The notes under the pieces were generated by a model that was not told the origin of the DNA, ran no database searches, and saw only the letters and a list, made by a program, of their open reading frames with translations. This document shows, piece by piece, positions 1-64,000 of a stretch of DNA of 64,000 nt. Both the position numbers and the translations under genes were made by a program. The stretch spans positions 1 to 64,000 of the forward strand of contig JABDCR010000008.1 of assembly GCA_013288015.1 (NCBI GenBank). Reading direction: 5' to 3'. Position 1 is the stretch's first letter. Each line of letters opens with the position of its first letter. Origin of the DNA: Bacteroidota bacterium (GTDB lineage Bacteria > Bacteroidota > Bacteroidia > B-17B0 > Aurantibacillaceae).

Positions 1-1
1 T

Positions 2-1045
2 GATAGTACTTGCATAAGTTTGTGGATTGACAGCGATTTAGGAAATTATCAGGATGATTATATTGGTTGCGACGTAACTAACGATTTTGGTTATACTTAT
101 AATGGCGATGCATATGATGATGATAACGGCTCAACACCCGGTTATCATACTAACTTACCGGTATTTGCCTGTAATATTTTGCAAGGCCCCATTGCCGATG
201 CCGGAGATGGAATAGATAACAACCATAACTGCCAAATTGATGAAACAGGCGAGCATTGTATGATGAGCGGCTTTACATCGTATAACAATACTGGAAGTCA
301 AAAAAATGGTATTCTACCAACTACTAACGGATATATTGTTTATGATAACCTGATGCGTGGTAAGTGGGAAGATGGTACACTAATGACCTATGGTAACCAA
401 GGGGTTAATGCAATTAATCAACCGAGCAAATATTTATACCCTGGTAATACCGACCCATATGGGTTTGCCTTGGGAGGTAATTGTAACAACCCCGTAACAC
501 CAACAGGCAGCTTTGGTACTACAGGATGGACAGAAAGACAAGCAGGCAATTTTCCGGGCGATAGAAGAATGATAGTTAACACAGGCAAGTTTACCATGCA
601 ACCCTATTTTAACGTAGTTTTTAAACCATACACATTAGATTGTGCATTTGTTTTTTCGCAAGATTCTGCCAACTGCGATACAAACAGTGCTTGCCTAATT
701 AACCGTGCTACGCAAGATAATATTAGGGTTAAAAAATGGTTTAACGCAAACAATTACCCAAGCTGTTCGAGCAATGTAGGTATTAAGAAAAATACTATGC
801 CACAGCTTGATTTAAATTTATATCCAAACCCTGCCAATATGAATGTGTATGTTGAATTTACAAACATGCAAAAAAATGTAACTATAGAAGTTTTTGATAT
901 GCTGGGCAATGTAGTGCAAGGCTTGCAATACAATGAGCTTAGCAAATATGCTATTATACCCGTTAGTGAATTACAAAGCGGTGTATATATGGTTAAAATA
1001 CAATCGGCTGAAGGAACTGCTAACAAAAAGTTTATTAAACAGTAA
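2..1045 (+). CDS. T9SS-sorted secreted protein, 5'-truncated by window edge
   Basis: The frame is open to the first bases of the window (DSTCIS before the listed TTG 'start'), so the real start lies upstream and this is only the C-terminal part, about 347 residues. The last ~75 residues form a type A T9SS sorting domain (LNLYPNPANMNVYVEF ... GVYMVKIQSAEGTANKKFIKQ), which directs outer-membrane export and surface attachment or release. The N-terminal piece has the Asp/Gly-rich stretch common in large Bacteroidota secreted proteins (DDYIGCDVTNDFGYTYNGD, DNNHNCQIDETGEHC). The ligand or enzymatic role cannot be told from this fragment. Confidence 0.85.
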   Translation, partial: DSTCISLWIDSDLGNYQDDYIGCDVTNDFGYTYNGDAYDDDNGSTPGYHTNLPVFACNILQGPIADAGDGIDNNHNCQIDETGEHCMMSGFTSYNNTGSQKNGILPTTNGYIVYDNLMRGKWEDGTLMTYGNQGVNAINQPSKYLYPGNTDPYGFALGGNCNNPVTPTGSFGTTGWTERQAGNFPGDRRMIVNTGKFTMQPYFNVVFKPYTLDCAFVFSQDSANCDTNSACLINRATQDNIRVKKWFNANNYPSCSSNVGIKKNTMPQLDLNLYPNPANMNVYVEFTNMQKNVTIEVFDMLGNVVQGLQYNELSKYAIIPVSELQSGVYMVKIQSAEGTANKKFIKQ

Positions 1046-1117
1046 TTTAAAAACAGGTTAAATAAAAAGCCATTTCTTTCTCAAGAGCGACTTTTTTGCT
1101 TTTACTCACTACAAAAA

Positions 1118-2557
1118 TTAGTTAGCCATTTTTTTGCGGCGGTTTTCTAAAATTTTCAGAAAAGAACGGGTTCTTATTTCTTCCATAGTTAAACCTGTTG
1201 CTGTTACATCATCGGCTGAGATGGCACCGCAATTAATGGCACGCAGGAAATAGTTTAAAAGTCCTTGTCCGGTGGCGGCATCGTCAAACACATCATCGGT
1301 TAGGGTTGCACGCGCAGCTTTTTCTACAAAGGCTTTCAGGCGTTTAGCAGCATCCTCATAACTTTCTAAAAAGAAAGAATACACGGCGGCATAACGCATG
1401 GGGAATTGCGCGGGGTTTAAATCCCAACCCTGATAAAGGCCTTTCCATAACGAGTAGCGTGTGTGGTTGTATGCTTTTTTCCAAGAGCGTTGTACCACCA
1501 TTTTATTTTCGGCTAATTGAGCGGCGGTTAAATTATCGCCACGGTGCGGGCCGATAGGCATTACGTTTGTTGCCCCATCGGACAACCAAATGCCCGTTGC
1601 GCCAAGAGAAACTTTCATGAAATGATGCGCGAAATCGCAAACGGCGTGCCCCATATCCTGATACTTAGCAGTGATGTTGCAAGCCGCGGTATAATCATAC
1701 GTGCCAAACGCAGTTGCAATCATGCGGCCCTTGCTTGCTTCAACAAAAGTACGCAAGGGGTTTTTACCATCTTTATCAATAACGGCTTGTGTAGTTTCAA
1801 CCATCATTTCCATTTTAAGCGCGCCACTTGGTATTTGTGTGTTGGCTTCGATGGTTTCGAATAATTTTACGAGAGCACTTACCTGCTCAGGGATGCTAAC
1901 CTTTGGTAACATAACTACAAAGTTGTTGGGTAGTTTGCCGTTGGTTTGCTCAGATAATGTTGTTAGAAAAATATCGAGTGTGCGAACGCCGCGTTCTTTT
2001 AAATCTTCGGTAAAAGGTTTTATGCGTATGCCAATGAAAGGTGAAAGCGAATTTGCTTTCATGCCCTTGGCTACTTCGGTAGCGGCTTGTACGGCAGTTG
2101 CATCTTCTTCGTCCCACGAGCGGTTACCAAAACCATCTTCAAAATCGATACGAAAATCTTCTAAGGCTTCGGCTTTTAATTTTGCAATTACTTTGTTGTA
2201 CGTAGTATATGATAACCAAGCTGTTTCTTTTTTGCGGTCGGTTTCAGAAAGACCATCCATTTTTTTTATGAGCTTTTCTATTTCGGCAGCATTGCTTGGC
2301 AATGTTTCGTGACCAGATAACTCAATGGCTTTTGCAAACTCAACAAAGTTGGGTGCATTGTTTAAAAGAGTTTTTAAGGCTGCTTGTCCCATTTTTTCGG
2401 CTGAGTCGGCAGTGAATAAATCGGCACCACCATACACAGTGTGCACAGGTTGACGATCGGGTTTATCGCCGGGATAAATTTTTTGGAAAGCTTTGTTTGC
2501 TTTGCCTAATTCATTTAAGATACTTTCTTTCTCTTGAGCAGGAATAGATTGTTTCAT
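1118..2557 (-). CDS. CitE/HpcH-like aldolase-lyase family enzyme (DUF6986-like) in urate operon
   Basis: This 479-residue cytoplasmic protein resembles the HpcH/HpaI aldolase and citrate-lyase beta superfamily. It has an acidic metal-binding type motif FRIDFEDGFG (~res. 137-146), a conserved MMVETTQAVID strand (~250) and the GTYDYTAACNI / DFAHHFMKVSL region (~285-315). I place it in the DUF6986-type family, sometimes labelled 'phosphoenolpyruvate kinase' without biochemical proof. It is the last gene of the minus-strand urate operon, 42 bp after the hydroxyisourate hydrolase gene. Members of this superfamily make or break C-C bonds to 2-oxo acids such as glyoxylate, so a role in using the glyoxylate or ureidoglycolate produced by allantoicase is an inference. 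The reaction is not known. Confidence 0.7.
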   Translation of the reverse strand: MKQSIPAQEKESILNELGKANKAFQKIYPGDKPDRQPVHTVYGGADLFTADSAEKMGQAALKTLLNNAPNFVEFAKAIELSGHETLPSNAAEIEKLIKKMDGLSETDRKKETAWLSYTTYNKVIAKLKAEALEDFRIDFEDGFGNRSWDEEDATAVQAATEVAKGMKANSLSPFIGIRIKPFTEDLKERGVRTLDIFLTTLSEQTNGKLPNNFVVMLPKVSIPEQVSALVKLFETIEANTQIPSGALKMEMMVETTQAVIDKDGKNPLRTFVEASKGRMIATAFGTYDYTAACNITAKYQDMGHAVCDFAHHFMKVSLGATGIWLSDGATNVMPIGPHRGDNLTAAQLAENKMVVQRSWKKAYNHTRYSLWKGLYQGWDLNPAQFPMRYAAVYSFFLESYEDAAKRLKAFVEKAARATLTDDVFDDAATGQGLLNYFLRAINCGAISADDVTATGLTMEEIRTRSFLKILENRRKKMAN

Positions 2558-2599
2558 ATTATTTTGTGGTTAAAATATTTTGTTGCGTTTTAATATTGA

Positions 2600-2941
2600 T
2601 TAGCTACCACGGTAGGTTGAGTAACCGTAGGGGTTTAATAAAAGTGGTACATGATAGTGTGACTGATCGGTAGTTTGGAAAACGATTGTTACCGAAGGAT
2701 AAAATGCTTTTACACCTTGCGCTTTGAAATAAGATTGGGTATCAAACACCAAACGATAAATGCCGGGTTGTAATTTTATATCATCGGCCAACAAGCCCGG
2801 TAGACGGCCATCGGCATTTGTTTGTCCTTTACCTAAGAGAGACCAGGTGCCATCAGCATTTGGTTTTTCTAAAACGATAGAAACGTTTTGTGCAGGTTTG
2901 CCTATGGAAGTATCTAATATGTGTGTGGTGATGGCGCTCAT
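2600..2941 (-). CDS. uraH: 5-hydroxyisourate hydrolase
   Basis: This 113-residue transthyretin-like enzyme hydrolyses 5-hydroxyisourate, the first product of urate oxidation, to OHCU. Diagnostic features are the N-terminal THILDTSIGKPA strand with catalytic-type His7 and the C-terminal signature HYHVPLLLNPYGYSTYRGS ending in YRGS at the very C terminus. Length matches the family (~110-115). There is no signal peptide, so it is cytoplasmic. It lies 4 bp after the OHCU decarboxylase gene in the same operon, which keeps the second and third steps of urate breakdown together. Confidence 0.95.
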   Translation of the reverse strand: MSAITTHILDTSIGKPAQNVSIVLEKPNADGTWSLLGKGQTNADGRLPGLLADDIKLQPGIYRLVFDTQSYFKAQGVKAFYPSVTIVFQTTDQSHYHVPLLLNPYGYSTYRGS

Positions 2942-2945
2942 CTTT

Positions 2946-3449
2946 TTATTCGATTAATTTTTCTAAACGTATGTGAGTGATTTTATTTTGTTCGTCCATT
3001 GCAATTTTAATTTCGATGTCGGGTGTGTTGCCCAAACGTGTGTTTAGTAAAGCTAACATTTCTTCGGCGGTTTTGCCTGTGGCACACACAATAAATATGT
3101 AGCCGAATTTTTTTAAGTAAGCTTCGTTACCATTTGCCAGTGCTACCAATGTATTTTGGGTGGCGGTGTTAACGCCTGCCTGTTCGCCACCGGCCCAATC
3201 TTTAGTAGAGGCGAATTTTTTTTCGAGGCTTTTTAAATCACCAATTTTTGGATGATGCGTAAAAGCTTCCAAACCATCCCGTACTGTACAGTTTTGCCAA
3301 ATCCAATTAGAGTTGTGTAATAAACTTATTTTGCTTTCAAACGGTTTTTTAGTTGCCAGTTGTTTTGCCCATGTGGTAGAGCCACAGCATTTGAACAACT
3401 CTTCGAAAGTTTTATCGGGCGGGAGGTTATTTAATTCTTGTATAGTCAT
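2946..3449 (-). CDS. uraD: 2-oxo-4-hydroxy-4-carboxy-5-ureidoimidazoline (OHCU) decarboxylase
   Basis: This 167-residue protein decarboxylates OHCU stereospecifically to S-allantoin. The family signatures are present: FTHHPKIGD with the catalytic His (~res. 64-72), the GGEQAGV segment (~92-98) and FGYIFIVCATGKTAEEML (~117-134). Length is normal. It is directly abutted by the upstream allantoicase gene (stop and start are adjacent), implying translational coupling. Together with uraH and the divergent puuD it completes urate to allantoin. Confidence 0.95.
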   Translation of the reverse strand: MTIQELNNLPPDKTFEELFKCCGSTTWAKQLATKKPFESKISLLHNSNWIWQNCTVRDGLEAFTHHPKIGDLKSLEKKFASTKDWAGGEQAGVNTATQNTLVALANGNEAYLKKFGYIFIVCATGKTAEEMLALLNTRLGNTPDIEIKIAMDEQNKITHIRLEKLIE

Positions 3450-4550
3450 TTACTTTTTAATGTTACCAAATAAACGTAAACGACTAACACCGCCATCAGG
3501 AAAAATGTTTAAACGAATATGTGTGAAAGGACCATGATTAACAATTTCTTTATCAAAAAAATGTTCGTGGTCGGCTTGCAGTTTTTGTTTGGGTAAAATT
3601 TCTGTCCACTTGATATCGGGAGAGTTAATGTTTATTTCATCAAGTGCTACGGTTTCAATTTCGATAGTTGAACTGGTAGGTAAAACCTCTGCACGCGATA
3701 AACCAAGAGAACTTGCGCCAAGGTCTACGGTTTCTAAATCTATTCCTTCGATAGAACAGGTATCAGGATAATTGCCCTTGAAGTGACAAGTATCTACTAA
3801 AATTTTATTGATGTTACCCTGGTGTGCAAGTTTTACAATTACCCAATCGCGATTATTTGGTGTGCGGTTACGTTTGGTTTCCCAACCATCGCCCATGTTA
3901 ACGCCACGCCCCGGCATAATTAAATTATCCATGTGGCTAAAAAACATATCGTTGCACAGCACAGATTTTGCTCCGTTGGTTGCAGATGCTAAATCAATAA
4001 CATCGCTTTCTTTTACTGCATCCCAATTTTTGTAAACCTCGCCATATACTTTTAAACGTGCTACGCCACCATCGGGGTAAATGTTTAAACGCAAGTGAGT
4101 CCAAACAACATCACTATCAACTTCGTAAAAATTTTGACTGCCTGGGTTAAGCGGAGACTTAGCAAGAATTTCGGTCCAGCTTGCTTTTTGAAGCGCATCA
4201 GCCGAAGCATTATCAGCCATGTTGCAAGCCTCGATAGAAGCATGCGGCGGGTGATTGCCCAAAAAGAAATTAGTATCTATATCAAAACCTTTTATAATGC
4301 CCGATGCGCCGAGTTTAATAATGCACCAATCGTAACCCGGTACACGCTTTCTGCGAGACTCCCAACCATCCATCCATTTACCTCTGTCGGTATATTTATC
4401 TGCAATAAAAATTCCGCGGCCGGGTTTTAGTAAATTTTCTTTCTCGGCAAAAAAATCATCGCTGCAAATAATGGCTTTACCACCTAATCGCTCAGCAGCA
4501 AGGTCTATTAAGTTTGTAAATGCGGGACTGTTTGTTTTAGTGTTCTCCAT
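3450..4550 (-). CDS. alc: Allantoicase
   Basis: This 366-residue enzyme hydrolyses allantoate to ureidoglycolate and urea. It has the two tandem homologous jelly-roll domains of the family. Repeat 1 (~res. 12-190) contains SDDFFAEKENLLKPGRG, DGWESRRKR and HLRLNIYPDGGVARLKVYG. Repeat 2 (~198-366) contains NDMFFSHMDNLIMPGRG, DGWETKRNR and HIRLNIFPDGGVSRLRLFG. It sits in the middle of the urate operon, 14 bp after the DUF962 gene. No ureidoglycolate lyase or urease gene is visible downstream in the window, so the fate of its products is open. Confidence 0.95.
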   Translation of the reverse strand: MENTKTNSPAFTNLIDLAAERLGGKAIICSDDFFAEKENLLKPGRGIFIADKYTDRGKWMDGWESRRKRVPGYDWCIIKLGASGIIKGFDIDTNFFLGNHPPHASIEACNMADNASADALQKASWTEILAKSPLNPGSQNFYEVDSDVVWTHLRLNIYPDGGVARLKVYGEVYKNWDAVKESDVIDLASATNGAKSVLCNDMFFSHMDNLIMPGRGVNMGDGWETKRNRTPNNRDWVIVKLAHQGNINKILVDTCHFKGNYPDTCSIEGIDLETVDLGASSLGLSRAEVLPTSSTIEIETVALDEININSPDIKWTEILPKQKLQADHEHFFDKEIVNHGPFTHIRLNIFPDGGVSRLRLFGNIKK

Positions 4551-4564
4551 ATAAATTTCTAAAA

Positions 4565-4882
4565 TTAGTTTCCTTTAAATTTTTCTTTTCCAATCAGTAT
4601 TTCAAAATACAATTTAAAATCGCCTTTAAGCGACATCCACGGATATTTGAACGTAGCAGGTTTATTTTTTTCGATAAAGAAATGACCTATCCATGCAAAA
4701 AAATAAGCGCATACAACACCTGCTAAAAGTATAAAGCCATTTATTTGTATGAGAGCCGTAATTGCCAAAATAAAAAACAAACTGGTGCCAATAAAATGCG
4801 TAACACGTGTACCCACCTGACGATGCTCGTTTAAGTAATAAGGGTAAAATTCCTCAAATGTTTTATACTCTTTATCAGCCAT
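4565..4882 (-). CDS. DUF962/Mpo1-like small membrane protein in urate operon
   Basis: This 105-residue integral membrane protein has the DUF962 (Mpo1-like) pattern: an N-terminal amphipathic stretch FEEFYPYYLNEH, conserved His in THFIGT, two to three hydrophobic segments (~28-65), GHFFIEKNKPATF and a C-terminal KGDFKLYFEIL. Yeast Mpo1 is an Fe-dependent dioxygenase of 2-hydroxy fatty acids using conserved histidines. The bacterial proteins are uncharacterised. The gene is tightly packed between allantoinase (8 bp) and allantoicase (14 bp), so it is co-transcribed with purine catabolism genes, but nothing in its sequence says how it would contribute. Confidence 0.8.
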   Translation of the reverse strand: MADKEYKTFEEFYPYYLNEHRQVGTRVTHFIGTSLFFILAITALIQINGFILLAGVVCAYFFAWIGHFFIEKNKPATFKYPWMSLKGDFKLYFEILIGKEKFKGN

Positions 4883-4890
4883 TAAGCTTA

Positions 4891-6249
4891 CTATTTTTTT
4901 AAAAGGACTTTGCCTTGTGGTAAAGATATGAAATTCCCGTTTTCAAATACTTTTTTGCCAGCTAGGTAAGTTTGTTTAACAACACCTTGTAACTCTTCGC
5001 CTACATATGGACTTATTTTGTGGCGATAATGTATATCAGCACTTTGTACGGTAAATTTTTCAGTAGGGTTCCACACCACAATATCAGCATCGTAACCCTT
5101 TTTCAATTGTCCTTTTGAATTTTGAAAGCCAATAAACTTAGCCACATGCTCACTCATTAAAGCAGCAACCTCAGTAATGCCCAAACCTCTTTTTTGCGCG
5201 GCAGTAAAAACCACCGGCAACGAAAACTGAATAGAGGCAATGCCGCCCCAGGCTTCTTTTAAATTACCGGTTTCTATTTTTTTTAAAGTGGGAGTGGCAG
5301 GAGAGTGGTCGGTAACTACAAAATCAATTAAGTTGGTTTTTAAAGCCTGCCATAATTTTTCGTTATTGGCACGTTCGCGGATTGGTGGGGCGCATTTAAA
5401 AAGTGTGTTGCCATTTGGAATTTCTTCGGCGCAGAAATATAAATATTGTGGACAGGTTTCAACGGTTAAGGGCAAACCTTTTTCTCGTGCCGTTTTTATT
5501 TGCGCCAGTGAATCGGCAGACGATAAATGAACAATGTGTGTAGGGCAATTAAACTCCTGGCACAATTCAATCATCATTTCAACCGCGTTATCTTCCCAAA
5601 CTTTCGGGCGAGAATTTAAGTAGGCCATATAGTTAGTAGGATTTTTTTCAAAGCTTGAAATGCCCTCGTGCATTACATCCAACTCGGCATGTGCTAATAA
5701 AGGAATTTGATATTTGGCAATGGTTGCCATTCCTTTTTTTAAATCGGCCAGCGTAACATTAGGAAATTCATCAATGCCCGAATGCGTTAAAAATGCTTTA
5801 ATGCCAAGCACACCTGCTTTAATTAATTCATCCAACTTATCGGCATTGGCAGGCACCAAGCCACCCCAAAAACCACAGTTGCAGTAAAGTTTGCCTTCGG
5901 TAGCTTTTAATTTATCGTTAAATGTTTTTGCACTTATGGTTACCGGGCTAGAGTTTAAAGGCATATCAACCAAAGTAGTTATGCCGCCTGCAATGGCAGC
6001 TTTGGTCATGGTTTCAAAGCCTTCCCACTCGGTTCGTCCGGGCTCGTTAATGTGCACGTGTGAGTCAATCAAACCGGGCATAACCACCAAATCATCCACA
6101 TCTTCAATAGGGAAGTTGGCGGTGCTTGGTTTGCCTTCTAATATATCTATAATAATTCCGTCTTTAATTAAAAGTGTAGCGTTTTGTAATTTGTTTTGTA
6201 TAAGCACTTGCGTGCTGTGTAGGGCAAAATCGGGATGCTGGTTTATCAT
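4891..6249 (-). CDS. allB: Allantoinase
   Basis: This cyclic amidohydrolase (452 residues from the ATG at 6249) opens the allantoin ring to allantoate. Metal ligands of the dihydroorotase/allantoinase family are visible: GLIDSHVHINEPGRTEWEG (~58-76), the probable carboxylated lysine in LGIKAFLTHSG, LLAHAE, HIVHLSS and the Asp in VVTDHSPAT. The track's earlier TTG start (6261) would add four residues. I prefer ATG 6249 because the -7 box TAAATTTG on this strand lies at 6269-6276, giving a short leader. It is the first gene of the six-gene urate operon. Confidence 0.93.
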   Translation of the reverse strand: MINQHPDFALHSTQVLIQNKLQNATLLIKDGIIIDILEGKPSTANFPIEDVDDLVVMPGLIDSHVHINEPGRTEWEGFETMTKAAIAGGITTLVDMPLNSSPVTISAKTFNDKLKATEGKLYCNCGFWGGLVPANADKLDELIKAGVLGIKAFLTHSGIDEFPNVTLADLKKGMATIAKYQIPLLAHAELDVMHEGISSFEKNPTNYMAYLNSRPKVWEDNAVEMMIELCQEFNCPTHIVHLSSADSLAQIKTAREKGLPLTVETCPQYLYFCAEEIPNGNTLFKCAPPIRERANNEKLWQALKTNLIDFVVTDHSPATPTLKKIETGNLKEAWGGIASIQFSLPVVFTAAQKRGLGITEVAALMSEHVAKFIGFQNSKGQLKKGYDADIVVWNPTEKFTVQSADIHYRHKISPYVGEELQGVVKQTYLAGKKVFENGNFISLPQGKVLLKK

Positions 6250-6268
6250 GCTGAGATACAATTTCCAA

Positions 6269-6276
6269 CAAATTTA
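6269..6276 (-). promoter_or_regulatory. Bacteroidota -7 box for the urate operon
   Basis: On the minus strand the sequence reads TAAATTTG, an exact match to the TAnnTTTG -7 element of Bacteroidota promoters, 19 bp before the allB ATG. The 71-bp intergenic region between allB and puuD must hold both divergent promoters. A weaker +-strand candidate (TATATTTA) lies near 6289 for puuD. The close divergent layout suggests shared control, but no clear operator palindrome was found. Confidence 0.5.
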
Positions 6277-6320
6277 TTAAACTTGTTTATATTTATGCTT
6301 TATTGTGAATAGATAAATTT

Positions 6321-7862
6321 ATGAAGCTGAATATACTTGCCAACCTTTTACAACGCGCCAAACTGTTTTTACTGTTTTTATTTATGCTATTTGCACAAGA
6401 TGCTTTTTGTGCCGAAAAATTCAGCACCAACTTTAGCAAAAGCAACGCCGTTTTTATTTTAATTTTTAGTGGCAGTGTTTTAATAATTATTTATGCCTTG
6501 ACATTGGTTATAAAAACATTTAATCATTTAATAGAAAAAAGCAGCGATGATGCCGAGAAAGAAAAATTGCATGATAAGATAGATGATGTTGCGCAGGCAA
6601 AAACGGTTTTGTTTTATTGCTCGTTGCTGTTTATTTTTTTATACGCCTGTTATGCTTTTGTAAAAGGAACGAACATGGAATCCCATGTAAGTGAGTGGAT
6701 GAATTTGGTGGTTAGATGGATGCATGTGGTGTTTGGCATTGCGTGGATTGGCGCATCGTTTTATTTTGTGTTTTTAGAAAACGCCTTAAACAGAACCCAT
6801 AATTTACGCGATGAACTTGCGGGTAACCTTTGGGCAGTGCACGGCGGTGGTTTTTATTATTTAGAAAAATATAAAGTTGCGCCTAAAGAAATCCCTAAAG
6901 ATTTGCATTGGTTTAAGTACGAGGCTTATTTTACCTGGCTATCGGGCTTTACGCTTTTGGTGATTGTATATTATTTAGATGCCAATATTTATTTGATTGA
7001 TAAAAGTGTGATGGACCTAACGCAAGGCGAGGCCGTTAGCATTGGCATTGGTACTTTGCTGGTGGGTTGGTTGGTTTACGATACATTGTGCAAATCATTT
7101 TTGGCAAAGCATCAGGTCTTGTTGTCAGTTATACTTTTAATTTTTATATCGGCGGTGGCGTGGTTTTTATCGCATGTGTTTAGCAGCAGGGCGGCTTATA
7201 TACATGTGGGTGCTATGCTTGGTACGCTGATGGCAGGCAATGTTTTCAGGATAATTATACCGGGACAAAAAGCGATGGTGAACGCCGCCAAAGAAGGCAA
7301 ACCTGTTGACCCAAGCTTGGGAAAAAAAGCACTCCTGCGCTCCTTACACAATAATTATTTTACGCTGCCTGTAATTTTTATAATGATTAGCAATCACTTC
7401 CCTAGTACCTACGGAAGTGCGTTTAACTGGATGGTGCTAATGGGTTTAACCATTGCAAGTGCTTTAATAAAACATTATTTAAACCTGAAAGAGAAAGGCG
7501 AAAAATCGGTTTGGATATTGCCTATTGGCATTGTGCTGATTATATCGCTGGCCTTTATTACACGCCCTATACCAAAATCGGTTTGTAAAAATGATAAAGC
7601 GGTTACCTTTAATGAAGTAAATGAGATTATACAAAAACGTTGTGTGGCTTGTCACTCGGCTAACCCTACCGATGATGTGCAAAAAGTTGCACCCAACAAT
7701 ATTATGTTTGATACCAAAGAAAATATTTTAAAATATGCCGAGCGCATAAACCAACGTGCCGTAATTACGAAGACCATGCCGCAGGGAAATAAAACAGGCA
7801 TTACACAAGAGGAACGCGATGCCATTGCTTGCTGGATTGAGAATGGTGCGAAGGGGGAGTAA
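6321..7862 (+). CDS. puuD: Membrane urate oxidase PuuD-type with C-terminal cytochrome c domain
   Basis: This 513-residue inner-membrane protein converts urate to 5-hydroxyisourate and feeds electrons to the respiratory chain through a fused cytochrome c. A signal-like segment (~1-30) and a membrane helix (~45-65) precede a second helix (~92-112). The urate hydroxylase domain follows (~125-410) with several helices and conserved stretches such as FGIAWIGASFYFVFLE and WAVHGGGFYYLEKY. The C-terminal domain has one heme motif CVACH (~res. 440) and a likely axial Met in TKTMPQGN. It is divergent from the allB operon. Length is slightly above typical PuuD because of the N-terminal extension. Confidence 0.9.
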   Translation: MKLNILANLLQRAKLFLLFLFMLFAQDAFCAEKFSTNFSKSNAVFILIFSGSVLIIIYALTLVIKTFNHLIEKSSDDAEKEKLHDKIDDVAQAKTVLFYCSLLFIFLYACYAFVKGTNMESHVSEWMNLVVRWMHVVFGIAWIGASFYFVFLENALNRTHNLRDELAGNLWAVHGGGFYYLEKYKVAPKEIPKDLHWFKYEAYFTWLSGFTLLVIVYYLDANIYLIDKSVMDLTQGEAVSIGIGTLLVGWLVYDTLCKSFLAKHQVLLSVILLIFISAVAWFLSHVFSSRAAYIHVGAMLGTLMAGNVFRIIIPGQKAMVNAAKEGKPVDPSLGKKALLRSLHNNYFTLPVIFIMISNHFPSTYGSAFNWMVLMGLTIASALIKHYLNLKEKGEKSVWILPIGIVLIISLAFITRPIPKSVCKNDKAVTFNEVNEIIQKRCVACHSANPTDDVQKVAPNNIMFDTKENILKYAERINQRAVITKTMPQGNKTGITQEERDAIACWIENGAKGE

Positions 7863-7905
7863 GATTTTTACTTGTTGGTGATAAGTGAATGGGGAAAGTT
7901 GTATA

Positions 7906-8160
7906 TTATTCTTCTATCAAGTTCATAATCCAGTTAATCCATCTGAGTATAGTAGATGCTCTCCTAAAATATGTTGTATCGGAATCAATATTATACAAAT
8001 TAGATGATTTCATTAAATTAACAATTTCATCCTTCGATGGAACTCTACTCGTTTCTAAATATAAATCAAGGGTCTTTTTGAAAACCCCATGAGAGATAAT
8101 AAGTTTAACGAATTCAATTTGTCTACTCGCCAAAGAAAGATTAAATATTGGTTCGCCTTC
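7906..8160 (-). pseudogene. C-terminal remnant of a protein cut off at a hairpin repeat
   Basis: The track ORF starts at a TTG, but the frame continues upstream as EGEPIFNLSLA before running into repeat sequence at about 8160, so a longer gene seems to have lost its 5' part. The remaining ~85 residues (ASRQIEFVKLIISHGVF ... FRRASTILRWINWIMNLIEE) look like a folded helical, winged-helix-like C-terminal domain. The RRASTxxxWINWI ending reminds me of a small domain found in proteins of some restriction-modification loci (DUF7226-like), a weak resemblance. It is probably non-functional. Confidence 0.45.
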
Positions 8161-8164
8161 TTCA

Positions 8165-8226
8165 GGGCGAGGACTTGAAGTGTAAAGCCCGACGGCGCGT
8201 GTTTACAAAGCACCGTAACGCCCTAA
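8165..8226 (+). repeat. Dispersed hairpin repeat, copy A (degenerate)
   Basis: The core reads GTGTAAAGCCCGACGGCGC, loop, GCACCG, then TAACGCCCTAA. It is the most decayed of five copies: the stem carries a C/A mismatch and GGAACG has become GTAACG. It ends 2 bp from the stop codon of the minus-strand HTH gene and abuts the truncated gene on its other side. Confidence 0.75.
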
Positions 8227-8227
8227 T

Positions 8228-8527
8228 TTATTTTTTTTTCTTTTTTTCTTTTAAGAAAGCCATTAGGCCATTGTTTACTTTGGTAAGTAAAGCTACTTGC
8301 TGTCGCAGGTGTTCGATTTCTTTATGCAGAGGATCGTACTCGTTGGCGAGTTTGTAATCGATTTTTAGTTTTAGTTTTTTTATTTTTTCTTTAAATACGG
8401 GTTTTATAATTTCTTGTTTGTAGAGGTTATACAATTGTCCGCGCGATATGCCGGTTATATCAATTACCTCATCGATGGTGTAGCTGCTAAAATCAACAGC
8501 TTGTTTGAAAATTTCGCCTTCTCTCAT
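8228..8527 (-). CDS. Small HTH protein with coiled-coil tail
   Basis: This 99-residue protein has an N-terminal helix-turn-helix (~15-40, YTIDEVIDITGISRGQLYNLY) like the MerR or excisionase type. A basic linker follows, then a predicted coiled coil (~65-95, LHKEIEHLRQQVALLTKVNN), and the tail is EKKKKK. It is the last gene of an apparent operon starting at 10538 (18 bp after the Imm_superinfect gene). DNA binding is likely. The target is unknown. Confidence 0.65.
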   Translation of the reverse strand: MREGEIFKQAVDFSSYTIDEVIDITGISRGQLYNLYKQEIIKPVFKEKIKKLKLKIDYKLANEYDPLHKEIEHLRQQVALLTKVNNGLMAFLKEKKKKK

Positions 8528-8545
8528 GATAGTTGTTTTGATTAT

Positions 8546-9637
8546 TTAATTGTTGTTATTTAATATATATATGTTAGCACTGCTGCAATTGTTACAGTTG
8601 GGTGTGTTGCTGTTAAAGCCACGACTTTCGCCGGGGTTAAGCTCATTATCATCAACTACATAAATTTTGTTGGCTTTGATGATTTGGTTTTTTGGGTTTG
8701 TGTATTTTATTTCGGCTTCGATAAATTTAACGGGATAGCCCGCATTGTTTTTAACTACACCCGTGCCCAGTACACTACCATTATTTATACGGTACTGCCA
8801 ATCGACAATTTGAAGGTTATTGGGAAGATCTTCCAGCGCTTCGGTTTTTTGGAGGTCGGTGGCATCGGTGGGAAAAAGAATTTTACCATCGTGAATGATG
8901 AGCAAGTTATAAGTGTCGATTATTTTATATTGGTCGTAATTTTTTTGTACCACTACGCCTACTTTTTGACTAAGCCAAGCACCTTTATTGTTGTGCCCGC
9001 TTATGTTGGCATACACAATATATTGGTTGTTACTTGCACGCTTTATGTTTTGTATGCTATAATGGGCAATTTTTGGGAATATGCTTTGACTGGTTTCTGT
9101 TATATAATTTGCCTGGGTTAAGTTACTATCTATATCGCCGGCCTGCACGCTGTTTAAAAACTGACGGGCAATTGCCTCTTCGCCATAAATGTATTTGGGC
9201 ACTATGTATAAATAGCAGGTTAAACAAATTAGCATGACGAACAACATAATGATTGCCGAAGCCATTTGTAATTTTTGTTTGGTTGATGCTTCAAAGCTTA
9301 ATGCATCCTGAGTTTGGTCGCCTAAAAGTTTTTGTTTTTGTCCGTCGAACTCCTCGTCGGTTAAAATGCCATCTTTACGCAGTTGGTTTAGTTTTTCTAA
9401 CTGGGCAATGGTGTTGGTGTTTATATTGCTTTCGACCTGGCTAAGTTTTTTTTGTTTTTTTATGGCCCGAATAAATAAAATTATCCAACCTAAGATTGTC
9501 CAGCCAAGTAATAGATTGAGGAAAAAATATTTTAATACATGGTGCTTTTTACGTGCCAGAATGGTTGGCAAAAAATAAATTACCAACGACACCAGCAGTG
9601 CTACAAAAAAAACTATCCAAGCGCTTGGTTTAATCAT
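8546..9637 (-). CDS. Imm_superinfect/SHOCT multi-domain membrane protein
   Basis: This 363-residue protein begins with a superinfection-immunity-like two-helix module (~8-62; IYFLPTILARKKH ... FFLNLLLGWTILGWIILF), the PF14373-type pattern related to T4 Imm. Next come a short SHOCT domain (~79-108, LEKLNQLRKDGILTDEEFDGQKQKLL), a third membrane helix (~127-150) and a C-terminal soluble region (~150-363) with two beta-rich parts, predicted outside the cytoplasm. SHOCT modules often act in oligomerisation. It is co-transcribed with two small lipoproteins upstream. Three short paralogues of the first module occur in tandem at 60.96-61.51 kb. Confidence 0.7.
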   Translation of the reverse strand: MIKPSAWIVFFVALLVSLVIYFLPTILARKKHHVLKYFFLNLLLGWTILGWIILFIRAIKKQKKLSQVESNINTNTIAQLEKLNQLRKDGILTDEEFDGQKQKLLGDQTQDALSFEASTKQKLQMASAIIMLFVMLICLTCYLYIVPKYIYGEEAIARQFLNSVQAGDIDSNLTQANYITETSQSIFPKIAHYSIQNIKRASNNQYIVYANISGHNNKGAWLSQKVGVVVQKNYDQYKIIDTYNLLIIHDGKILFPTDATDLQKTEALEDLPNNLQIVDWQYRINNGSVLGTGVVKNNAGYPVKFIEAEIKYTNPKNQIIKANKIYVVDDNELNPGESRGFNSNTPNCNNCSSANIYILNNNN

Positions 9638-9649
9638 TACTTTGCGCGT

Positions 9650-10033
9650 TTACTTGCCATCGTTAGTGGCAGTTTTAACTTTAAAGGTTGTATCCATTAC
9701 CAACATTTGCCAGCTTTTTGTGCTAGCGTTTATTGATTTGTTTATATAATTGATAACGTAGTATTTTGTTTTAGGTGATGCAAGCAGGGTGCTGTATTTT
9801 TTTTGATTTGCTACGGTATCGTTTTTTAATAATAACTGACGCTGCGTTTCGGCTATTTGGCGTAAAATATCATCGGCATAATCAATAACGCTATCGAGTT
9901 TACTAAACTCAATATTTTGTGCATCGTTAATTTTTAAATAGGCCTGGGCGGCCTGCATAACTTTATCTTTATTGGTTATGGGTTTGCTGCAAGCAAAAAC
10001 GAAAAGAGATAGTATTAGGATAGTTTTTTTCAT
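9650..10033 (-). CDS. Small lipoprotein (paralogue of next gene)
   Basis: This 127-residue protein has a lipoprotein signal peptide with lipobox LFVFACSKP (Cys ~15). It shares the layout of the upstream 163-residue protein: ACSKPxxNxDK..., a QAYLK segment, SKLDSVIDYADDIL, a helical middle, then LLASPKTKYYVI and a closing DTTFKV strand. The two are tandem duplicates 13 bp apart. No known domain is recognised. Its location next to an Imm_superinfect membrane protein suggests an envelope role. Confidence 0.75.
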   Translation of the reverse strand: MKKTILILSLFVFACSKPITNKDKVMQAAQAYLKINDAQNIEFSKLDSVIDYADDILRQIAETQRQLLLKNDTVANQKKYSTLLASPKTKYYVINYINKSINASTKSWQMLVMDTTFKVKTATNDGK

Positions 10034-10046
10034 ATGGCTAATGTAG

Positions 10047-10538
10047 TTAATTGGTGTCGATTATTTTAAAAGTGGTATCCATTTCGTAATTAATGGTGTT
10101 TCCTTCAAGGATGCCCTGTTTGTTTTTTGCCTGGTGTTTATCGCTTATGTAATAGTGTTTTTCTTTTGGGCTTGCTAAAAGGGTGTTTAATTTATTTTGA
10201 TATTGGATAAGTTTGTCTTTAAATTTTGTGCTGTTGGTATCGTTTTTTTGAGGAGGAATGCCCATTTGACTAAGCTGAGTCCGGATGGCAGACTGAACGC
10301 TATCGGCCTGATGTTCTATTAAAATGGCTTCGCGCAGGTCTTCTATTTGTATATCGAGGGTATCGGGGTACTCGTAAGCGCTATCTAATTTGCCGTACTT
10401 TATATTTTGGTAACTATCGGGATAAGGGAAATTAGTTTTTACGTACTGTTGAATGGATAGAATGGCTTTGTCGCGATTGCCGGTTGGTTTGCTGCATGCC
10501 ATTATAAAGACAGATAATAATAGGATGACCTTTTTCAC
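10047..10538 (-). CDS. Small lipoprotein (paralogue of previous gene), GTG start
   Basis: This 163-residue lipoprotein has signal LLLSVFIMACSKP. The chosen start is GTG at 10538, because the first ATG inside would remove most of the signal peptide. Features shared with the neighbouring paralogue are YGKLDSAYEYPDTLDIQIEDL, LLASPKEKHYYI and a final DTTFKIID. It is probably the first gene of the four-gene operon 10538-8228. Function unknown. Confidence 0.75.
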   Translation of the reverse strand: MKKVILLLSVFIMACSKPTGNRDKAILSIQQYVKTNFPYPDSYQNIKYGKLDSAYEYPDTLDIQIEDLREAILIEHQADSVQSAIRTQLSQMGIPPQKNDTNSTKFKDKLIQYQNKLNTLLASPKEKHYYISDKHQAKNKQGILEGNTINYEMDTTFKIIDTN

Positions 10539-10644
10539 GCGAGGGTTTGTTTTTGATAAAGATAAAAATTAAATAATTACCGAGTAGAAATTTAATACTT
10601 TTTTGTATTTGTATGGAATGGTTTTGTTGCTTTAGCAGATAAAA

Positions 10645-11010
10645 CTACTTTACAATAACCATTTTTTTTGTTACCGAGCCCTGATTGCTAACTACATTAA
10701 GACTATAAACCCCTGCGTTTAAACTGCGGGCATCTATAATTGCCTGACCTTTTATAAATTGGTTAAACACCAGTTTGCCATCTACATCAAAAATAAAAAC
10801 TATTTGTTTTTCGGCTACGTTAGTTTCGATAGTAAACTTGCCGCTGCTTGGATTTGGGTTAACATCAATTTGCAGGTTGTTGTTGGTTGTTTTTTCGATG
10901 CCCTCTGTTAAATTAGTAGTTAAGCGTACTGAATCACCACATGGTCCGTTACACTGCGCTTTTACCTGCACCACATAAATCAGCAAAATAAAAAGCAAAA
11001 GTTTTTTCAT
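10645..11010 (-). CDS. Minimal secreted protein consisting almost only of a T9SS sorting domain
   Basis: This 121-residue protein has a signal peptide (~1-18, ends VKAQ), then only ~25 residues of unique sequence (CNGPCGDSVRLTTNLTEG), followed by a full sorting domain (~46-121, DVNPNPSSGKFTIETNVAEKQ ... TKKMVIVK). Having so little cargo suggests either a very short surface peptide or an eroded larger gene whose ends remain. The sorting-domain sequence belongs to the same family as those at 26.7-38 kb. Confidence 0.75.
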   Translation of the reverse strand: MKKLLLFILLIYVVQVKAQCNGPCGDSVRLTTNLTEGIEKTTNNNLQIDVNPNPSSGKFTIETNVAEKQIVFIFDVDGKLVFNQFIKGQAIIDARSLNAGVYSLNVVSNQGSVTKKMVIVK

Positions 11011-11183
11011 ATCAGTAAACTGTGTTGCAATATATAAAAAAAGCTATCTGTTAAATATGGCAGCTGGTTGTTTTTACAATAAGTTAATAAACATACTATT
11101 GGTAGGTTAATTAATAGGTTTTACCGAAGTAAATAGCCCTATGGTAATTGATAAATAGTTTATGTGTTGATTAATTTAACGTT

Positions 11184-12641
11184 TTAGTATACAAAAACTC
11201 CATCATCTTCATCGCTATGTGAGCCTAAAAGATAAGTTGGTTTCTCGTTACCAAAGCGATAAAAGTTGTAATCATCTACAAAGGCGTAGCAGAGAAAGTA
11301 GCGAGTTAGGTCGATAAAATGCCCGAAGGGTTGATAGGTTTTACCGGTATCTTTATCTCTTATGGTTTGTTTATCAATTTTTCCGTTGGCATCCTCTTGG
11401 GCGTTTTCAAAATCCCTGATAGTTGTTTTGCAAGATTGGTTTACAAAAAAATGCAGGTCGTTAAAATTTTCTTCGAGCACGGTATTAAAAAAATCCAATG
11501 ACTGACGAACGGATGGATGTGATTTCAATACACGCAATTCGGGATTAAACTGCCGTAGCTCGTGTTGCATAATAAAAAACAAATGCTCGCCTGCTTGCAG
11601 TTTTACATCTTCTTTTTGTGATGCCGGGTCGCCATAGAGATACATTTTCTCGCGATGGTGACGGTAACGCCGTTTAATTTCATTGGCTACCCAGGAAGTT
11701 TTATTGTTTGGGTGATGCGCGGCAATTTCATCAATCAAATAAATATTTTTATCATCTACCTGAAAAATGCCGCAGGGAAAATATGGGTTTACGTTTTCAT
11801 CGAAACTTATATGCAATGCTAAATTTGGGTTGTAGGCATAATGCCCCACATGTTTTTCAAACTTAAAACATTTTAAAACCTCGCCCCCGCTTATGCGTTT
11901 GCCCCACAAACCTAAGGTGTACACCTGATAGTAATAAGGGTTGGTGGCCTTATAACTTTCGTGCCTGGCAATGCGCGCCTTGCTGCAATGCGTTAAATTA
12001 TTGTGGTAGGTGGTGTGGGTAGCGGTTATGCTGCGGTAATAAGTACTGCCATCGGGCATGGTGTAGGCCATGTTATCGGTAAAACTATATTCATTTTTTG
12101 GGATGTGGCGGGCAAAGTAATTTTTGTAGAGCCAAAAATCTTTATAATCGCCAAGGCACTCGGGGTTAAAAGAAAACCACTCTTGCACATCGCCAAAATT
12201 ATTGCGCAGGGTTGTGGAGGCAATTATGTAATCAGCCTCGCTTAGCTGGTTACCCTCTTCGTACCAAGCGCAACTTGGGTTGCTGATAGATTTTAGTTTG
12301 CCCGCATCATCGCAACCACGCGCCAAAAATTTGTTGCCGTTAAAACAATGTATTTCTAAAGGTTGTTGTTTAAAGGTAAAGAGGTGGTCGATTTTCCACT
12401 CGGTGCAAATATCTTTTATTAATTGCCACTGACTATCTTTTATACTTTCAAATGTTTTTTTAAACAGAATGCAACGAAAATATTTTTGCTGCAGACAATC
12501 TAAAATTAATTTTTGTGCAATGAAGTAGGATTTGCCACTATCTCTGCCACCCCACAAAAAATTGAGGCTTGCCTTGCTGTGCAATAGCGGGCGGTAGCAG
12601 GGCAGAAACATATCCTCCGCTATTTGCAGGTTTACATGCAT
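11184..12641 (-). CDS. Phage terminase large subunit (PBSX/phage_terminase_3-like)
   Basis: This 485-residue DNA-packaging motor protein is apparently intact. The ATPase half has Walker A GGRDSGKS (~31-38) and Walker B CAWYEEGNQL (~130). The nuclease half shows acidic residues in HISFDENVNPY, YLYGDPAS and GHFIDLTRYFL, spaced as in RNase H-like terminase nucleases. The 72-residue gene upstream overlaps its start. No portal, capsid or tail genes follow, so it is an isolated packaging gene in bacterial surroundings, probably a prophage relic or domesticated gene. Confidence 0.88.
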   Translation of the reverse strand: MHVNLQIAEDMFLPCYRPLLHSKASLNFLWGGRDSGKSYFIAQKLILDCLQQKYFRCILFKKTFESIKDSQWQLIKDICTEWKIDHLFTFKQQPLEIHCFNGNKFLARGCDDAGKLKSISNPSCAWYEEGNQLSEADYIIASTTLRNNFGDVQEWFSFNPECLGDYKDFWLYKNYFARHIPKNEYSFTDNMAYTMPDGSTYYRSITATHTTYHNNLTHCSKARIARHESYKATNPYYYQVYTLGLWGKRISGGEVLKCFKFEKHVGHYAYNPNLALHISFDENVNPYFPCGIFQVDDKNIYLIDEIAAHHPNNKTSWVANEIKRRYRHHREKMYLYGDPASQKEDVKLQAGEHLFFIMQHELRQFNPELRVLKSHPSVRQSLDFFNTVLEENFNDLHFFVNQSCKTTIRDFENAQEDANGKIDKQTIRDKDTGKTYQPFGHFIDLTRYFLCYAFVDDYNFYRFGNEKPTYLLGSHSDEDDGVFVY

Positions 12642-12859
12642 CAGTCGGCTTGCTTTTTTAGGATGGATATGTTTACGGTGTTTGGCTCCAGTAACTCCTG
12701 TAAATCATCGGCGGTAATAATTTTTACTGCCAGGGGGTAAAAGGCCGATGGGTTTGCTTTGCCCCATGCCAAGAGGCTTGACTTAGGGTCGGTTTGCATT
12801 TGGGCAAAGGCAAATTCAAAAGCTTCTTTAAGGGTGGGTGGTTTTTTATCATCAGACAT
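12641..12859 (-). CDS. Small protein paired with terminase (possible small-subunit role)
   Basis: It is 72 residues from ATG 12859; the track's TTG start is 6 bp earlier. Sequence runs MSDDKKPPTLKEAFEFAFAQMQTDPKSSLLAWGKANPSAFYPLAVKIITADDL and ends in a hydrophilic tail. It overlaps the terminase start by 1 bp (ATGA type), so they are translationally coupled. The position suggests a terminase accessory or small subunit, but it is too short to show the usual HTH and the call is positional. Confidence 0.55.
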   Translation of the reverse strand: MSDDKKPPTLKEAFEFAFAQMQTDPKSSLLAWGKANPSAFYPLAVKIITADDLQELLEPNTVNISILKKQAD

Positions 12860-13036
12860 GGGCAAAATTTATATTACCCAAAAGTACAAATAATTTGGAA
12901 AAGTACATTGTGATAGTTTGGTACATTTTAGCATTATGAGGGAAGCATGATTGAAAAATTATAAAATAAAGATTTCTCCCTACAGTAGAAATGACAAGAG
13001 ATTTAAACCTATATTTACTACACAAAAAAATGTTTT

Positions 13037-13825
13037 ATGGAAATTAAATACGAGCAAAAATATATAGCTTTTTTAGATGTATTAGGCTTTTCTTCTTTGG
13101 TTGAAAGTAACAATAAGGAAAAATTAGAAAAATATTTTTCTATTCTTGAAGAAGCTTTTAAACACTTGGATAATGATAGAAAAAACATAAAGAAGCTAAT
13201 TATTAGTGATTCCATCATACTTACGACTCCTGATACGGAAGAAAATTTTTTACACATAATAACTGCGATAAGGTTTTTACAAGCAGCATTAGCTCCACAT
13301 GGTATTTGGATTAGGGGTGGCTTCACATTTGGTGATGTGTATGATGATAATGATAAAAATATAATTGTAGGAAAAGGCTATATAAGAGCTTATTTATTAG
13401 AGCAACAGGCAGTTTATCCAAGAGTAATAATTGACCCAAGTATTTTAGCTAAGAAGAATTTAAATAGAAAACAGTTTTACGAGAGATACGATGACCACAA
13501 GTTAAGAAATCCTTTAAGTTTTAAGAGAATCCACGATTATGATTTTTATAATCATAAACGTTATACGCAAGATGATGCTATATTTATATGTTATGCAAGT
13601 ACAGTAATCGTACCTTGTTTTAATTGTGACGATATTGAAAGCATTGAAGATACATATGGTTATATAAGAAAAGGATTATATGGTGAGCAAAAACATTATC
13701 ATAAATATTTGTGGCTTAAAAAATATTTTCTTGAATGCTTAGAAGAAATAAATATGTATGCTGATAATAATTTCTCACAAAAAGCAAGTTTAGAGAAGTT
13801 AATTAGGGATTTCACCGCCTTGTAA
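13037..13825 (+). CDS. Divergent class III nucleotide-cyclase-like protein
   Basis: This 262-residue cytoplasmic protein carries the strand order of class III cyclases. FLDVLGFSSL (~12-21) resembles the first metal-Asp strand (F-D-x-x-G-F), IISDSIIL (~55-62) resembles the second metal-Asp hairpin, WIRGGFTFGDVY (~93-104) resembles the GIHxGxV strand, and GKGYIRAYLLEQQA resembles the GxxVNxAARLE helix. The C-terminal third (~145-262) is unlike cyclases. Whether it cyclises NTPs is unknown. Base composition is more AT-rich than its neighbours, suggesting transfer. It is transcribed away from the terminase pair. Confidence 0.5.
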   Translation: MEIKYEQKYIAFLDVLGFSSLVESNNKEKLEKYFSILEEAFKHLDNDRKNIKKLIISDSIILTTPDTEENFLHIITAIRFLQAALAPHGIWIRGGFTFGDVYDDNDKNIIVGKGYIRAYLLEQQAVYPRVIIDPSILAKKNLNRKQFYERYDDHKLRNPLSFKRIHDYDFYNHKRYTQDDAIFICYASTVIVPCFNCDDIESIEDTYGYIRKGLYGEQKHYHKYLWLKKYFLECLEEINMYADNNFSQKASLEKLIRDFTAL

Positions 13826-13829
13826 ATCT

Positions 13830-14429
13830 TTATTTTTTAGTTGAAGTGTAATCATCATCCACCCCTTTGCCTTTAAGAATGTAGGGAATATATTTTTCAA
13901 TGCGTGCCTCGCGGGTTTTGGCTTGTTTGGCTGATGAAAAATAAAGCAAATAGCCTCTTTGTCGCCCGGGGGTTAGGGCCTTAAAAGCTGCTTTTAAAGT
14001 AGCGTCTTTAGCCAGTTTATTTTTAAACTCAGCAGGCATAGTAAATTCGGCGGTCTTTTTTAATTCTACTTTTAAACCTGCTTTTTCAACTTCTATGGCT
14101 TCAAAAATATAAGCCTTTAAAGTGGTTTTCATCTTCACTATTTCCTGTAAACCAGTAAACCTAATTTGCCTTGCCGCTTGTACATTTTTTGTTTGCTGTA
14201 TTAAAATGCCAGCAGCATCCTGCAACAAAACACCTTTCATAAACAAAAGCGCACAGTAGTTTTTAAACCCATGTATTAAAACAATGTTTTGCCCGTTATA
14301 ACTGTAACAAGGGCAACCCCACCTTAATTCTTCCGTCAGCCCACAATCAAGTATAAGGCTTCTTAATGTTTTATACTCTTGTTGCCACGGGGTGGGTTTA
14401 GTAAAGTAAAAATCAACTTTTGGGTTCAT
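13830..14429 (-). CDS. YdeI/OmdA-family protein with DUF1801 domain
   Basis: It is a 199-residue cytoplasmic protein. The N-terminal DUF1801 domain (~1-110) has EELRWGCPCYSYNGQNIVLIHGFKNYCALLF. The C-terminal YdeI-type tail (~130-199) has PAEFKNKLAKDATLKAAFKALTPGRQRGYLLYFSSAKQAKTREARIEKY, the recurring bacteriocin-protection/YdeI ending. It is the last gene of the ArsR-SRPBCC-DoxX operon (16 bp after DoxX). The biochemical role of this family is not settled. Confidence 0.85.
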   Translation of the reverse strand: MNPKVDFYFTKPTPWQQEYKTLRSLILDCGLTEELRWGCPCYSYNGQNIVLIHGFKNYCALLFMKGVLLQDAAGILIQQTKNVQAARQIRFTGLQEIVKMKTTLKAYIFEAIEVEKAGLKVELKKTAEFTMPAEFKNKLAKDATLKAAFKALTPGRQRGYLLYFSSAKQAKTREARIEKYIPYILKGKGVDDDYTSTKK

Positions 14430-14445
14430 GCTATTTGCTTATTAA

Positions 14446-14826
14446 TTAATTGGAAACTATTTTTCTATCAGCAGGTCTAAAGTACCAAGACAAAATTATG
14501 AAAACAGTTTGGAAAACAGGCCCCATAATTGATTTTGCAGCAAAATCGCCAATAAACAAATGCGAAAGTAAGGCGCCCGTCATTACAAAAAATAAACCTG
14601 CGTAGGCCCACTCTTTAAGTAATTTAAAGCCCGGTAGTAGAATGGCAATAACTGCTAAAATTTTCCAGGTACCAATGATGTAGAAAAAATACGAGGGGTA
14701 ACCCAATGGAATCATTAAATCCATTATGGTTTGTGTGTGCAGTACTTGTTGCAAGCCACTTGCAAACATACCCAATGCCAACAAACTTGTGGCAATCCAA
14801 TAAATTATTTTGTTTCTTTTTTCCAT
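14446..14826 (-). CDS. DoxX family membrane protein
   Basis: This 126-residue protein has four predicted membrane helices (~7-27, 45-65, 72-92, 98-118). It carries the DoxX-like sequence pattern with YWIATSLLALGMFASGLQQ, LGYPSYFFYIIGTWKILAVIAIL and a C-terminal IILSWYFRP. DoxX-like proteins are small quinone- or redox-associated membrane proteins, mostly uncharacterised. It lies 6 bp after the SRPBCC gene in a common Bacteroidota operon controlled by an ArsR repressor. Confidence 0.85.
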   Translation of the reverse strand: MEKRNKIIYWIATSLLALGMFASGLQQVLHTQTIMDLMIPLGYPSYFFYIIGTWKILAVIAILLPGFKLLKEWAYAGLFFVMTGALLSHLFIGDFAAKSIMGPVFQTVFIILSWYFRPADRKIVSN

Positions 14827-14832
14827 GTTATG

Positions 14833-15297
14833 TTATTTTATTTGTTTTACTATTTCTTCTAATCGGTTATGCGCCATGTTTATGCCTTGAGTCATGCCCA
14901 TTTTCAGCATCTGGTCTCTTTGCTCGCCCGTTTCATACAAGGTGTGTATGGTAAGTTTGCATTTATCGTTGCTTAGTTTTTCGAAAGCTAAAAACTCAAG
15001 CTGAACACCGAAGGGCATATTTTCGAACTCGAAGGTGCGTGTGATTTTTTTGTTGGGGCTAAAATCGTGGATGGTGCCATTGAACCTGTGTTTGTTTCCT
15101 TGAGGGTCGGTGGTTTCGAACTGATAACTGCCGTGCTTTTTGTTTTCGAGTTTCAGCACTTTTGTTCCCATCCATTGTTCAACAATATCTGCCTCAACAT
15201 ACGCTTTAAAAAGTAGGTCGAGCGGCAAATCAAATTGGCGTGTAATTACCAAATCCTGTTTGCCGGATTCGGCTTTAATTTTTGTTCTTATTTCCAT
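14833..15297 (-). CDS. SRPBCC (AHSA1-like) domain protein
   Basis: This 154-residue START/Bet v 1-fold protein shows the AHSA1 pattern: ITRQFDLPLDLLFKAYVEADIVEQWMG (~19-45), GSYQFETTDPQGNKHRFNGTI (~56-76), ITRTFEFENMP and a C-terminal helix ending NRLEEIVKQIK. It would bind a hydrophobic ligand. The gene follows the arsR-like gene by 1 bp, the typical ArsR-SRPBCC pairing in which the repressor controls its partner. Confidence 0.88.
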   Translation of the reverse strand: MEIRTKIKAESGKQDLVITRQFDLPLDLLFKAYVEADIVEQWMGTKVLKLENKKHGSYQFETTDPQGNKHRFNGTIHDFSPNKKITRTFEFENMPFGVQLEFLAFEKLSNDKCKLTIHTLYETGEQRDQMLKMGMTQGINMAHNRLEEIVKQIK

Positions 15298-15298
15298 G

Positions 15299-15619
15299 TT
15301 ATTTGTTTTTATACTTTTTCATTATGGCTTCTAATTTATTAAAACGGTCGTCCCACATTTTTGCAAAGGGAGTTAACCAATCGGCAATTTCTTTCATTTT
15401 TTTTGGATTTAAGTGGTAGTAAATTTCTCTTCCAGCTTCTTTTTGCTTTAGCAGTTGGCACTCGGTAAGAATTTGAATGTGCTTTGAAATTGTTTGACGT
15501 GATGAATCAAAATTATCGGCAATGGCACCGGGGGTCATTGCCTGCAAAGCCACCAAGGTTAAAATAGCCCTGCGGGTTGGGTCGGCTATGGCCTGAAAAA
15601 CATCTCTACGGGTTTCCAT
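15299..15619 (-). CDS. ArsR-family transcriptional repressor
   Basis: This 106-residue winged-helix protein has [48 protein letters not shown] (~10-57), followed by [11 protein letters not shown] in the wing. It lacks the CxC metal motif of ArsR/SmtB metal sensors, so it belongs to the non-metal ArsR group commonly paired with SRPBCC proteins. It heads the operon 15619-13830 and very likely represses itself through the palindrome just upstream. Confidence 0.92.
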
Positions 15620-15623
15620 TTTA

Positions 15624-15665
15624 TGCAGTTATATGATTGCAAATATAATGCAGTTATTTAACTGC
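15624..15665 (-). promoter_or_regulatory. Promoter and operator of the ArsR-SRPBCC-DoxX operon
   Basis: A perfect inverted repeat GCAGTTATTTAACTGC lies at 15650-15665 and a third half-site TGCAGTTA at 15624-15631. Between them, on the minus strand, is the -7 box TATATTTG (15640-15647), an exact TAnnTTTG match. A repressor bound to the half-sites would cover the promoter from both sides, as expected for ArsR autoregulation. Confidence 0.7.
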
Positions 15666-15758
15666 GCAAATTTATTTTTATTAAATTTTTAAGTTTAATA
15701 AATATTAAGGGTAATTTACACCTGCAATAATAAAGCATTTATTACGTTGTAAACTCAT

Positions 15759-16397
15759 ATGCAAAAAAAACACTGGGCAGTTTTACTTTTAGTTATTGTT
15801 TTTTTTACCTATGGTAAAGCCCAGCAAAGCAAATCAGACTCGTTACTGAATAGTCAGCCAAAATTTACCTATGGCATTAAAGCAAATGTTTTTTTGTTTA
15901 CCCGCTTACCCGGTTTTACACAAAGTGTGGCAAGTGAAGTAAATTCCGGTACCGATTATTCGGTTTATTTTAAATATAAAAGCGTTGGCGTTTTTGGCGG
16001 CTATACTGCCCTGTTTAGTTTTAATAACGATGCGCTTAATACAAACGCGGTATTTAATTGCACACACTTTGGTATAAGTTACCGATTTTTTCAGTTTAGT
16101 AAAACAGGTGCCATAACCTTATATTTTTATGATATAAGGGGCAATCAATCGAGAAAATATGAAAACGGGATGGGGCAGTTTGCTTATTATACCGAAAACG
16201 TAAATTTTATTGTTGCCAACCCCCGTTATACAGGCACTTTTTTAAACGGCATGTTAACGGTTGAAGCCGGTGTTTTTTTTAGCGCCTTGCGCGATAACCT
16301 TATGGATTTGCAAGGTTTAAACAGCACCAACTACCCCGCCATAGGTGCCAACGCAGCCTTGGCTTTAAACGTATCGGCATTGCTTGCCAAAAAATGA
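15759..16397 (+). CDS. Exported hypothetical protein
   Basis: This 212-residue protein has a signal peptide (~1-22, VIVFFTYGKAQ) and no sorting domain or lipobox. Many alternating hydrophobic/aromatic strands (FTYGIKANVFLF, SYRFFQFSKTGAITLYFYDIRG, NFIVANPRYTGTF) suggest a small outer-membrane beta-barrel or periplasmic beta protein. No family recognised. It stands alone, between the divergent ArsR operon and a convergent hypothetical gene. Confidence 0.7.
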   Translation: MQKKHWAVLLLVIVFFTYGKAQQSKSDSLLNSQPKFTYGIKANVFLFTRLPGFTQSVASEVNSGTDYSVYFKYKSVGVFGGYTALFSFNNDALNTNAVFNCTHFGISYRFFQFSKTGAITLYFYDIRGNQSRKYENGMGQFAYYTENVNFIVANPRYTGTFLNGMLTVEAGVFFSALRDNLMDLQGLNSTNYPAIGANAALALNVSALLAKK

Positions 16398-16400
16398 ATT

Positions 16401-16979
16401 TTACCTTATTGTTTGACTATATAAGTAGTTAACTATATAGGTGTTGCGTGTGGCATCAAAACCCTTAATATCCTGATTGGTTTGTATATACGAATCGAGT
16501 ATGCTGGTAAGCGTTTGATTGTTTGGGTAAGTGGCTTTTAAATTAGCGGTGGTAAGTTTTTTAATTTCGCCATCTGCGCCATCGCTAAAATAGTAAATAG
16601 CATCTCTTTCGACAGCTATGCCACTTATTACAATTTTTTCGACCGCATAAATGTAAACGTTTTTGGCCTCCAATATTTCGTACTGGCGGTTGTTGTAAAA
16701 ACGCCAAACGCGGTTATTGCAATCGCGGTAAGCGTAAATGTCTTTTTTAAGGTAGGTTATTTTTGTGCCTTTATTCACGACCACAAACGATGCCTTCGCA
16801 AAAACATCGTGCTTTTTAAAAACTTCTTTGCTGTTTTTTTTGCACTCAACCTCATCGGCCAGTTTATTGTTTTTATAATCGGCGGCACTTATATACACAC
16901 CACTGCTATTATTTTGCGCCGCTACGTTTTTAGTGAGCAGAACAAACAATACTAAGGGTATGCCATTGATTATTTTCAT
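16401..16979 (-). CDS. Exported hypothetical protein
   Basis: It is a 192-residue protein with a signal peptide (~1-21, ending NVAAQ). Mature sequence VYISAADYKNNKLADEVECKKNS, IYAYRDCNNRVWRFYNNRQYEIL and VERDAIYYFSDGADGEIKKLT resembles Bacteroidota periplasmic hypothetical proteins with no assigned function. It is convergent with the preceding gene with a 3-bp gap. Confidence 0.7.
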   Translation of the reverse strand: MKIINGIPLVLFVLLTKNVAAQNNSSGVYISAADYKNNKLADEVECKKNSKEVFKKHDVFAKASFVVVNKGTKITYLKKDIYAYRDCNNRVWRFYNNRQYEILEAKNVYIYAVEKIVISGIAVERDAIYYFSDGADGEIKKLTTANLKATYPNNQTLTSILDSYIQTNQDIKGFDATRNTYIVNYLYSQTIR

Positions 16980-17076
16980 TTAATTAAGCTAAATTTACAA
17001 AAAAAACCTGAGATTTAAAAAACGCGCTAATGTAGGCTAATTTAAGCTTGATGCCGTTTTTATATATAATTGCCTT

Positions 17077-17430
17077 ATGAAAGTAAAGATTATACGTACA
17101 AATGATATGCCAGTAAACTATTTTTTGGTTATAGTTGTTAGCCTGCTGTTTATACAATGCAGCAATAGCAAGCAAAACACAACCGTTATCAAGTCTAATT
17201 TGAACGATTTAGGCTGTAGAAAAGATTCTACTACCCCGAAAGATATAACGGCTATGCAATCGGTAATTACATGTCCGAAATGCGGGCACAAAAAAACCGA
17301 AACAATGCCCACCGATGTTTGTTTGCTTAAATATACCTGTACAACTTGTAAGGCCGAGTTGCGCCCCAGGCAAGGCGATTGCTGTGTGTTTTGTACTTAT
17401 GGCACACATAAATGTCCATCAATGCAATAG
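17077..17430 (+). CDS. GDCCVxC-domain cysteine-rich lipoprotein
   Basis: This 117-residue protein has a lipobox-like IQCSN (~27-31). The mature part is Cys-rich: ITCPKCGHKKTETMPTDVCLLKYTCTTCKAEL, then RQGDCCVFCTYGTHKCP, which matches the GDCCVxC family. Some members of that family carry selenocysteine in the motif, but here all positions are Cys (no in-frame TGA). Homologues are often near mercury or other metal-handling genes, so thiol-based metal or redox chemistry is plausible. Two starts are possible; the ATG at 17107 gives a more usual signal length. Confidence 0.75.
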   Translation: MKVKIIRTNDMPVNYFLVIVVSLLFIQCSNSKQNTTVIKSNLNDLGCRKDSTTPKDITAMQSVITCPKCGHKKTETMPTDVCLLKYTCTTCKAELRPRQGDCCVFCTYGTHKCPSMQ

Positions 17431-17540
17431 TTTTATTGTAGTTGTTTAAGTAATTTACCTATAATAATTATAATAAGTAGTTACACGTTTGTTACTTATG
17501 TAAATTAACGTTAATTTTATTCTACTTTTACTTGTTATAC

Positions 17541-17548
17541 TAAATTTG
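17541..17548 (+). promoter_or_regulatory. -7 box TAAATTTG before response regulator gene
   Basis: This is an exact TAnnTTTG match only 4 bp before the ATG at 17553. If it is used, transcription would start at or next to the start codon, giving a leaderless or nearly leaderless mRNA. An AT-rich palindrome ATTAACGTTAAT lies ~30 bp upstream. Confidence 0.45.
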
Positions 17549-17552
17549 CAAA

Positions 17553-18251
17553 ATGGATACGGAAAAAGTAAGGATTTTATTAGTAGATGACGACGAATTT
17601 TTTGGCTTTCTGATAAAAAAATATCTAGAAGAAAAAGATTTTTTGGTAGACAAAGCCAGTAGCGCGCAAGAAGGTTACGAGTTGTTTTGTAAAAACAATT
17701 ACAGTTTATGTTTATTAGATGTTATGATGCCTGTTAAGGATGGTTTTGCCCTTGCCCAAGAAATAAAAGCGAAAGATAGAAGCATGCCCATTATTTTTAT
17801 TACAGGCAATAAAACACCTGAACAAACCCTGATAGGTTTTGATGCGGGTGCCGACGATTATATTAAAAAACCTTTTGCCACCGAAGAATTATTGGTGCGT
17901 ATGAAAGCCATTTTGCGCCGTAGTTTGAAACATAATGGAGCAGAGGATTTTGTGAAATTTAATATAGGTAAATATATTTTTAACTACAGCATGCACACGC
18001 TTGCCTTTGATGATAAAATATACAGGTTAACTACTAAAGAAACACAACTGTTGCACCTGTTGGTGGTTAATGAAAATAAATTATTAAACCGATCGTTTGC
18101 ACTGCAAACAATTTGGAACGAAACCAGCTACCTTAACCGCCGGAGCATGGATGTGTTTGTTACCAAGCTGCGCAAATATTTTGTGCACGATAATGAGGTA
18201 AAAATTGTAAATGTACCCAAGCAGGGGTATATGCTATTTGTTAAATACTAA
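17553..18251 (+). CDS. OmpR/PhoB-family response regulator
   Basis: This 232-residue protein has a receiver domain (~7-120) with acidic pocket VDDDE, phospho-acceptor Asp56 in CLLDVMMP, conserved Thr in FITGNKT and Lys in DDYIKKPF. The C-terminal winged helix (~135-230, LTTKETQLLHLLVVNENKLLNRSFALQTIW ... RSMDVFVTKLRKYF ... VPKQGYMLFV) is of the Trans_reg_C type. No histidine kinase gene is adjacent, so it is an orphan regulator here. It is not a LytTR protein, so it is not an obvious match for the 21-nt repeats found upstream of the T9SS genes. Confidence 0.93.
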   Translation: MDTEKVRILLVDDDEFFGFLIKKYLEEKDFLVDKASSAQEGYELFCKNNYSLCLLDVMMPVKDGFALAQEIKAKDRSMPIIFITGNKTPEQTLIGFDAGADDYIKKPFATEELLVRMKAILRRSLKHNGAEDFVKFNIGKYIFNYSMHTLAFDDKIYRLTTKETQLLHLLVVNENKLLNRSFALQTIWNETSYLNRRSMDVFVTKLRKYFVHDNEVKIVNVPKQGYMLFVKY

Positions 18252-18313
18252 TTAGTCAGCAGGTATTTTTCTTATAAAGAATTTACAGTCCTTGCAAATT
18301 GCCGCTTTTTATT

Positions 18314-18330
18314 ATGTAAGATTTTATTGC
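18314..18330 (+). promoter_or_regulatory. Operator-like motif ATGTAAGATTTTATTGC
   Basis: It is one of several copies of the ATGTAAGATTTT(n)TGC motif, followed by T-rich sequence, about 60-75 bp before the ATG at 18388. The same motif occurs at 25957, 30264 and around 40301-40422. Confidence 0.4.
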
Positions 18331-18387
18331 TTTTTGTTGCTTATTAATAAAAAAAATTGCCGTAGCTTTAATATAAATTTAAAAGCT

Positions 18388-18687
18388 ATGGCAAAAGTAA
18401 AAAACATAAACGGTACAACCGATAATGCCACTATTTGCAGTTGCGGTAGCTGGCTAGAACATTGGGAAACATTTAGCGGCATGCCGCGCCCGCATGAGTG
18501 CATTGTATCTGAGCCTGATTGTTTAGAAAAAGAAGTGACAGGTGCCCATGTACAAAAAGAAGGCGACAACCACACCTGGTACATTGCCCCCTTATGTAAA
18601 GCACACAGTAATACAAAAAACAAAGAGCTAATTGTATCGGATGCATGGCCTTTGGTTGAAGCTAACCGAGCCAACACCTGCGATTAA
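18388..18687 (+). CDS. Small cysteine-rich hypothetical protein
   Basis: It is 99 residues from ATG 18388. The track's longer start (18292) gives an implausible N terminus and crosses the operator-like motif, so I reject it. Sequence has CSCGSWLEHWETFSGMPRPHEC, then GAHVQKEGDNHTWYIAPLCKAHSNTKNKELIV and a final ANTCD. Paired Cys and the PLCxxHN-like end suggest a zinc-binding, HNH-like fold. Similar short proteins occur widely in bacteria without assigned function. Confidence 0.7.
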   Translation: MAKVKNINGTTDNATICSCGSWLEHWETFSGMPRPHECIVSEPDCLEKEVTGAHVQKEGDNHTWYIAPLCKAHSNTKNKELIVSDAWPLVEANRANTCD

Positions 18688-18714
18688 TTTACCTTAGCAT
18701 TTTTATAAATACCA

Positions 18715-18749
18715 ACCGTTTAATCAAAAAAGCATACTGTTTACTCAAA
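18715..18749 (+). promoter_or_regulatory. 21-nt direct-repeat regulatory site (LytTR-like) upstream of GloVer gene
   Basis: Two copies, ACCGTTTAATCAAA at 18715 and ACTGTTTACTCAAA at 18736, are exactly 21 nt apart. They end 74 bp before the ATG at 18823 and 48 bp before the -7 box at 18797. The same motif, period and spacing occur upstream of the genes starting at 34784 and 36289. Confidence 0.6.
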
Positions 18750-18796
18750 AAGCCTTGCCTTTTGTAAAATTGCCTATTAGTAAGTTGCTGTTTTTG

Positions 18797-18804
18797 TATA
18801 TTTG
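18797..18804 (+). promoter_or_regulatory. -7 box TATATTTG for the GloVer/PKD operon
   Basis: It is an exact TAnnTTTG element 19 bp before the ATG at 18823. Position relative to the upstream 21-nt repeats is the same as for the minus-strand gene starting at 34784. Confidence 0.6.
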
Positions 18805-18822
18805 TTAAAACACAATTAACAA

Positions 18823-21144
18823 ATGAAGAAACTTTTACTTACCCTTTCCATTTTATTTTGTTTAACTGCTAATGCACAGTACACAAAGCTGTTAGATTTT
18901 AATGTTGTAACAAACGGGAGCAATCCACAAAGTAACTTGGTTTCTGATGGTACTTTTTTGTACGGTACATCATCAATTGGTGGCGCAAGTAGTTGTGGCA
19001 CAATTTTTAGAATTAAACCCGATGGTACAAGAGATACTACATTATTTACATTTAGCGGAGGAAACGGGAAAAATCCGCAGGGCTCTCTTTACTACGATGG
19101 TGCTTTTTTATACGGAATAACAGCTAACGGAGGCGCAAACTTATATGGCACATTATTTAAAATAAAAACCGATGGTACAGGTTTTACTACACTGATTAAT
19201 TTTGCTAACGATACTGTGCATGGTTGTTATCCATCGGGCGGGGTTATTTCTGATGGTACATTTCTTTATGGTTCTTCGGCAACCGGTGGTTTAACTGATA
19301 ACGGCACCATTTATAAAATAAAACCCGATGGTACAGGCTATACTAAGTTGTATGATTTTATGGGAATCTCAAATGGAGTATATCCTGCCGGAGCTTTTTA
19401 TAACGATGGCACTTTTTTTTACGGATCAACCATGCAAGGCGGTACAAACAATCAAGGAACTATATATAAAATTAAACCCGATGGTACAGGTTATACTGTT
19501 TTATATAGTTTTTCTGGTATAGAAAGTTCTTATACGGCTATAGGCACATTTATTTCTGATGGTACTTTTCTTTATGGTGCGCAAGGTTATGATGGCACAA
19601 GCAACAAAGGCAGAATATTTAGAATAAAACCAGATGGTAGCGGCGATACAACCTTATTTAGTTTCGCAAACACATACGGAACTTACCCAACAGGATCACT
19701 GGTTTCTGATGGCACCTATTTTTATGGAATGGCTCTATCGGGAGGCACAAACAATAACGGTGTAATTTTTAAAATTAAACCCGATGGCACAAGCTATACT
19801 AAACTACTTGATTTTTCAAGCGCAACAACCGGAAATCAACCTATAGGTTCTCTTATGTTAAGTGGTCCATTTTTATATGGCACAGCACAACTTGGTGGTG
19901 CAAACAATGATGGCGTTATTTTTAAATTCAACACAGCATGTACTCCGGTTACATTTACACAATCGCCAACTATATGTGCGGGGCATAGTATAACAGTTGG
20001 CACTAACACATATACCACAAGCGGCACTTATACAACTGTAATTCCTAATGGTACATCAACGGGTTGCGATAGTACAGTAATAACGAACCTAACCGTGCTG
20101 CCACTAAATACATTTACACAAACACCTACTATTTGTAGCGGACAAACATTAAGTGTTGGTACAAGCACCTATACTACAACGGGCACTTATACCGATGTTG
20201 TATCATCAGTTGTTACAGGTTGCGATAGCACCATTACTACGCACTTAACTGTGTTGTCAGCAGCATCGTCAACATCAAACACAATTTCAATTTGTTCGGG
20301 TCAATCAGTAAATGTTGGCACTGATGTTTATACAAGCAGCGGAACTTACACATTTACTTATAACGGTGGTGCTTGCGATAGTACAATAATAACTAACCTA
20401 ACAGTTAACCCAACACCAACCATAACCATTAATAGCAACAACCTTTGTGCTAATAATAACAATGGCACAACACTTACTACCAACGGTGCAACCTCATACA
20501 CCTGGAGCACAGGTAGTTTGTACGATACTACCATGGTGCACCCAACAACCACAGCAACTTATTCTGTAATTGGTACATTAGGCACTTGCACCGCTTCGGC
20601 AACAACTACGGTAACGGTAACCCATGTAACGGTAAATTTTGGGGTTTTATACTTAACCTGTCAATGTCCCGGTGTGGGTTTTGTTGACAGTAGCCATGTT
20701 AGTGCAGGAGATTCAATCGTGGCCTGGAATTGGGTTTTTACCGGAGGAATGCCTGCAACTTCTAATCAGCAAAATCCATCGGGTTTGGTAATTTTTGGGC
20801 AAGGTTATCATGTGGTTTGTTTAACCATAAGAACAGCTAATGGCTGTACCGATAGTATTTGTAAAAACGTATACGAGCCCACCGGTGGTATAAATAAATA
20901 TGAAAACTCATTAGATTTAAACATTTACCCCAACCCTGCTAAAGATATTTTGAATGTTGAATTAGAAATGTTGAATGGAAAAGCTGAATTAAAATTGTAT
21001 GATGTAAACGGCAAACAAGTTTTATGGCAAACCATAAATGGTAAAACAATTGTTGATGTAAGCAGCTTAGCTAACGGAGTTTACAACATTAGTGTTTCAA
21101 ATAGCGAGGGCGTGGCAAATAAAAAATTAATTATTGTAAAATAA
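18823..21144 (+). CDS. Secreted GloVer-repeat T9SS protein
   Basis: This 773-residue protein has a signal peptide (~1-18). About eight ~44-residue repeats of the Gloeo_Verruco (TIGR03803) type follow (~20-370; pattern LxSDGTFLYGxSxxGGxxxxGTIFKIKPDGT), probably a beta-propeller. Three ~55-residue repeats (~375-530; ICxGQxxxVGTxxYTxSGTYT...CDSTIITNLTV), an Ig/PKD-like stretch (~530-690) and a T9SS sorting domain (~700-773, NIYPNPAKDILNVELEML ... KKLIIVK) complete it. It is exported to the cell surface, probably adhesive or structural. The next gene starts 5 bp later with a related sorting domain, so the two form an operon. Confidence 0.9.
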   Translation: MKKLLLTLSILFCLTANAQYTKLLDFNVVTNGSNPQSNLVSDGTFLYGTSSIGGASSCGTIFRIKPDGTRDTTLFTFSGGNGKNPQGSLYYDGAFLYGITANGGANLYGTLFKIKTDGTGFTTLINFANDTVHGCYPSGGVISDGTFLYGSSATGGLTDNGTIYKIKPDGTGYTKLYDFMGISNGVYPAGAFYNDGTFFYGSTMQGGTNNQGTIYKIKPDGTGYTVLYSFSGIESSYTAIGTFISDGTFLYGAQGYDGTSNKGRIFRIKPDGSGDTTLFSFANTYGTYPTGSLVSDGTYFYGMALSGGTNNNGVIFKIKPDGTSYTKLLDFSSATTGNQPIGSLMLSGPFLYGTAQLGGANNDGVIFKFNTACTPVTFTQSPTICAGHSITVGTNTYTTSGTYTTVIPNGTSTGCDSTVITNLTVLPLNTFTQTPTICSGQTLSVGTSTYTTTGTYTDVVSSVVTGCDSTITTHLTVLSAASSTSNTISICSGQSVNVGTDVYTSSGTYTFTYNGGACDSTIITNLTVNPTPTITINSNNLCANNNNGTTLTTNGATSYTWSTGSLYDTTMVHPTTTATYSVIGTLGTCTASATTTVTVTHVTVNFGVLYLTCQCPGVGFVDSSHVSAGDSIVAWNWVFTGGMPATSNQQNPSGLVIFGQGYHVVCLTIRTANGCTDSICKNVYEPTGGINKYENSLDLNIYPNPAKDILNVELEMLNGKAELKLYDVNGKQVLWQTINGKTIVDVSSLANGVYNISVSNSEGVANKKLIIVK

Positions 21145-21149
21145 AAAGC

Positions 21150-22322
21150 ATGAAAAAAATTTTATTACTTCTTTCTTTTATTTATGTGGTGCAGTTGAGT
21201 GCGCAGTGTCCCATAAATATAACAGCCGAGTATGGCATTATTTGTAATAGTATGAAAGTTCAGCTAATAGCATCGGGGGCTACCAGTTATAGCTGGCATC
21301 CTCAGCCTTTTGTATCAACAAGTATAAATGGCGATACCGTTATAGCACAACCAAGTGCAAGCATTATTTACACCGTAACAGGTATAACGGGTACTTGTAC
21401 TGCCACCAACACGGTTGAAGTTATTGTTAATAATTGTATACCGCCACAAGTTGGTTTTACAAAAAGTACCGGCATTACGTGTGTAAACCATTGCATTATT
21501 TTTAATGATACAACACAATATCATAGTACCAAGCCTTTGTTTTACACCTGGGTTTTTCCGGGTGGTAGCATTATACCTGTTACAGGTGGTTCTATCATTG
21601 GCGATACACTTACTTATGCCATGACAAATAGCACGCCGCTTAACCCTGTAAAAGTTTGTTACCATGTAAACAGTCAGTTAAATGGTAATGGTTATTATCC
21701 GGTAACGCAAATAGTTAGAAATGGTATCAATCAAATAAATACTTATAACGATAGTGTAAAGGTTTTGCCGGGCCCTACGGTAAATTTTAGTTTAGCGCAA
21801 GATACCGCTCCGCACACCTGGGATGTTTATCCGACTTATTATAGTGCGGCACAGTCATCTTCGGCCATTTGGTATTGGGGCGATGGCACATCAACTGCGG
21901 GGCTTTATCCAAGCCATACATATGCAGTAGCGGGCAAATATACCATTAGCGTAAGCTTTACTGATATAACCGGATGCAGAGATAGTGTGTGGCAAACCGA
22001 TTCGGTTTATCGTTTAAGTAACAGTAGTATGGTTACTGTAAATGTTTTACAAAGCACAACAGGTATTTCAATATTTAAAACTCAAAATGCAAGCATTAAA
22101 ATTTACCCCAACCCTGCTAAAGATGTTTTGAATGTTGAATTAGAAATGTTGAATGAAAAAGCTGAACTAAAATTGTTTGATGTAAACGGTAAAATGGTTT
22201 TAAGTCAGAGCATAAACGGCACAGCAACAATTGATGTAAGCAATTTAAATGCGGGTGTGTATAATATTAGCATAGCAAATAACGAGGGCGTTGTAAATAA
22301 ACGCTTGGTTATTGTAAGGTAA
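21150..22322 (+). CDS. Secreted PKD-domain T9SS protein
   Basis: This 390-residue protein has a signal peptide (~1-19, VVQLSAQ), an Ig-like domain (~20-95), a Thr/Ser-rich middle with Cys pairs, and a PKD-like domain (~215-285, AIWYWGDGTSTAGLYPSHTYAVAGKYTISVSF). The sorting domain (~315-390, KIYPNPAKDVLNVELEMLNEKAELKLFDVNGK) is nearly the same as in the upstream gene at DNA level. Surface display by T9SS is expected; ligand unknown. Confidence 0.9.
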   Translation: MKKILLLLSFIYVVQLSAQCPINITAEYGIICNSMKVQLIASGATSYSWHPQPFVSTSINGDTVIAQPSASIIYTVTGITGTCTATNTVEVIVNNCIPPQVGFTKSTGITCVNHCIIFNDTTQYHSTKPLFYTWVFPGGSIIPVTGGSIIGDTLTYAMTNSTPLNPVKVCYHVNSQLNGNGYYPVTQIVRNGINQINTYNDSVKVLPGPTVNFSLAQDTAPHTWDVYPTYYSAAQSSSAIWYWGDGTSTAGLYPSHTYAVAGKYTISVSFTDITGCRDSVWQTDSVYRLSNSSMVTVNVLQSTTGISIFKTQNASIKIYPNPAKDVLNVELEMLNEKAELKLFDVNGKMVLSQSINGTATIDVSNLNAGVYNISIANNEGVVNKRLVIVR

Positions 22323-22485
22323 ATTTTGCTTTAATAGCCCAAACCACGGCAAGTTTATTAGCATAAATAGTTAAATAAGTTAACTATATGTTAAATCCAA
22401 CGATTTTATAAATTTATTTTTTTTGCCAATTAAACCTTTCGTTAATTTCAGTATCTAAACTTTATAAAACTTAAAAAAACAAACC

Positions 22486-23442
22486 ATGAAAACAACAAAA
22501 CTAACTTTAGCCCTTGCAGGATTGCTGATTGCCGGAGGAGCAATTGTTTCTTCTTGCAAAAAGAGCACAACAACACCTACGCCTGCACAGGATACGAATG
22601 CAAGTACGGCTTCGGATAATAACATGGCCGAGCAACACTCGAACGATGTTGAAAATATAGGTGCAGAAGCTGTTGATAACGGTAGTTTATCTACTTTCCG
22701 TTTAGCAAATGGCGGCCTAAGTGTTGCTTCAACAAATACATATAATGTTACCGGTTTTGGTACCGGTAATGTAACGGTTACTTTTTATAGTTATACAGGT
22801 GCTGATGGTCATACACGTAATGGTTCTATTAATTATACTATTACAGGTGGTACACATTATCGTGATATTGGTATGACTATAACTGTTTCAACATCTACAC
22901 TTAACCCTTATACAGTAGATAACAATACAGTTACGATTTCCAAAACAATATATAATGATGGTTTAGTTGCTGCTGGTGGTAACATGCAATGGACAATTAA
23001 TACTAACTTATCTATAGCAAAAGCAAGTGGTGGTACATTTACCTGGAATACAAACAACCGAACCCACGTACTTTTAAACACAAACGCTACTACTTATGAT
23101 GGCACAGCTTATGCTGCGGCTTATAACGGTGCTGCTACTCCTATTACATGGGGTAACACAGCAACTTCTGGCCCATTAAATGGTGCCATCATACAAATTG
23201 ATGGTACGGCAACCGGTACATCGGCTGATGGGGTAGCGTATAGCGTTACCACAAGCGGTGTGGTTCGTAACCATAACTGTACGCCTTTTCCTGGTCGTCT
23301 GCACTTTCATCCGTTTGTAGCGGGTACTATAACTTTTACCCCGGGCAACAAAACACCTCGTATTATAAATTACGGTAACGGTGCCTGCGATACAACTTAC
23401 ACAATTTCGATTGGTAGCTGGAGCATAACAATTACCTGGTAA
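22486..23442 (+). CDS. Secreted lipoprotein, hypothetical
   Basis: This 318-residue protein has lipoprotein signal GAIVSSCKKSTTT (Cys ~24) and a Thr/Pro/Asp-rich linker. A Gly/Thr/Asn-rich beta domain follows (TFYSYTGADGHTRNGSINYTITGGTHYRD, IIQIDGTATGTSADGVAYSVTTSG, CTPFPGRLHFHPFVAGTITF). The NHNCxxFPGRLHFHPFVAGTI segment with His residues looks conserved in Bacteroidota lipoproteins of unknown role. It is monocistronic and followed by a clear intrinsic terminator. Confidence 0.75.
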   Translation: MKTTKLTLALAGLLIAGGAIVSSCKKSTTTPTPAQDTNASTASDNNMAEQHSNDVENIGAEAVDNGSLSTFRLANGGLSVASTNTYNVTGFGTGNVTVTFYSYTGADGHTRNGSINYTITGGTHYRDIGMTITVSTSTLNPYTVDNNTVTISKTIYNDGLVAAGGNMQWTINTNLSIAKASGGTFTWNTNNRTHVLLNTNATTYDGTAYAAAYNGAATPITWGNTATSGPLNGAIIQIDGTATGTSADGVAYSVTTSGVVRNHNCTPFPGRLHFHPFVAGTITFTPGNKTPRIINYGNGACDTTYTISIGSWSITITW

Positions 23443-23462
23443 TTAAATTATAACTAATTTTT

Positions 23463-23493
23463 AAAAAGCCCTATTACATAGGGCTTTTTTTTT
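23463..23493 (+). terminator. Intrinsic terminator after lipoprotein gene
   Basis: The hairpin is AAAAAGCCCTATtacATAGGGCTTTTT with a run of T, 20 bp after the stop at 23442. It is the clearest rho-independent terminator of this part of the window. Confidence 0.85.
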
Positions 23494-23568
23494 GTTGAAC
23501 CTTAGCTGCTAAATAATTTTTATATATTTAAAAAAAGTTTAAACCTATTGGAGTGGATAGGTAAGTTT

Positions 23569-24600
23569 ATGAAAAAAATTATACTACTGGTTGCGTTTGC
23601 TTTTTTTAGTGCAACTGTTTTTGCGCAAAAAATTCCGGTAGATAGTTTAACGCATAAACAAAAAGTAGTTCGCAAAACTATTTTGTTGGGTGCTATGGGT
23701 GCTTATACGGCAGGCTCCATAACCTTTTTAGATTTAATTTGGTACCACCCCTATCAATCAACCTCGTTTCATTTTTTTAATGATAATTCGCAATGGTGCC
23801 AAATGGATAAATGCGGACATGCTTTTTCTACCTACAGCAGCGCACGACTTGTAATGGAGGCCATGGATTGGGCAGGCTTTGAAACAAACCCGTTTAATGC
23901 CAGTTTGGGGCACTTATCTACCGGGGGTTTACGATGGGCGGGTTTTTCGAAAAGAGAAAGCATTATTATAGGACAGGCGTTTGGACTTTTATATTTAAGT
24001 TCGGTTGAGATACTGGATGGTTTTTCGAAAGAGTGGGGCTTTAGCTGGGGCGATGAAGCAGCCAATTTTGTGGGTGGCTTTGCTTTTAGTTTGCAACAAT
24101 TTTATTGGAAAGAACAACGCATACAATTAAAATTTTCGGATCATCAAACTTCTTTTCCTCCTTATCGTCCAAATGTTTTGGGCAGTAACTTTGCCGAACA
24201 AATTATTAAAGATTATAACGGACAAACTTATTGGGTATCGTTTAACGTTGCCTCTTTTCTAAAAAAAGAAACCAAGTTCCCCAACTGGATAAACGTTTCG
24301 TTTGGGTACGGCGCCACCAACATGATAACAGGTAAAAACAACACCATTGTTTACCCTGATGGTACCACCGCCAACGACCCTGTGAAAAACCAAACAGCGA
24401 TTGTTAGTGCCAATGGCCACATAGATTATTTTTACCGTTATCGCAAATATTATTTTTCGTTAGATGTTGATTTTACCAAAATAAAAACAAAATCGCGCCT
24501 GCTTAAAAGTGTCTTCTCTGTTGTTAATGGTTTTAAATTACCTTTTCCTACTATCGAGTACGATAAATACGGCACACATTTTAAACCGTTTTATTTTTAG
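23569..24600 (+). CDS. DUF2279 family exported protein
   Basis: It is 343 residues from ATG 23569. The track start at 23548 is a TTG and would place seven residues before the signal peptide MKKIILLVAFAFFSATVFAQ. Family features are WHPYQSTSFHFFNDNSQWCQMDKCGHAFSTYSSARL-type sequence (~50-85) and SKEWGFSWGDEAANFVGG followed by FSLQQFYW (~145-175). The C-terminal half contains IxLKFS and strand-rich sequence ending in PxIEYDxYGTHFKPFYF. DUF2279 (YfiM-like) proteins sit in the outer membrane or periplasm. Function unknown. Confidence 0.85.
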   Translation: MKKIILLVAFAFFSATVFAQKIPVDSLTHKQKVVRKTILLGAMGAYTAGSITFLDLIWYHPYQSTSFHFFNDNSQWCQMDKCGHAFSTYSSARLVMEAMDWAGFETNPFNASLGHLSTGGLRWAGFSKRESIIIGQAFGLLYLSSVEILDGFSKEWGFSWGDEAANFVGGFAFSLQQFYWKEQRIQLKFSDHQTSFPPYRPNVLGSNFAEQIIKDYNGQTYWVSFNVASFLKKETKFPNWINVSFGYGATNMITGKNNTIVYPDGTTANDPVKNQTAIVSANGHIDYFYRYRKYYFSLDVDFTKIKTKSRLLKSVFSVVNGFKLPFPTIEYDKYGTHFKPFYF

Positions 24601-24741
24601 TCGGCTCTCCCTATTCTATTTATTAAATCCTTGTTGAAGTCCTCTTCAATTTTTAAAACAAAAACCTAAACTCACAACAAATGTTAATTAAACCGTTGTG
24701 GCACAAGCTTTGTTTTTTGCATTACATAATAAACAAACATT

Positions 24742-25917
24742 ATGAAAACAAAACACATCCTTCTGCTTTTGATTTGCCTTGGCATTCAAAATTTTTATGC
24801 CCAAAAAATAATGTTTACTAAGGGCAGCAATTATAACTCATCAGGCAAAAGAGTGCCGTATACGTTGTATGTAGTTGATGGAAAAACGTACACGCTATTT
24901 AGATCGAAACACGCCCCTTATGGCATTACAAACCCTACTGGCCTTATATCGTATTATGTTGGGTACGACTCGTTAAACCCACAACACGCAAAAGTATATT
25001 ATAATATGCCCTTTTTTATTAACACACAAAGTTACCCCAGCAGTGCGTCGGGTAAAATTATTTCGGCGGGCAATAATTTTTGTGAGTTTCAATTTTATGC
25101 AATTGATAATATTGGAAACAGAAAATTAAAAATTGCCTGGCAATCTGTTTCGGATGATGATATAAAAAAGAATAAGGTTATACCGGGTGCATGTTTTAAA
25201 GTAGTTTACTTGCCGCAAACACCTGAGGCTTCTATTATTTATTTTGACCAAACTGCCAGTGACAATGATATTAATTGGAAAAAACCTGAGCTATCGAAAC
25301 CCAACGGACTTACTATGGATTTTGAAACCAACCTACTTTTTACGAACCCTAGCAAAATTAACCAGTACTTAGCCAGTTATGCGCAACCACAAATAAAAAA
25401 TGTATTGCCTTATTTTATGTTAGATATGGGCTGGCAATATAAATCGGGGTTTTCGTGGATTTTAGGTTGGGGTGGCGCATCAAAATTATTTATGGGAAAA
25501 CTGGGTGTTGGTTATTTGCAAAAAATTAACCGCCGCATATACATAAACACTTCGCTAAACTTTACGAATATGTCGTATAGCAGACCCGGATTTGCAAACA
25601 AGGGAATTACGACACTGTCTGATACTGCACAGTTTACCTACACTAATTGGTTTTTTAACCCGAAGATTGATTTAATGTGGCGTATATCAAAAAATAATTC
25701 TCGTGCCTGCACGTTTCTTAAAGTTGGCGCAGGTGTTTTTTGTAACCTAAACCCAAACCGAAAATGGGTTTACGAAAAAGGTTATGCAACTACATACAAA
25801 GGCAACCCTACTACCGCTTATTCATATGCTGCTGATATAAACAGCTTGCCGCCCTTTACAAACTACATGGCTTATATAAGTGTGGGCATAGTGTTGCAAA
25901 GTATACGTAAACCTTAG
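24742..25917 (+). CDS. Exported hypothetical, probable outer-membrane protein
   Basis: This 391-residue protein has a signal peptide (~1-20, IQNFYAQ). The first half (KGSNYNSSGKRVPYTLYVVDGKTYTLFRSKHAPYGITNPTGLISY) is a soluble beta domain. The second half (~210-391) has alternating aromatic strands (QYKSGFSWILGWGGASKLFMGKLGVGYLQKINRRIYINTSLNF) typical of a small outer-membrane barrel. No family recognised and no sorting domain. Confidence 0.7.
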   Translation: MKTKHILLLLICLGIQNFYAQKIMFTKGSNYNSSGKRVPYTLYVVDGKTYTLFRSKHAPYGITNPTGLISYYVGYDSLNPQHAKVYYNMPFFINTQSYPSSASGKIISAGNNFCEFQFYAIDNIGNRKLKIAWQSVSDDDIKKNKVIPGACFKVVYLPQTPEASIIYFDQTASDNDINWKKPELSKPNGLTMDFETNLLFTNPSKINQYLASYAQPQIKNVLPYFMLDMGWQYKSGFSWILGWGGASKLFMGKLGVGYLQKINRRIYINTSLNFTNMSYSRPGFANKGITTLSDTAQFTYTNWFFNPKIDLMWRISKNNSRACTFLKVGAGVFCNLNPNRKWVYEKGYATTYKGNPTTAYSYAADINSLPPFTNYMAYISVGIVLQSIRKP

Positions 25918-25956
25918 TAATTGTTTTGGCTGTTTATGCAAAACCGTACCTATAGA

Positions 25957-25972
25957 CATGTAAGATTTTTGC
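25957..25972 (+). promoter_or_regulatory. Operator-like motif CATGTAAGATTTTTGC
   Basis: It is a copy of the ATGTAAGATTTTTGC motif, 35 bp before an exact -7 box TAGATTTG (26007-26014) and about 60 bp before the ATG at 26031. The next 12 bp (ATTTTTTGTAC) also match the copy at 30264. Confidence 0.5.
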
Positions 25973-26030
25973 ATTTTTTGTACTTTTTTTGAATATTAAA
26001 ATGTTGTAGATTTGAGTAAAGGAAAGTAAC

Positions 26031-26654
26031 ATGCGGAAACTGCCTTTACAATTAAACACCTATAGCCAAACAACCAAAGAAATTAATTTAGAGTTTGGCG
26101 AGGATTATATTTTTATACAACTACACCAATTTTTACCTCAGCACTTTATAAACGTTACTACAAAAATTCGCGGACAGGAAACTACCAAAATTGTAAAGTG
26201 TACCAAACTTATACGCTTTAATGTTTTTGGTTATACATCGTTTAAACTAAGCGGCAATTTAGTTGACGACGAAAAAATGGAAGGTGAAATTTGTATGGGC
26301 AGCTGGGACGAAATTTTAATTGAAGACCTGGCAAAAAATTTAAATCATCACTATCAATCGTATAACGATTGCAAAAATCATAGTTTTCAGATTGGATTAG
26401 ACACCTGCGCACATCTTAAAGTTGTTTCGCACGATGCCGAACATTATAATGTGGTGCGTAAAATTGCCTTGCCTAACGGCGGTGCTGCCGAAAAAGATAA
26501 ATTTATACCAAAACGAAGCGACATAGGTGTACAAATAGAACGCATTTATAAGCAGATAAAACAAAACCTGGAAGACGAAAATTTTGTAAAGCAACAATCG
26601 CACCGTGTAAACGAGTTGCAGCAAAAAACCATTGAGTTTTGTAAATTTTATTAA
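26031..26654 (+). CDS. Cytoplasmic hypothetical protein
   Basis: This 207-residue protein has no signal peptide or membrane segment. It has a beta-rich N-terminal half (EINLEFGEDYIFIQLHQFLPQHFINVTTKI) and a helical C-terminal half (QIERIYKQIKQNLEDENFVKQQSHRVNELQQ) with a likely coiled coil. No known family recognised. It has its own promoter with the ATGTAAGATTTTTGC motif and ends 5 bp from the convergent T9SS gene. Confidence 0.65.
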   Translation: MRKLPLQLNTYSQTTKEINLEFGEDYIFIQLHQFLPQHFINVTTKIRGQETTKIVKCTKLIRFNVFGYTSFKLSGNLVDDEKMEGEICMGSWDEILIEDLAKNLNHHYQSYNDCKNHSFQIGLDTCAHLKVVSHDAEHYNVVRKIALPNGGAAEKDKFIPKRSDIGVQIERIYKQIKQNLEDENFVKQQSHRVNELQQKTIEFCKFY

Positions 26655-26659
26655 GTCGG

Positions 26660-27559
26660 CTACCTTACAATAACCAGTTTTTTAGTTAGCACACCCTCGT
26701 TACTTATTATGCTTAAACTGTACACCCCTGCGTTTAAATTGCCAGCATCAATAATAGTTTTTTCATTTATGGTTTGTGCTAAAACAAGTTTGCCATTTAC
26801 ATCAAACAATTGCAGGGTTTGTTTTTCGGTAGCATTGGTTTCAACCGTAAAATTGTTTTGCGCGGGGTTGGGGTATATTTTTAAGTAGTTGTTTGGTGTA
26901 AATTTATTTATACCCGCAAGCGGAATAGTACATGTAGCACCACCTACAACCGGAGGAGCTATTTGGTTATGATTAAAGCAACTTAATTCATAATAACCCT
27001 CAACCCCAAAACTAAAAAGACCCTTAAGCAGCCCTCCAGAACTTCCTACACCCTCTACCCAAAAACTTTGACGCTGGTCATAGGTGGTATCATAAAAGAA
27101 ATAACGTTTGCGGTAACTGCCATCAATTGACATGGAGTCGATTTTTTTTACTGTTACCGTACTCGTATTTGTTGATTGTACAACGGTACCCAGCTGCAAA
27201 TTAAAATCGTATAACAAATATTCAGGTGCGGTGCCCGATATAAAATACACTTTTTTTGCCGCGCTATCTTGTCTTAAAGCACCTATATATCCATAAGGAC
27301 CCGAAGGTGTAAAACAAGGTTGACTACTGCCACAACTCGGATAAATGGTGCCATATACTTCGTGCAGTTTTTTATAGGTAAGAGCATTAATTATAGTATC
27401 TCCGCTTTGGTAACCATAATAATACTGACAGCAATAAGAACTGCCGGCCTCATCACGTAACCAAGTGGCTCCATTTATATTTATAGGATGATACACGTTG
27501 GTTTGCGCTTGTGTTTGCATCAGGCAAACTAATAGCAATAAAAATAATTTGTTTTTCAT
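26660..27559 (-). CDS. Secreted T9SS protein
   Basis: This 299-residue protein has a signal peptide (~1-18, LMQTQAQ). A beta-rich domain (~19-215) follows with ALTYKKLHEVYGTIYPSCGSS, ALRQDSAAKKVYFISGTAPEYLLYDFNLQLGTVV and EGVGSSGGLLKGLF, then a sorting domain (~225-299, [21 protein letters not shown] ... TKKLVIVR). The 'DTAAKKVYFI...LLYDFxLxxGxxV' module recurs in the upstream 751-residue protein. It starts 6 bp after that gene's stop, so it is the second gene of an operon. Confidence 0.88.
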   Translation of the reverse strand: MKNKLFLLLLVCLMQTQAQTNVYHPININGATWLRDEAGSSYCCQYYYGYQSGDTIINALTYKKLHEVYGTIYPSCGSSQPCFTPSGPYGYIGALRQDSAAKKVYFISGTAPEYLLYDFNLQLGTVVQSTNTSTVTVKKIDSMSIDGSYRKRYFFYDTTYDQRQSFWVEGVGSSGGLLKGLFSFGVEGYYELSCFNHNQIAPPVVGGATCTIPLAGINKFTPNNYLKIYPNPAQNNFTVETNATEKQTLQLFDVNGKLVLAQTINEKTIIDAGNLNAGVYSLSIISNEGVLTKKLVIVR

Positions 27560-27565
27560 ATTGTT

Positions 27566-29821
27566 TTATTTTACAATAATTATTTTTTTGGTCACCACAG
27601 CCTCCTTGCTTATTATGCTTAAACTGTACACCCCTGCGTTTAAATTGCCAGCATCAATAATAGTTTTTTCATTTATGGTTTGTGCTAAAACAAGTCTGCC
27701 GTTTACATCAAACAATTGCAGAGTTTGCTTTTCGGTAGCATTGGTTTCAACCGTAAAATTATTTTGCGCGGGGTTGGGGTAAATGCTAACAGTTTCTAAA
27801 TTGTTGTATTTGTTTATGCCTCCTGTTTGACCTAAGCAGTAATTACACGAATCGTTAAAATAATTGCCATAAGGCGGTGAGGTTGCCATTTTAAATAAAG
27901 TGCTATCAATGTAAACTTTAGTTCCGTTGTTCCATTTACAACCTAGCGCCTCGTTAAAATTTGATGCTGTGCACTCAGGCGATGGCGTCAATATAATGGC
28001 TGTACTAAAATTATAGTACAAAAATAACGGGTGACTAACGTTACCAACTCCTTCAACCATTTCCAATGTTTTATTATTTACTGAGCCATGATTGCGTAAA
28101 TAAAAATGTTTGTGGTAGTACGTTTTATAATCGTGCTGCAGTTTAACCGAATCTACAGTATATACACCGTTTGGCATATAGGGATTTGTATTGGTAAAAT
28201 TATAGTTGATAGTGCTGCCTTGTGTTAACGAAAAATCGTACAAAAGGTCTTCGGTAGTGTTGCAATACTGAATAAAATATACTTTTTTAGCCGCCGTATC
28301 TTCGCGCATTAAGCCTTGAAAATTGCCATTGTATTTTATTTTTTTATAGGCTTTGCCATTATACAAACTATCACCTTTGGCGTACCATGTACTTTGCATA
28401 AAAAGGTTAACATTAACACAATTGCTTAATGGTTGCGGATTGCCGTTACTTAAAACCCCGGGACAGGATACGTTAACATCAAATTCGGTTATAGAATCGG
28501 CTAACAATTTTTGATAAGCCAGTGCACCCGGTGTGCCGCTTTTTACATTTAGATTAACCATACTGCTATATGTACTATTATTTCCTAAACGAAAAACAGC
28601 ATCGTTTTGACAAATAGTTGATGAGCAACCAAAATTATCGACAACAGTGGCACAAATACTATAAGTGCCAGCTACACTATATGTATGTGTTGGATAAGCA
28701 ACATTTGAAGAAGAACCATCGCCCCAATTAAAAGTATAGTTATATGGTTGCGAGCCACCTGTGGTGGTATAAAATAAATCCCAAGTATGCGGTGCTACGT
28801 CTTGTACTAAAGTGTAGGTTATTATTGGTGATGGGTTAGCTACTAAAGAGAAGACCGCTGCATCAGCCGGATTATTTGAACAAGCTGTTGCACCATCTGT
28901 GCCATTAATTGTATAGGTTGTAGGAGTTGATGGGCTTACAGTAAAACTTGTTCCTGTTATGTTACCCGGATTTAAAGTATAAGTAGTAGCACCACTTGGT
29001 GTTATAACTACCGATGCGCCATTACAAACTACACTATTGCTTCCTAAGGGTGCTATACTAAGAGTTGGTGTTGGGTTAACCGTTAATGTTACCGTTAAAG
29101 GTGCGCTGGGTGCACAACCGCTAGCTGTGCCATAAACAGTATAAATAGTTGTTGTTAAAGGCAATGCAACCGGGTTAGCAATATTGGGGTTTGATAAAGT
29201 TGCTGCCGGAACCCAGGTATAAGTACTTGCCCCGCTTGCGCTTAACATTTGCGAACTTCCTTCACATATGGTGTATGAGTTTGCCGCTACACTTAAACTT
29301 GGTGCAGGCACCACGTTAACTGTTACCGTTGCCGGCGTTAGGTTAGTACAAGCATTTGCATCGGTACCTGTAACACTATAAACAGTTGTTGTGGTAGGGT
29401 TTGCTGTTGGGTTTACTATATTGCCATTATCTAAAGTTGCAACAGGGGTCCAAGTATAAGAACTTGCACCACTTACGTTAAATGTTTGCTGCCCACCGTT
29501 ACAAATTGTAAAAGCATTACCTGCTAAAGTATATGATGGAAGAGAATTAACTGTAACAGTAGTAGTTCCTGATGTTATGCAAGTACCCGTTGTAGCCGTA
29601 ACGGTATAAATAGTTGTAGTAGTAGGGCTTGCTGTTGGGTTAGCTATATTGGCATTATCTAAACTTGTGGCAGGTGCCCAGGTATAAGTTGTTGCGCCAC
29701 TTGCCGTAAAGGTTGTTGAACCCCCAACACAAATAGTTGCGCTTCCGCTTACAGTAATTGGGCACTGCGCATTTACCTGTGCCACATAAATAAATGATAG
29801 AAGTAGTAAAAGTTTTTTCAT
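27566..29821 (-). CDS. Secreted Ig-like/PKD T9SS protein
   Basis: This 751-residue protein has a signal peptide (~1-18, VAQVNAQ). Four ~80-residue Ig-like repeats follow (~19-340; pattern ICxGGSxTFTASGATTYTWxPAxxLDNxNIxNPTAxPTTTTIYTVT), then a PKD-like domain (~345-420, FNWGDGSSSNVAYPTHTYSVAGTYSIC). A ~250-residue module with EDTAAKKVYFIQYCNTTEDLLYDFSL is shared with the downstream gene, and the sorting domain (~675-751) is almost identical to that of the downstream gene. It is a surface protein of unknown ligand. The 505 bp upstream contain three 21-nt repeats, though far away (~360 bp). Confidence 0.9.
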   Translation of the reverse strand: MKKLLLLLSFIYVAQVNAQCPITVSGSATICVGGSTTFTASGATTYTWAPATSLDNANIANPTASPTTTTIYTVTATTGTCITSGTTTVTVNSLPSYTLAGNAFTICNGGQQTFNVSGASSYTWTPVATLDNGNIVNPTANPTTTTVYSVTGTDANACTNLTPATVTVNVVPAPSLSVAANSYTICEGSSQMLSASGASTYTWVPAATLSNPNIANPVALPLTTTIYTVYGTASGCAPSAPLTVTLTVNPTPTLSIAPLGSNSVVCNGASVVITPSGATTYTLNPGNITGTSFTVSPSTPTTYTINGTDGATACSNNPADAAVFSLVANPSPIITYTLVQDVAPHTWDLFYTTTGGSQPYNYTFNWGDGSSSNVAYPTHTYSVAGTYSICATVVDNFGCSSTICQNDAVFRLGNNSTYSSMVNLNVKSGTPGALAYQKLLADSITEFDVNVSCPGVLSNGNPQPLSNCVNVNLFMQSTWYAKGDSLYNGKAYKKIKYNGNFQGLMREDTAAKKVYFIQYCNTTEDLLYDFSLTQGSTINYNFTNTNPYMPNGVYTVDSVKLQHDYKTYYHKHFYLRNHGSVNNKTLEMVEGVGNVSHPLFLYYNFSTAIILTPSPECTASNFNEALGCKWNNGTKVYIDSTLFKMATSPPYGNYFNDSCNYCLGQTGGINKYNNLETVSIYPNPAQNNFTVETNATEKQTLQLFDVNGRLVLAQTINEKTIIDAGNLNAGVYSLSIISKEAVVTKKIIIVK

Positions 29822-29943
29822 TGTTAATTATTTTAAACAAAAGTAGACTATAAAAAGGTGTAAAAACTGAAGTTTTTACTTACTGAATTAAATATATGTA
29901 ATACAACAAAAAACCACGCGCTATGCTAAGGCCCTGCATTAAA

Positions 29944-30096
29944 CTATTTATGTGTTAAGTTATACCACACAAGTTTTATTTTGCCGTAGGAGTTCCTTAT
30001 TTTGTTTGAAACTGTAATAGGATTAAACGTTAAGCACAATACAACAGCCAACGTAAAAAAAAAGAAATAAGCGCTGCAAAGAATTATTGAAAGCAT
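29944..30096 (-). CDS. Possible 50-residue ORF downstream of triple 21-nt repeat
   Basis: This ATG-started frame (MLSIILCSAYFFFFTLAVVLCLTFNP...) is absent from the ORF track. It has a hydrophobic N terminus. Its only support is position: the triple ACCGTTTACTCAAA site at 30182-30237 lies ~85 bp upstream in the same orientation as at known target genes. It may instead be the eroded start of a lost T9SS gene. The rest of the 29822-30326 gap shows no other gene. Confidence 0.25.
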   Translation of the reverse strand: MLSIILCSAYFFFFTLAVVLCLTFNPITVSNKIRNSYGKIKLVWYNLTHK

Positions 30097-30181
30097 GTGT
30101 GTAATTTGTTTTTATTAAACAACCCAGTACTAATAGTTATTAAGTACAAGTATAACCATGTTTAGCACGCTTTATTGGGCG

Positions 30182-30237
30182 TTTGAGTAAACGGTACGGT
30201 TTTTTGAGTAAACGGTATGGTTTTTTGAGTAAACGGT
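30182..30237 (-). promoter_or_regulatory. Triple 21-nt direct-repeat regulatory site (LytTR-like)
   Basis: Three identical copies of TTTGAGTAAACGGT (minus strand ACCGTTTACTCAAA) start at 30182, 30203 and 30224, exactly 21 nt apart. It is the most complete example of the motif found upstream of the T9SS genes at 18823, 34784 and 36289, but here no recognisable gene begins at the usual ~74 bp distance. Confidence 0.6.
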
Positions 30238-30263
30238 TTTTAACAACAAATAGTTTACAGAGC

Positions 30264-30281
30264 CATATGTAAGATTTTTGC
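30264..30281 (+). promoter_or_regulatory. Operator-like motif CATATGTAAGATTTTTGCG, no gene after it
   Basis: It matches the motif at 25957 including the following TTTTTTGTA stretch, but points toward the 3' end of the minus-strand LRR gene, so it drives no visible gene. It may be a left-over promoter. Confidence 0.35.
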
Positions 30282-30326
30282 GTTTTTTGTATGTTTTTTA
30301 ACCCTGAATTAGCAAAATTTACTGCG

Positions 30327-31682
30327 CTATTTTACTATAACCAACTTTTTAGTTAAGGTACTTTGGTTATCTATAATGTTTAAACTATATACACCTGCGT
30401 TTAAATTGTTTACATCAATTGCAGTTTTATCGGTTATGTTTTGCGTTAAAACAAGTTTGCCGTTTACATCAAATAGTTGCAGGGTTTGTTTTTCGGTAGC
30501 GTTTGTTTCAACCGTAAAATTGCTTTGCGCGGGGTTGGGGTAAATATTTACTACACTATTGTTTGCAAATTTATTAATGCCTGCAACAACAGGGCAGCCA
30601 TGTGCGTTGCCTGCTGCACATAATGGATAAGTTACGGTATCAACCCCCATAGCTGCAATATAATTTGGCAAACAAGTAAAAGGATTGGAGGCAATATTAA
30701 AAGTTGCCGGGTTAATAGAATTAGGAAAAACAGGAAAGCAACTTATGTTATTGTGGTCGCAGTATAAGTATTGCAATGTATTTGGTAATGCAGGTAAAGC
30801 AGTTAAGTTATTATAGTCGCAGCCTAAATTTATAAGAGATGTAGGCAGGGTGGGCAAACTTGCAATATGGTTATCAAAACAATATAAATATAAAAGTGAA
30901 TTAGGTAATGCGGGTAAAGCAGTTAGTTTATTGTACTGACAAGCTAAATCTACAATTGAACCTGGTAAAGGAGGTATACTGGTAATTTGGTTATCGCCAC
31001 ATAAAAAATATATAAGCGATGTAGGCAATGCAGGCAGGTAACCTAAACCATTATACTCGCAATACAAATATTTAATAGTATTGGGTAAAACAGTTGGTAA
31101 ACTTGTTAATTGATTGTGATAGCAGTATAAATATATAAGCGAGGGAGGCAATGCATTAGGCAGACTATCTAAATAATTATACCCGCAAATTAAATATTTA
31201 ATAGTGCCAGGTAACACACTGGGCAAAGTGGTTAAATTATTTCTTTCAACCTGAAAATTAACCAGTCCGCTAGGTAAAGGCGTGGGTATACTGTTAAGCT
31301 GGTTTGTATCGGCAAATAAAATTTGAAGAGAGCTGGGTAAAACAGGTAAACCCGTTAAAGCATTATTACTACACCATAGCCAAGTTAAAGAATTAGCTAA
31401 AGTGGGTAGACTACTTATTGTGTTTTGCGAACAATCTAAATTAGTTAATGATGTAAAATACTCAACGCCACTTAAATTTGAAATATGTTTGCTTCTAACA
31501 TTTATAGTATGTGTACTGCTTGTAACCAGGGTGTTGGTTATATCCATCGAATCACCCTGCATAGCACCCGGTACAATGGTGTGCAAATAAGTAACAAAAG
31601 CAGTATCGGGTACAACAAACCAAGTTTGTGCTTTTGTATGCAAACAAAATACGATGGCTAAAAGGGTAATTATTTTTTTCAT
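30327..31682 (-). CDS. Secreted leucine-rich-repeat T9SS protein
   Basis: This 451-residue protein has a signal peptide (~1-18, CLHTKAQ) and a short cap (~19-70, DTAFVTYLHTIVPGAMQGDSMDI). About thirteen 20-22-residue LRRs (~70-335) follow with pattern LPxLPxSLxxLxCxxNxLTSLP, and a Cys-containing C-terminal cap (FTCLPNYIAAMGVDTVTYPLC) precedes the sorting domain (~375-451, [21 protein letters not shown]). The repeat type is that of short bacterial LRRs such as internalin-like proteins. Protein-protein contact at the cell surface is likely. Confidence 0.92.
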   Translation of the reverse strand: MKKIITLLAIVFCLHTKAQTWFVVPDTAFVTYLHTIVPGAMQGDSMDITNTLVTSSTHTINVRSKHISNLSGVEYFTSLTNLDCSQNTISSLPTLANSLTWLWCSNNALTGLPVLPSSLQILFADTNQLNSIPTPLPSGLVNFQVERNNLTTLPSVLPGTIKYLICGYNYLDSLPNALPPSLIYLYCYHNQLTSLPTVLPNTIKYLYCEYNGLGYLPALPTSLIYFLCGDNQITSIPPLPGSIVDLACQYNKLTALPALPNSLLYLYCFDNHIASLPTLPTSLINLGCDYNNLTALPALPNTLQYLYCDHNNISCFPVFPNSINPATFNIASNPFTCLPNYIAAMGVDTVTYPLCAAGNAHGCPVVAGINKFANNSVVNIYPNPAQSNFTVETNATEKQTLQLFDVNGKLVLTQNITDKTAIDVNNLNAGVYSLNIIDNQSTLTKKLVIVK

Positions 31683-31706
31683 TTAAAAATTACTAGTTTA
31701 TCTTAC

Positions 31707-31776
31707 CAAAGATAAGCCAATAACAGATAACAATCTAACTAAATGTACAGGCGCAATGCTATTACGTATAGGCGCA
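31707..31776 (-). promoter_or_regulatory. -7 box and a different 21-nt direct repeat upstream of the LRR gene
   Basis: On the minus strand, TATCTTTG (31707-31714) is an exact TAnnTTTG match 25 bp before the ATG. Upstream, TGCGCCTATA and TGCGCCTGTA (+ strand 31767-31776 and 31746-31755) are repeated at exactly 21 nt. The word differs from the ACCGTTTACTCAAA site but the period is the same. Confidence 0.45.
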
Positions 31777-31778
31777 CA

Positions 31779-34700
31779 TTATTTAACAATTACCAATCGT
31801 TTATTTACAACACCATCACTGCTAATTACGCTTAGGTTATAAACGCCCTGTGAAAGATTGCTTACATCAATTGTAGTTGTACCGTTTATGATTTGTGATA
31901 AAACTTGTTTGCCGTTTATATCGAAAATAAGAACCATTTGTTTATTGGTTGCATTTGTTTCGATTGTAAATATACCGTTGCTTGGGTTTGGAAGAATATC
32001 GACGTGCAGGTTGTTGCTTATTGTTTGGATGCCCGTAACGTACGATACAATAAATATACTGGCTGTATCACGGCAAGAACCATTGCTAGCTACTAAACTT
32101 GCTGTATACGAGTTTACAGTAGTGTATGTGTGAGTTGGATTTACGGCAGTAGATGTGTTGCCATCGCCAAAAATCCAAATATAACTTGTTGCACCAGTAG
32201 ATGTATTTGTAAAGTTAACCGTTAAGGGTGCCGGTCCGCTTGCTGTACTTGGGTTTGTTGTAAATGATGCAGCTACTGCTGCTGTTGCAGGAACAGAAAA
32301 AGTAGGAGACCCACCCACTATAACTGCAACACAACCGTTAGCATCGGCAACATGCAAACTATAAGTGCCTGCACCAACACCACTTAAACTTGGTGATGTG
32401 CCACCCGATACTGCATTGCTACCATTATACCATTGGTAATTATAGTTTGGTGTGCCACCTGTTATGTTGGAAGCACTAATGCCTGAAACGCCGCCTATAG
32501 TTAATCCGCACATGGCGGTATCTATTGTTGCCCCAGCAAGACTTAACGTAGGTGTTGGATTAATTGTTAAGCTTAGTGTTAAGGTGTTTGCTGTTGAAGA
32601 TGCATTAACGCAACCTGTAGTACTTACAGAATCTATAACACTATATGTGTAAGTGCCCACAGGTAAATTATTTGAAGGTGTATAAACCGAGCCCATATTT
32701 ACAACTGAGTTACCGTTATACCATACTGCTACATTGATACCTGAGTTTACAACTAAGGAATTAGGATGCCCCTGACAATAAGAGTTGTTGGCAGCTGTAG
32801 GAGACACTATAATTGGTGAAGGAGGTAATGAGTTAACAGTTATAGAAACTAATGCGGCATTGGCCGATTGATTTTGGCAACCTGTTGCAGCATCGGTGCC
32901 ATTTATAGTATACGTTGTTGGGCTTGATGGGCTTACTGTAAAGCTTGTGCCTGTTTGGTTACCCGGGTTTAATGTATAAGTTGTTGCGCCTGAAGGACTA
33001 ATAGTTGTTGAAGCACCCGAACAAATTGTATTGCTTGGAGAAACAAATATTGATAAAGTTGGTGTTGCATTAACGGTTACATTTATTGTATTTGTAACTG
33101 CACAAATGCCATTTGCACCTATTAAACTATATGTTGTGTTAGAGGAAGGATTAATGCTTACCGTATTTGTTGTTGCACTACCTGCATTAGCACTCCAGGA
33201 ATAAGTTGTTGCACCGCTTGCAGTTAAAATTGAACTGTTACCCGAACAAATAGTAGTAGCACCATTAATATTTAGCGAAGGAGTTGGAGTTACGTGTATG
33301 GTAACGCTTGCTACATCCATACAATTTCCGTTAGCGGCTGTAACTGTAAATGTATCATCGGTAGTAGGGCTTACATTTACGCTTGATGTTGTTACAGTAA
33401 AAGCACTTGATGCCCATGTGTATGAAGTTGCACCGCTTGCTGTAAGCGTTGTGTTATTGCCTGAGCAAAGAGTTGTATCACCACTTACGACAAGTGTTGG
33501 TGTTGTTGTTACACTTACTGTTATTGTATTTGTGCCAACACATGTTGCACCTGAACTTGATACCGTGTATGTTGTGTTGCTTGTAGGGCTAACATTTACT
33601 GTATTAGTAGTTGCACTACCCGCATTGGCACTCCAGGTATAGGATGATGCACCACTGGCCGTTAAAATTGTACCTGTACCAGAACATATACTGGTAACTC
33701 CGCTAAAACTTACAGGACACGGAGAAGAAACTTTACGGACACAGTTATTAGATCCATCGGTAAAGTACAAAGCACCATTGGCATCAAAAATAATTGCTTG
33801 AGGAAGATTAATTTCTGCTGCTGTAGCAAGCCCCCCATCACCTGTATAGCCTGCGGTGCCTGTTCCTACAATGGTAGTAATTATACCAGTTGCATCTACT
33901 TTGCGAACTCGGTTATTTGCTTTATCAGCAATGTAAAGATTACCTGAAGCATCTAATCGAATCTGTTCGCAATCACTTATTTTGGCCGCTGTTGCCTGAC
34001 CACCATCGCCACTATAACCATTTACTCCAGTTCCAGCTATAGTAGTTATAATTCCGGTAGATGCTGTTACCTTTCTAATTGCAAAATTATACTCATCGGC
34101 TATATATAAATTGCCATTATTATCAACAATAGGTTTACAAGGTTCGTTTAAAGAAGCCGCTGTAGCCTGCCCTCCGTTACCAGTATAAGCTGCTGTACCG
34201 TTACCTGCTATAGTTGTTATAATACCAGTAGTAGCAATTTTACGAATTACATTATTTTGATATAGACTAATGTATATATTGCCTACATTATCAATTGATA
34301 AAGTGTTTACATAAGATAATTCAGCTGCTGTAGCCTGGCCACCATCGCCGGTATAACCCGATACACCCGTACCGCCATAAGTTGATATAATGCCCGTAGT
34401 AGTTATTTTTCGAACTACATTATTAACCTCATCTGAAATATATAAATTACCTGCAGCATCACAAGCAAGGTCGGTTGGTCGGCTAAGTTTTGCAGCAGTA
34501 GCTTGCCCTCCATCTCCACTATAACCCGCGGTTCCTGTGCCGGCATAGGTTGATATAATGCCCGCAGTATTTACTACACGAATTCGGTTATTTAATGCAT
34601 CGGCAATATAAAGATTGCCAGCAGCATCGAAACAAGTACCATAAGCCGAGTGAAGCTCAGCAGCAGTTGCCGCGCCACCATCACCTAAAAAACCAGCTGT

Positions 34701-34784
34701 ACCATTACCTGCTACTGTAGTTATAATTTGTGCATTTGAAGTAAGGTAAAATGCAAAAGCCAAAAGGGTAGTAAATTTTTTCAT
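31779..34784 (-). CDS. Secreted NHL-propeller/Ig-like/PKD T9SS protein
   Basis: This 1001-residue protein has a signal peptide (~1-18). An NHL-type beta-propeller (~20-355) of six ~56-residue repeats follows (ITTIAGxGxAGYxGDGGxATAAxLxxPxxxxxDxxGNLYIADxxNNRIRKV). Several Ig-like repeats (~360-690, CSGxxTxLTASGATSYTWSANAGSATTNTVxVSPTxxTTYTV), further beta domains, a PKD domain (~850-920, YIWIFGDGNTSTAVNPTHTYTTVNSYT) and a sorting domain (~928-1001, DILPNPSNGIFTIETNATNKQ ... NKRLVIVK) complete it. It is a large modular surface protein. It is preceded by a LytTR-like 21-nt repeat site. Confidence 0.92.
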   Translation of the reverse strand: MKKFTTLLAFAFYLTSNAQIITTVAGNGTAGFLGDGGAATAAELHSAYGTCFDAAGNLYIADALNNRIRVVNTAGIISTYAGTGTAGYSGDGGQATAAKLSRPTDLACDAAGNLYISDEVNNVVRKITTTGIISTYGGTGVSGYTGDGGQATAAELSYVNTLSIDNVGNIYISLYQNNVIRKIATTGIITTIAGNGTAAYTGNGGQATAASLNEPCKPIVDNNGNLYIADEYNFAIRKVTASTGIITTIAGTGVNGYSGDGGQATAAKISDCEQIRLDASGNLYIADKANNRVRKVDATGIITTIVGTGTAGYTGDGGLATAAEINLPQAIIFDANGALYFTDGSNNCVRKVSSPCPVSFSGVTSICSGTGTILTASGASSYTWSANAGSATTNTVNVSPTSNTTYTVSSSGATCVGTNTITVSVTTTPTLVVSGDTTLCSGNNTTLTASGATSYTWASSAFTVTTSSVNVSPTTDDTFTVTAANGNCMDVASVTIHVTPTPSLNINGATTICSGNSSILTASGATTYSWSANAGSATTNTVSINPSSNTTYSLIGANGICAVTNTINVTVNATPTLSIFVSPSNTICSGASTTISPSGATTYTLNPGNQTGTSFTVSPSSPTTYTINGTDAATGCQNQSANAALVSITVNSLPPSPIIVSPTAANNSYCQGHPNSLVVNSGINVAVWYNGNSVVNMGSVYTPSNNLPVGTYTYSVIDSVSTTGCVNASSTANTLTLSLTINPTPTLSLAGATIDTAMCGLTIGGVSGISASNITGGTPNYNYQWYNGSNAVSGGTSPSLSGVGAGTYSLHVADANGCVAVIVGGSPTFSVPATAAVAASFTTNPSTASGPAPLTVNFTNTSTGATSYIWIFGDGNTSTAVNPTHTYTTVNSYTASLVASNGSCRDTASIFIVSYVTGIQTISNNLHVDILPNPSNGIFTIETNATNKQMVLIFDINGKQVLSQIINGTTTIDVSNLSQGVYNLSVISSDGVVNKRLVIVK

Positions 34785-34802
34785 TCGCTAATTATGTTTT
34801 AG

Positions 34803-34810
34803 CGAAGATA
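34803..34810 (-). promoter_or_regulatory. Near-consensus -7 box for NHL gene
   Basis: The minus strand reads TATCTTCG, one mismatch to TAnnTTTG, 19 bp before the ATG at 34784. It sits 48 bp from the proximal 21-nt repeat, the same spacing as at 18797. Confidence 0.45.
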
Positions 34811-34857
34811 CGAAAACAAGAGTTTAAAAATAGGTAATCGTTAAAACGAGGTCGTTT

Positions 34858-34892
34858 TTTGAGTAAACAGTAGGCTTTTTTGAGTAAACGGT
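34858..34892 (-). promoter_or_regulatory. 21-nt direct-repeat regulatory site (LytTR-like) upstream of NHL gene
   Basis: TTTGAGTAAACAGT (34858) and TTTGAGTAAACGGT (34879) are exactly 21 nt apart. The proximal edge is 74 bp from the start codon at 34784, identical to the arrangement before 18823. Confidence 0.6.
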
Positions 34893-34900
34893 TAAGTAAA

Positions 34901-36289
34901 TTACTTCACAATTACCAATCGTTTATTTACCACACCATCACTGCTAATTACGCTTAGGTTATAAACGCCTTGTGAAAGATTGCTTACATCAATTGAAGTT
35001 GTACTGTTTATGATTTGTGATAAAACTTGTTTGCCGTTTACATCAAATAGATGCAGGGTTTGTTTTTCGTTAGTTGAAACCTCAACCGTAAAATTATTTT
35101 GCGCGGGGTTGGGGTAAAGGTTTATTTGATTGTTTATTTTGGTTATTTGACTGATGCCTGTAATTTGTTTGACAACCGATATTTGTACTATTTGATTTGC
35201 AGATGAATTTCTTGAAAGTGAATCGGTTTGACAATAAGTTGAAGAATCGCCACAGGCCAGATATACTTTTACACAAATATTATAATTGCCAGCTGCGGCA
35301 TATGTATGTGATGGATATAAACCTGTGGATGAGGTTCCGTCGCCCCAAGTCCAAATTGCGTTTATAACCTGTGATGAATAATTTGGCACTGCAAACCAAG
35401 CATGCGCCTGCGATGAATTGGGTGAAAGAGAAAACGACGGTGTTGCTGTGCAAGTGTTTGGCGCATTGGTAATAGTAATGGTTTGCACGATGGAATCTTT
35501 ACATCTGTGATAATAATCAAGCATTTTAAGTTTTACATTATAAGTGCCGTTATATGCATAATTGTGCGAGGGTGAATTTGTGGTATCGGGTAAGGTGCCA
35601 TCGCCATAATACCAAATAGCTTTCATGTTTGATAAAACACCGGTGCTTGTGTTGTAAAAATCTGCCTGGCCGTTGTTGCGTAATGTATCGGTATAGTTTG
35701 CTACTAAATTACAAGTAAGTCCATTGGTTATATTAAATGTATCGGCAAAGGTGCTTGTGCAACCACCACCTGTTACGGTTAGTGTGGCTACATACTGTCC
35801 GTTGTATGGAAAAATGGAAACCATTGAAAAGCCCGGGCCGCCGTTAAAAATGCTACTTGTTCCATTTCCGGCATGAAGAGTATATGAAGCGTTGGGCCCT
35901 ATACCTGTAGATGTGTTAGTAAGAGTTACCATATATGCCGTATCATACGTAATGCTAAAGCTTGCATGTATGTTGCAGGGTACTGCGCTTGAAACTACAA
36001 CGGTATTTGTAATATAGCTACTACACCCGGTTGTAGAGTCGTTAATAGTAAGACTTACTGAATAAGTACCATTGTAGTAATAAGTGTGCGAAATTGAACT
36101 CCAGCCTACTTGAGCATAGTTATCATCCCAATTCCAAAAATAAGTTGTATTAGCTGTAGTACCAGTTGATGTGCTTGTAAATGTTACAGTACCGTTAGCA
36201 CCTTGTGAATATATAAAGCTTGCCTGACGAGTTTGCGCATTTACTTGTTTGATGCAAATTAGTAAGGCAATGATTAAAAGTTTTTTCAT
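34901..36289 (-). CDS. Secreted multi-PKD T9SS protein
   Basis: This 462-residue protein has a signal peptide (~1-18, IKQVNAQ). Four ~90-residue PKD-like domains (~20-370) follow, with WNWDDNYAQVGWSSISHTYYYNGTYSVSLTI, IWYYGDGTLPDTTNSPSHNYAYNGTYNVKL and IWTWGDGTSSTGLYPSHTYAAAGNYNICV. The sorting domain (~390-462) is a mosaic: its first half ([12 protein letters not shown]...EKQTL) matches the 26.7-30 kb genes and its second half (DVSNLSQGVYNLSVISSDGVVNKRLVIVK) matches the 31779-34784 gene. Surface display is expected. Confidence 0.9.
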   Translation of the reverse strand: MKKLLIIALLICIKQVNAQTRQASFIYSQGANGTVTFTSTSTGTTANTTYFWNWDDNYAQVGWSSISHTYYYNGTYSVSLTINDSTTGCSSYITNTVVVSSAVPCNIHASFSITYDTAYMVTLTNTSTGIGPNASYTLHAGNGTSSIFNGGPGFSMVSIFPYNGQYVATLTVTGGGCTSTFADTFNITNGLTCNLVANYTDTLRNNGQADFYNTSTGVLSNMKAIWYYGDGTLPDTTNSPSHNYAYNGTYNVKLKMLDYYHRCKDSIVQTITITNAPNTCTATPSFSLSPNSSQAHAWFAVPNYSSQVINAIWTWGDGTSSTGLYPSHTYAAAGNYNICVKVYLACGDSSTYCQTDSLSRNSSANQIVQISVVKQITGISQITKINNQINLYPNPAQNNFTVEVSTNEKQTLHLFDVNGKQVLSQIINSTTSIDVSNLSQGVYNLSVISSDGVVNKRLVIVK

Positions 36290-36305
36290 AAATAATTATT
36301 TTTGG

Positions 36306-36396
36306 TAAAGATAGAAGGGTAAACGGCTATTAAACAGATATATTGTTAAATGGCCGTGTAAATTTTTTAAACGGTAGTGTTTTGCAATTAAACGGT
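36306..36396 (-). promoter_or_regulatory. Promoter with 21-nt repeats upstream of PKD gene
   Basis: TTAAACGGT-type half sites have their central C at 36372 and 36393, exactly 21 nt apart. The proximal repeat is ~74 bp from the ATG at 36289. A -7-like TATCTTTA lies at 36306-36313. The motif is more diverged here than at 34858 but the geometry is kept. Confidence 0.5.
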
Positions 36397-36404
36397 TAAG
36401 TAAA

Positions 36405-38426
36405 TTACTTTACAATAACCAGTTTTTTAGTTAGCACAGCTTGGCTATTTGTAATGTTTAAACTATACACACCTGCATTTAAATTACCAACATCAATTGT
36501 AGTTTTATCAATTATGTTTTGCGTTAAAACAAGTTTGCCATTTACATCAAACAGTTGCAGGGTTTGTTTTTCATTTGCATTTGTTTCAATTGTAAAATTG
36601 TTTTGCGCGGGGTTGGGGTAAATATTTAGTTGATTATTTTTTATTGCTACATGATTAATGCCTGCTAAGGGTGGGCCGCAATAACCAACGCCAACCGAAT
36701 CGACACAATAATTATTATTAAGGCTGCTTGGAGCTGCTATAGTTAAACAGGTGTTTATTAAAGTATCGGTGTAGTTTGGTATATCAATATAAACATAATA
36801 GCAACCGGTATCTAAACCTGCAAAGGAATAGTTACCACTATTATCGGTTGTGGTACGTGCGGCACAACTGCCACCGGGGTTACGACCCAGTTTTACATCG
36901 ATGCCTTTTAATGGGGCACCCATTACTGTGTTGTTGCCTCCGCCTGCAAGTCTATGTCCAAAACTAGGCAGGGCTGTTACACTACCGCTAATAACACCCG
37001 AACCTGTTGATGGTGTCATTTCGTTAACGGTAATGTTGTAACCTGCAAAATGAGCAAAAGAACAACCGTGATGGCTTACAAAGATTGCAGAATCCCAGGT
37101 GTAACAATTTGGACGAGTGCCATAATATGTACCAATAGTATTTGAATAAGTTGTAACCGATGCTGATGCAACAGCTTCGATATAATAATCGCCCAGAGGC
37201 ACATTAGTGAAAGAGTACATGCCGTTTGCATTTATGGTGGCTGTGCCACAAGTATCTAATACACCAACGCTGTTTGCTTTTGGGCGGAACACATAAACAT
37301 TACCGCTAGCAACAGGCGCATGTGTTGGGTCGGTTATTAAACCCGAAATGGTATCGGGGGTTGTACAAATGTAGCGCACACAATTATTAAACTGATCTGA
37401 AATTATTAAATTACCTGTTGAAGTAAAATTTATACCACTTAAAAGATTTAAATCTGCAGCAGTAGCCAATCCGCCATCGCCCGTATAGCCTTGTGTACCA
37501 CTGCCCACAACGGTGGATATAATGCCCGAACTATTTATCATACGAACACGAAAATTATTTGCATCGGCAATGTAAAGATTGCCATGCGCATCGAAAGCTA
37601 AGCCGGCAGGGCCATTTAATTGTGCCGTGTTGGCTTGTCCGTTATCACCGCTATAACCACTACTTCCTCCTATTCCTGCAACGGAGGTGATGGTGCCCAT
37701 TGAATTTACCATACGAATGGCATGATAATTATCGGCTATGTAAAGGTTACCAAACGAATCAAAAACTATACCCTCGGGACCAAACAAACCGGCTGCAGTA
37801 GCCGGGCCGCCATCGCCGCTAAATGTTGTTACCGAGTAGTTGCCCGCTACGGTGGTTATAATGCCTGAATTATCTATTTTGCGAATAACATTAGCACCAA
37901 AGTCAGAAAAAAACACATTGCCCATTGGATCAACCGCTATACCCCAAGGCTCACTTAATAATGCGGCAGTAGCAGGGCCGCCATCGCCACTATAACCACT
38001 TGTGGATGTACCTGCAAAGGTGTTTATAATGCCTGCTGTATTTACTACCCGTATTCTATAATTATCTAAATCGGCAATGTATAAATTACCTGCGGCATCA
38101 AATGCTAAACCTTGCGGGTCCCATAATTGGGCAGCAGTAGCCGGGCCACCATCGCCGGTGCAAGCCCCACCTACACCATTGCCTGCATAGGTAGAAATAA
38201 TACCAGCACTATTTATTTTACAAACGCGAGCGTTTGCAGCATCTGATACATAAATGTTGCCTGCTGCATCGAAAGCAATGCCTGCCGGACTACTTAACAA
38301 AGTTGTATCGGCAAGACCACCTAGGCCATTATTACCGGCAAATCCGGTTCCGGCAATGGTGCTTATTGTTTGTGCGTTTATGTTTAAACAAAACGATATG
38401 GCTAAAAAAAGTAAAAGTTTTTTCAT
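36405..38426 (-). CDS. Secreted NHL-propeller/SdrD-B-like T9SS protein
   Basis: This 673-residue protein has a signal peptide (~1-18, CLNINAQ). Six NHL-type repeats (~20-350, [48 protein letters not shown]) follow. Two CNA-B/SdrD-like carboxypeptidase-regulatory beta domains (~355-435, [22 protein letters not shown]...; ~480-565, [10 protein letters not shown]...[23 protein letters not shown]) and a sorting domain (~598-673, [21 protein letters not shown]) complete it. Its propeller is similar to the 1001-residue neighbour, suggesting duplication and domain swapping. Confidence 0.92.
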
Positions 38427-38528
38427 GTTATTGTGATTGTAGAGTAAAGATAATAAAATTAGTTTTTCTTATTAGTTAATTAACAATTATCAACTAAAAT
38501 TAGATTTTACAAAAAATTAAAAACAAAA

Positions 38529-38552
38529 ACGCCGCTTAATTCTAAGCGGCGT
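38529..38552 (-). terminator. Intrinsic terminator for the 548-residue T9SS gene
   Basis: The hairpin ACGCCGCTTAattcTAAGCGGCGT is followed on the minus strand by a T-rich tract, 26 bp past the stop at 38578. The stem-loop core (GCCGCTTAATTCTAAGCGGC) is the same as in the terminator at 40475. Confidence 0.85.
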
Positions 38553-38577
38553 TTGGTTTTAGTGTTGTAATTAAAAA

Positions 38578-40224
38578 CTATTTTTGGATAATGATGCGTT
38601 TGTTGGTTACGCCATTGTTACTAATAATGCTAAGGTTATATATGCCTGCATTTAAGTTGCCTGCATCAATTGTAGCTTTACCAATAATAATTTGGCTAAG
38701 CACTAATTTACCTGTTACATCGTATAGCATAACAGTATTTTGTTTTTCGTTACCATTTGTTTCGATAGTAAAACTACCATTGTTTGGGTTAGGGTAAACG
38801 TTTACAACATCACTAATTTTTGTACTTTCTATACCCATAGTTGTTGGGTTGGCTAATCGGTAGCCTTCTTCGTTACCACAAATATTAAAATTATCTATAG
38901 TGCCTGTTTGGGTTCGGCCACTATAACCTTGCGGTATACAACCGTGCTCAATAACATGTAAACCTGTTGTAGTTGCAGCAATAGGGAATGTTTGTGGTGA
39001 GCCTGCAACCTGAGCACTATGAGATGAGTTGGTGTACACAAATACTTTGCCCAGTGTAGAGCTTACCCGTTGTAGACTTAAATAATATTGTGTGCCCATT
39101 GCAATATGGATTCCTTTTGAAGGAGTACCCCAAGTGTTGCCCGATTTTGCGCGTCCAAAAATTGAGTCGGTACTTTGCGCGCCACTAGGAGGACAGTTTA
39201 AATACATGGCTACTGCATTTTGAGTTGATGATACAAGGCTACCAATAGGGCCCGAGTTCCAAGTATCTTGTGTGCCTGCTTGCACACCAAGTATAGTGTA
39301 CGCAGGGCCATAACTACTACGAGCTGTATAAATAAAATCTACGTTACTAACCCATGCACTATCAGATACGTAACAAGGTAAAGAATCGACAGCATAGTTA
39401 TATGCGCCACAAGGAGTTACACTAAAATTAAAAGTGCCACCCGAAATGCTTTCGGTAGATCCATTAAATGTCCATCCGGTTGAGTTTGAATATGGAATGG
39501 TATCACAACAAGGCGGAGGCGTTACTGTTGAATCGCAAATGTGCAAATTATCTAAAGTGGCTGTAAGTGTATCCGAACTTGGGTCTAAGGGAATAGAACC
39601 ACTTTGTACATTCCATAACCCTGTTGGGTTACTAGCTAATGGCCAAGTAAATGTTTTTGGCGAACCTGTAGCATGTGTAGTACGAGCTGCATTTGTAAAA
39701 ACACTTATTTGTCCTAATTGATGGCTTAATTTTTCTAAACGCAAATAATATTGTGTGTTCTCGGCAATATGAATTCCGCGCGAAGCCGTGCCCCAGGTTC
39801 CACCTTTTTTTGCGTTTCCAAAAATAGAGTCGGTGCTTTGTGCACCATTAGTAGGCGATTGTAGATACATAGCTACCGCATCTTGCACGGTTGATGAACC
39901 GCTTGTATACCATGCATTAGCAGTACCTGCTGCAGCCGCTAATATAGTATGACCTGTACCGCTGCCACGGTGTGTATAAATAAAATCTACATCGGCTTTC
40001 CAAGTTTGGTGTAGCGTACAGTTTAACGAACGCGTAGCATAATTGTACGCGCCATCGGGTGTTAAGGCAAAATTAAATGTGCCTCCTGCAACTGATAGGG
40101 TTGATCCGTTAAACACCCAAGGGGTGGATGAAGAATAAGAATCTGTTACACAGCACGATTGTGCTTGTGCGTTTAATGTTGCAGCTACAGATAAAACTGC
40201 AATTGCTTTTTTAATTGTTTTCAT
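38578..40224 (-). CDS. Secreted T9SS protein with two tandem homologous domains
   Basis: This 548-residue protein has a signal peptide (~1-21, ATLNAQAQ) and two ~215-residue copies of a beta domain (~23-235 and ~240-455). Shared words are FNGSTLSVAGGTFNFALTPDGAYNYA / FNGSTESISGGTFNFSVTPCGAYNYA, VDFIYT, AVAMYLxxPxxGAQSTDSIFGxAKxGxTWGTxSxGIHIA and TGTIDNFNIC. The fold is probably concanavalin/LamG-like, suggesting carbohydrate binding. The sorting domain (~475-548) ends TNKRIIIQK. It has no close paralogue in the window and sits behind a promoter with a 28-bp palindrome. Confidence 0.88.
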   Translation of the reverse strand: MKTIKKAIAVLSVAATLNAQAQSCCVTDSYSSSTPWVFNGSTLSVAGGTFNFALTPDGAYNYATRSLNCTLHQTWKADVDFIYTHRGSGTGHTILAAAAGTANAWYTSGSSTVQDAVAMYLQSPTNGAQSTDSIFGNAKKGGTWGTASRGIHIAENTQYYLRLEKLSHQLGQISVFTNAARTTHATGSPKTFTWPLASNPTGLWNVQSGSIPLDPSSDTLTATLDNLHICDSTVTPPPCCDTIPYSNSTGWTFNGSTESISGGTFNFSVTPCGAYNYAVDSLPCYVSDSAWVSNVDFIYTARSSYGPAYTILGVQAGTQDTWNSGPIGSLVSSTQNAVAMYLNCPPSGAQSTDSIFGRAKSGNTWGTPSKGIHIAMGTQYYLSLQRVSSTLGKVFVYTNSSHSAQVAGSPQTFPIAATTTGLHVIEHGCIPQGYSGRTQTGTIDNFNICGNEEGYRLANPTTMGIESTKISDVVNVYPNPNNGSFTIETNGNEKQNTVMLYDVTGKLVLSQIIIGKATIDAGNLNAGIYNLSIISNNGVTNKRIIIQK

Positions 40225-40254
40225 GGTTTTATTTTTTTAGGGTTTTTATTAAAT

Positions 40255-40422
40255 CAAAACTATGGCAATAAAAAACGCACATCATATTATGAATTTGTTA
40301 ATGTAAGATTTTTACGTTAAAAATGGCTGAACATCCTATAAACAAAGGAAATATATCTTTCGCAAAATCTTACATATGTAATATTTTGCAATTTTATGTA
40401 TTGTTTATATGTAAGGTTTTTT
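40255..40422 (-). promoter_or_regulatory. Promoter region with 28-bp palindrome and repeated ATGTAAGATTTT motif
   Basis: In the 305-bp gap before the 548-residue gene, the minus strand has -7 box TAGTTTTG (40255-40262). A motif copy ATGTAAGATTTTTACG lies at 40301-40316. At 40362-40389, two copies face each other to form GCAAAATCTTACATATGTAATATTTTGC with one mismatched pair, and a further ATGTAAGGTTTT is at 40409. The gap holds no other gene. Confidence 0.55.
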
Positions 40423-40474
40423 AATTTTATTTAAAAACCTACGTATAGAAATAGTGAATTATTATAAAACAAAA

Positions 40475-40500
40475 ACAGCCGCTTAATTCTAAGCGGCTGT
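40475..40500 (-). terminator. Intrinsic terminator for the LamG T9SS gene
   Basis: The hairpin ACAGCCGCTTAattcTAAGCGGCTGT has T-runs on both sides (usable from either strand), 30 bp past the stop of the minus-strand gene. Its core is shared with the terminator at 38529. Confidence 0.85.
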
Positions 40501-40529
40501 TTTTTTTGAAGATAAAAAGTATAAAAAAT

Positions 40530-43500
40530 TTACTGCTTAATAATTTTTATTTTGCTATTATCAACTTGTAAGTAGTACATGCCGGGTGCTAAATTGCCCA
40601 GTGAAATTGTTTGAGTTGTGTTTTGTAAAACAAACTCGTTTATTTTATTACCTAACATATCGAACAACATAGCATTTGTTTTTGCAGTGCTTACAATAGT
40701 TAACTCGTTACTAAACGGATTTGGATACACCTGCAAATTGTTTGTTGCTGCATTATTTTGTGCTATGCCTTCGCAAATTGATACAGTTGTAGTTGCAGTG
40801 GTACTATTACTGCAAGTTGTTGCCGTATTGGTGTAGTTATAGGTTAACGTAAATGTGCCAATGCCCGCCTGATAGGGGCTAAATACATTGCCACTAACAG
40901 CAGTACCCGAAAAAGCACCTCCGCCTGGTGTAGCTGTTAAAGTATAGTTTGGAGTGTTACTAGCAGAACCCCAATCACATAAAATAATACCATTGTTTAT
41001 AACAAAGGTTAAACTTGGTAAACTGTTTACGGTTAAATTAGTTGTTACGGTGCTATCGCAACCGTTATGTGCAGAAAGCACATCGGTATAGGTGCCTGCT
41101 GTGGTGTAAGTGTGTGTGCCAACTGTAAAATACGAGCCAACACAAATGCTTGGCGATTGGGTAGTTGCTATTGCGTTAGGTTGGTTAACAGTAATAGTTG
41201 TTGTTGCTGAGCAATTGTTTGCATCGGTTACAGTGTAGGTATATGAATTTGCTGTTACAGTATAAGTGCTATCGCCTGTATAAGTTGGTGTACCACCCGT
41301 TGCAGAAACCGAAACTGTTGTTGCTGCACCGTTACAATTTATTGTACCCGCAGTGGCTGTAACCATTATTTGTGTTGGTTCGCTTACTGTAATAGTTGTT
41401 GTTACCGTACAATTGTTTGCATCGGTTACAGTATAGGTATATGAATTTGCGGGTACGTTAGTATATGTGCCCGTGCCCGAATAATTAGTTATACCACCTG
41501 TTGCCGATACGGTAACCGTTGTTGTACCACCATTACAAGCAATGGTGCCTGAGGTTGATGTTGCCATTAACGCCTGAGCAGGCTGGGTTATTGTAATAGT
41601 TGTTGTTGCTGCGCAAGCGTGTGCATCGGTAACGGTATATGTATATGAACCCGCTGTTACATTTGACATTATACCATCGCCACTATAAGATGTTGTACCA
41701 CCTGTTGCCGAAACAGTAACAGTTGTTGCACCACCGTTACAAGCAATAGTGCCTGATGTTGATGTTGCGGTTAAAACAGCGGGCTCGGTTATGGTAAAGG
41801 CTTGTGTAATGCTTGCACCGCAAGTGTTGCTAATGGTGCAAGTATAATTGTTTGCTGCTAAACCTGTTGCTGTATTAGTTGTGCTACCACCCGAAGACCA
41901 AGCATAGGTAAACGGAGTTGCCATGCTTGTTGCAGTAACACTTGCTGTGCCGTTTGCATTGCCGTTACAAGTTACGTTGGTTTGCGTTGGCACTACGTTA
42001 ATTGAATTTGTAAATGCGGTTACCATGCTACCGGTTGTTACTGCCCCCGGTGCTATAAAGTTTGACGTTGCACCTGTTAGTGCAAAGTTGCTAAGTGTGC
42101 CTGTGTTGGTACCCGTAGCATCGGTTAAGGTGGTTATGGCTGAGTTATCTGAACCATTATAACCCTGGTTAAATTTATAATAGGCTACTAAGCTGTTTGC
42201 GTTAGTGGCTACTTCGCCAGTCATGTTGTGTTGAATTTCTTGAGCACATAAAGTACGGTTCCAAATACGAAACTCATCCATGCTGCCCTGAAAAAACTGA
42301 TTATTGTTTCGGCTACCCAAGTACACATTACTTGTACCAGTGGTTATGGTACCCGTAAGCGGAGTTGAATTATCTAACAGACCATCTACATAAATGCTCA
42401 TTGTTACACCATCGTATGTGCAAGCAATGTGATGCCAATTGTTATCATTAAGCGTGGTTGAGTTACTATATAACCAACTTGATGATACACCATTAAGATA
42501 AAAACTAACCTGCCCAACAGCACCGGCAACATTTAAACCTACATAATATGAGTCGTCGTTTTTAGTAACGATATATTGCTCGGCTGTAGGTGAGCCTGTT
42601 GTTTTAATCCAACTCTCAATAGTTATTACGTTGCTTATATTAAGCGCTGCGTTGTTAGGAATAGAAACATTATCATCTACGCCATCAAAATTAAGTGCAG
42701 CAGCATTTACAAATATTGTTAAGGTATCTGTTAAGGTGCAAGTGCCATCAGAACCTGCAATGGTATAAGTAGTAGTTACTGTTGGCGATACTACTATTGA
42801 GGTTGTTGTTGCGCCGGTGTTAGTCCATGTATAGCTGGTAGCTCCGCTGGCGGTTAAAGTAGTTGTATTTCCGACTGAAATAACCTGACTGCTTGCGCTT
42901 ATGTAAACCCTTGACAAAATTAAACCGCAAGAAACGCCTGAAGTAACTCCGCCCGGTGCAATCCAGTTAGATGTAGTGCCGCTTAAAGCAAAGTTGTGCA
43001 TGGTACCATTAAAGCCGTTGCCTGATGAATCGGCCACGGTAGTAATTGTATTTGTGCCAGCAGCTATGCCTTCGTTAAATTGGCAATATAAAATTAAACC
43101 TGCTTTTGATTGCAATTCGCAATTTAGGCCCGCCTGAATTTGACATGGTGTTAGGGTGTACTTGTATAAACGTAATTCATCAATAGAGCCGTTATACACA
43201 AAACGTGGTGTTTGATTGCAAGCAAGGTTTGGATCGGCACCAATTTTTAAACTTGAGTTTGTGGCAACAGGAATATAATGACCTGTTAATGTATTATCTA
43301 ACACCCCATTTATATACATTTTTAATGCAGTACCATCGTTGGTAACGGCAACGTGTGTCCATTGCCCTATGGGTAAATTACTTAACTGGTCTAACTGATA
43401 ATAGTTATTATCGACAGATGACAAGACATAGAAAGATAATTTTCCGGGGTTTGGTGTTCCTGATGCGGTAAAATCTCCACCATTATAACTTAATCCCCAT

Positions 43501-43745
43501 CCACCACTCATAACATTACAAGCACCGTTAAATAAAATCAATTGTCCGCCACTGCCGCCGGCAGGCTTTACCCAGGCTTCCATACTAAAAGCAGTTGATT
43601 GCAAGCCAAGGTCTACATTGCTTCCAAAATCTACAAATGTGGCATTGCCATCTAAATTTAAGGCCGCGCCAGCTTGTGCCTTTGTTTGGTTTATACAACC
43701 AAAGGTGCAAAGGGCTGTAATAAGTACTAGTAATTTTTTCTTCAT
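40530..43745 (-). CDS. Large secreted LamG/Ig-like/SprB-repeat T9SS protein
   Basis: It is 1071 residues from ATG 43745. The track's start 18 codons earlier precedes the obvious signal peptide MKKKLLVLITALCTFG...TKAQ. Two LamG/concanavalin-like domains (~25-215, FVDFGSNVDLGLQSTAFSMEAWVKPAG; ~345-540, FDGVDDNVSIPNNAALNISNVITIESWIKT) flank an Ig-like repeat. SprB-type ~40-residue repeats (~595-890, CNGNANGTASVTAT..., ITEPAVLTATSTSGTIACNGGATTVTVSATGG) follow, then a VGTHTYTTAGTYTDV repeat and a sorting domain ending YYLQVDNSKIKIIKQ. SprB is the gliding adhesin of Flavobacterium. This is an adhesin-like surface protein with carbohydrate-binding modules. Confidence 0.92.
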   Translation of the reverse strand: MKKKLLVLITALCTFGCINQTKAQAGAALNLDGNATFVDFGSNVDLGLQSTAFSMEAWVKPAGGSGGQLILFNGACNVMSGGWGLSYNGGDFTASGTPNPGKLSFYVLSSVDNNYYQLDQLSNLPIGQWTHVAVTNDGTALKMYINGVLDNTLTGHYIPVATNSSLKIGADPNLACNQTPRFVYNGSIDELRLYKYTLTPCQIQAGLNCELQSKAGLILYCQFNEGIAAGTNTITTVADSSGNGFNGTMHNFALSGTTSNWIAPGGVTSGVSCGLILSRVYISASSQVISVGNTTTLTASGATSYTWTNTGATTTSIVVSPTVTTTYTIAGSDGTCTLTDTLTIFVNAAALNFDGVDDNVSIPNNAALNISNVITIESWIKTTGSPTAEQYIVTKNDDSYYVGLNVAGAVGQVSFYLNGVSSSWLYSNSTTLNDNNWHHIACTYDGVTMSIYVDGLLDNSTPLTGTITTGTSNVYLGSRNNNQFFQGSMDEFRIWNRTLCAQEIQHNMTGEVATNANSLVAYYKFNQGYNGSDNSAITTLTDATGTNTGTLSNFALTGATSNFIAPGAVTTGSMVTAFTNSINVVPTQTNVTCNGNANGTASVTATSMATPFTYAWSSGGSTTNTATGLAANNYTCTISNTCGASITQAFTITEPAVLTATSTSGTIACNGGATTVTVSATGGTTSYSGDGIMSNVTAGSYTYTVTDAHACAATTTITITQPAQALMATSTSGTIACNGGTTTVTVSATGGITNYSGTGTYTNVPANSYTYTVTDANNCTVTTTITVSEPTQIMVTATAGTINCNGAATTVSVSATGGTPTYTGDSTYTVTANSYTYTVTDANNCSATTTITVNQPNAIATTQSPSICVGSYFTVGTHTYTTAGTYTDVLSAHNGCDSTVTTNLTVNSLPSLTFVINNGIILCDWGSASNTPNYTLTATPGGGAFSGTAVSGNVFSPYQAGIGTFTLTYNYTNTATTCSNSTTATTTVSICEGIAQNNAATNNLQVYPNPFSNELTIVSTAKTNAMLFDMLGNKINEFVLQNTTQTISLGNLAPGMYYLQVDNSKIKIIKQ

Positions 43746-43851
43746 GTTTTTGGCCTTTTTAATATAACGCAAAAATACTAAACTAAAAGCGCCCAACAAG
43801 GAGGTTTAACTTTTTTGTTTGCTTTTTTTAGTTGAAGAGAAACAAAAAACT

Positions 43852-43873
43852 CCGCTTAATTTTTAAGCAGCGG
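43852..43873 (-). terminator. Possible terminator overlapping the stop codon of the DUF1801 gene
   Basis: The imperfect inverted repeat CCGCTTAA...TTAAGCAGCGG is flanked by A- and T-runs. It resembles the CCGCTTA hairpins at 38529 and 40475 but includes the stop codon at 43856 and has a bulge. Confidence 0.4.
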
Positions 43874-44242
43874 TTTTTTTGAAGGGGTTTTACTTTTTAC
43901 ATCAGCTAAACGGAATTTTACTATTTTTTTAATGAGGGCAAGGGGCAATTTTTTATCTAAAGGAAATTGTATGGCGCCTTTTGAGGTTTTGTATTTTGTT
44001 AGTTCATCTTTAAAAACTACCATAGGTTTTGCTGTGGGATAAAAACCAATGTGCGCTGTGTGTGCTGCATAATAAACCAACACTTTGTTTTGTTTAAAGG
44101 CGGGCATGTTGTAGCTGATAACTTCATCGGCTTTTGGGGCGGCTTGTTTAATGGTGTTGTGCAAGGTGTTTAAAATAGTTTGCACATTTTTTGGAAACAT
44201 TGCGTGATATTGTGCTATGGTTTTAAATTTTGTTGCTTGCAT
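43856..44242 (-). CDS. DUF1801 (YdhG-like) family protein
   Basis: It is 128 residues from the ATG at 44242. The track start (44290) would overlap the upstream coding end and add an unsupported N terminus. DUF1801 features are AMFPKNVQTILNTLHNTIKQAAPKADEVISYNMPAFKQNKVLVYYAAHTAHIGFYPTA and AIQFPLDKKLPLALIKKIVKFRLADV. This fold was once described as an iron-chaperone-like (frataxin-like) domain. Its role in bacteria is unclear. Confidence 0.88.
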   Translation of the reverse strand: MQATKFKTIAQYHAMFPKNVQTILNTLHNTIKQAAPKADEVISYNMPAFKQNKVLVYYAAHTAHIGFYPTAKPMVVFKDELTKYKTSKGAIQFPLDKKLPLALIKKIVKFRLADVKSKTPSKKPLLKN

Positions 44243-44264
44243 GTTTACTTGGTACTGTTTGAAT

Positions 44265-45182
44265 TTATTTTGCGCTAGGCTCCTCTTCAAAGTTTAAGTT
44301 GACGGGTTCGGTTTTATCCTCTTTTCCGGTAGTGGGTACGGTTTTATCAACTATTTCAAATTTTATATTATCGAACCAAATTTGCCCTGTGGTACCCAGC
44401 ATTACACCAAAGGCAATGTTGTTTGCTTTTTCGGGCACATCTAAAACTATCTCGTATTTTTTCCAATCGGTGGTGCCTTTAATGGGACGTTTTTCTTTAC
44501 CATCCATCATGTTATCAAAAGCAAGTGATTGCTTAGAGCCGCTTTGATCGACACGAAACCAAAAGCTTGCCCAATCTACATCTTTTGATTTCATGTAACC
44601 CGACATGCGCACACGTTTGTTTATATACTTATCGGGCGAAAAATTTTGCATTAAGTTGCCAAAGCCAGTAATTCCTTTGTCGATAACTTTAATAGTGGCG
44701 GCATTTTTTCCATCTTGCCCCGAGCCTTTTTCGACACCAATGATATATTTATTTTTATCCTCTTCGGTACCTGCAATAAACCAACCTTCGGGCACTTTAT
44801 GTTGGTCGTACATTTTTTGCAAATCTACTAATGCCTGCCAACGCTTATCAGTATGTAGCGGAGTAAAATCTTTTTCGTTAGTTAAACTATCAACACTCGA
44901 AAAATATCTTCGTTTAACGATACGGTTAAGACAATCAAATGCACTATCGGGTGTGTTAGATTGTGCCCAAGCACAAGCCGCGTGATAACGGTCGGGCAGA
45001 TACCCTTTCCAGCCATTGGTTTTAAATGCGGCTGAGTAAGCTAAAGCGGCATTTTTATAATTTTTTGCCTTGTAAAGCGAATCGGCTTTGTTTATAAAGG
45101 TGTAGTATGCCGGCGGATTAGTTTGTGCAAACAAAAAGTTAGTTGCTATAAGTAAAATTAAAAGAGCTGTTAGTTTTTTCAT
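44265..45182 (-). CDS. Exported TPR protein with C-terminal beta domain
   Basis: This 305-residue protein has a signal peptide (~1-19, NFLFAQ). TPR-like helices (~25-125, ADSLYKAKNYKNAALAYSAAFKTNGWKG ... AWAQSNTPDSAFDCLNRIVKR) are followed by a beta-sandwich domain (~160-285) with RMSGYMKSKDVDWASFWFRVDQ, DWKKYEIVLDVPEKANNIAFGVMLGTTGQIWFDNIKFE, seen C-terminal to helical repeats or regulators in Bacteroidota. Likely periplasmic; function unknown. Confidence 0.75.
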   Translation of the reverse strand: MKKLTALLILLIATNFLFAQTNPPAYYTFINKADSLYKAKNYKNAALAYSAAFKTNGWKGYLPDRYHAACAWAQSNTPDSAFDCLNRIVKRRYFSSVDSLTNEKDFTPLHTDKRWQALVDLQKMYDQHKVPEGWFIAGTEEDKNKYIIGVEKGSGQDGKNAATIKVIDKGITGFGNLMQNFSPDKYINKRVRMSGYMKSKDVDWASFWFRVDQSGSKQSLAFDNMMDGKEKRPIKGTTDWKKYEIVLDVPEKANNIAFGVMLGTTGQIWFDNIKFEIVDKTVPTTGKEDKTEPVNLNFEEEPSAK

Positions 45183-45206
45183 GATGCGGATTTTGCTTAA
45201 GCTAAT

Positions 45207-45956
45207 TTAGTTATTTAATTTTTGTATGCGCCCTACCCTTAGTAATAAAGGAAAATTTACTTTATGAGTTTCGGCTTGCCCCCAGGCTTGTTTTAAATCG
45301 GTATACATTAAATCGATGGGGTTTTGGTTTTTACTTTTTATATAATGCTGCACCGCCGACCAAGTGCTTATGTAACCAAGCAATTGTTCAAAGGTCCAAC
45401 TATATTGATTTTGAAATGCGGGTGTTTTTATTTGCCGGAACGGAAAGGGGATGGTTAAATAATTTTCGTCGATATATTTTCTTTCCTTATCCCAATAGCT
45501 GCCAATGATGTTTTTATAAAAGTTGTTTATGATGGCATCTACAGGTTGGTTGATATTGAGTAAACCATAACCAATAATTACTATAAGCGCATTATTTTTT
45601 GCGGTGCGTGTTACCTCGGCATAAAACCGGTTAAAATTAAACCAATGAACTGCCTGTGCTACAATTACTAAATCGAAAAAATTGTTGGGGAAATTTGTTT
45701 TTTCGGCAGCTTCCAGCGAGTAAAAAATGTTGGGTAGTTTTTTGGCGTTATCTAATTGCGACTGACTAATATCGGTAGCATAAACGTTTTTAAATTGAGC
45801 AGCTAATTTTACAGCTACTTGTCCGTTACCGGTACCGCAATCCCAACAGTTGTCGAAATTTGTTTGCAGGGTTTTTAAGTACTCGAAAAAAGTATCGGGA
45901 TAAGTTGGGCGGTATTTTGCATAATTAGCCGAGCGTGCCGAGAAATTATCTTTCAT
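45207..45956 (-). CDS. Class I SAM-dependent methyltransferase
   Basis: This 249-residue protein has SAM-binding motif I CWDCGTGNGQVAVKLA (~38-53), motif II YATDISQSQLDNA (~59-71) and a following VIVAQAVHWFNFNRFYAEV segment (~97-115), characteristic of Methyltransf_11 proteins. The N terminus FSARSANYAKYRPTYPD is usual for this group (trans-aconitate methyltransferase-like). Substrate unknown. It stands alone between the TPR gene and the hairpin repeat. Confidence 0.9.
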   Translation of the reverse strand: MKDNFSARSANYAKYRPTYPDTFFEYLKTLQTNFDNCWDCGTGNGQVAVKLAAQFKNVYATDISQSQLDNAKKLPNIFYSLEAAEKTNFPNNFFDLVIVAQAVHWFNFNRFYAEVTRTAKNNALIVIIGYGLLNINQPVDAIINNFYKNIIGSYWDKERKYIDENYLTIPFPFRQIKTPAFQNQYSWTFEQLLGYISTWSAVQHYIKSKNQNPIDLMYTDLKQAWGQAETHKVNFPLLLRVGRIQKLNN

Positions 45957-46020
45957 TGAAATAAGCTTTAGGGTTTTGCTTAATTTTATTTAAAGATAGT
46001 AAAATTGTTTTTTGTTTGTA

Positions 46021-46201
46021 GTAGGGATTGAAACGAAAACTCGCAGTTTGCAAATAAAGATTTCTCAGTCGTGCCTTCTTCGAAATGACAAACGCGAATA
46101 AATGCGTTAGGGATTGCAACGAAAAGCTTTTTGCTGTAATCAGTAAAAACTTGCAGTGTAAAGCCCGACGGCGCGTGTTTACAAAGCGCCGGAACGTCCT
46201 G
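46021..46201 (+). repeat. Dispersed hairpin repeat, copy B, with nested stem-loop element
   Basis: It is a composite repeat. GATTTCTCAGTCGTGCC...GAAATGAC (46059-46089, small inverted repeat ATTTC/GAAAT) precedes GCGTTAGGGATTGCAACG and the main hairpin CGGCGC (46169) / GCGCCG (46186). About 85 bp are nearly identical to copy D at 55.6 kb. It ends 7 bp before the moaA stop codon, so it would lie in the moaA 3' UTR. This explains most of the 252-bp gap. Confidence 0.8.
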
Positions 46202-46208
46202 ACTATTA

Positions 46209-47180
46209 TTAGCCGCCGATTTTTATCATGCTGCGGTTCTCGATATTTTCAAAATCGAAACGACCACCAAGGGCTTCTTTTTTATCGGCAAGGCAAGAGA
46301 GAATTAGAGGTTCGATATTTTGTTGCTTACGAAAAGCAGCAAGTATATCGGTTTCGGTTTGAGAGAATAAACAGTTTTTCATTTTACCATCTGCCATTAA
46401 GCGCAAGCGGTTGCAAGTGCCGCAAAAAGGCTCGGTAACGGTGGTTATAAAACCAAAAGTACCCAGGTGATTTGTGGCGCGGTATTTTTTTGCGGTATCG
46501 GATGGCTCGTCGGCAATTTTTTGGAAGTTGTATTGCGTTGCAATAACATCTAACATTTGTTGGTAGGAAAAAACTTTATCGCGTAGCCAAGCGTTACCTT
46601 CAAAGGGCATAAATTCGATAAAGCGAATATCGAGCGGAAAATCTTTTGTCCAGTTAATAAAATTTAGGATGGCGTGCTCGTTTACTCCTTTTATTACCAC
46701 CATGTTTACTTTTACCTTAAACTGATTGGTGAGCAACAAATTTATGTTGGAGATTATTTTTTGAAAATCGCCACGCTTGGTGATAGCTTGAAACTCATCG
46801 GCATTAAGGGTATCTAAACTTACGTTTATGGTTTTAATGTTGGCTTGTTTAAAAACATCGATAAACTCATTGACCAAAACAGCGTTGGTAGAAATGCTAA
46901 GCTCTACAGGGAGTTTTGAAAGTTGAAGGATAATTTGTGCGGCATCTTTACGCATAAGAGGCTCGCCACCCGTAAGGCGAATTTTTTTAACGCCCAGTTT
47001 TACAAAGATGCTGGCAATTTCAAAAATTTCATCAACGTGCATTAATTTGGCAGAAGGGGTAACGGCAATTTTTTCGTTGGGCATGCAATAAGCACAACGC
47101 AAGTTGCAGGCATCGGTAAGTGAAATGCGCAGGTAATTGTGTAAGCGCCCGAAGGTGTCGTATAGTTGAGTTGCGGCCAT
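46209..47180 (-). CDS. moaA: GTP 3',8-cyclase MoaA (molybdenum cofactor step 1)
   Basis: This 323-residue radical SAM enzyme converts GTP to 3',8-cyclo-GTP. N-terminal [4Fe-4S] motif CNLRCAYC (Cys25, 29, 32), GGEPL after KIRLT (~70), and the C-terminal second cluster site FCGTCNRLRLMADGKMKNCLFS (~255-280) are intact, and it ends in the conserved GG. It is divergent from the transporter-moeA-moaD-moaE-moaCB operon across 74 bp, so both transcription units probably respond together. Confidence 0.95.
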   Translation of the reverse strand: MAATQLYDTFGRLHNYLRISLTDACNLRCAYCMPNEKIAVTPSAKLMHVDEIFEIASIFVKLGVKKIRLTGGEPLMRKDAAQIILQLSKLPVELSISTNAVLVNEFIDVFKQANIKTINVSLDTLNADEFQAITKRGDFQKIISNINLLLTNQFKVKVNMVVIKGVNEHAILNFINWTKDFPLDIRFIEFMPFEGNAWLRDKVFSYQQMLDVIATQYNFQKIADEPSDTAKKYRATNHLGTFGFITTVTEPFCGTCNRLRLMADGKMKNCLFSQTETDILAAFRKQQNIEPLILSCLADKKEALGGRFDFENIENRSMIKIGG

Positions 47181-47234
47181 GTTGCGTGCTCAAAGTTAAC
47201 ACATATATAGTAGCTGGGGGGCTAAATTATTTTC

Positions 47235-47242
47235 TAAATTTG
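47235..47242 (+). promoter_or_regulatory. -7 box TAAATTTG for the Moco operon
   Basis: It is an exact TAnnTTTG match, 12 bp before the ATG at 47255, in the 74-bp moaA/TSUP divergent region. No riboswitch-like structure was seen in the very short leader. Confidence 0.5.
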
Positions 47243-47254
47243 GTACTTTAAGCG

Positions 47255-47989
47255 ATGGGCGAATTAATTCAGATTTTATTTTTACTTTTTATTGTCGCGT
47301 TTTTTTACTCGACCGTGGGGCATGGTGGTGCCAGTGGTTATATAGCGGTGCTGACTTTGATGGGCATAAGTGCCACGCTGATAAAACCATCGGCTTTGTT
47401 ACTGAATATTTTTGTGGCATCAATTTCGTTTTACCATTATTATAAGCAGGGGCATTTTAAGTGGAGGTTGTTTTACCCGTTCGCCATTTTATCGGTACCG
47501 ATGGCCTATGCAGGCTCGTTTGTGGTGTTAGACCCTACCTGGTACAAACGCATTTTAGGCATTTGCTTGCTAATTGCCATACTTAGAATTGTTGGTGTGT
47601 TTAACAAAAAAGAAAACAGTAAAACAAAACAAGTACCGCTTGTAACAGGACTTTTGATTGGTGCTGCTTTGGGTTTTTTAAGTGGGATGATTGGCATTGG
47701 AGGGGGAATTATTTTGAGCCCGATAATTTTAATTTTTAATTGGGGAAATTTGAAAGAAACATCGGCTGTATCGGCATTGTTTATTGTGGTAAACTCAATT
47801 GCGGGGATGATTGGTTTATTTAAGCAAGGAATTAATTTGCCAAGTGAAGTCTTTTTATGGATAGCCGTTGCCATAGCAGGCGGATTTTTAGGAGCTTATT
47901 GGGGAAGTAAAAAAGCTACCAACGTAACTTTACGAAATGTGTTGGCAGCCGTACTTTTGGTGGCGGCCTTTAAACTTATTTTTATTTAA
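47255..47989 (+). CDS. TSUP-family membrane transporter (TauE/SafE-like)
   Basis: This 244-residue protein has about eight membrane helices and the two-fold TauE/SafE pattern: TVGHGGASGYIAVLTLMGI (~22-40) and LSGMIGIGGGIILSPIIL (~140-157). Family members export sulfite or organosulfonates, or move related small anions. Its stop overlaps the moeA start (TAATG), so it is translationally coupled to Mo cofactor synthesis. Transport of a sulfur or molybdate-like oxyanion is an inference from context only. Confidence 0.85.
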   Translation: MGELIQILFLLFIVAFFYSTVGHGGASGYIAVLTLMGISATLIKPSALLLNIFVASISFYHYYKQGHFKWRLFYPFAILSVPMAYAGSFVVLDPTWYKRILGICLLIAILRIVGVFNKKENSKTKQVPLVTGLLIGAALGFLSGMIGIGGGIILSPIILIFNWGNLKETSAVSALFIVVNSIAGMIGLFKQGINLPSEVFLWIAVAIAGGFLGAYWGSKKATNVTLRNVLAAVLLVAAFKLIFI

Positions 47990-49173
47990 TGATTAGCGTA
48001 GGAGAAGCAAAAACAATTTTGATGCAAGAGGTTATTGCATATCCAAAAAAAACTAAAGTGCAGCTTGCTGATGGCTTGGGTTGTATGTTGGCAGATGATG
48101 TTTTTGCTCCCTTGGATTTGCCGCCCTTTAATCAGTCTAACGTAGATGGATATGCGGTACGACATTTAGAAAATAAAATCTGGAAAGTTATTGGAGAAGT
48201 AAAAGCAGGAGATAATGCTGAAATTGAATTGCAAAAAGGAGAAGCTGTGAGAATTTTTACCGGAGCGATGGTGCCCGCAGGAAGCGATTGCGTTATTATG
48301 CAAGAGCGAATAACAAGAGATGGAGCTAACATAAAATTTACAGAAGCTGAATTAAAGCAAGGAGAGCATATACGAAAGGCAGGTGCGCAAATAAAAAAAG
48401 GAGCATTAGCCCTGCCGCAAGGAACGTTTATTAACCCAGCTATACTTGGTTTTTTAAGTGGATTAGGCTTAGCTGAAGTAATTGTTTATGCAAAACCAAA
48501 AATTACCTTGATTGTTACGGGTAACGAATTGCAAACGGTGGGGAGTGATTTGGAAGTGGGAAAGGTTTATGAATCTAACTCGTTTGCTTTGCAAGGCGCT
48601 TTGCAAATGATGGGATTGAAAGTTGATGCCTTACATTTTGTAAAAGATGAAAAAGAAAAATTGAATGCTTGTGTGGCGAAGGCAATTTTAGATACTGATT
48701 TGTTACTGATATCGGGAGGGATATCGGTTGGCGATTATGATTTTGTGAAAGAGGTGTTGGATGAAAACAAAACAGAAACCCTATTTTATAAAGTAGCGCA
48801 AAAACCGGGTAAGCCTTTATACTTCGGCAAAAACGCAACCTGTTTTGTGTTTGGATTGCCGGGTAACCCCGCATCGGCATTAACTTGTTTTTACGAATAT
48901 GTTTATACCACACTGCGAATTATGCAAGGGAAGGAAAGTATATTTTTGAATTCGGCAGAATTGCCGACATTAAAAAACATTACAAAGAAAAAAGGTTTGG
49001 CACATTTTTTAAAAGCTGAAATAACACACAGCGGAGTGATGCCCTTGGAGGGACAGGAATCGTTTATTATGAAATCGATGGCGGGTGCCGGGGCTTTTAT
49101 ATATTTACCTACCGATAAAGAAGATGTTGCCGAGGGTGAATTAGTTGAAGTACATGTGTTGCCTAATTTTTAA
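47989..49173 (+). CDS. moeA: Molybdopterin molybdenumtransferase MoeA
   Basis: This 394-residue enzyme inserts molybdate into adenylated molybdopterin. Typical sequences are LPPFNQSNVDGYAVR (~44-58), FTGAMVPAGSDCVIMQE (~89-105), KITLIVTGNEL, LISGGISVGDYDFVKEVL (~238-255) and FGLPGNPASALTCFYEYV (~286-303), followed by the C-terminal beta domain. Length is normal. It overlaps the upstream TSUP gene and precedes moaD by 8 bp. Confidence 0.95.
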   Translation: MISVGEAKTILMQEVIAYPKKTKVQLADGLGCMLADDVFAPLDLPPFNQSNVDGYAVRHLENKIWKVIGEVKAGDNAEIELQKGEAVRIFTGAMVPAGSDCVIMQERITRDGANIKFTEAELKQGEHIRKAGAQIKKGALALPQGTFINPAILGFLSGLGLAEVIVYAKPKITLIVTGNELQTVGSDLEVGKVYESNSFALQGALQMMGLKVDALHFVKDEKEKLNACVAKAILDTDLLLISGGISVGDYDFVKEVLDENKTETLFYKVAQKPGKPLYFGKNATCFVFGLPGNPASALTCFYEYVYTTLRIMQGKESIFLNSAELPTLKNITKKKGLAHFLKAEITHSGVMPLEGQESFIMKSMAGAGAFIYLPTDKEDVAEGELVEVHVLPNF

Positions 49174-49181
49174 ATGAAGAA

Positions 49182-49415
49182 ATGGAAATAAGTGTTTTGT
49201 TTTTTGGGGAGTTGGCAGAAGTTGCAGGAGCAAATAAAATGACTCTGCGCGATATAAAGGATACGCAATCTTTAACAGAGTGGATGGAAGAAAAATATCC
49301 CGCACTAAAAAACAGAACATACAGCGTGGCTGTAAATAAAGAAGTGATTAGCGAAAAAAGAAATTTAAACAATGGGGATGAAGTAGCTTTGCTTCCACCC
49401 TATGCCGGAGGTTAA
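49182..49415 (+). CDS. moaD: Molybdopterin synthase small subunit MoaD
   Basis: This 77-residue ubiquitin-fold sulfur carrier has the C-terminal PPYAGG tail, whose terminal Gly is activated and thiocarboxylated. N-terminal strand ISVLFFGELAEVAGA is typical. It lies between moeA and moaE. No moeB-type activating enzyme is visible in the window, so activation would depend on a gene elsewhere. Confidence 0.95.
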   Translation: MEISVLFFGELAEVAGANKMTLRDIKDTQSLTEWMEEKYPALKNRTYSVAVNKEVISEKRNLNNGDEVALLPPYAGG

Positions 49416-49416
49416 G

Positions 49417-49887
49417 ATGGAAGAGAAAAAACACAAAGTACATAAAGTAATACAACAAGGTGCTATAAGCGGCGAGTTTATTGCTACATCAATAAATAAG
49501 CATAGTAGTAAAACCGGCATTGGTGCACACACTATTTTTTTGGGTCAGGTGCGGAGTGATAAAAAAGATGGTAAAGAAGTTGTTGCAATAGATTATAGCG
49601 CTTACGAGGAAATGGCCGAGAAAGAATTTCATGCCATACGTGAAGAAGCCTTTGCAAAATATAAACTTACCTGCATGCACATACACCATAGCATTGGCTT
49701 GGTTAAGACGGGTGAGATTTCTTTATTTGTTTTTGTATCGGCGGTACACAGAGATGAAGTGTTTATTGCCTGCGCCGATATTGTAACACAAATAAAAGAA
49801 CGCGTGCCCATTTGGGGCAAAGAAATTTTAGATGACGGAACACACCTTTGGAAAGTGAATAACAAATACGTAGATAAAAATGGTTGA
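49417..49887 (+). CDS. moaE: Molybdopterin synthase large subunit MoaE
   Basis: It is 156 residues from the ATG at 49417. An ATG at 49402 inside moaD would add five residues and is the track's choice. Signatures are GAHTIFLGQVRSDKKDGKEV (~28-47), YEEMAEKEF, MHIHHSIGLVKTGEISLFVFVSAVHRDEVF and KERVPIWGKEILDDGTHLW, with the active-site lysines in the last segment. It converts precursor Z (cPMP) to molybdopterin with MoaD. Its end overlaps moaCB by 8 bp. Confidence 0.93.
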   Translation: MEEKKHKVHKVIQQGAISGEFIATSINKHSSKTGIGAHTIFLGQVRSDKKDGKEVVAIDYSAYEEMAEKEFHAIREEAFAKYKLTCMHIHHSIGLVKTGEISLFVFVSAVHRDEVFIACADIVTQIKERVPIWGKEILDDGTHLWKVNNKYVDKNG

Positions 49888-50788
49888 TATAACACATAAA
49901 ACAAATACACTTAGACAGGCAACCGCGCAGGCTATTGTAAAAGTGAGCTCACAAAAAACGATAGATACTATTGTAAATAAAACGGTACCCAAAGGTGATG
50001 TTTTTGAAATAGCAAAAACAGCAGGCTTGTTTGCGGTGAAAAGAACGAGTGATATGATTCCTGATTGCCACCCGCTGCCAATTGAATTTACTGCGGTGCG
50101 TTACGAAATAAAAAACCTGGAAGTGTTTATTGAAATGGAAGTAAAAACCATTTACAAAACCGGTGTAGAGGTTGAGGCCATGCATGGCGTATCGGTAGTG
50201 GCACTTACCATGTACGATATGCTAAAGCCTATTGATAAAGGAATTGAAATAAACGCCATTAAATTGCTGAATAAAAAAGGCGGCAAATCGGATTTGAAAA
50301 TAGATGGGCTTAATTTAAAAGCTGCGGTGTTGGTTGTATCAGATTCTGTTTCGGCAAGAAAGAGCGAAGATTTATCGGGTAAATATATTGTAGAGAAGTT
50401 GAAAGGATTAAATTTTACATCGGTTGATTATTATATCGTACCTGATGAAATAACTGAAATTCAAAGCCAAATTAAAAAATGCTGCGCAGGGGGAATTGAT
50501 TTGATAATCAGTACAGGCGGCACAGGGCTTTCTTTACGCGATGTAACACCCGAGGCTGTAAAACCTTTGTTGGAAAAAGAGATAGCGGGGATTATGGAAA
50601 CATCGAGAAATTATGGACAAGACCGAACGCCCTACGCCATGCTATCGCGGGGACTTGCAGGGTTTATTGGTAAAACTTTGGTGCTGACTTTACCCGGCTC
50701 CGTAAAAGGCGTTACTGAAAGCATGCAGGCTTTATTTCCGCAACTGTTGCATGTGTTTAAAGTTAGAGAGGGTGCAAGGCATGAGTAG
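49880..50788 (+). CDS. moaCB: Bifunctional MoaC-MoaB fusion protein
   Basis: This 302-residue fusion has two domains. The MoaC domain (~1-140, MVDITHKTNTLRQATA, KTAGLFAVKRTSDMIPDCHPLP, EAMHGVSVVALTMYDMLKPIDK) makes cyclic pyranopterin monophosphate from the MoaA product. The MoaB/MogA-like domain (~152-302, AAVLVVSDSVSARKSEDLSG, LIISTGGTGLSLRDVTPEAV, LVLTLPGSVKGVTESM) adenylates molybdopterin. It is the last gene of the Moco operon. Such fusions are common in Bacteroidota. Confidence 0.93.
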   Translation: MVDITHKTNTLRQATAQAIVKVSSQKTIDTIVNKTVPKGDVFEIAKTAGLFAVKRTSDMIPDCHPLPIEFTAVRYEIKNLEVFIEMEVKTIYKTGVEVEAMHGVSVVALTMYDMLKPIDKGIEINAIKLLNKKGGKSDLKIDGLNLKAAVLVVSDSVSARKSEDLSGKYIVEKLKGLNFTSVDYYIVPDEITEIQSQIKKCCAGGIDLIISTGGTGLSLRDVTPEAVKPLLEKEIAGIMETSRNYGQDRTPYAMLSRGLAGFIGKTLVLTLPGSVKGVTESMQALFPQLLHVFKVREGARHE

Positions 50789-50846
50789 TGCCAAGTTGTT
50801 GAGATTGCTTGTTGATGATAATAACAACAAGGGCGGAAGTACTGTT

Positions 50847-52595
50847 TTAAACTGCTGTTTTTATTTCATTTAATTTGTCAACCAAGTCCTTTGGGAATAT
50901 ATTTAATTTTCTTAATGCTTTAAATAAGGTCGAAAAATTAATTAATGTACTTGAAAAAATTTGGTTGTAAACTTCATTAATAATCGTTTTACCACGTCGT
51001 GAGATTAACCATTTTGGATATAACAATACTACTCCATTTGTAAATGTTATTTGCACTCTTTCTGTTTCCTTCAACTGATCAAAGTCAGAGAAATAGTCTT
51101 TCAACTTTGGTTCTATTGCATTAATCATTGTATCAGCAACTAACTGCAAAGTTTCACTTGAAAGTGATTTTAATTTATATTCTTCTCCAATTGTTAATCT
51201 TAGTCCTTCAATTATTGGGTGTTTTTCTTTATCGATTAGAGTAGCATAAACTAAAATAGGATCTGCTAAATAATTTTCTATACTATACCTATCTATTTTG
51301 TAGACACCTTTTGAGACAACATTACCACTATCAGCATCTATAAGTCCTTGTAAAATGTTTACCATTCCAGATTCTTGTAGTTTATTAACCCAATTTTGAA
51401 CAACATCTTTTCCGCCTGAATTATCTTTTGTTGATGCAGGTATAAAAACTAAAGGAATATCTGCATCAATAAGATTTTCAGATCTTAATTGATCATATAC
51501 ATATGAATAAAACTTAACATCATCGTTATCTTCGACGAGAAAATACTTTGTTCCCTCACCAACATACACTAACCCTGCTGTTAATAATGAAACAGAATGA
51601 TTTCTTGACGGAGATTTTCTAATACGAGGAACAAGTCTTGACATTTCATATATTGATTCATCTGGAGCAAGAATAACAGTTGAAGGAGAATGAGTTGTCA
51701 TAATTACTTGAACTCCAAACTTATCCACCAGTACATTTTTTATAACATTTAAGAATTGTTGCGACATGGAAGGATGGAGATGTGCATCAGGTTCATCTAA
51801 TAATAGCAATTTCGGAAATGTTTTTTTTTCTTGAGAGTTATACAGATAGAATACAAGTGCAATTAAAACCCTTTCTCCAGAAGATAAATCATTAAAATCT
51901 ATCGGTTCTTTTAATACTTGATGAGTTAGCACCAATTTAAAACCATCTCTTATGCCATTAGTTGAAGGGTCATTAATATCAAATGGAAGTTTAGATTCTT
52001 TAATAATGTCTCTGAGAACAACCCAAGGTTTTTCTCCAATTTCTTTTTGTATTTCTTCTTTTGGTTTATTTTTTGCCTGTAATTCTATCTCTGATAATCT
52101 ATAGTTATAGAAAATTTCACCGATCTTTTGACTTAGCTGGCTTTCTTGTTCAATTAATATTTCAGGAAAATATTCGTCAAATTCTTCTTTAGTTATCTGA
52201 TTTGGAGATTTACCAATCTTACTTAAAACTTCTTCATATGCTGCATAAATTTTAATTTGACCTTCTATTCCTCCTTGATTTCTATAATTATTCTCATTCT
52301 TAAAATTATTATAATGTTGATCTCTTTCTCGTTGTATCGTTGATAGATTAATATTGGCTGTATTTACAAGTTGCCATTCACCTTTCAAATAAATGACTTC
52401 ATCTTTTTTAATTGTTTGACCAACCATAGAAACTCTTTCGGTTGTTCCGCGTTTATTTATAAGTGTATTATAAATTAAATCTAACAATTGCGATTTTCCT
52501 GTTCCGTTTGGCCCAGTAATTACAACAAAATTAGGGATTTCGAACCAATCAAAATCGGTTATTGATTTATATTTACCTTTAAAATGTATTTCCAT
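50847..52595 (-). CDS. OLD-like ATPase with C-terminal TOPRIM/DUF4435-like domain
   Basis: This 582-residue protein has an AAA/ABC-type ATPase core: Walker A GPNGTGKS (28-35), a signature-like DLSSGERVLIALVFYLY (~240), Walker B LLLLDEPDAHLHP (~265) and His switch MTTHSPS (~300). An inserted helical region (~90-200) may be coiled coil. The C-terminal region (~350-582) has LVEDNDDVKFYSYV, GGKDVVQNWVNKL, GLIDADSGN and YSIENYLADPILVYATL, resembling TOPRIM or DUF4435 nuclease domains with acidic E and DxD residues. OLD-family proteins often act in phage defence. No partner gene is adjacent, and it is isolated between moaCB and a hairpin repeat. Confidence 0.75.
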   Translation of the reverse strand: MEIHFKGKYKSITDFDWFEIPNFVVITGPNGTGKSQLLDLIYNTLINKRGTTERVSMVGQTIKKDEVIYLKGEWQLVNTANINLSTIQRERDQHYNNFKNENNYRNQGGIEGQIKIYAAYEEVLSKIGKSPNQITKEEFDEYFPEILIEQESQLSQKIGEIFYNYRLSEIELQAKNKPKEEIQKEIGEKPWVVLRDIIKESKLPFDINDPSTNGIRDGFKLVLTHQVLKEPIDFNDLSSGERVLIALVFYLYNSQEKKTFPKLLLLDEPDAHLHPSMSQQFLNVIKNVLVDKFGVQVIMTTHSPSTVILAPDESIYEMSRLVPRIRKSPSRNHSVSLLTAGLVYVGEGTKYFLVEDNDDVKFYSYVYDQLRSENLIDADIPLVFIPASTKDNSGGKDVVQNWVNKLQESGMVNILQGLIDADSGNVVSKGVYKIDRYSIENYLADPILVYATLIDKEKHPIIEGLRLTIGEEYKLKSLSSETLQLVADTMINAIEPKLKDYFSDFDQLKETERVQITFTNGVVLLYPKWLISRRGKTIINEVYNQIFSSTLINFSTLFKALRKLNIFPKDLVDKLNEIKTAV

Positions 52596-52680
52596 AGCTT
52601 TAATTATTTGTTTTTAAAATGTTTGTGTATAGGAATTATAAGTGTATTCTATGTAAAGCTAATTTAAATATTTTGTATTT

Positions 52681-52780
52681 GCGTTAGGGATTATAGTGGA
52701 AAGCCCACAGCACGTAATCGGGCGAGGACTTGTAACGGAAAGCCCGACGGCGCGTGTTTACAAAGCGCCGGAACGCCCTG
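52681..52780 (+). repeat. Dispersed hairpin repeat, copy C
   Basis: GCGTTAGGGATTATAGTGG begins it and CGGCGC...GCGCCG forms the central hairpin. AGGG near the start can pair with CCCT at the end. It ends 4 bp before the stop codon of the minus-strand TPR gene, as at copies A and B. Confidence 0.8.
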
Positions 52781-52784
52781 GTAA

Positions 52785-53597
52785 CTATTTGTATTCGGAA
52801 AAAGCGATGCGCGTTATATTGTCGGTGGCTTTTGGGCTTTCGGTAATTACACCGTTTAAATTGTCGGTATACTCTTGGTTGTTTGCATCTAAGTTGTGGG
52901 CTTTATAAAAATCTTTAGTGGCATCATCTAATTTATTTAAGTGCGAGTAAGCTAAGCCACGCGAAAAATAAAGTCGGGCGTTTTGCCAATCGTATTTTAG
53001 GGCTTTGGTGTAATCGCTAACAGCACCTTCAAAATCTAAGGTTATGTATTTTGCATTAGCACGGCGTTTTATGGCTTGCAAATATTTTGGGTTACACATA
53101 AGGGTGGTATCGCAATCGGCAATAACGGCTTTATAATCCTGGAAATGATAGTTGAGTACGCTGCGGTAATAATAAGATTCGGCATGGTGGGGCTCTAATG
53201 CAATGGCATGGTTTATATCGGCAAAAGCAGCTTTATAATTGCCCGAATAAAATTCGCATAAGGCTTTACAGTTATAGCCCAGTGCATAATTAGGTCGGTC
53301 GGCAATTACTTTATTGAAATCGGCGATGGCATCATCAAACTGCTTATCCATATATTTAGCATAACCGCGTTTGTAATAAATGTCGGAATAATTGGCTTGT
53401 GAAATATAGTTAGGTTCGTTTAAGGCTTTAGTAAAACATTGAATTGCTTTTTGATAGTTGCCGAGACGTAAATAATAATTACCCAATGAATAATTATTGT
53501 TACTAATGTATCTTCTGCCATAACCACCACGAAATTGTGCTTGTGCGTGAAAGGCGAAAAAGAAAAACAGGATGGGAATAATAACAAATTTTTTCAT
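52785..53597 (-). CDS. Exported TPR protein
   Basis: This 270-residue protein has a signal peptide (~1-20, FAFHAQAQ) and six or seven tetratricopeptide repeats (~30-260; e.g. NYYLRLGNYQKAIQCFTKALNEPN, AKYMDKQFDDAIADFNKVIADRPNYALGYNCKAL, GLAYSHLNKLDDATKDFYKAHNLD). It is a protein-interaction scaffold in the periplasm. No specific partner is suggested by its neighbours. Confidence 0.88.
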   Translation of the reverse strand: MKKFVIIPILFFFFAFHAQAQFRGGYGRRYISNNNYSLGNYYLRLGNYQKAIQCFTKALNEPNYISQANYSDIYYKRGYAKYMDKQFDDAIADFNKVIADRPNYALGYNCKALCEFYSGNYKAAFADINHAIALEPHHAESYYYRSVLNYHFQDYKAVIADCDTTLMCNPKYLQAIKRRANAKYITLDFEGAVSDYTKALKYDWQNARLYFSRGLAYSHLNKLDDATKDFYKAHNLDANNQEYTDNLNGVITESPKATDNITRIAFSEYK

Positions 53598-53714
53598 GGC
53601 TTTGTTTAGTTATATAAATGTAATACAACAAAGGTGCCACGTTATAGATGTTGCTACATAAGAGCGTTAAAAAGCCTTAAATTTTGGAGATTTTAAGAGA
53701 AAGTAATTAAAAAA

Positions 53715-54668
53715 CTAAACCGAAAGTTTTAGCATGAAGCTTTGAAGGTTTTGGTTGATGGAACGGATTTCGGCTTTTAGCTGGTTTAACATACTGGTGC
53801 GTGTATGTAAATCGTTTGCGAGATACTTGCCACCTGAGCCAAAAAATAAATCTTGTTTTTTGGCTTTTTTAGTAGTGTCAACCAATTCTTCTTCTATCCA
53901 TCTAGATTTTAGTGATTGTATAGTTGTAGATGATTTATCATCGTTAAACTCTTTTGCGGTTAAAACAAACCATATAAAGGGTGGGTAAACTGTAGATGTT
54001 TTAGGATTTTGCCAAATATCGGCTAAGAGGTTTCGGTTGTGGGTAAGTGTAATGCTTTTGTGTGAAGAAAATACTGCCAAGCCACCAAATATGGCACTAA
54101 TAATGCTACCGTTTACTCCAACAGATATTTGTGTGCTTTGTTTAGAACTTACGGAAGTTATAATGGCAGTTGCGGCACCCGTGATAACAGAAAGAATGGT
54201 GAGCCGTTGAACGCGCGTATCGTTAATTTGATCGAGATAGTTGGCGAGTTGTTTTGAGCGCTCTGATTCGCAATCTAACTCGGCTGCTATACTGGCAAGT
54301 TCGGTTGAGGCTAAAAGCAAACGATTAAAAATTTGTTGTTTTTTTACCATGCTGTATATGATACTATCTTCATCGTCGGTTTTACTTTGTTGCAAGTGGT
54401 TTAATTCCAGCAATAAAAAAAATGAACCGCTTGCATTTGCCAAAAGCAAATCTTGATAGGAATATTTTTTTAATAAGCTTTTGTTTTTAGCGAGATAGGG
54501 GTTTATATCAATTAGGGGAATGTAAGCAGAATCGTAGATGTAGTTACTTGTAGGGGCGCAGTAACTTAATTGCGACACGCGAAGATTTGATTTGGTTAGT
54601 GAACAGGAAGTTATAGCAAGAAAAATGGAAAAGGGAATGAGTACTTTTATTTTTATACATTTAAGCAT
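53715..54668 (-). CDS. Hypothetical lipoprotein with central membrane segments
   Basis: This 317-residue protein has a signal ending AITSCSLTK (Cys ~22). Helical region (~75-150, LLELNHLQQSKTDDEDSIIYSMVKKQQIFNRLLLASTELASIAAELDCES), two hydrophobic Gly/Ala/Ser segments (~157-205, ILSVITGAATAIITSV; GSIISAIFGGLAVFSS) and a C-terminal helical part ending in a heptad-like LNQLKAEIRSINQNLQSFMLKLSV are visible. Family not recognised. Confidence 0.6.
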   Translation of the reverse strand: MLKCIKIKVLIPFSIFLAITSCSLTKSNLRVSQLSYCAPTSNYIYDSAYIPLIDINPYLAKNKSLLKKYSYQDLLLANASGSFFLLLELNHLQQSKTDDEDSIIYSMVKKQQIFNRLLLASTELASIAAELDCESERSKQLANYLDQINDTRVQRLTILSVITGAATAIITSVSSKQSTQISVGVNGSIISAIFGGLAVFSSHKSITLTHNRNLLADIWQNPKTSTVYPPFIWFVLTAKEFNDDKSSTTIQSLKSRWIEEELVDTTKKAKKQDLFFGSGGKYLANDLHTRTSMLNQLKAEIRSINQNLQSFMLKLSV

Positions 54669-54748
54669 AGGCGTTTTTTAACTATGCCTAAAAGTACTTT
54701 TACATTTTATAGTTTACAAAACTTTAACGTATTTTTTGATTTTTTGCG

Positions 54749-55039
54749 TTAATCAACAATTAGTTTTTTTATCATCTCTTCAACAGCCGGATAAATAAAG
54801 CTGTACACGTTTTTTTTGCTTTGAGGGATGTCGGACTCTTCTAATCCGTAAAAATAAATTATGGTTTCGGGCACTTCGAGTGCGCGGCAAATTTTTTGAA
54901 GGTTTTTTTGACTGGGTCTTTTTATACCTTTTTCGATTTGCGAAATAGATGTTTGCGAAATAACGGTTAGTTTTGATAAATCGCCTTGGGTAAGTTCTTT
55001 ACCGGTTCGTATTTTTTTTATTGCAACGCCTATATTCAT
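54749..55039 (-). CDS. XRE-family HTH regulator
   Basis: This 96-residue protein has an N-terminal Cro/C1-type HTH (~4-62: IGVAIKKIRTGKELTQGDLSKLTVISQTSISQIEKGIKRPSQKNLQKICRALEVPETII). The C-terminal ~30 residues are helical. It follows a 76-residue gene by 21 bp in the same direction, so the two are probably co-transcribed. Confidence 0.88.
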   Translation of the reverse strand: MNIGVAIKKIRTGKELTQGDLSKLTVISQTSISQIEKGIKRPSQKNLQKICRALEVPETIIYFYGLEESDIPQSKKNVYSFIYPAVEEMIKKLIVD

Positions 55040-55060
55040 ATATTTTAATTTTAAAAGGGT

Positions 55061-55291
55061 TTATGGTAATGTGTTATAAGGAATTGAAATGTAATTGGTG
55101 TTTTTACTTAAGGCAAACCTAAGTTGCAAATTGGTTGTGGTTAGTAATGCGCAATTTGATGCGGGAACGTGTATTAGTTTGGTAAAATCGGTTTCGGTTT
55201 TAAAATTTTCGATAAGAGCTGAAAGTTCTTTATAGAAAAATTCTAATTTGGTTTCGGTGTTGGGTTTAATTTGCAATAAGTACGAACTCAT
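55061..55291 (-). CDS. Small hypothetical protein upstream of XRE regulator
   Basis: It is a 76-residue cytoplasmic protein (MSSYLLQIKPNTETKLEFFYKELSALIENFKTETDFTKLIHVP...). No family recognised. It shares a transcript with the XRE gene. The pair could be a toxin-antitoxin-like unit, but the sequence shows no toxin motif. Two 21-nt-spaced direct repeats lie ~130 bp upstream. Confidence 0.55.
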   Translation of the reverse strand: MSSYLLQIKPNTETKLEFFYKELSALIENFKTETDFTKLIHVPASNCALLTTTNLQLRFALSKNTNYISIPYNTLP

Positions 55292-55421
55292 ATTTTTTAT
55301 TTTTTTTAATTATTTTGTTGTTACAAATTTACAGCATTAAGAATTGGTTATTAATTTAAAACAGCGAAAAACTGTTAAATAAAAAAGGAAAAATGTATTT
55401 TTTATGAACAAGAATAGGTGC

Positions 55422-55453
55422 TTTAACCTAGTTACTAGGTAGTTTAACCTAGT
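55422..55453. promoter_or_regulatory. Direct repeats TTTAACCTAGT at 21-nt period with nested palindrome
   Basis: TTTAACCTAGT starts at 55422 and again at 55443, 21 nt apart. The first overlaps the palindrome CCTAGTTACTAGG. It lies in the 504-bp gap 55292-55795, which also contains a sorting-domain relic and hairpin repeat D but no gene. The nearest start downstream on the minus strand is 55291. Confidence 0.45.
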
Positions 55454-55548
55454 GCATGTTTTTGTAACAGTAAGTTATAAATTATGTAAGCAGGTTTTTA
55501 GTTTTTGATTTTTTTGCGATGAAAAAAACAAATTGATGAAGGAAAAAT

Positions 55549-55581
55549 TTACTTTACAATAACTAAAGGTTTGTTTGAGGA
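55549..55581 (-). pseudogene. Relic of a T9SS sorting-domain tail
   Basis: Reading the minus strand gives SSNKPLVIVK followed by TAA, closely matching the VVNKRLVIVK ends of intact sorting domains in the window. No coding frame continues upstream, so only the last ~10 codons of a lost T9SS gene remain. Confidence 0.5.
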
Positions 55582-55604
55582 AAAATATTTGAAGTGGAAA
55601 GTTC

Positions 55605-55750
55605 GTGTTTGTAAATAAAGATTTCTCAGTCGTGCCTTCTTCGAAATGACAAACGCGAATAAATGCGTTAGAGATTGCAACGGAAAGCTTTTTGGTAATC
55701 CGAAAACTTGCAGTGTAAAGCCCGACGGTGGTAAACCACCGGAACGCCCA
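55605..55750 (+). repeat. Dispersed hairpin repeat, copy D, with nested stem-loop element
   Basis: The first ~85 bp (AATAAAGATTTCTCAGTCGTGCC ... GCGTTAGAGATTGCAACGG) match copy B. The hairpin is CGGTGG/CCACCG with a shortened TAAA loop, replacing CGGCGC/GCGCCG of other copies while keeping pairing. It ends 45 bp before the stop of the minus-strand lipoprotein gene. Confidence 0.8.
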
Positions 55751-55795
55751 AAAGAAATATTTTGTACTTGGTAAAACGGAGCTTAAAGAAAAAAC

Positions 55796-56533
55796 CTAGT
55801 TAATTGTAATGCCGTATTTGTTATAACTGCATCCGTTTTGAAAGCTTATAACTTTGCCACCTTGCAGGCTATTTTCATTAACTGAACCTGAAATTTGTAT
55901 GCTTGCGCCACTATTTGTTGCACCCAGTGCTGTCATCATAGCGGGTGTAAACGTAAAGCCGGTAGAAGAGTTACCAACTACTTTAGTAGCCATGTTGCTG
56001 TTGTTATCAATAATGGAGTACCTAATGCTATCGGCATAAATTACAGGATGCGTTATTACTACATTGCCCGAGCGGGTAACGGTGCTTGTGCTTACATGTA
56101 AATCGCCAAAATAAGGAACGCTTTTAACTGTTGTATACGTAAAAGCACCAAAGCCACTGCCACCAGTTACCTGCCAGGTGGGTTTGCCACGCACAGGTGC
56201 TATAACACCCGTTGGAATATAATAACTAGTGTATGAAAAAGTTAAGACAGTATTATTAAGGCTAACAGTGCCAATGTTTAATGCGCCAAAAATAATTGTT
56301 GCGGCCGAGCTGGTTGAATCTTTTGTGCCGGTGCTAAGTGTGTTATCGTCAAACTGGTTGTTTACCTGAAGCTGAGCTACATAAGGGCCAAGCACCACGT
56401 TAGTGGTTGATGATGTTGATGTGGTTGATGTTGTGGTTGACGATGTTGATGTAGTGCTGCTGCTTTTTTTACAAGCCATAATAATTAACGAAGCAACGAT
56501 ACAAATGGTAATTGCGGAAAATAATTTTTTCAT
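55796..56533 (-). CDS. Lipoprotein with Ser/Thr linker, hypothetical
   Basis: This 245-residue protein has lipobox LIIMACKKSSS (Cys ~21) and a 25-residue Ser/Thr-only linker (~23-48), then a beta domain (VVLGPYVAQLQVNNQFDDNTLSTGTKDSTSS ... FQNGCSYNKYGITIN). The CKKSSST start is shared with the lipoprotein at 57407. No known domain. Its 3' end is followed by hairpin repeat D. Confidence 0.7.
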   Translation of the reverse strand: MKKLFSAITICIVASLIIMACKKSSSTTSTSSTTTSTTSTSSTTNVVLGPYVAQLQVNNQFDDNTLSTGTKDSTSSAATIIFGALNIGTVSLNNTVLTFSYTSYYIPTGVIAPVRGKPTWQVTGGSGFGAFTYTTVKSVPYFGDLHVSTSTVTRSGNVVITHPVIYADSIRYSIIDNNSNMATKVVGNSSTGFTFTPAMMTALGATNSGASIQISGSVNENSLQGGKVISFQNGCSYNKYGITIN

Positions 56534-56591
56534 GTTTGTGTTATTAAACGTTTAATAACCAAATGTAGTAATTTTTGGTTTAAGGCTTAGG

Positions 56592-57083
56592 TTAAGCCGC
56601 TATAGCTGTGGGTTTGAGCAAATAATTATCGGCGCCGTTAGAAATGAAAAGTATTAGGTGGCTGCGTTTTGCTAACTGTATGTTTAGGGGTTGGTTGCGG
56701 TTAATGTGGGGTATATGGTCGGCATCAATGTGTATGCGCTTGTAGTTTGGCACATCGGATACTAAATAGTGGTTGTGTTTTTTGCTTACAATTTTATATT
56801 TGTTTATGGTTAGTATAATTTTTTTGCCTGCTATTAAATCTAAATAATGGTTGTAGTACGATACGGCTACTATGCAAACAATAAAAAAACAAAAACCAAA
56901 AGTAATTAGTATACGCTTAAGCCAATTTGCATGGTGACTTAAACCAAACAAGGCAAAACCCGAATGGGTTATGGCCATAAACAACAGTACGGCTGCTAAA
57001 AAACCAAAGCCGGCAAGGAACGAGTTTTTAAGATCGTAGAGGATGTATTTGCGGTCGGCGGGTGTAAGTTTTTCTTCGGTCAT
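56592..57083 (-). CDS. Two-helix membrane protein, hypothetical
   Basis: This 163-residue protein has two membrane helices (~20-42, AGFGFLAAVLLFMAITHSGF; ~53-78, ILITFGFCFFIVCIVAVSYYN). A cytoplasmic C-terminal beta region follows (IILTINKYKIVSKKHNHYLVSDVPNYKRIHIDADHIPHI...LILFISNGADNYL). Family not recognised. Unlinked to its neighbours in obvious function. Confidence 0.65.
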   Translation of the reverse strand: MTEEKLTPADRKYILYDLKNSFLAGFGFLAAVLLFMAITHSGFALFGLSHHANWLKRILITFGFCFFIVCIVAVSYYNHYLDLIAGKKIILTINKYKIVSKKHNHYLVSDVPNYKRIHIDADHIPHINRNQPLNIQLAKRSHLILFISNGADNYLLKPTAIAA

Positions 57084-57227
57084 GGTTTAACAGAAGTAAA
57101 TATATTATATATCTAATATACAACTTTATTTTTATTATGTCAAATTGTTAACAGGTGTTTTTACACAGCATGTTGTTTATGGTTTTTAATGAGGGATTTA
57201 AAAAACAAGAAAGTTCTTTCACCTTCA

Positions 57228-57249
57228 TTTCTTTGCATGCCCAAAGAAA
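57228..57249. repeat. Short inverted repeat TTTCTTTG-CATGCC-CAAAGAAA
   Basis: It has perfect 8-bp arms with a 6-bp spacer in the 323-bp gap 57084-57406. The rest of the gap holds no convincing gene; the 79-residue + ORF there translates repeat-like sequence and is rejected. Confidence 0.5.
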
Positions 57250-57406
57250 CGAAGCAAAGAAAAGGCACCACAAAAGCCAACCTGCGTTTTGTTCGGCGCA
57301 CTGTCTGCCCACCTATACTGCCCAACAAAACTTAGGTTCGCGCCTTTCGTGGACGCCTGCCCCGGATAAATTTGTACGTGTTTGCTTAAACTAATTACCC
57401 CTTAAA

Positions 57407-57793
57407 CTACAGGTGAAACTGTGCCTCGGCACTATGTTTGCCTGCACTGTAATATTTTCTTACTCCGTTTATATATACGGTAACTCTAAAGCTATCGGTG
57501 GTTGCATTTATGTTTGATGCAACATCTTGCGCTAAGGCTGTGTACAGTCTGTTTCCGTTAGTAACCGTATAGGTAACTGTTACGCCTTGTGTTGCAGTGC
57601 TATCATTTAAATTTGTTTGTGCAGCAGTAGTATATAAATATTGATAAGGAAACACCGGAGAGTAAATGACCATTTGTATTTGCGATGTTGTAGCCGCCGG
57701 TGGCGTAGTGGTAGTTTGTGTTGATGTGCTGCTTGATTTTTTACAAGCAAACAACGTAATTACCAGGCCAATAATAAGTAATGAATTTTTCAT
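57407..57793 (-). CDS. Small lipoprotein, hypothetical
   Basis: This 128-residue protein has lipobox VITLFACKKSSS (Cys ~17), a Thr/Pro-rich linker (TQTTTTPPAATT), then a beta domain (IQMVIYSPVFPYQYLYTTAAQ ... FRVTVYINGVRKYYSAGKHSAEAQFHL). The start resembles the lipoprotein at 55796. No known family. Confidence 0.68.
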   Translation of the reverse strand: MKNSLLIIGLVITLFACKKSSSTSTQTTTTPPAATTSQIQMVIYSPVFPYQYLYTTAAQTNLNDSTATQGVTVTYTVTNGNRLYTALAQDVASNINATTDSFRVTVYINGVRKYYSAGKHSAEAQFHL

Positions 57794-57895
57794 GAAATAA
57801 ATTTAGCAAACCAAAGATACAAATTAATTACTTGGTTGTTTTTTGGGGTAAATATTTTACACTTGGTTAAAAGAGTTGCAGGCTTAGCATAACAA

Positions 57896-57925
57896 TTACT
57901 TTACAATAAGCAGTTTTTTGTTTTT
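57896..57925 (-). pseudogene. Relic of a T9SS sorting-domain tail
   Basis: The minus strand reads KNKKLLIVK followed by TAA, the typical end of the window's sorting domains, directly downstream of unrelated sequence. It is a second decayed T9SS gene end. Confidence 0.5.
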
Positions 57926-57993
57926 CTGAAAAGTTGACTGAGCTTTACTGGCTTGAAACAAAGTGTTTTAAGCACGCAAAATGCGGCCTTAAA

Positions 57994-58737
57994 TTAATTA
58001 ATAATTTCGCCTTTGTTGTTGGCTAGTTTTTGACGCCATTGTTGAATTTGCTCGGGTGTTTGTTTTAGCCACTCAGTTACTTCGCCAATTATTTTTAAGG
58101 ATGCTGTGGTGCGATAGGAACGTGTTGGGTTACCCGGAAATTTTTTATCGGTAACGTTGGGGTCGTTTTCAAAACTGCCGGTTGGTTCAACAATATAAAC
58201 ATGTTCGGCGCCATCGCCTTTGGCAAGTGCGGCGGCAAGCCCTGCACCATTAACCAGTGCGGTAAAATAAATGTGATTCATTACCAGGTTGGCTTTGTAG
58301 TTAGATTTTGCCCCTACCGTTAATAAATCGCCAATTTGCAAGGCTGCTTTTGTGCCATGATAAAAAGGACCTTTATCGCTTGGCGCGGCGGCGGGCGATG
58401 CTGCTAATTCGTAATTAATTTTTGCTTCTTGGTGGTTGCCCAACTCTTCATAACATTTGGCGCGGTCTACATACAGCGCAGGTAAAGCACTATGAACAGA
58501 ATCATCATTTATTTTTAAGGCAAGCTGCAAGGTTGTTTCTATCCATTTTAATTTATTGGCAGTGTTGCTTTGATGGCGGCTTACATAATAAGCGGCAATA
58601 AATTTTTCGAAATCGGCGGTGGCCTTGTGCCATGCCTGCATAAATAATTTGCTTGCTTCCTGGGGTTTGTTATTTGCCTCCATGTCCATTGCCTGAAGAC
58701 ATAGTTTAACAACAGGGTTACTTGGGTCGAATGCCAT
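57994..58737 (-). CDS. arr: Arr-type NAD+-rifampin ADP-ribosyltransferase with N-terminal TPR-like domain
   Basis: It is a 247-residue protein. The C-terminal ~125 residues match Arr enzymes, which inactivate rifamycins by ADP-ribosylating their ansa chain: FYHGTKAALQIGDLLTVG, NLVMNHIYFTALVNGA, EHVYIVEPTGSFENDPNVTDKKFPGNPTRSYRT and IIGEVTEWLKQTPEQIQQWRQKL. The equivalents of the catalytic His (YHGT), Tyr (NHIY) and Asp (DPNVTD) are all present. The N-terminal ~120 residues form a TPR-like helical domain (VKLCLQAMDMEANNKPQEASKLFMQAWHKA..., YVDRAKCYEELGNHQEAKINYELA), absent from the short mycobacterial and integron-borne Arr. Cytoplasmic, monocistronic. Confidence 0.88.
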   Translation of the reverse strand: MAFDPSNPVVKLCLQAMDMEANNKPQEASKLFMQAWHKATADFEKFIAAYYVSRHQSNTANKLKWIETTLQLALKINDDSVHSALPALYVDRAKCYEELGNHQEAKINYELAASPAAAPSDKGPFYHGTKAALQIGDLLTVGAKSNYKANLVMNHIYFTALVNGAGLAAALAKGDGAEHVYIVEPTGSFENDPNVTDKKFPGNPTRSYRTTASLKIIGEVTEWLKQTPEQIQQWRQKLANNKGEIIN

Positions 58738-58838
58738 TTTTATTGCATTATTAAAAGCAAGGCAAATATAATTTTAAAATTAATTGGTTGTTTGTTTAGG
58801 GGTGCGGTGGCTTGTGCGGTTGGTAAAAGATAAATTTG

Positions 58839-59273
58839 CTAAGGAGTGTCTGGTTCGGTATTTTGTTGCGGTATGTTTTTTAAATAGTTTTTTGCCGACT
58901 GGCCTAAGACAATTATTAAAATAATTATTTGAAAAATTGGAAAACCATTACCAAAACCAAAAACCAAATCAATAATTACAATAGTTAAAACAATTTTAAA
59001 TTGCCTAGTTTTAATATAGGCAAGTATAGCCATGGTAAAAAATATAGCAAAAGAGAGTCTGCCAAAAATATAACCAATTTGCTCTGCACTGCCTAACGAG
59101 CCTATTTCAAACCTTGCGGCTATGCCTTGCTTTAAACCCGATGCAAAACTATGTTGTGAGGGGTCGGTATCCTGAACTACAATAAAGGCAACAATAAGTA
59201 ATGCTATTAAACTAAGTCTAATAATTAATAATGCTTTTAAAATTTTTATCGATTTTGGGATTTGGTCACTCAT
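58839..59273 (-). CDS. Four-helix membrane protein next to XRE regulator
   Basis: It is 144 residues from ATG 59273; a GTG at 59285 is also possible. Helices lie at ~13-33, ~64-82, ~88-106 and ~110-128. The proline-rich tail is QQNTEPDTP. It follows the XRE gene by a few bp, an arrangement common for XRE-plus-small-membrane-protein pairs in Bacteroidota. Function unknown. Confidence 0.65.
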   Translation of the reverse strand: MSDQIPKSIKILKALLIIRLSLIALLIVAFIVVQDTDPSQHSFASGLKQGIAARFEIGSLGSAEQIGYIFGRLSFAIFFTMAILAYIKTRQFKIVLTIVIIDLVFGFGNGFPIFQIIILIIVLGQSAKNYLKNIPQQNTEPDTP

Positions 59274-59288
59274 GTTATATAGCACTAA

Positions 59289-59516
59289 TTAATTACCTGT
59301 TTCTTTTAGGAGGTCTGACATTTTAATTTCCAAAGCTTCGCAGATGCGCTTTAGGGCTTTTATGGATATATTTTGTTGCCCCTGTAAAATACGACGAATG
59401 GTACTTTCGTTTAAATCGCATACATTGGCAAACTCAACATTTGATTTAAATTTTACTTTAGCCCGCTTACCAATATTATCTGCTAATTTAACGAGTACAT
59501 CCTTTTCTTTCGACAT
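59289..59516 (-). CDS. XRE-family HTH regulator
   Basis: It is 75 residues from ATG 59516; the track's TTG start is 6 bp earlier. Cro/C1-type HTH (~8-68): LVKLADNIGKRAKVKFKSNVEFANVCDLNESTIRRILQGQQNISIKALKRICEALEIKMSDLL. The promoter has minus-strand -7 box TAATTTTG (59539-59546) and a near-palindrome CGCCATATATGACG (59550-59563) just upstream, a candidate self-binding site. It heads the two-gene operon with the membrane protein. Confidence 0.85.
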   Translation of the reverse strand: MSKEKDVLVKLADNIGKRAKVKFKSNVEFANVCDLNESTIRRILQGQQNISIKALKRICEALEIKMSDLLKETGN

Positions 59517-59585
59517 ACTCAAAAGTCGGCGTAAAGGCCAAAATTATATCGCCATATATGACGAATTATTTTTATATTTGAATAA

Positions 59586-59732
59586 GCGATTTTTGCAGAT
59601 GCAACCACCGTTTATAATTTAAACGCATTATCAGGTTTTAATAATCGCAGTCATATTTTAGCTGCCGGATATGCGATACAAGAACCATCACCAAACAACT
59701 GGGGTGCAAAAATACAATATCAATCTGCCTGA
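59586..59732 (+). pseudogene. C-terminal remnant, probably phage-derived
   Basis: The frame reads ADATTVYNLNALSGFNNRSH then ILAAGYAIQEPSPNNWGAKIQYQSA and ends with TGA. It has the look of a real protein tail but no start codon, and is cut at its 5' side near the XRE promoter. It overlaps the next ORF in another frame, as adjacent phage structural genes often do. Confidence 0.5.
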
Positions 59733-60420
59733 TTTAATTACTATAGATACCAACCAAAAAGCGGCGGATATAAACGTGCCTATTTTGCGGCAGCCAAAAT
59801 TTATGGCTTTGTTATTAGCTTATTTAAGTCCGACACAAAAACTGCAAAACGATATATCAAATAATTATTTAGGCAATTTAACTTATGCTGCTTATGCAAG
59901 TGGAACGACTTATAATTTTGGTGATAGAGTAACCTATGGCATCGCATCCTACGAGTATATAAATACTGTTTCGGGTTCGGGTAATTTACCAACTAATATT
60001 AATTATTGGTATAAAATAGCAAATGACAATATTGGCTTAAGCGAGCGATTAAATTACAATTGCCAAACAATGGAGTTAGAATTTATTTTGAATAGACGCT
60101 TTAATACTATTAGTAGCATTTATCCGCCTTATAATTCTATTGCAGGAAACATATATATAGTAACTAACCCAAGTTTACCACGCATTGCCTGGTTAGGCAG
60201 AAACAATGCTGTAAGCTCATACGTAAAAACAAAAAGCTCTACAAAATTTAATTATCACCCCAAAGCACTTAGCAGTTTAGGCTCAAATAATTATACTATT
60301 TGGGTGCCTGGTGAATTAATAACTCCTTTAGGTGGGCTCTCAATTTACCAGCAAGTAATTATAAACGAGGTAAATAAATACAATGCAGTAGGTTTAACAT
60401 TTGATATTGCTCCTTATTAA
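59671..60420 (+). CDS. Phage structural-like protein (prophage remnant)
   Basis: This 249-residue protein has a central segment YASGTTYNFGDRVTYGIASYEYINTVSGSGNLPTNINYWYKI (~77-120), resembling the small carbohydrate-binding-like fold in phage virion proteins. It is followed by NDNIGLSERLNYNCQTMELEFILNRRF, a pattern I associate with Bacteroidota phage head/tail cluster proteins. The ATG at 59671 is the only ATG that keeps the conserved N-terminal stretch, but its first ~20 codons overlap the previous remnant. Flanked by non-phage genes, it is a prophage left-over. Confidence 0.55.
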   Translation: MRYKNHHQTTGVQKYNINLPDLITIDTNQKAADINVPILRQPKFMALLLAYLSPTQKLQNDISNNYLGNLTYAAYASGTTYNFGDRVTYGIASYEYINTVSGSGNLPTNINYWYKIANDNIGLSERLNYNCQTMELEFILNRRFNTISSIYPPYNSIAGNIYIVTNPSLPRIAWLGRNNAVSSYVKTKSSTKFNYHPKALSSLGSNNYTIWVPGELITPLGGLSIYQQVIINEVNKYNAVGLTFDIAPY

Positions 60421-60459
60421 AAAGTATAATTCAAATTTATTTTTTCATACATTTGCTAT

Positions 60460-60962
60460 ATGAAAAATTTTACAATTTCTTTATTGCTTTTTATTTCAGT
60501 AAATTGTTTTGCTCAAATACCAAATGCAGAAATTGATAGTATAAGACCCAACGTGATTTGCTATAATGAAACTGTTAAGTTTTATGCCCATTTTACAGGC
60601 ACTTGGGGCGCCACAAATAACGCTCCAATAAAGGATAGCTTAAGCAGTTTTAATAAAAATATTACCTATCAGCATGGGTAGATAGTAATTTTATTGTATC
60701 TATAATAATTTATACTTCTGATTTAACTGTTGGTACTCATAAAATATACACTCCATCTTCTACCGGTTTTCGTGCGGTAAACCTAACAGTAAACAACTGC
60801 ACCTATGCTATAGAGCATTACAACAGCCAAGAAGATTTACTGAGCACGCAATATTATAATTTACTTGGGCAGTCTGTAAAAGAACCTGATGGTGTTACTA
60901 TTGAGGTTAAAACTTATGTTGGCGGGCAACGTGAGGTTAGGAAAATTGTAACGAGTAAATAA
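60460..60962 (+). pseudogene. Exported protein gene with a frameshift
   Basis: ORF 60460-60681 encodes a signal peptide (~1-18, SVNCFAQ) and 55 residues ending ITYQHG-stop. From about 60655 a shifted frame carries on as YLSAWVDSNFIVSI ... GQSVKEPDGVTIEVKTYVGGQREVRKIVTSK-stop at 60962. The second part has a YYNLLGQ... ending similar to short Bacteroidota C-terminal motifs. Joined, it gives ~167 residues. The break follows AATAAAAATATTACC. Either a mutation, an assembly error or programmed shifting could explain it. Confidence 0.55.
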
Positions 60963-60964
60963 GC

Positions 60965-61135
60965 ATGGAGATTTTATTAATACTTGTAGTACTACTTATT
61001 TATTTTTTACCTACTATAGTAGTTGGCAAAAAAACGTTTGCCATGCAAGTTTTTTTGCTTAACCTTTTTTTGGGCTGGACTTTTTTAGGTTGGGTTATTG
61101 CGCTTGTGTGGGCTGCTAAAAAAGAGGATAGATAA
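60965..61135 (+). CDS. Imm_superinfect-like small membrane protein 1 of 3
   Basis: This 56-residue protein is missing from the ORF track: two membrane helices (~3-20 LLILVVLLIYFLPTIVVG; ~28-50 QVFLLNLFLGWTFLGWVIALVW) and a charged AAKKEDR tail. It matches the T4 Imm superinfection-immunity-like pattern (YFLPT...GKK...FLLNLxLGWTxLGWxxAL). It starts 2 bp after the stop of the frameshifted gene and is followed 15 bp later by its second copy. Confidence 0.75.
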   Translation: MEILLILVVLLIYFLPTIVVGKKTFAMQVFLLNLFLGWTFLGWVIALVWAAKKEDR

Positions 61136-61150
61136 TAAAAAATAAGTACT

Positions 61151-61327
61151 ATGGATATCAGTATGGCTGCGGGAAGCGCATTATTGTTTTTTCTTTACTT
61201 TTTACCTACGGTTGTGGCTTGGAAAAAAACGTTTGTGATGCAGGTGTTTTTACTAAACTTTTTACTTGGCTGGACTGTTTTGGGTTGGATTATTGCCCTT
61301 ATATGGGCTGCTAAAAATGAAAACTGA
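61151..61327 (+). CDS. Imm_superinfect-like small membrane protein 2 of 3
   Basis: This 58-residue protein, also absent from the ORF track: MDISMAAGSALLFFLYFLPTVV, WKKTFVMQ, then VFLLNFLLGWTVLGWIIALIWAAKNEN. It has the same two-helix layout as its neighbours but is the most diverged of the three (W for G before KK, ENEN-like tail). Confidence 0.75.
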   Translation: MDISMAAGSALLFFLYFLPTVVAWKKTFVMQVFLLNFLLGWTVLGWIIALIWAAKNEN

Positions 61328-61337
61328 TAAAATAAAC

Positions 61338-61514
61338 ATGGAAGGATTTTTAATAATGCTAGTTTTAGGGCTAGCCATTTATTTTTTACCCAGTATTGTA
61401 GTTGGCAAAAAATCGTTTGCGTTGCAAGTGTTTTTGCTTAACCTTTTACTTGGCTGGACTTTTTTAGGCTGGGTTATTGCCCTTGTGTGGGCTGCTAAAA
61501 AAGAGGATAGATAG
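61338..61514 (+). CDS. Imm_superinfect-like small membrane protein 3 of 3
   Basis: It is 58 residues from ATG 61338. The track start at 61266 lies inside copy 2 in another frame and is rejected. Sequence MEGFLIMLVLGLAIYFLPSIVVG, KKSFALQ, VFLLNLLLGWTFLGWVIALVWAAKKEDR is nearly the same as copy 1 in the last 35 residues. The three genes form a tandem triplication in one short operon. Confidence 0.78.
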   Translation: MEGFLIMLVLGLAIYFLPSIVVGKKSFALQVFLLNLLLGWTFLGWVIALVWAAKKEDR

Positions 61515-61550
61515 TTTGCTTGTGGGTGATAACACCCGCAAGGGTGGAGT

Positions 61551-61979
61551 TTATATTTTTGTTGGCTTTGAAAAGTACAGGCCAATGGGGAAAAAAATAA
61601 ATAACGAAAGTACAAATGCCATAACTTCAAATACAATCGTCAACATATCTCCTCCGGCGAAAGCAGATAAAAACCAATTAAATGTATAAGGCACAAAAAT
61701 GTAAGATAATATACTATCGAATTTAATTGCTTGAATTGAAACAAAATATCCAACAAAATTACCTATTATGAAATACGATACTGCAATCATTAATGTAATT
61801 CTTTTGGCCTTATTTTTATTAAACTTTATTTTGTCAGAGTATAGTAAAGAAAATAATAAAGCAATTAGTCCAATTAAAATTATTATAGGCTGCCAACTTA
61901 TATCGGTAATTAACCAAATTAGTGAAAGCAATATCCCAATGACAGTAAATATTATTTGTCCTTGTTTTCTTGTAGTCAT
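61551..61979 (-). CDS. Four-helix membrane protein, hypothetical
   Basis: This 142-residue protein has helices at ~9-27 (IIFTVIGILLSLIWLITDI), ~30-48, ~60-82 (ITLMIAVSYFIIGNFVGYFVSI) and ~108-137. Convergent with the Imm_superinfect triplet. Family not recognised; AT-rich. Confidence 0.6.
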   Translation of the reverse strand: MTTRKQGQIIFTVIGILLSLIWLITDISWQPIIILIGLIALLFSLLYSDKIKFNKNKAKRITLMIAVSYFIIGNFVGYFVSIQAIKFDSILSYIFVPYTFNWFLSAFAGGDMLTIVFEVMAFVLSLFIFFPIGLYFSKPTKI

Positions 61980-62023
61980 GAAGTAATTTTTTAGTTTTTA
62001 AATGTACAAAATTGCTTTGTGTT

Positions 62024-62120
62024 GCGTTAGGGATTGTAACGGAAAGCTTTTGCGGTAATCAGCAAAACTTGTAGTGTAAAGCCCGACGGTGCGTGTTTAC
62101 AAAGCACCGGAACGCCCTAA
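62024..62120 (+). repeat. Dispersed hairpin repeat, copy E (most complete)
   Basis: GCGTTAGGGATTGTAACGG...CTTGTAGTGTAAAGCCCGA is followed by hairpin CGGTGC/GCACCG. Outer arms TTAGGG (62027) and CCCTAA (62115) can pair. CCCTAAA can alternatively pair with TTTAGGG immediately after (62126-62132). Unlike the other copies, it lies between divergent genes rather than after a stop codon. Confidence 0.8.
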
Positions 62121-62223
62121 ATTTTTTTAGGGTTATAAACATTTTATGAAAAAAAACAATATTGATGTTTTTTACTAAACTAAAAGTAACTATTTGATAA
62201 TGTATAAAGCTTGTATGACGATA

Positions 62224-62231
62224 TATATTTG
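62224..62231 (+). promoter_or_regulatory. -7 box TATATTTG
   Basis: It is an exact TAnnTTTG match 21 bp before the ATG at 62253. Confidence 0.5.
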
Positions 62232-62252
62232 TAAAAACAAAACCCAAACAAA

Positions 62253-62531
62253 ATGAATGCACAATACAAAACTTTTGAAGAAGCTGAAAAAGCTTTAAGT
62301 AATAACAAGCATTTAAAAAATAACGAAATTATTGAAACAGAAACTAATACAACTTACGTTGTATCTTCTATGGTTATATTTCCGAGTACAATGTTTGATG
62401 GTAGGAGCGAGGCAAAAGTTGGTTATGATGTAGCTGTGTTTTTTAAAAACGAAATGAGTTTTATTTTATTACACGAAATTGGCGAACGATTTTTTGTGAT
62501 GACGAGTAAAGCCACTTTATCGTTAGCATAA
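62253..62531 (+). CDS. Small hypothetical protein
   Basis: This 92-residue cytoplasmic protein: MNAQYKTFEEAEKALSNNKHLKNNEIIETETNTTYVVSS ... EAKVGYDVAVFFKNEMSFILLHEIGERFFVM. No family recognised. The NNEIIE...YDVAVFFKN pattern has a faint match in the next gene (NDKIEV...WDVAIFFVHK), so they may be distant paralogues. Confidence 0.6.
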   Translation: MNAQYKTFEEAEKALSNNKHLKNNEIIETETNTTYVVSSMVIFPSTMFDGRSEAKVGYDVAVFFKNEMSFILLHEIGERFFVMTSKATLSLA

Positions 62532-62588
62532 GTTGTAATTAACAAAAATTGACATTAAAAAAACAAAAATTATTATATTTTTGTTTTA

Positions 62589-62670
62589 TCTAAGGTGAAC
62601 ATCCTAGGGGGTAAAAACTCCTAACCGCAATTAGATAGCGGAGCTTTTAATTTATTAAAAACTAGGTAGG
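62589..62670 (+). promoter_or_regulatory. Structured mRNA leader of the 76-residue gene
   Basis: A -7 box TATTTTTG at 62576-62583 predicts a start near 62589, giving an ~82-nt leader. It can fold into two consecutive hairpins: AGGGG with loop GTAAAAA and CTCCT, then CCGC with loop AATTAGATA and GCGG. A T-rich stretch and an AGGTAGG sequence lie before the ATG. This suggests RNA-level control. It matches no riboswitch class I recognise. Confidence 0.35.
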
Positions 62671-62901
62671 ATGACTTTAGATAGTGCGCAGCAAAAAGCA
62701 GCCCAGCTTTTTTCGTTAGTGGGCAGAAAAACAAAAAAATTTAAGAACGATAAAATTGAAGTAATAAGCCGTGTAACTGCTTTTAAAAAAACAGTTGAAG
62801 ACTGGGATGTTGCTATTTTTTTTGTACACAAACAAAAAGCAAACATTAATAAACCCGATTGCTTTTTAGCCGACTTTACCGAAAAATACGAGATAGTGTA
62901 A
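62671..62901 (+). CDS. Small hypothetical protein
   Basis: This 76-residue protein: MTLDSAQQKAAQLFSLVGRKTKKFKNDKIEVISRVTAFKKTVEDWDVAIFFVHKQKANINKPDCFLADF. Basic first half, one Cys. No family recognised. Preceded by a structured leader. Confidence 0.6.
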   Translation: MTLDSAQQKAAQLFSLVGRKTKKFKNDKIEVISRVTAFKKTVEDWDVAIFFVHKQKANINKPDCFLADFTEKYEIV

Positions 62902-62931
62902 AGCCCATGCTTGCTCTTTCATAATAACAAC

Positions 62932-63025
62932 ATTTGGGCGTTACCACTTATTGTTGCAACAAACAGTAAAAGGCATATTAATTTTTTCCTGGTGTTGGTT
63001 GTTTTATTATATAACTAAGTTAAAA
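62932..63025 (-). pseudogene. Decayed duplicate of a T9SS gene's promoter and signal peptide
   Basis: The minus strand is nearly identical to the start of the gene at 63932: CTTAGTT...CACCA, then KKLICLLLFVATISGNAQ. The start codon ATG has become AGG, and the frame stops five codons after the signal peptide (MLLL-TGA). It is a relic left by duplication of the 5' end. Confidence 0.6.
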
Positions 63026-63083
63026 AAATTACCACACAAAAACGTGCAACATTTTTAAAAGACGGCATTTTTTTCATAAACGG

Positions 63084-63932
63084 TTATTTAATTATAATCA
63101 TTTTTTTACCTGCACTATTAACACCTGAAGCTTGTAGTTGATAGTAATAAGTGCCTGCTTCCAAATCGCTGGTGCTTATAAGTATATCCTTAAACGCATT
63201 ACTTACTTTAAAGCGTTTAACCTCTTGCCCTGTTATGTTGTAAAAAACTAAATCAGCACTTGTAACTCCTGGTGGCAAATCATAAGCAACTGTTGTTTCG
63301 TTTTTTGCAGGGTTTGGGTAATTTGTAATTCCGTTGTTTTGTAAATTATTGTTTTCTGTTCTGCTGCTGGTTATACTATTAGTACAATCACTACAAACTA
63401 AACTACCCGGTAAATTATAAACATAAACAGAATCTGAAGCCAGTGCGGTTAGTAAAAGTTTTACGCCCGATGTGGTGTAAAAAAGAGACGTAGTTGGGGA
63501 TGGATACATTCCAGGATTAGTACCTGCAATATAAACAGAGTCTTTGAAAAATAATTGGGCACCATTTTCTTCAAAAACATAAACGCTACTATTTCCATTA
63601 TTAGTTTGTCTATTAATTAAAAATTCAACATTACTTGGGTTATTGTCAAATAATGTTTCGGAAATAAAATATAATAAATCGCCTCCACCTGATGGAATTG
63701 GAGGGTAAGTAAGTGTTTTAAAAATAGTATGATTTAAATTATATAAAATTATATTGCCATTCCGCAGAAAAGGGTTAACATATTTGTACCCTGAGTTTGA
63801 AAGATTAACTACTGTGAATCCAGTGTTATTTATTCCAGCATTAAAGTATGAATTATATGTATTGTCAAGTGTAATTTGAGCATTACTGCTTATTGTTATA
63901 ACAAACAGTAAAAGGCATATTATTTTTTTCAT
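63084..63932 (-). CDS. Secreted T9SS protein
   Basis: This 282-residue protein has a signal peptide (~1-18, ITISSNAQ). The central beta-rich region (~19-200) has YKYVNPFLRNGNIILYNLNHTIFKTLTYPPIPSGGGDLLYFISETLF and YVFEENGAQLFFKDSVYIAG, with a CSDC motif near ~183. The T9SS sorting domain is at ~205-282 (NYPNPAKNETTVAYDLPPGVTSADLVFYNITGQEVKRF ... GTYYYQLQASGVNSAGKKMIIIK). This sorting domain is of a different subfamily (YDLP type) from the 26-38 kb genes. Confidence 0.88.
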   Translation of the reverse strand: MKKIICLLLFVITISSNAQITLDNTYNSYFNAGINNTGFTVVNLSNSGYKYVNPFLRNGNIILYNLNHTIFKTLTYPPIPSGGGDLLYFISETLFDNNPSNVEFLINRQTNNGNSSVYVFEENGAQLFFKDSVYIAGTNPGMYPSPTTSLFYTTSGVKLLLTALASDSVYVYNLPGSLVCSDCTNSITSSRTENNNLQNNGITNYPNPAKNETTVAYDLPPGVTSADLVFYNITGQEVKRFKVSNAFKDILISTSDLEAGTYYYQLQASGVNSAGKKMIIIK

Positions 63933-64000
63933 GGTGTTGGTTTTTATTATAACTAAGTTAAACTAATATTTTGCAAAAACAAATATAGGTCTCCGCCCTT

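Follow-up and report, generated by a model that had tools for sequence, protein, structure and literature searches.

A lone accessory gene of the class III nucleotidyl cyclase fold with an invariant predicted metal site and without the Asn/Arg pair of working cyclases

Class III cyclase folds in phage defence have, to our knowledge, so far been represented by Pycsar. In the Pycsar cyclases EaPycC and AnPycC, the two metal-binding Asp residues are spaced by 44 positions (D102/D146 and D62/D106, respectively), and pyrimidine is selected by F100/R142/Q144 in the former and by F60/K104/F109 in the latter (PMC11224242). Integrons elsewhere are reservoirs of defence genes, as exemplified by the single-gene defence cassettes of Vibrio (PMC12409362).

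The window analysed here is a 64,000-nucleotide stretch of a Bacteroidota genome (58% complete), in which a gene at 13037-13825 encodes a small protein whose family has likenesses to both of these systems. The features referred to below are the following.

11184..12641, minus strand: intact phage terminase large subunit, a neighbour only (Pfam Terminase_3, 3.5e-35; TIGR01547, 2e-33)
12866..13036, plus strand: upstream spacer of 171 bp, in which no attC-like repeat was found
13037..13825, plus strand: cyclase-fold ORF of the PHROG 23933 family, ATG start, 262 aa (phrog_23933, E 2.6e-25; AlphaFold2 model; Foldseek)
13076..13078, plus strand: codon of Asp14, equivalent of the first metal-binding Asp (AFLDVLGF), invariant in 31/31 aligned relatives
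13208..13210, plus strand: codon of Asp58, equivalent of the second metal-binding Asp (IISDSIIL), invariant in 32/32 aligned relatives
13370..13402, plus strand: GKGYIRAYLLE, residues 112-122, with Ile116 and Leu120 where working class III cyclases have Asn and Arg (alignment with PF00211 and PycTM-linked cyclases)
13469..13822, plus strand: C-terminal part, residues 145-262, mostly helix in the model (mc6b83d8344a3)
13830..14429, minus strand: OmdA/DUF1801 protein, a neighbour only, 4 bp downstream and convergent, present in 11 of the 13 genomes searched

The ORF reported in an earlier note is confirmed on the plus strand with an ATG start and 262 codons, and the four motifs quoted there are all present: FLDVLGFSSL at residues 12-21, IISDSIIL at 55-62, WIRGGFTFGDVY at 91-102 and GKGYIRAYLLE at 112-122. 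A chance ORF can be rejected, as the longest stop-free run in 500 shuffles of the local sequence was 143 codons and none reached 262.

No family in Pfam, NCBIfam or PADLOC matches the 262-aa protein (for PADLOC, none at E values up to 1), and its sole significant profile match is PHROG 23933 (E 2.6e-25, residues 4-143), a family with no recorded function that is thus the only label the protein carries. Sequence searches of the PDB returned chance matches only, whether with the single protein or with a profile of one alignment of relatives (A1). In contrast, an AlphaFold2 monomer model built from a second alignment (A3: 32 relatives at ~20% identity, with rows from genome loci and without plasmid-derived rows) reached a mean pLDDT of 89.2 and a pTM of 0.89, and all 50 PDB matches listed by Foldseek for this model are class III cyclase structures, the best being 2W01 (Cya2; E 9.4e-6). 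The active sites of class III cyclases form between two subunits. In the model, strand 6-16 is followed by helices, strands 52-56 and 59-65, helix 68-88, strand 91-104, strand 109-111, helix 113-124 and strand 130-132, a predicted order of N-terminal elements that is that of the class III core, with D14 on strand 1 and D58 on the turn between strands 2 and 3; the C-terminal helical part probably occupies the place of the last strands of canonical cyclases. Independently of the model, the A1 profile finds a PF00211 protein (L051; 1.4e-12 to PF00211) at E 6.7e-9, and a profile-profile comparison of the family with five cyclases gave E 7e-5 with a modest probability of 62%. Together, the confident model, the PDB matches and the independent profile match to L051 make the assignment to the class III nucleotidyl cyclase fold solid, and the structural check proposed in the earlier note thus recovered the cyclase core.

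Compared with the class III catalytic domain (PF00211; Cya2 2W01, CyaC 1WC4, Rv1900c 1YBT), the window protein shares the fold, the two metal Asp, the RhGh..G strand and the G....(A) helix. However, it has no direct PF00211 match, its C-terminal part is mainly helical, and neither the Asn/Arg pair nor a base-selecting Lys and Asp/Thr is present. D14 is kept in 31/31 and D58 in 32/32 aligned relatives despite an overall identity of ~20%, which argues for a working metal site, and G17, G94, G112 and A118 are almost as fixed; the predicted metal-nucleotide site thus appears to be under selection. In contrast with this conservation, the transition-state Asn and Arg, which form an N-x3-R pattern on the helix following the strand 4-5 region, are each present in 0/32 relatives: the Asn position is mostly Ile, Val or Ala (Ile116 in the window protein), and the Arg position is Leu (as at Leu120), Glu, Lys, Ser or others. 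Controls in the same alignment run keep both residues, as VNTAAR, VNIAAR or VNIASR in ordinary cyclases, and as NIASR in a cyclase ORF that adjoins a PycTM ORF (L200). Where the Lys and Asp/Thr of base selection would be expected, the window protein has Leu54 and Ile109, and the family as a whole has mostly hydrophobic residues. The absence of Asn/Arg from all 32 relatives makes ordinary cNMP synthesis doubtful, and 3',5'-cNMP formation by the family is judged unlikely from these alignments. What remains of the core elements recognised in the earlier note is only the metal Asp pair and the glycine/alanine framework; GKGYIRAYLLE is devoid of the Asn/Arg that define that element in working cyclases.

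The likeness to PycC lies in a small class III-fold protein, encoded in an accessory region, whose D14-D58 spacing is 44 residues as in EaPycC and AnPycC (PMC11224242). At the pyrimidine-selecting positions of PycC, the window protein has an aromatic residue at D14-2 (F12), and Leu, Ile and Ile at D58-4, D58-2 and D58+3, positions that are mostly hydrophobic across the family. In contrast with Pycsar, no PycTM or PycTIR effector was found among the neighbours of the ORF, no PycTM (PF18967) was found in its own 58%-complete genome, and no PADLOC model matches; the PycTM-linked L200 cyclase keeps the N...R that the window family is without. PycTM is no commoner in genomes that carry the family (7/28) than in the whole sample (86/395), counts that overstate Pycsar because PF18967 also matches ~400-aa proteins. 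The latter form a common set clearly longer than the ~170-220-aa PF18967 proteins. With no adjacent effector, no PycTM co-occurrence, no PADLOC match and the Asn/Arg missing, membership in Pycsar is rejected; the earlier note was right that no effector gene is adjacent, while its lead towards Pycsar did not survive the comparison.

The ORF has no co-directional partner and no adjacent defence gene. The earlier note had placed it next to phage DNA, which holds for the intact terminase large subunit and a 74-aa ORF that also lies upstream on the opposite strand (together 11184-12865), whereas a scan of the neighbours revealed no further phage structural gene; the terminase itself has no homologue in 12 related genomes. 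Left of the terminase are lipoprotein-like ORFs and a protein (8546-9637) that combines superinfection-immunity (PF14373) and SHOCT domains with a long C-terminal part and adjoins a small HTH protein at 8228-8527; ORFs beyond about 7.9 kb resemble what we take to be purine breakdown genes. On the other side, the OmdA gene is followed by ORFs that are presumably SRPBCC- and ArsR-like, as also adjoin the OmdA gene in one relative. These surroundings place the gene at the edge of an accessory patch. The OmdA neighbour is present in relatives but without the upstream genes of the window beside it, so that no clean site before and after insertion was found.

The distribution of the family is patchy, with matches in 17/297 genomes across the phylum, 28/395 across the class and 2/7 of the genus. 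A scan of genome contigs with the single protein found no relative. An alignment of close relatives (A5), used to search genome contigs and IMG/VR, added members in Flavobacterium, Pedobacter, Pseudomonas and others, as well as in three IMG/VR contigs; plasmid members occur in Acinetobacter, Sinorhizobium, Sporosarcina, Methylophaga, Rhizobium and Spirosoma, and overall the family reaches across Bacteroidota, Bacillota and Pseudomonadota. The best relative (L027, within L061) is 46% identical and belongs to another genus of the same family. PHROG 23933 is a phage-derived family, yet many of the members found belong to chromosomes, plasmids or cassettes and not to phages, and a tblastn search of 50,697 phage records gave no match to the window protein. 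The GC content of the ORF, 28.6%, is the lowest among 37 long ORFs in the window (mean 37.1%), and this composition together with the patchy distribution supports a recent transfer, as the earlier note had suggested from AT-richness.

Several members sit directly behind defence genes on the same strand: 2 bp after an OLD/AriA-like ATPase in Pedobacter quisquiliarum (L074, identical to L126), ~175 bp after an AriA/PtuA-like ATPase (L125), 43 bp after PDC-M62 A and B (L099), ~90 bp after DISARM-like DrmD/DrmMI (L106) and ~120 bp after Zorya C and D (L104), while the member at L103 precedes DUF4238 and Upx. The L104 member (8115-8939) is split by a stop codon and is an apparent pseudogene. No partner gene is constant among the member neighbourhoods examined, and an OLD-type ATPase partner elsewhere in the genome of the window (58% complete) was sought and not found. 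Among 77 neighbours, 374 PADLOC models matched, versus 45 among 77 control proteins from randomly chosen regions of those genomes. This is a crude control, in which large model sets inflate the counts and so exaggerate the contrast, and in which the random regions also held an AbiEi and a methyltransferase; for these reasons, the association of the family with defence genes is only suggestive.

In L061, the best relative and a second, distant member from the same genome are each the sole ORF above 80 aa between consecutive attC-like sites, which are regular, 174-182 bp long, with TAACGTT...GTTA cores and complementary arms. The intergenic gaps of all loci were then compared to look for further members flanked by repeats, and clear palindromic attC-like arrays were also found at L068, L124, L125 and L130, giving five loci in total; the gaps that border the L068 member have matches in 18 and 19 others. 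The gap-repeat test gave at most 21 at 24 control loci, as opposed to 64-233 at the array loci. Of the four closest relatives whose surroundings are known, three (L027, L124 and L125) are in arrays, the fourth (L126) being the one behind the OLD ATPase. Tyrosine recombinases are present in the L061 genome (G310, the only one searched with the integron integrase profile TIGR02249), with none above the TIGR02249 cut-off, and "attC-type cassette arrays" is therefore the best name for these loci. A cassette with a single ORF implies that no genetic partner is required for the protein to act. The family shares with the Vibrio defence cassettes (PMC12409362) the lone ORF between attC sites as vehicle, but it is a different protein, its hosts here are Bacteroidota, and the window copy itself is outside a cassette. 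An integron cassette around the window copy was rejected, since no attC-like core is found in 12801-14500; the upstream spacer has no repeats of itself, and the downstream gene is only 4 bp away.

We tentatively favour, as a possibility that falls short of being probable, a lone accessory enzyme acting on metal-nucleotides, in which the class III cyclase fold would have been put to a non-canonical chemistry in the service of phage-bacterium or element-element conflict. Such a protein would bind a metal-nucleotide at D14/D58 and carry out metal-dependent chemistry on it, either hydrolysis or nucleotidyl transfer, for which the Asn/Arg of 3',5'-cNMP formation would not be needed. It would act without a dedicated partner, and may serve such conflicts by altering the nucleotide pool or by making a signal that is read by a general receptor. 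Against an enzyme, the loss of Asn/Arg and of the base-selecting residues in all 32 relatives would likewise be shown by a non-catalytic protein, i.e., a nucleotide sensor, regulator or sponge that binds a metal-nucleotide or cyclic nucleotide so as to control a second protein or sequester a signal. Such a binding protein has a parallel in the PDB entry 6yii, a P. aeruginosa protein of class III fold described there as a cyclase-like ATP-binding protein, although PMC11224242 counts it as the PycC of clade A. However, two Asp that stay invariant at ~20% identity exceed the conservation usual for a fold that only binds, and there is no constant partner to regulate, which leaves this alternative somewhat unlikely. 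A functional class III cyclase that has an unusual specificity and whose effector is not linked to it, signalling at a distance in the manner of Pycsar, would account for the fold and for both metal Asp at PycC-like spacing, and three proteins with cNMP-binding domains in the same genome could read its signal; it is nevertheless improbable given that the family has no Asn/Arg, that PycTM is neither adjacent nor in the genome as far as assembled (58%) nor enriched among carriers (7/28 against 86/395 overall), and that two members are single-ORF cassettes without an effector.

Two further explanations concern the origin and the fate of the gene rather than its chemistry. The adjoining terminase, the phage-derived PHROG as only profile match and the relatives in three IMG/VR contigs would all fit a phage-borne gene that belongs with the terminase, e.g., an accessory or counter-defence gene of a decayed prophage. 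This is very unlikely, however, because the 50,697 phage records yielded nothing, the terminase is on the other strand and unmatched in the 12 related genomes, and relatives of the ORF occur for the most part at a distance from phage genes, namely on plasmids, within cassettes or in chromosomes. That the ORF is a neutral or decaying cyclase relative without present function might be read from its AT content, the highest among the long ORFs in the window, and from the broken L104 member, but with a frame open at full length, metal Asp invariant across 32 aligned relatives, and relatives across Bacteroidota, Bacillota and Pseudomonadota, we consider it highly improbable. Among the options offered by the earlier note (a distant effector, a degenerate fold or something else), a cyclase fold that has been modified and works as a lone gene agrees best with the evidence. 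A bolder extension of the favoured metal-dependent enzyme, which we regard as unlikely though worth stating, is that the family is a widespread, unnamed lone-gene anti-phage family in which the cyclase fold has been turned to a new metal-dependent nucleotide reaction and which spreads as integron cassettes and as add-ons to defence systems. If true, the same fold with an invariant metal site and without the ring-closing residues would represent a second chemistry or a sensing role for the class III fold. The fold is already known; what sets the family apart is that invariant metal Asp, loss of Asn/Arg and a cassette life style occur together, and no paper on a cyclase-fold family of the PHROG 23933 type was found in the open-access library searched.

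Some individual loci deserve mention in their own right. The stretch around the L061 members (G310:C1:1812000-1831900) belongs to a Bacteroidota relative of the window's family and is a large attC-type array with about one site per kb; one cassette homologue lies within it at C1:1827766-1828536. L068 (G251:C2:544000-562000) comprises ~18 kb of single genes with nearly uniform orientation, between which stand palindromic repeats, CCTAACGACCTTGCGC...GCGCGGGTTAGG, and looks like an integron array on the chromosome. The repeated gaps at L064, L066, L114 and L139 were not convincing as attC. The repeated gap at L098 was rejected as attC, since it holds a tRNA-like 3' end (around 8595-8641, beside a 416-aa member), which suggests an integrative element inserted at a tRNA gene. 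Finally, in two members of ~600 aa (L035:1444-3246, minus strand, for which Pfam gives no match, and L024:7125-8936, plus strand), the cyclase-like domain is C-terminal and is preceded by a common N-terminal domain of ~290 aa (24% identity, E 5e-10); such a fusion could be a clue to function.
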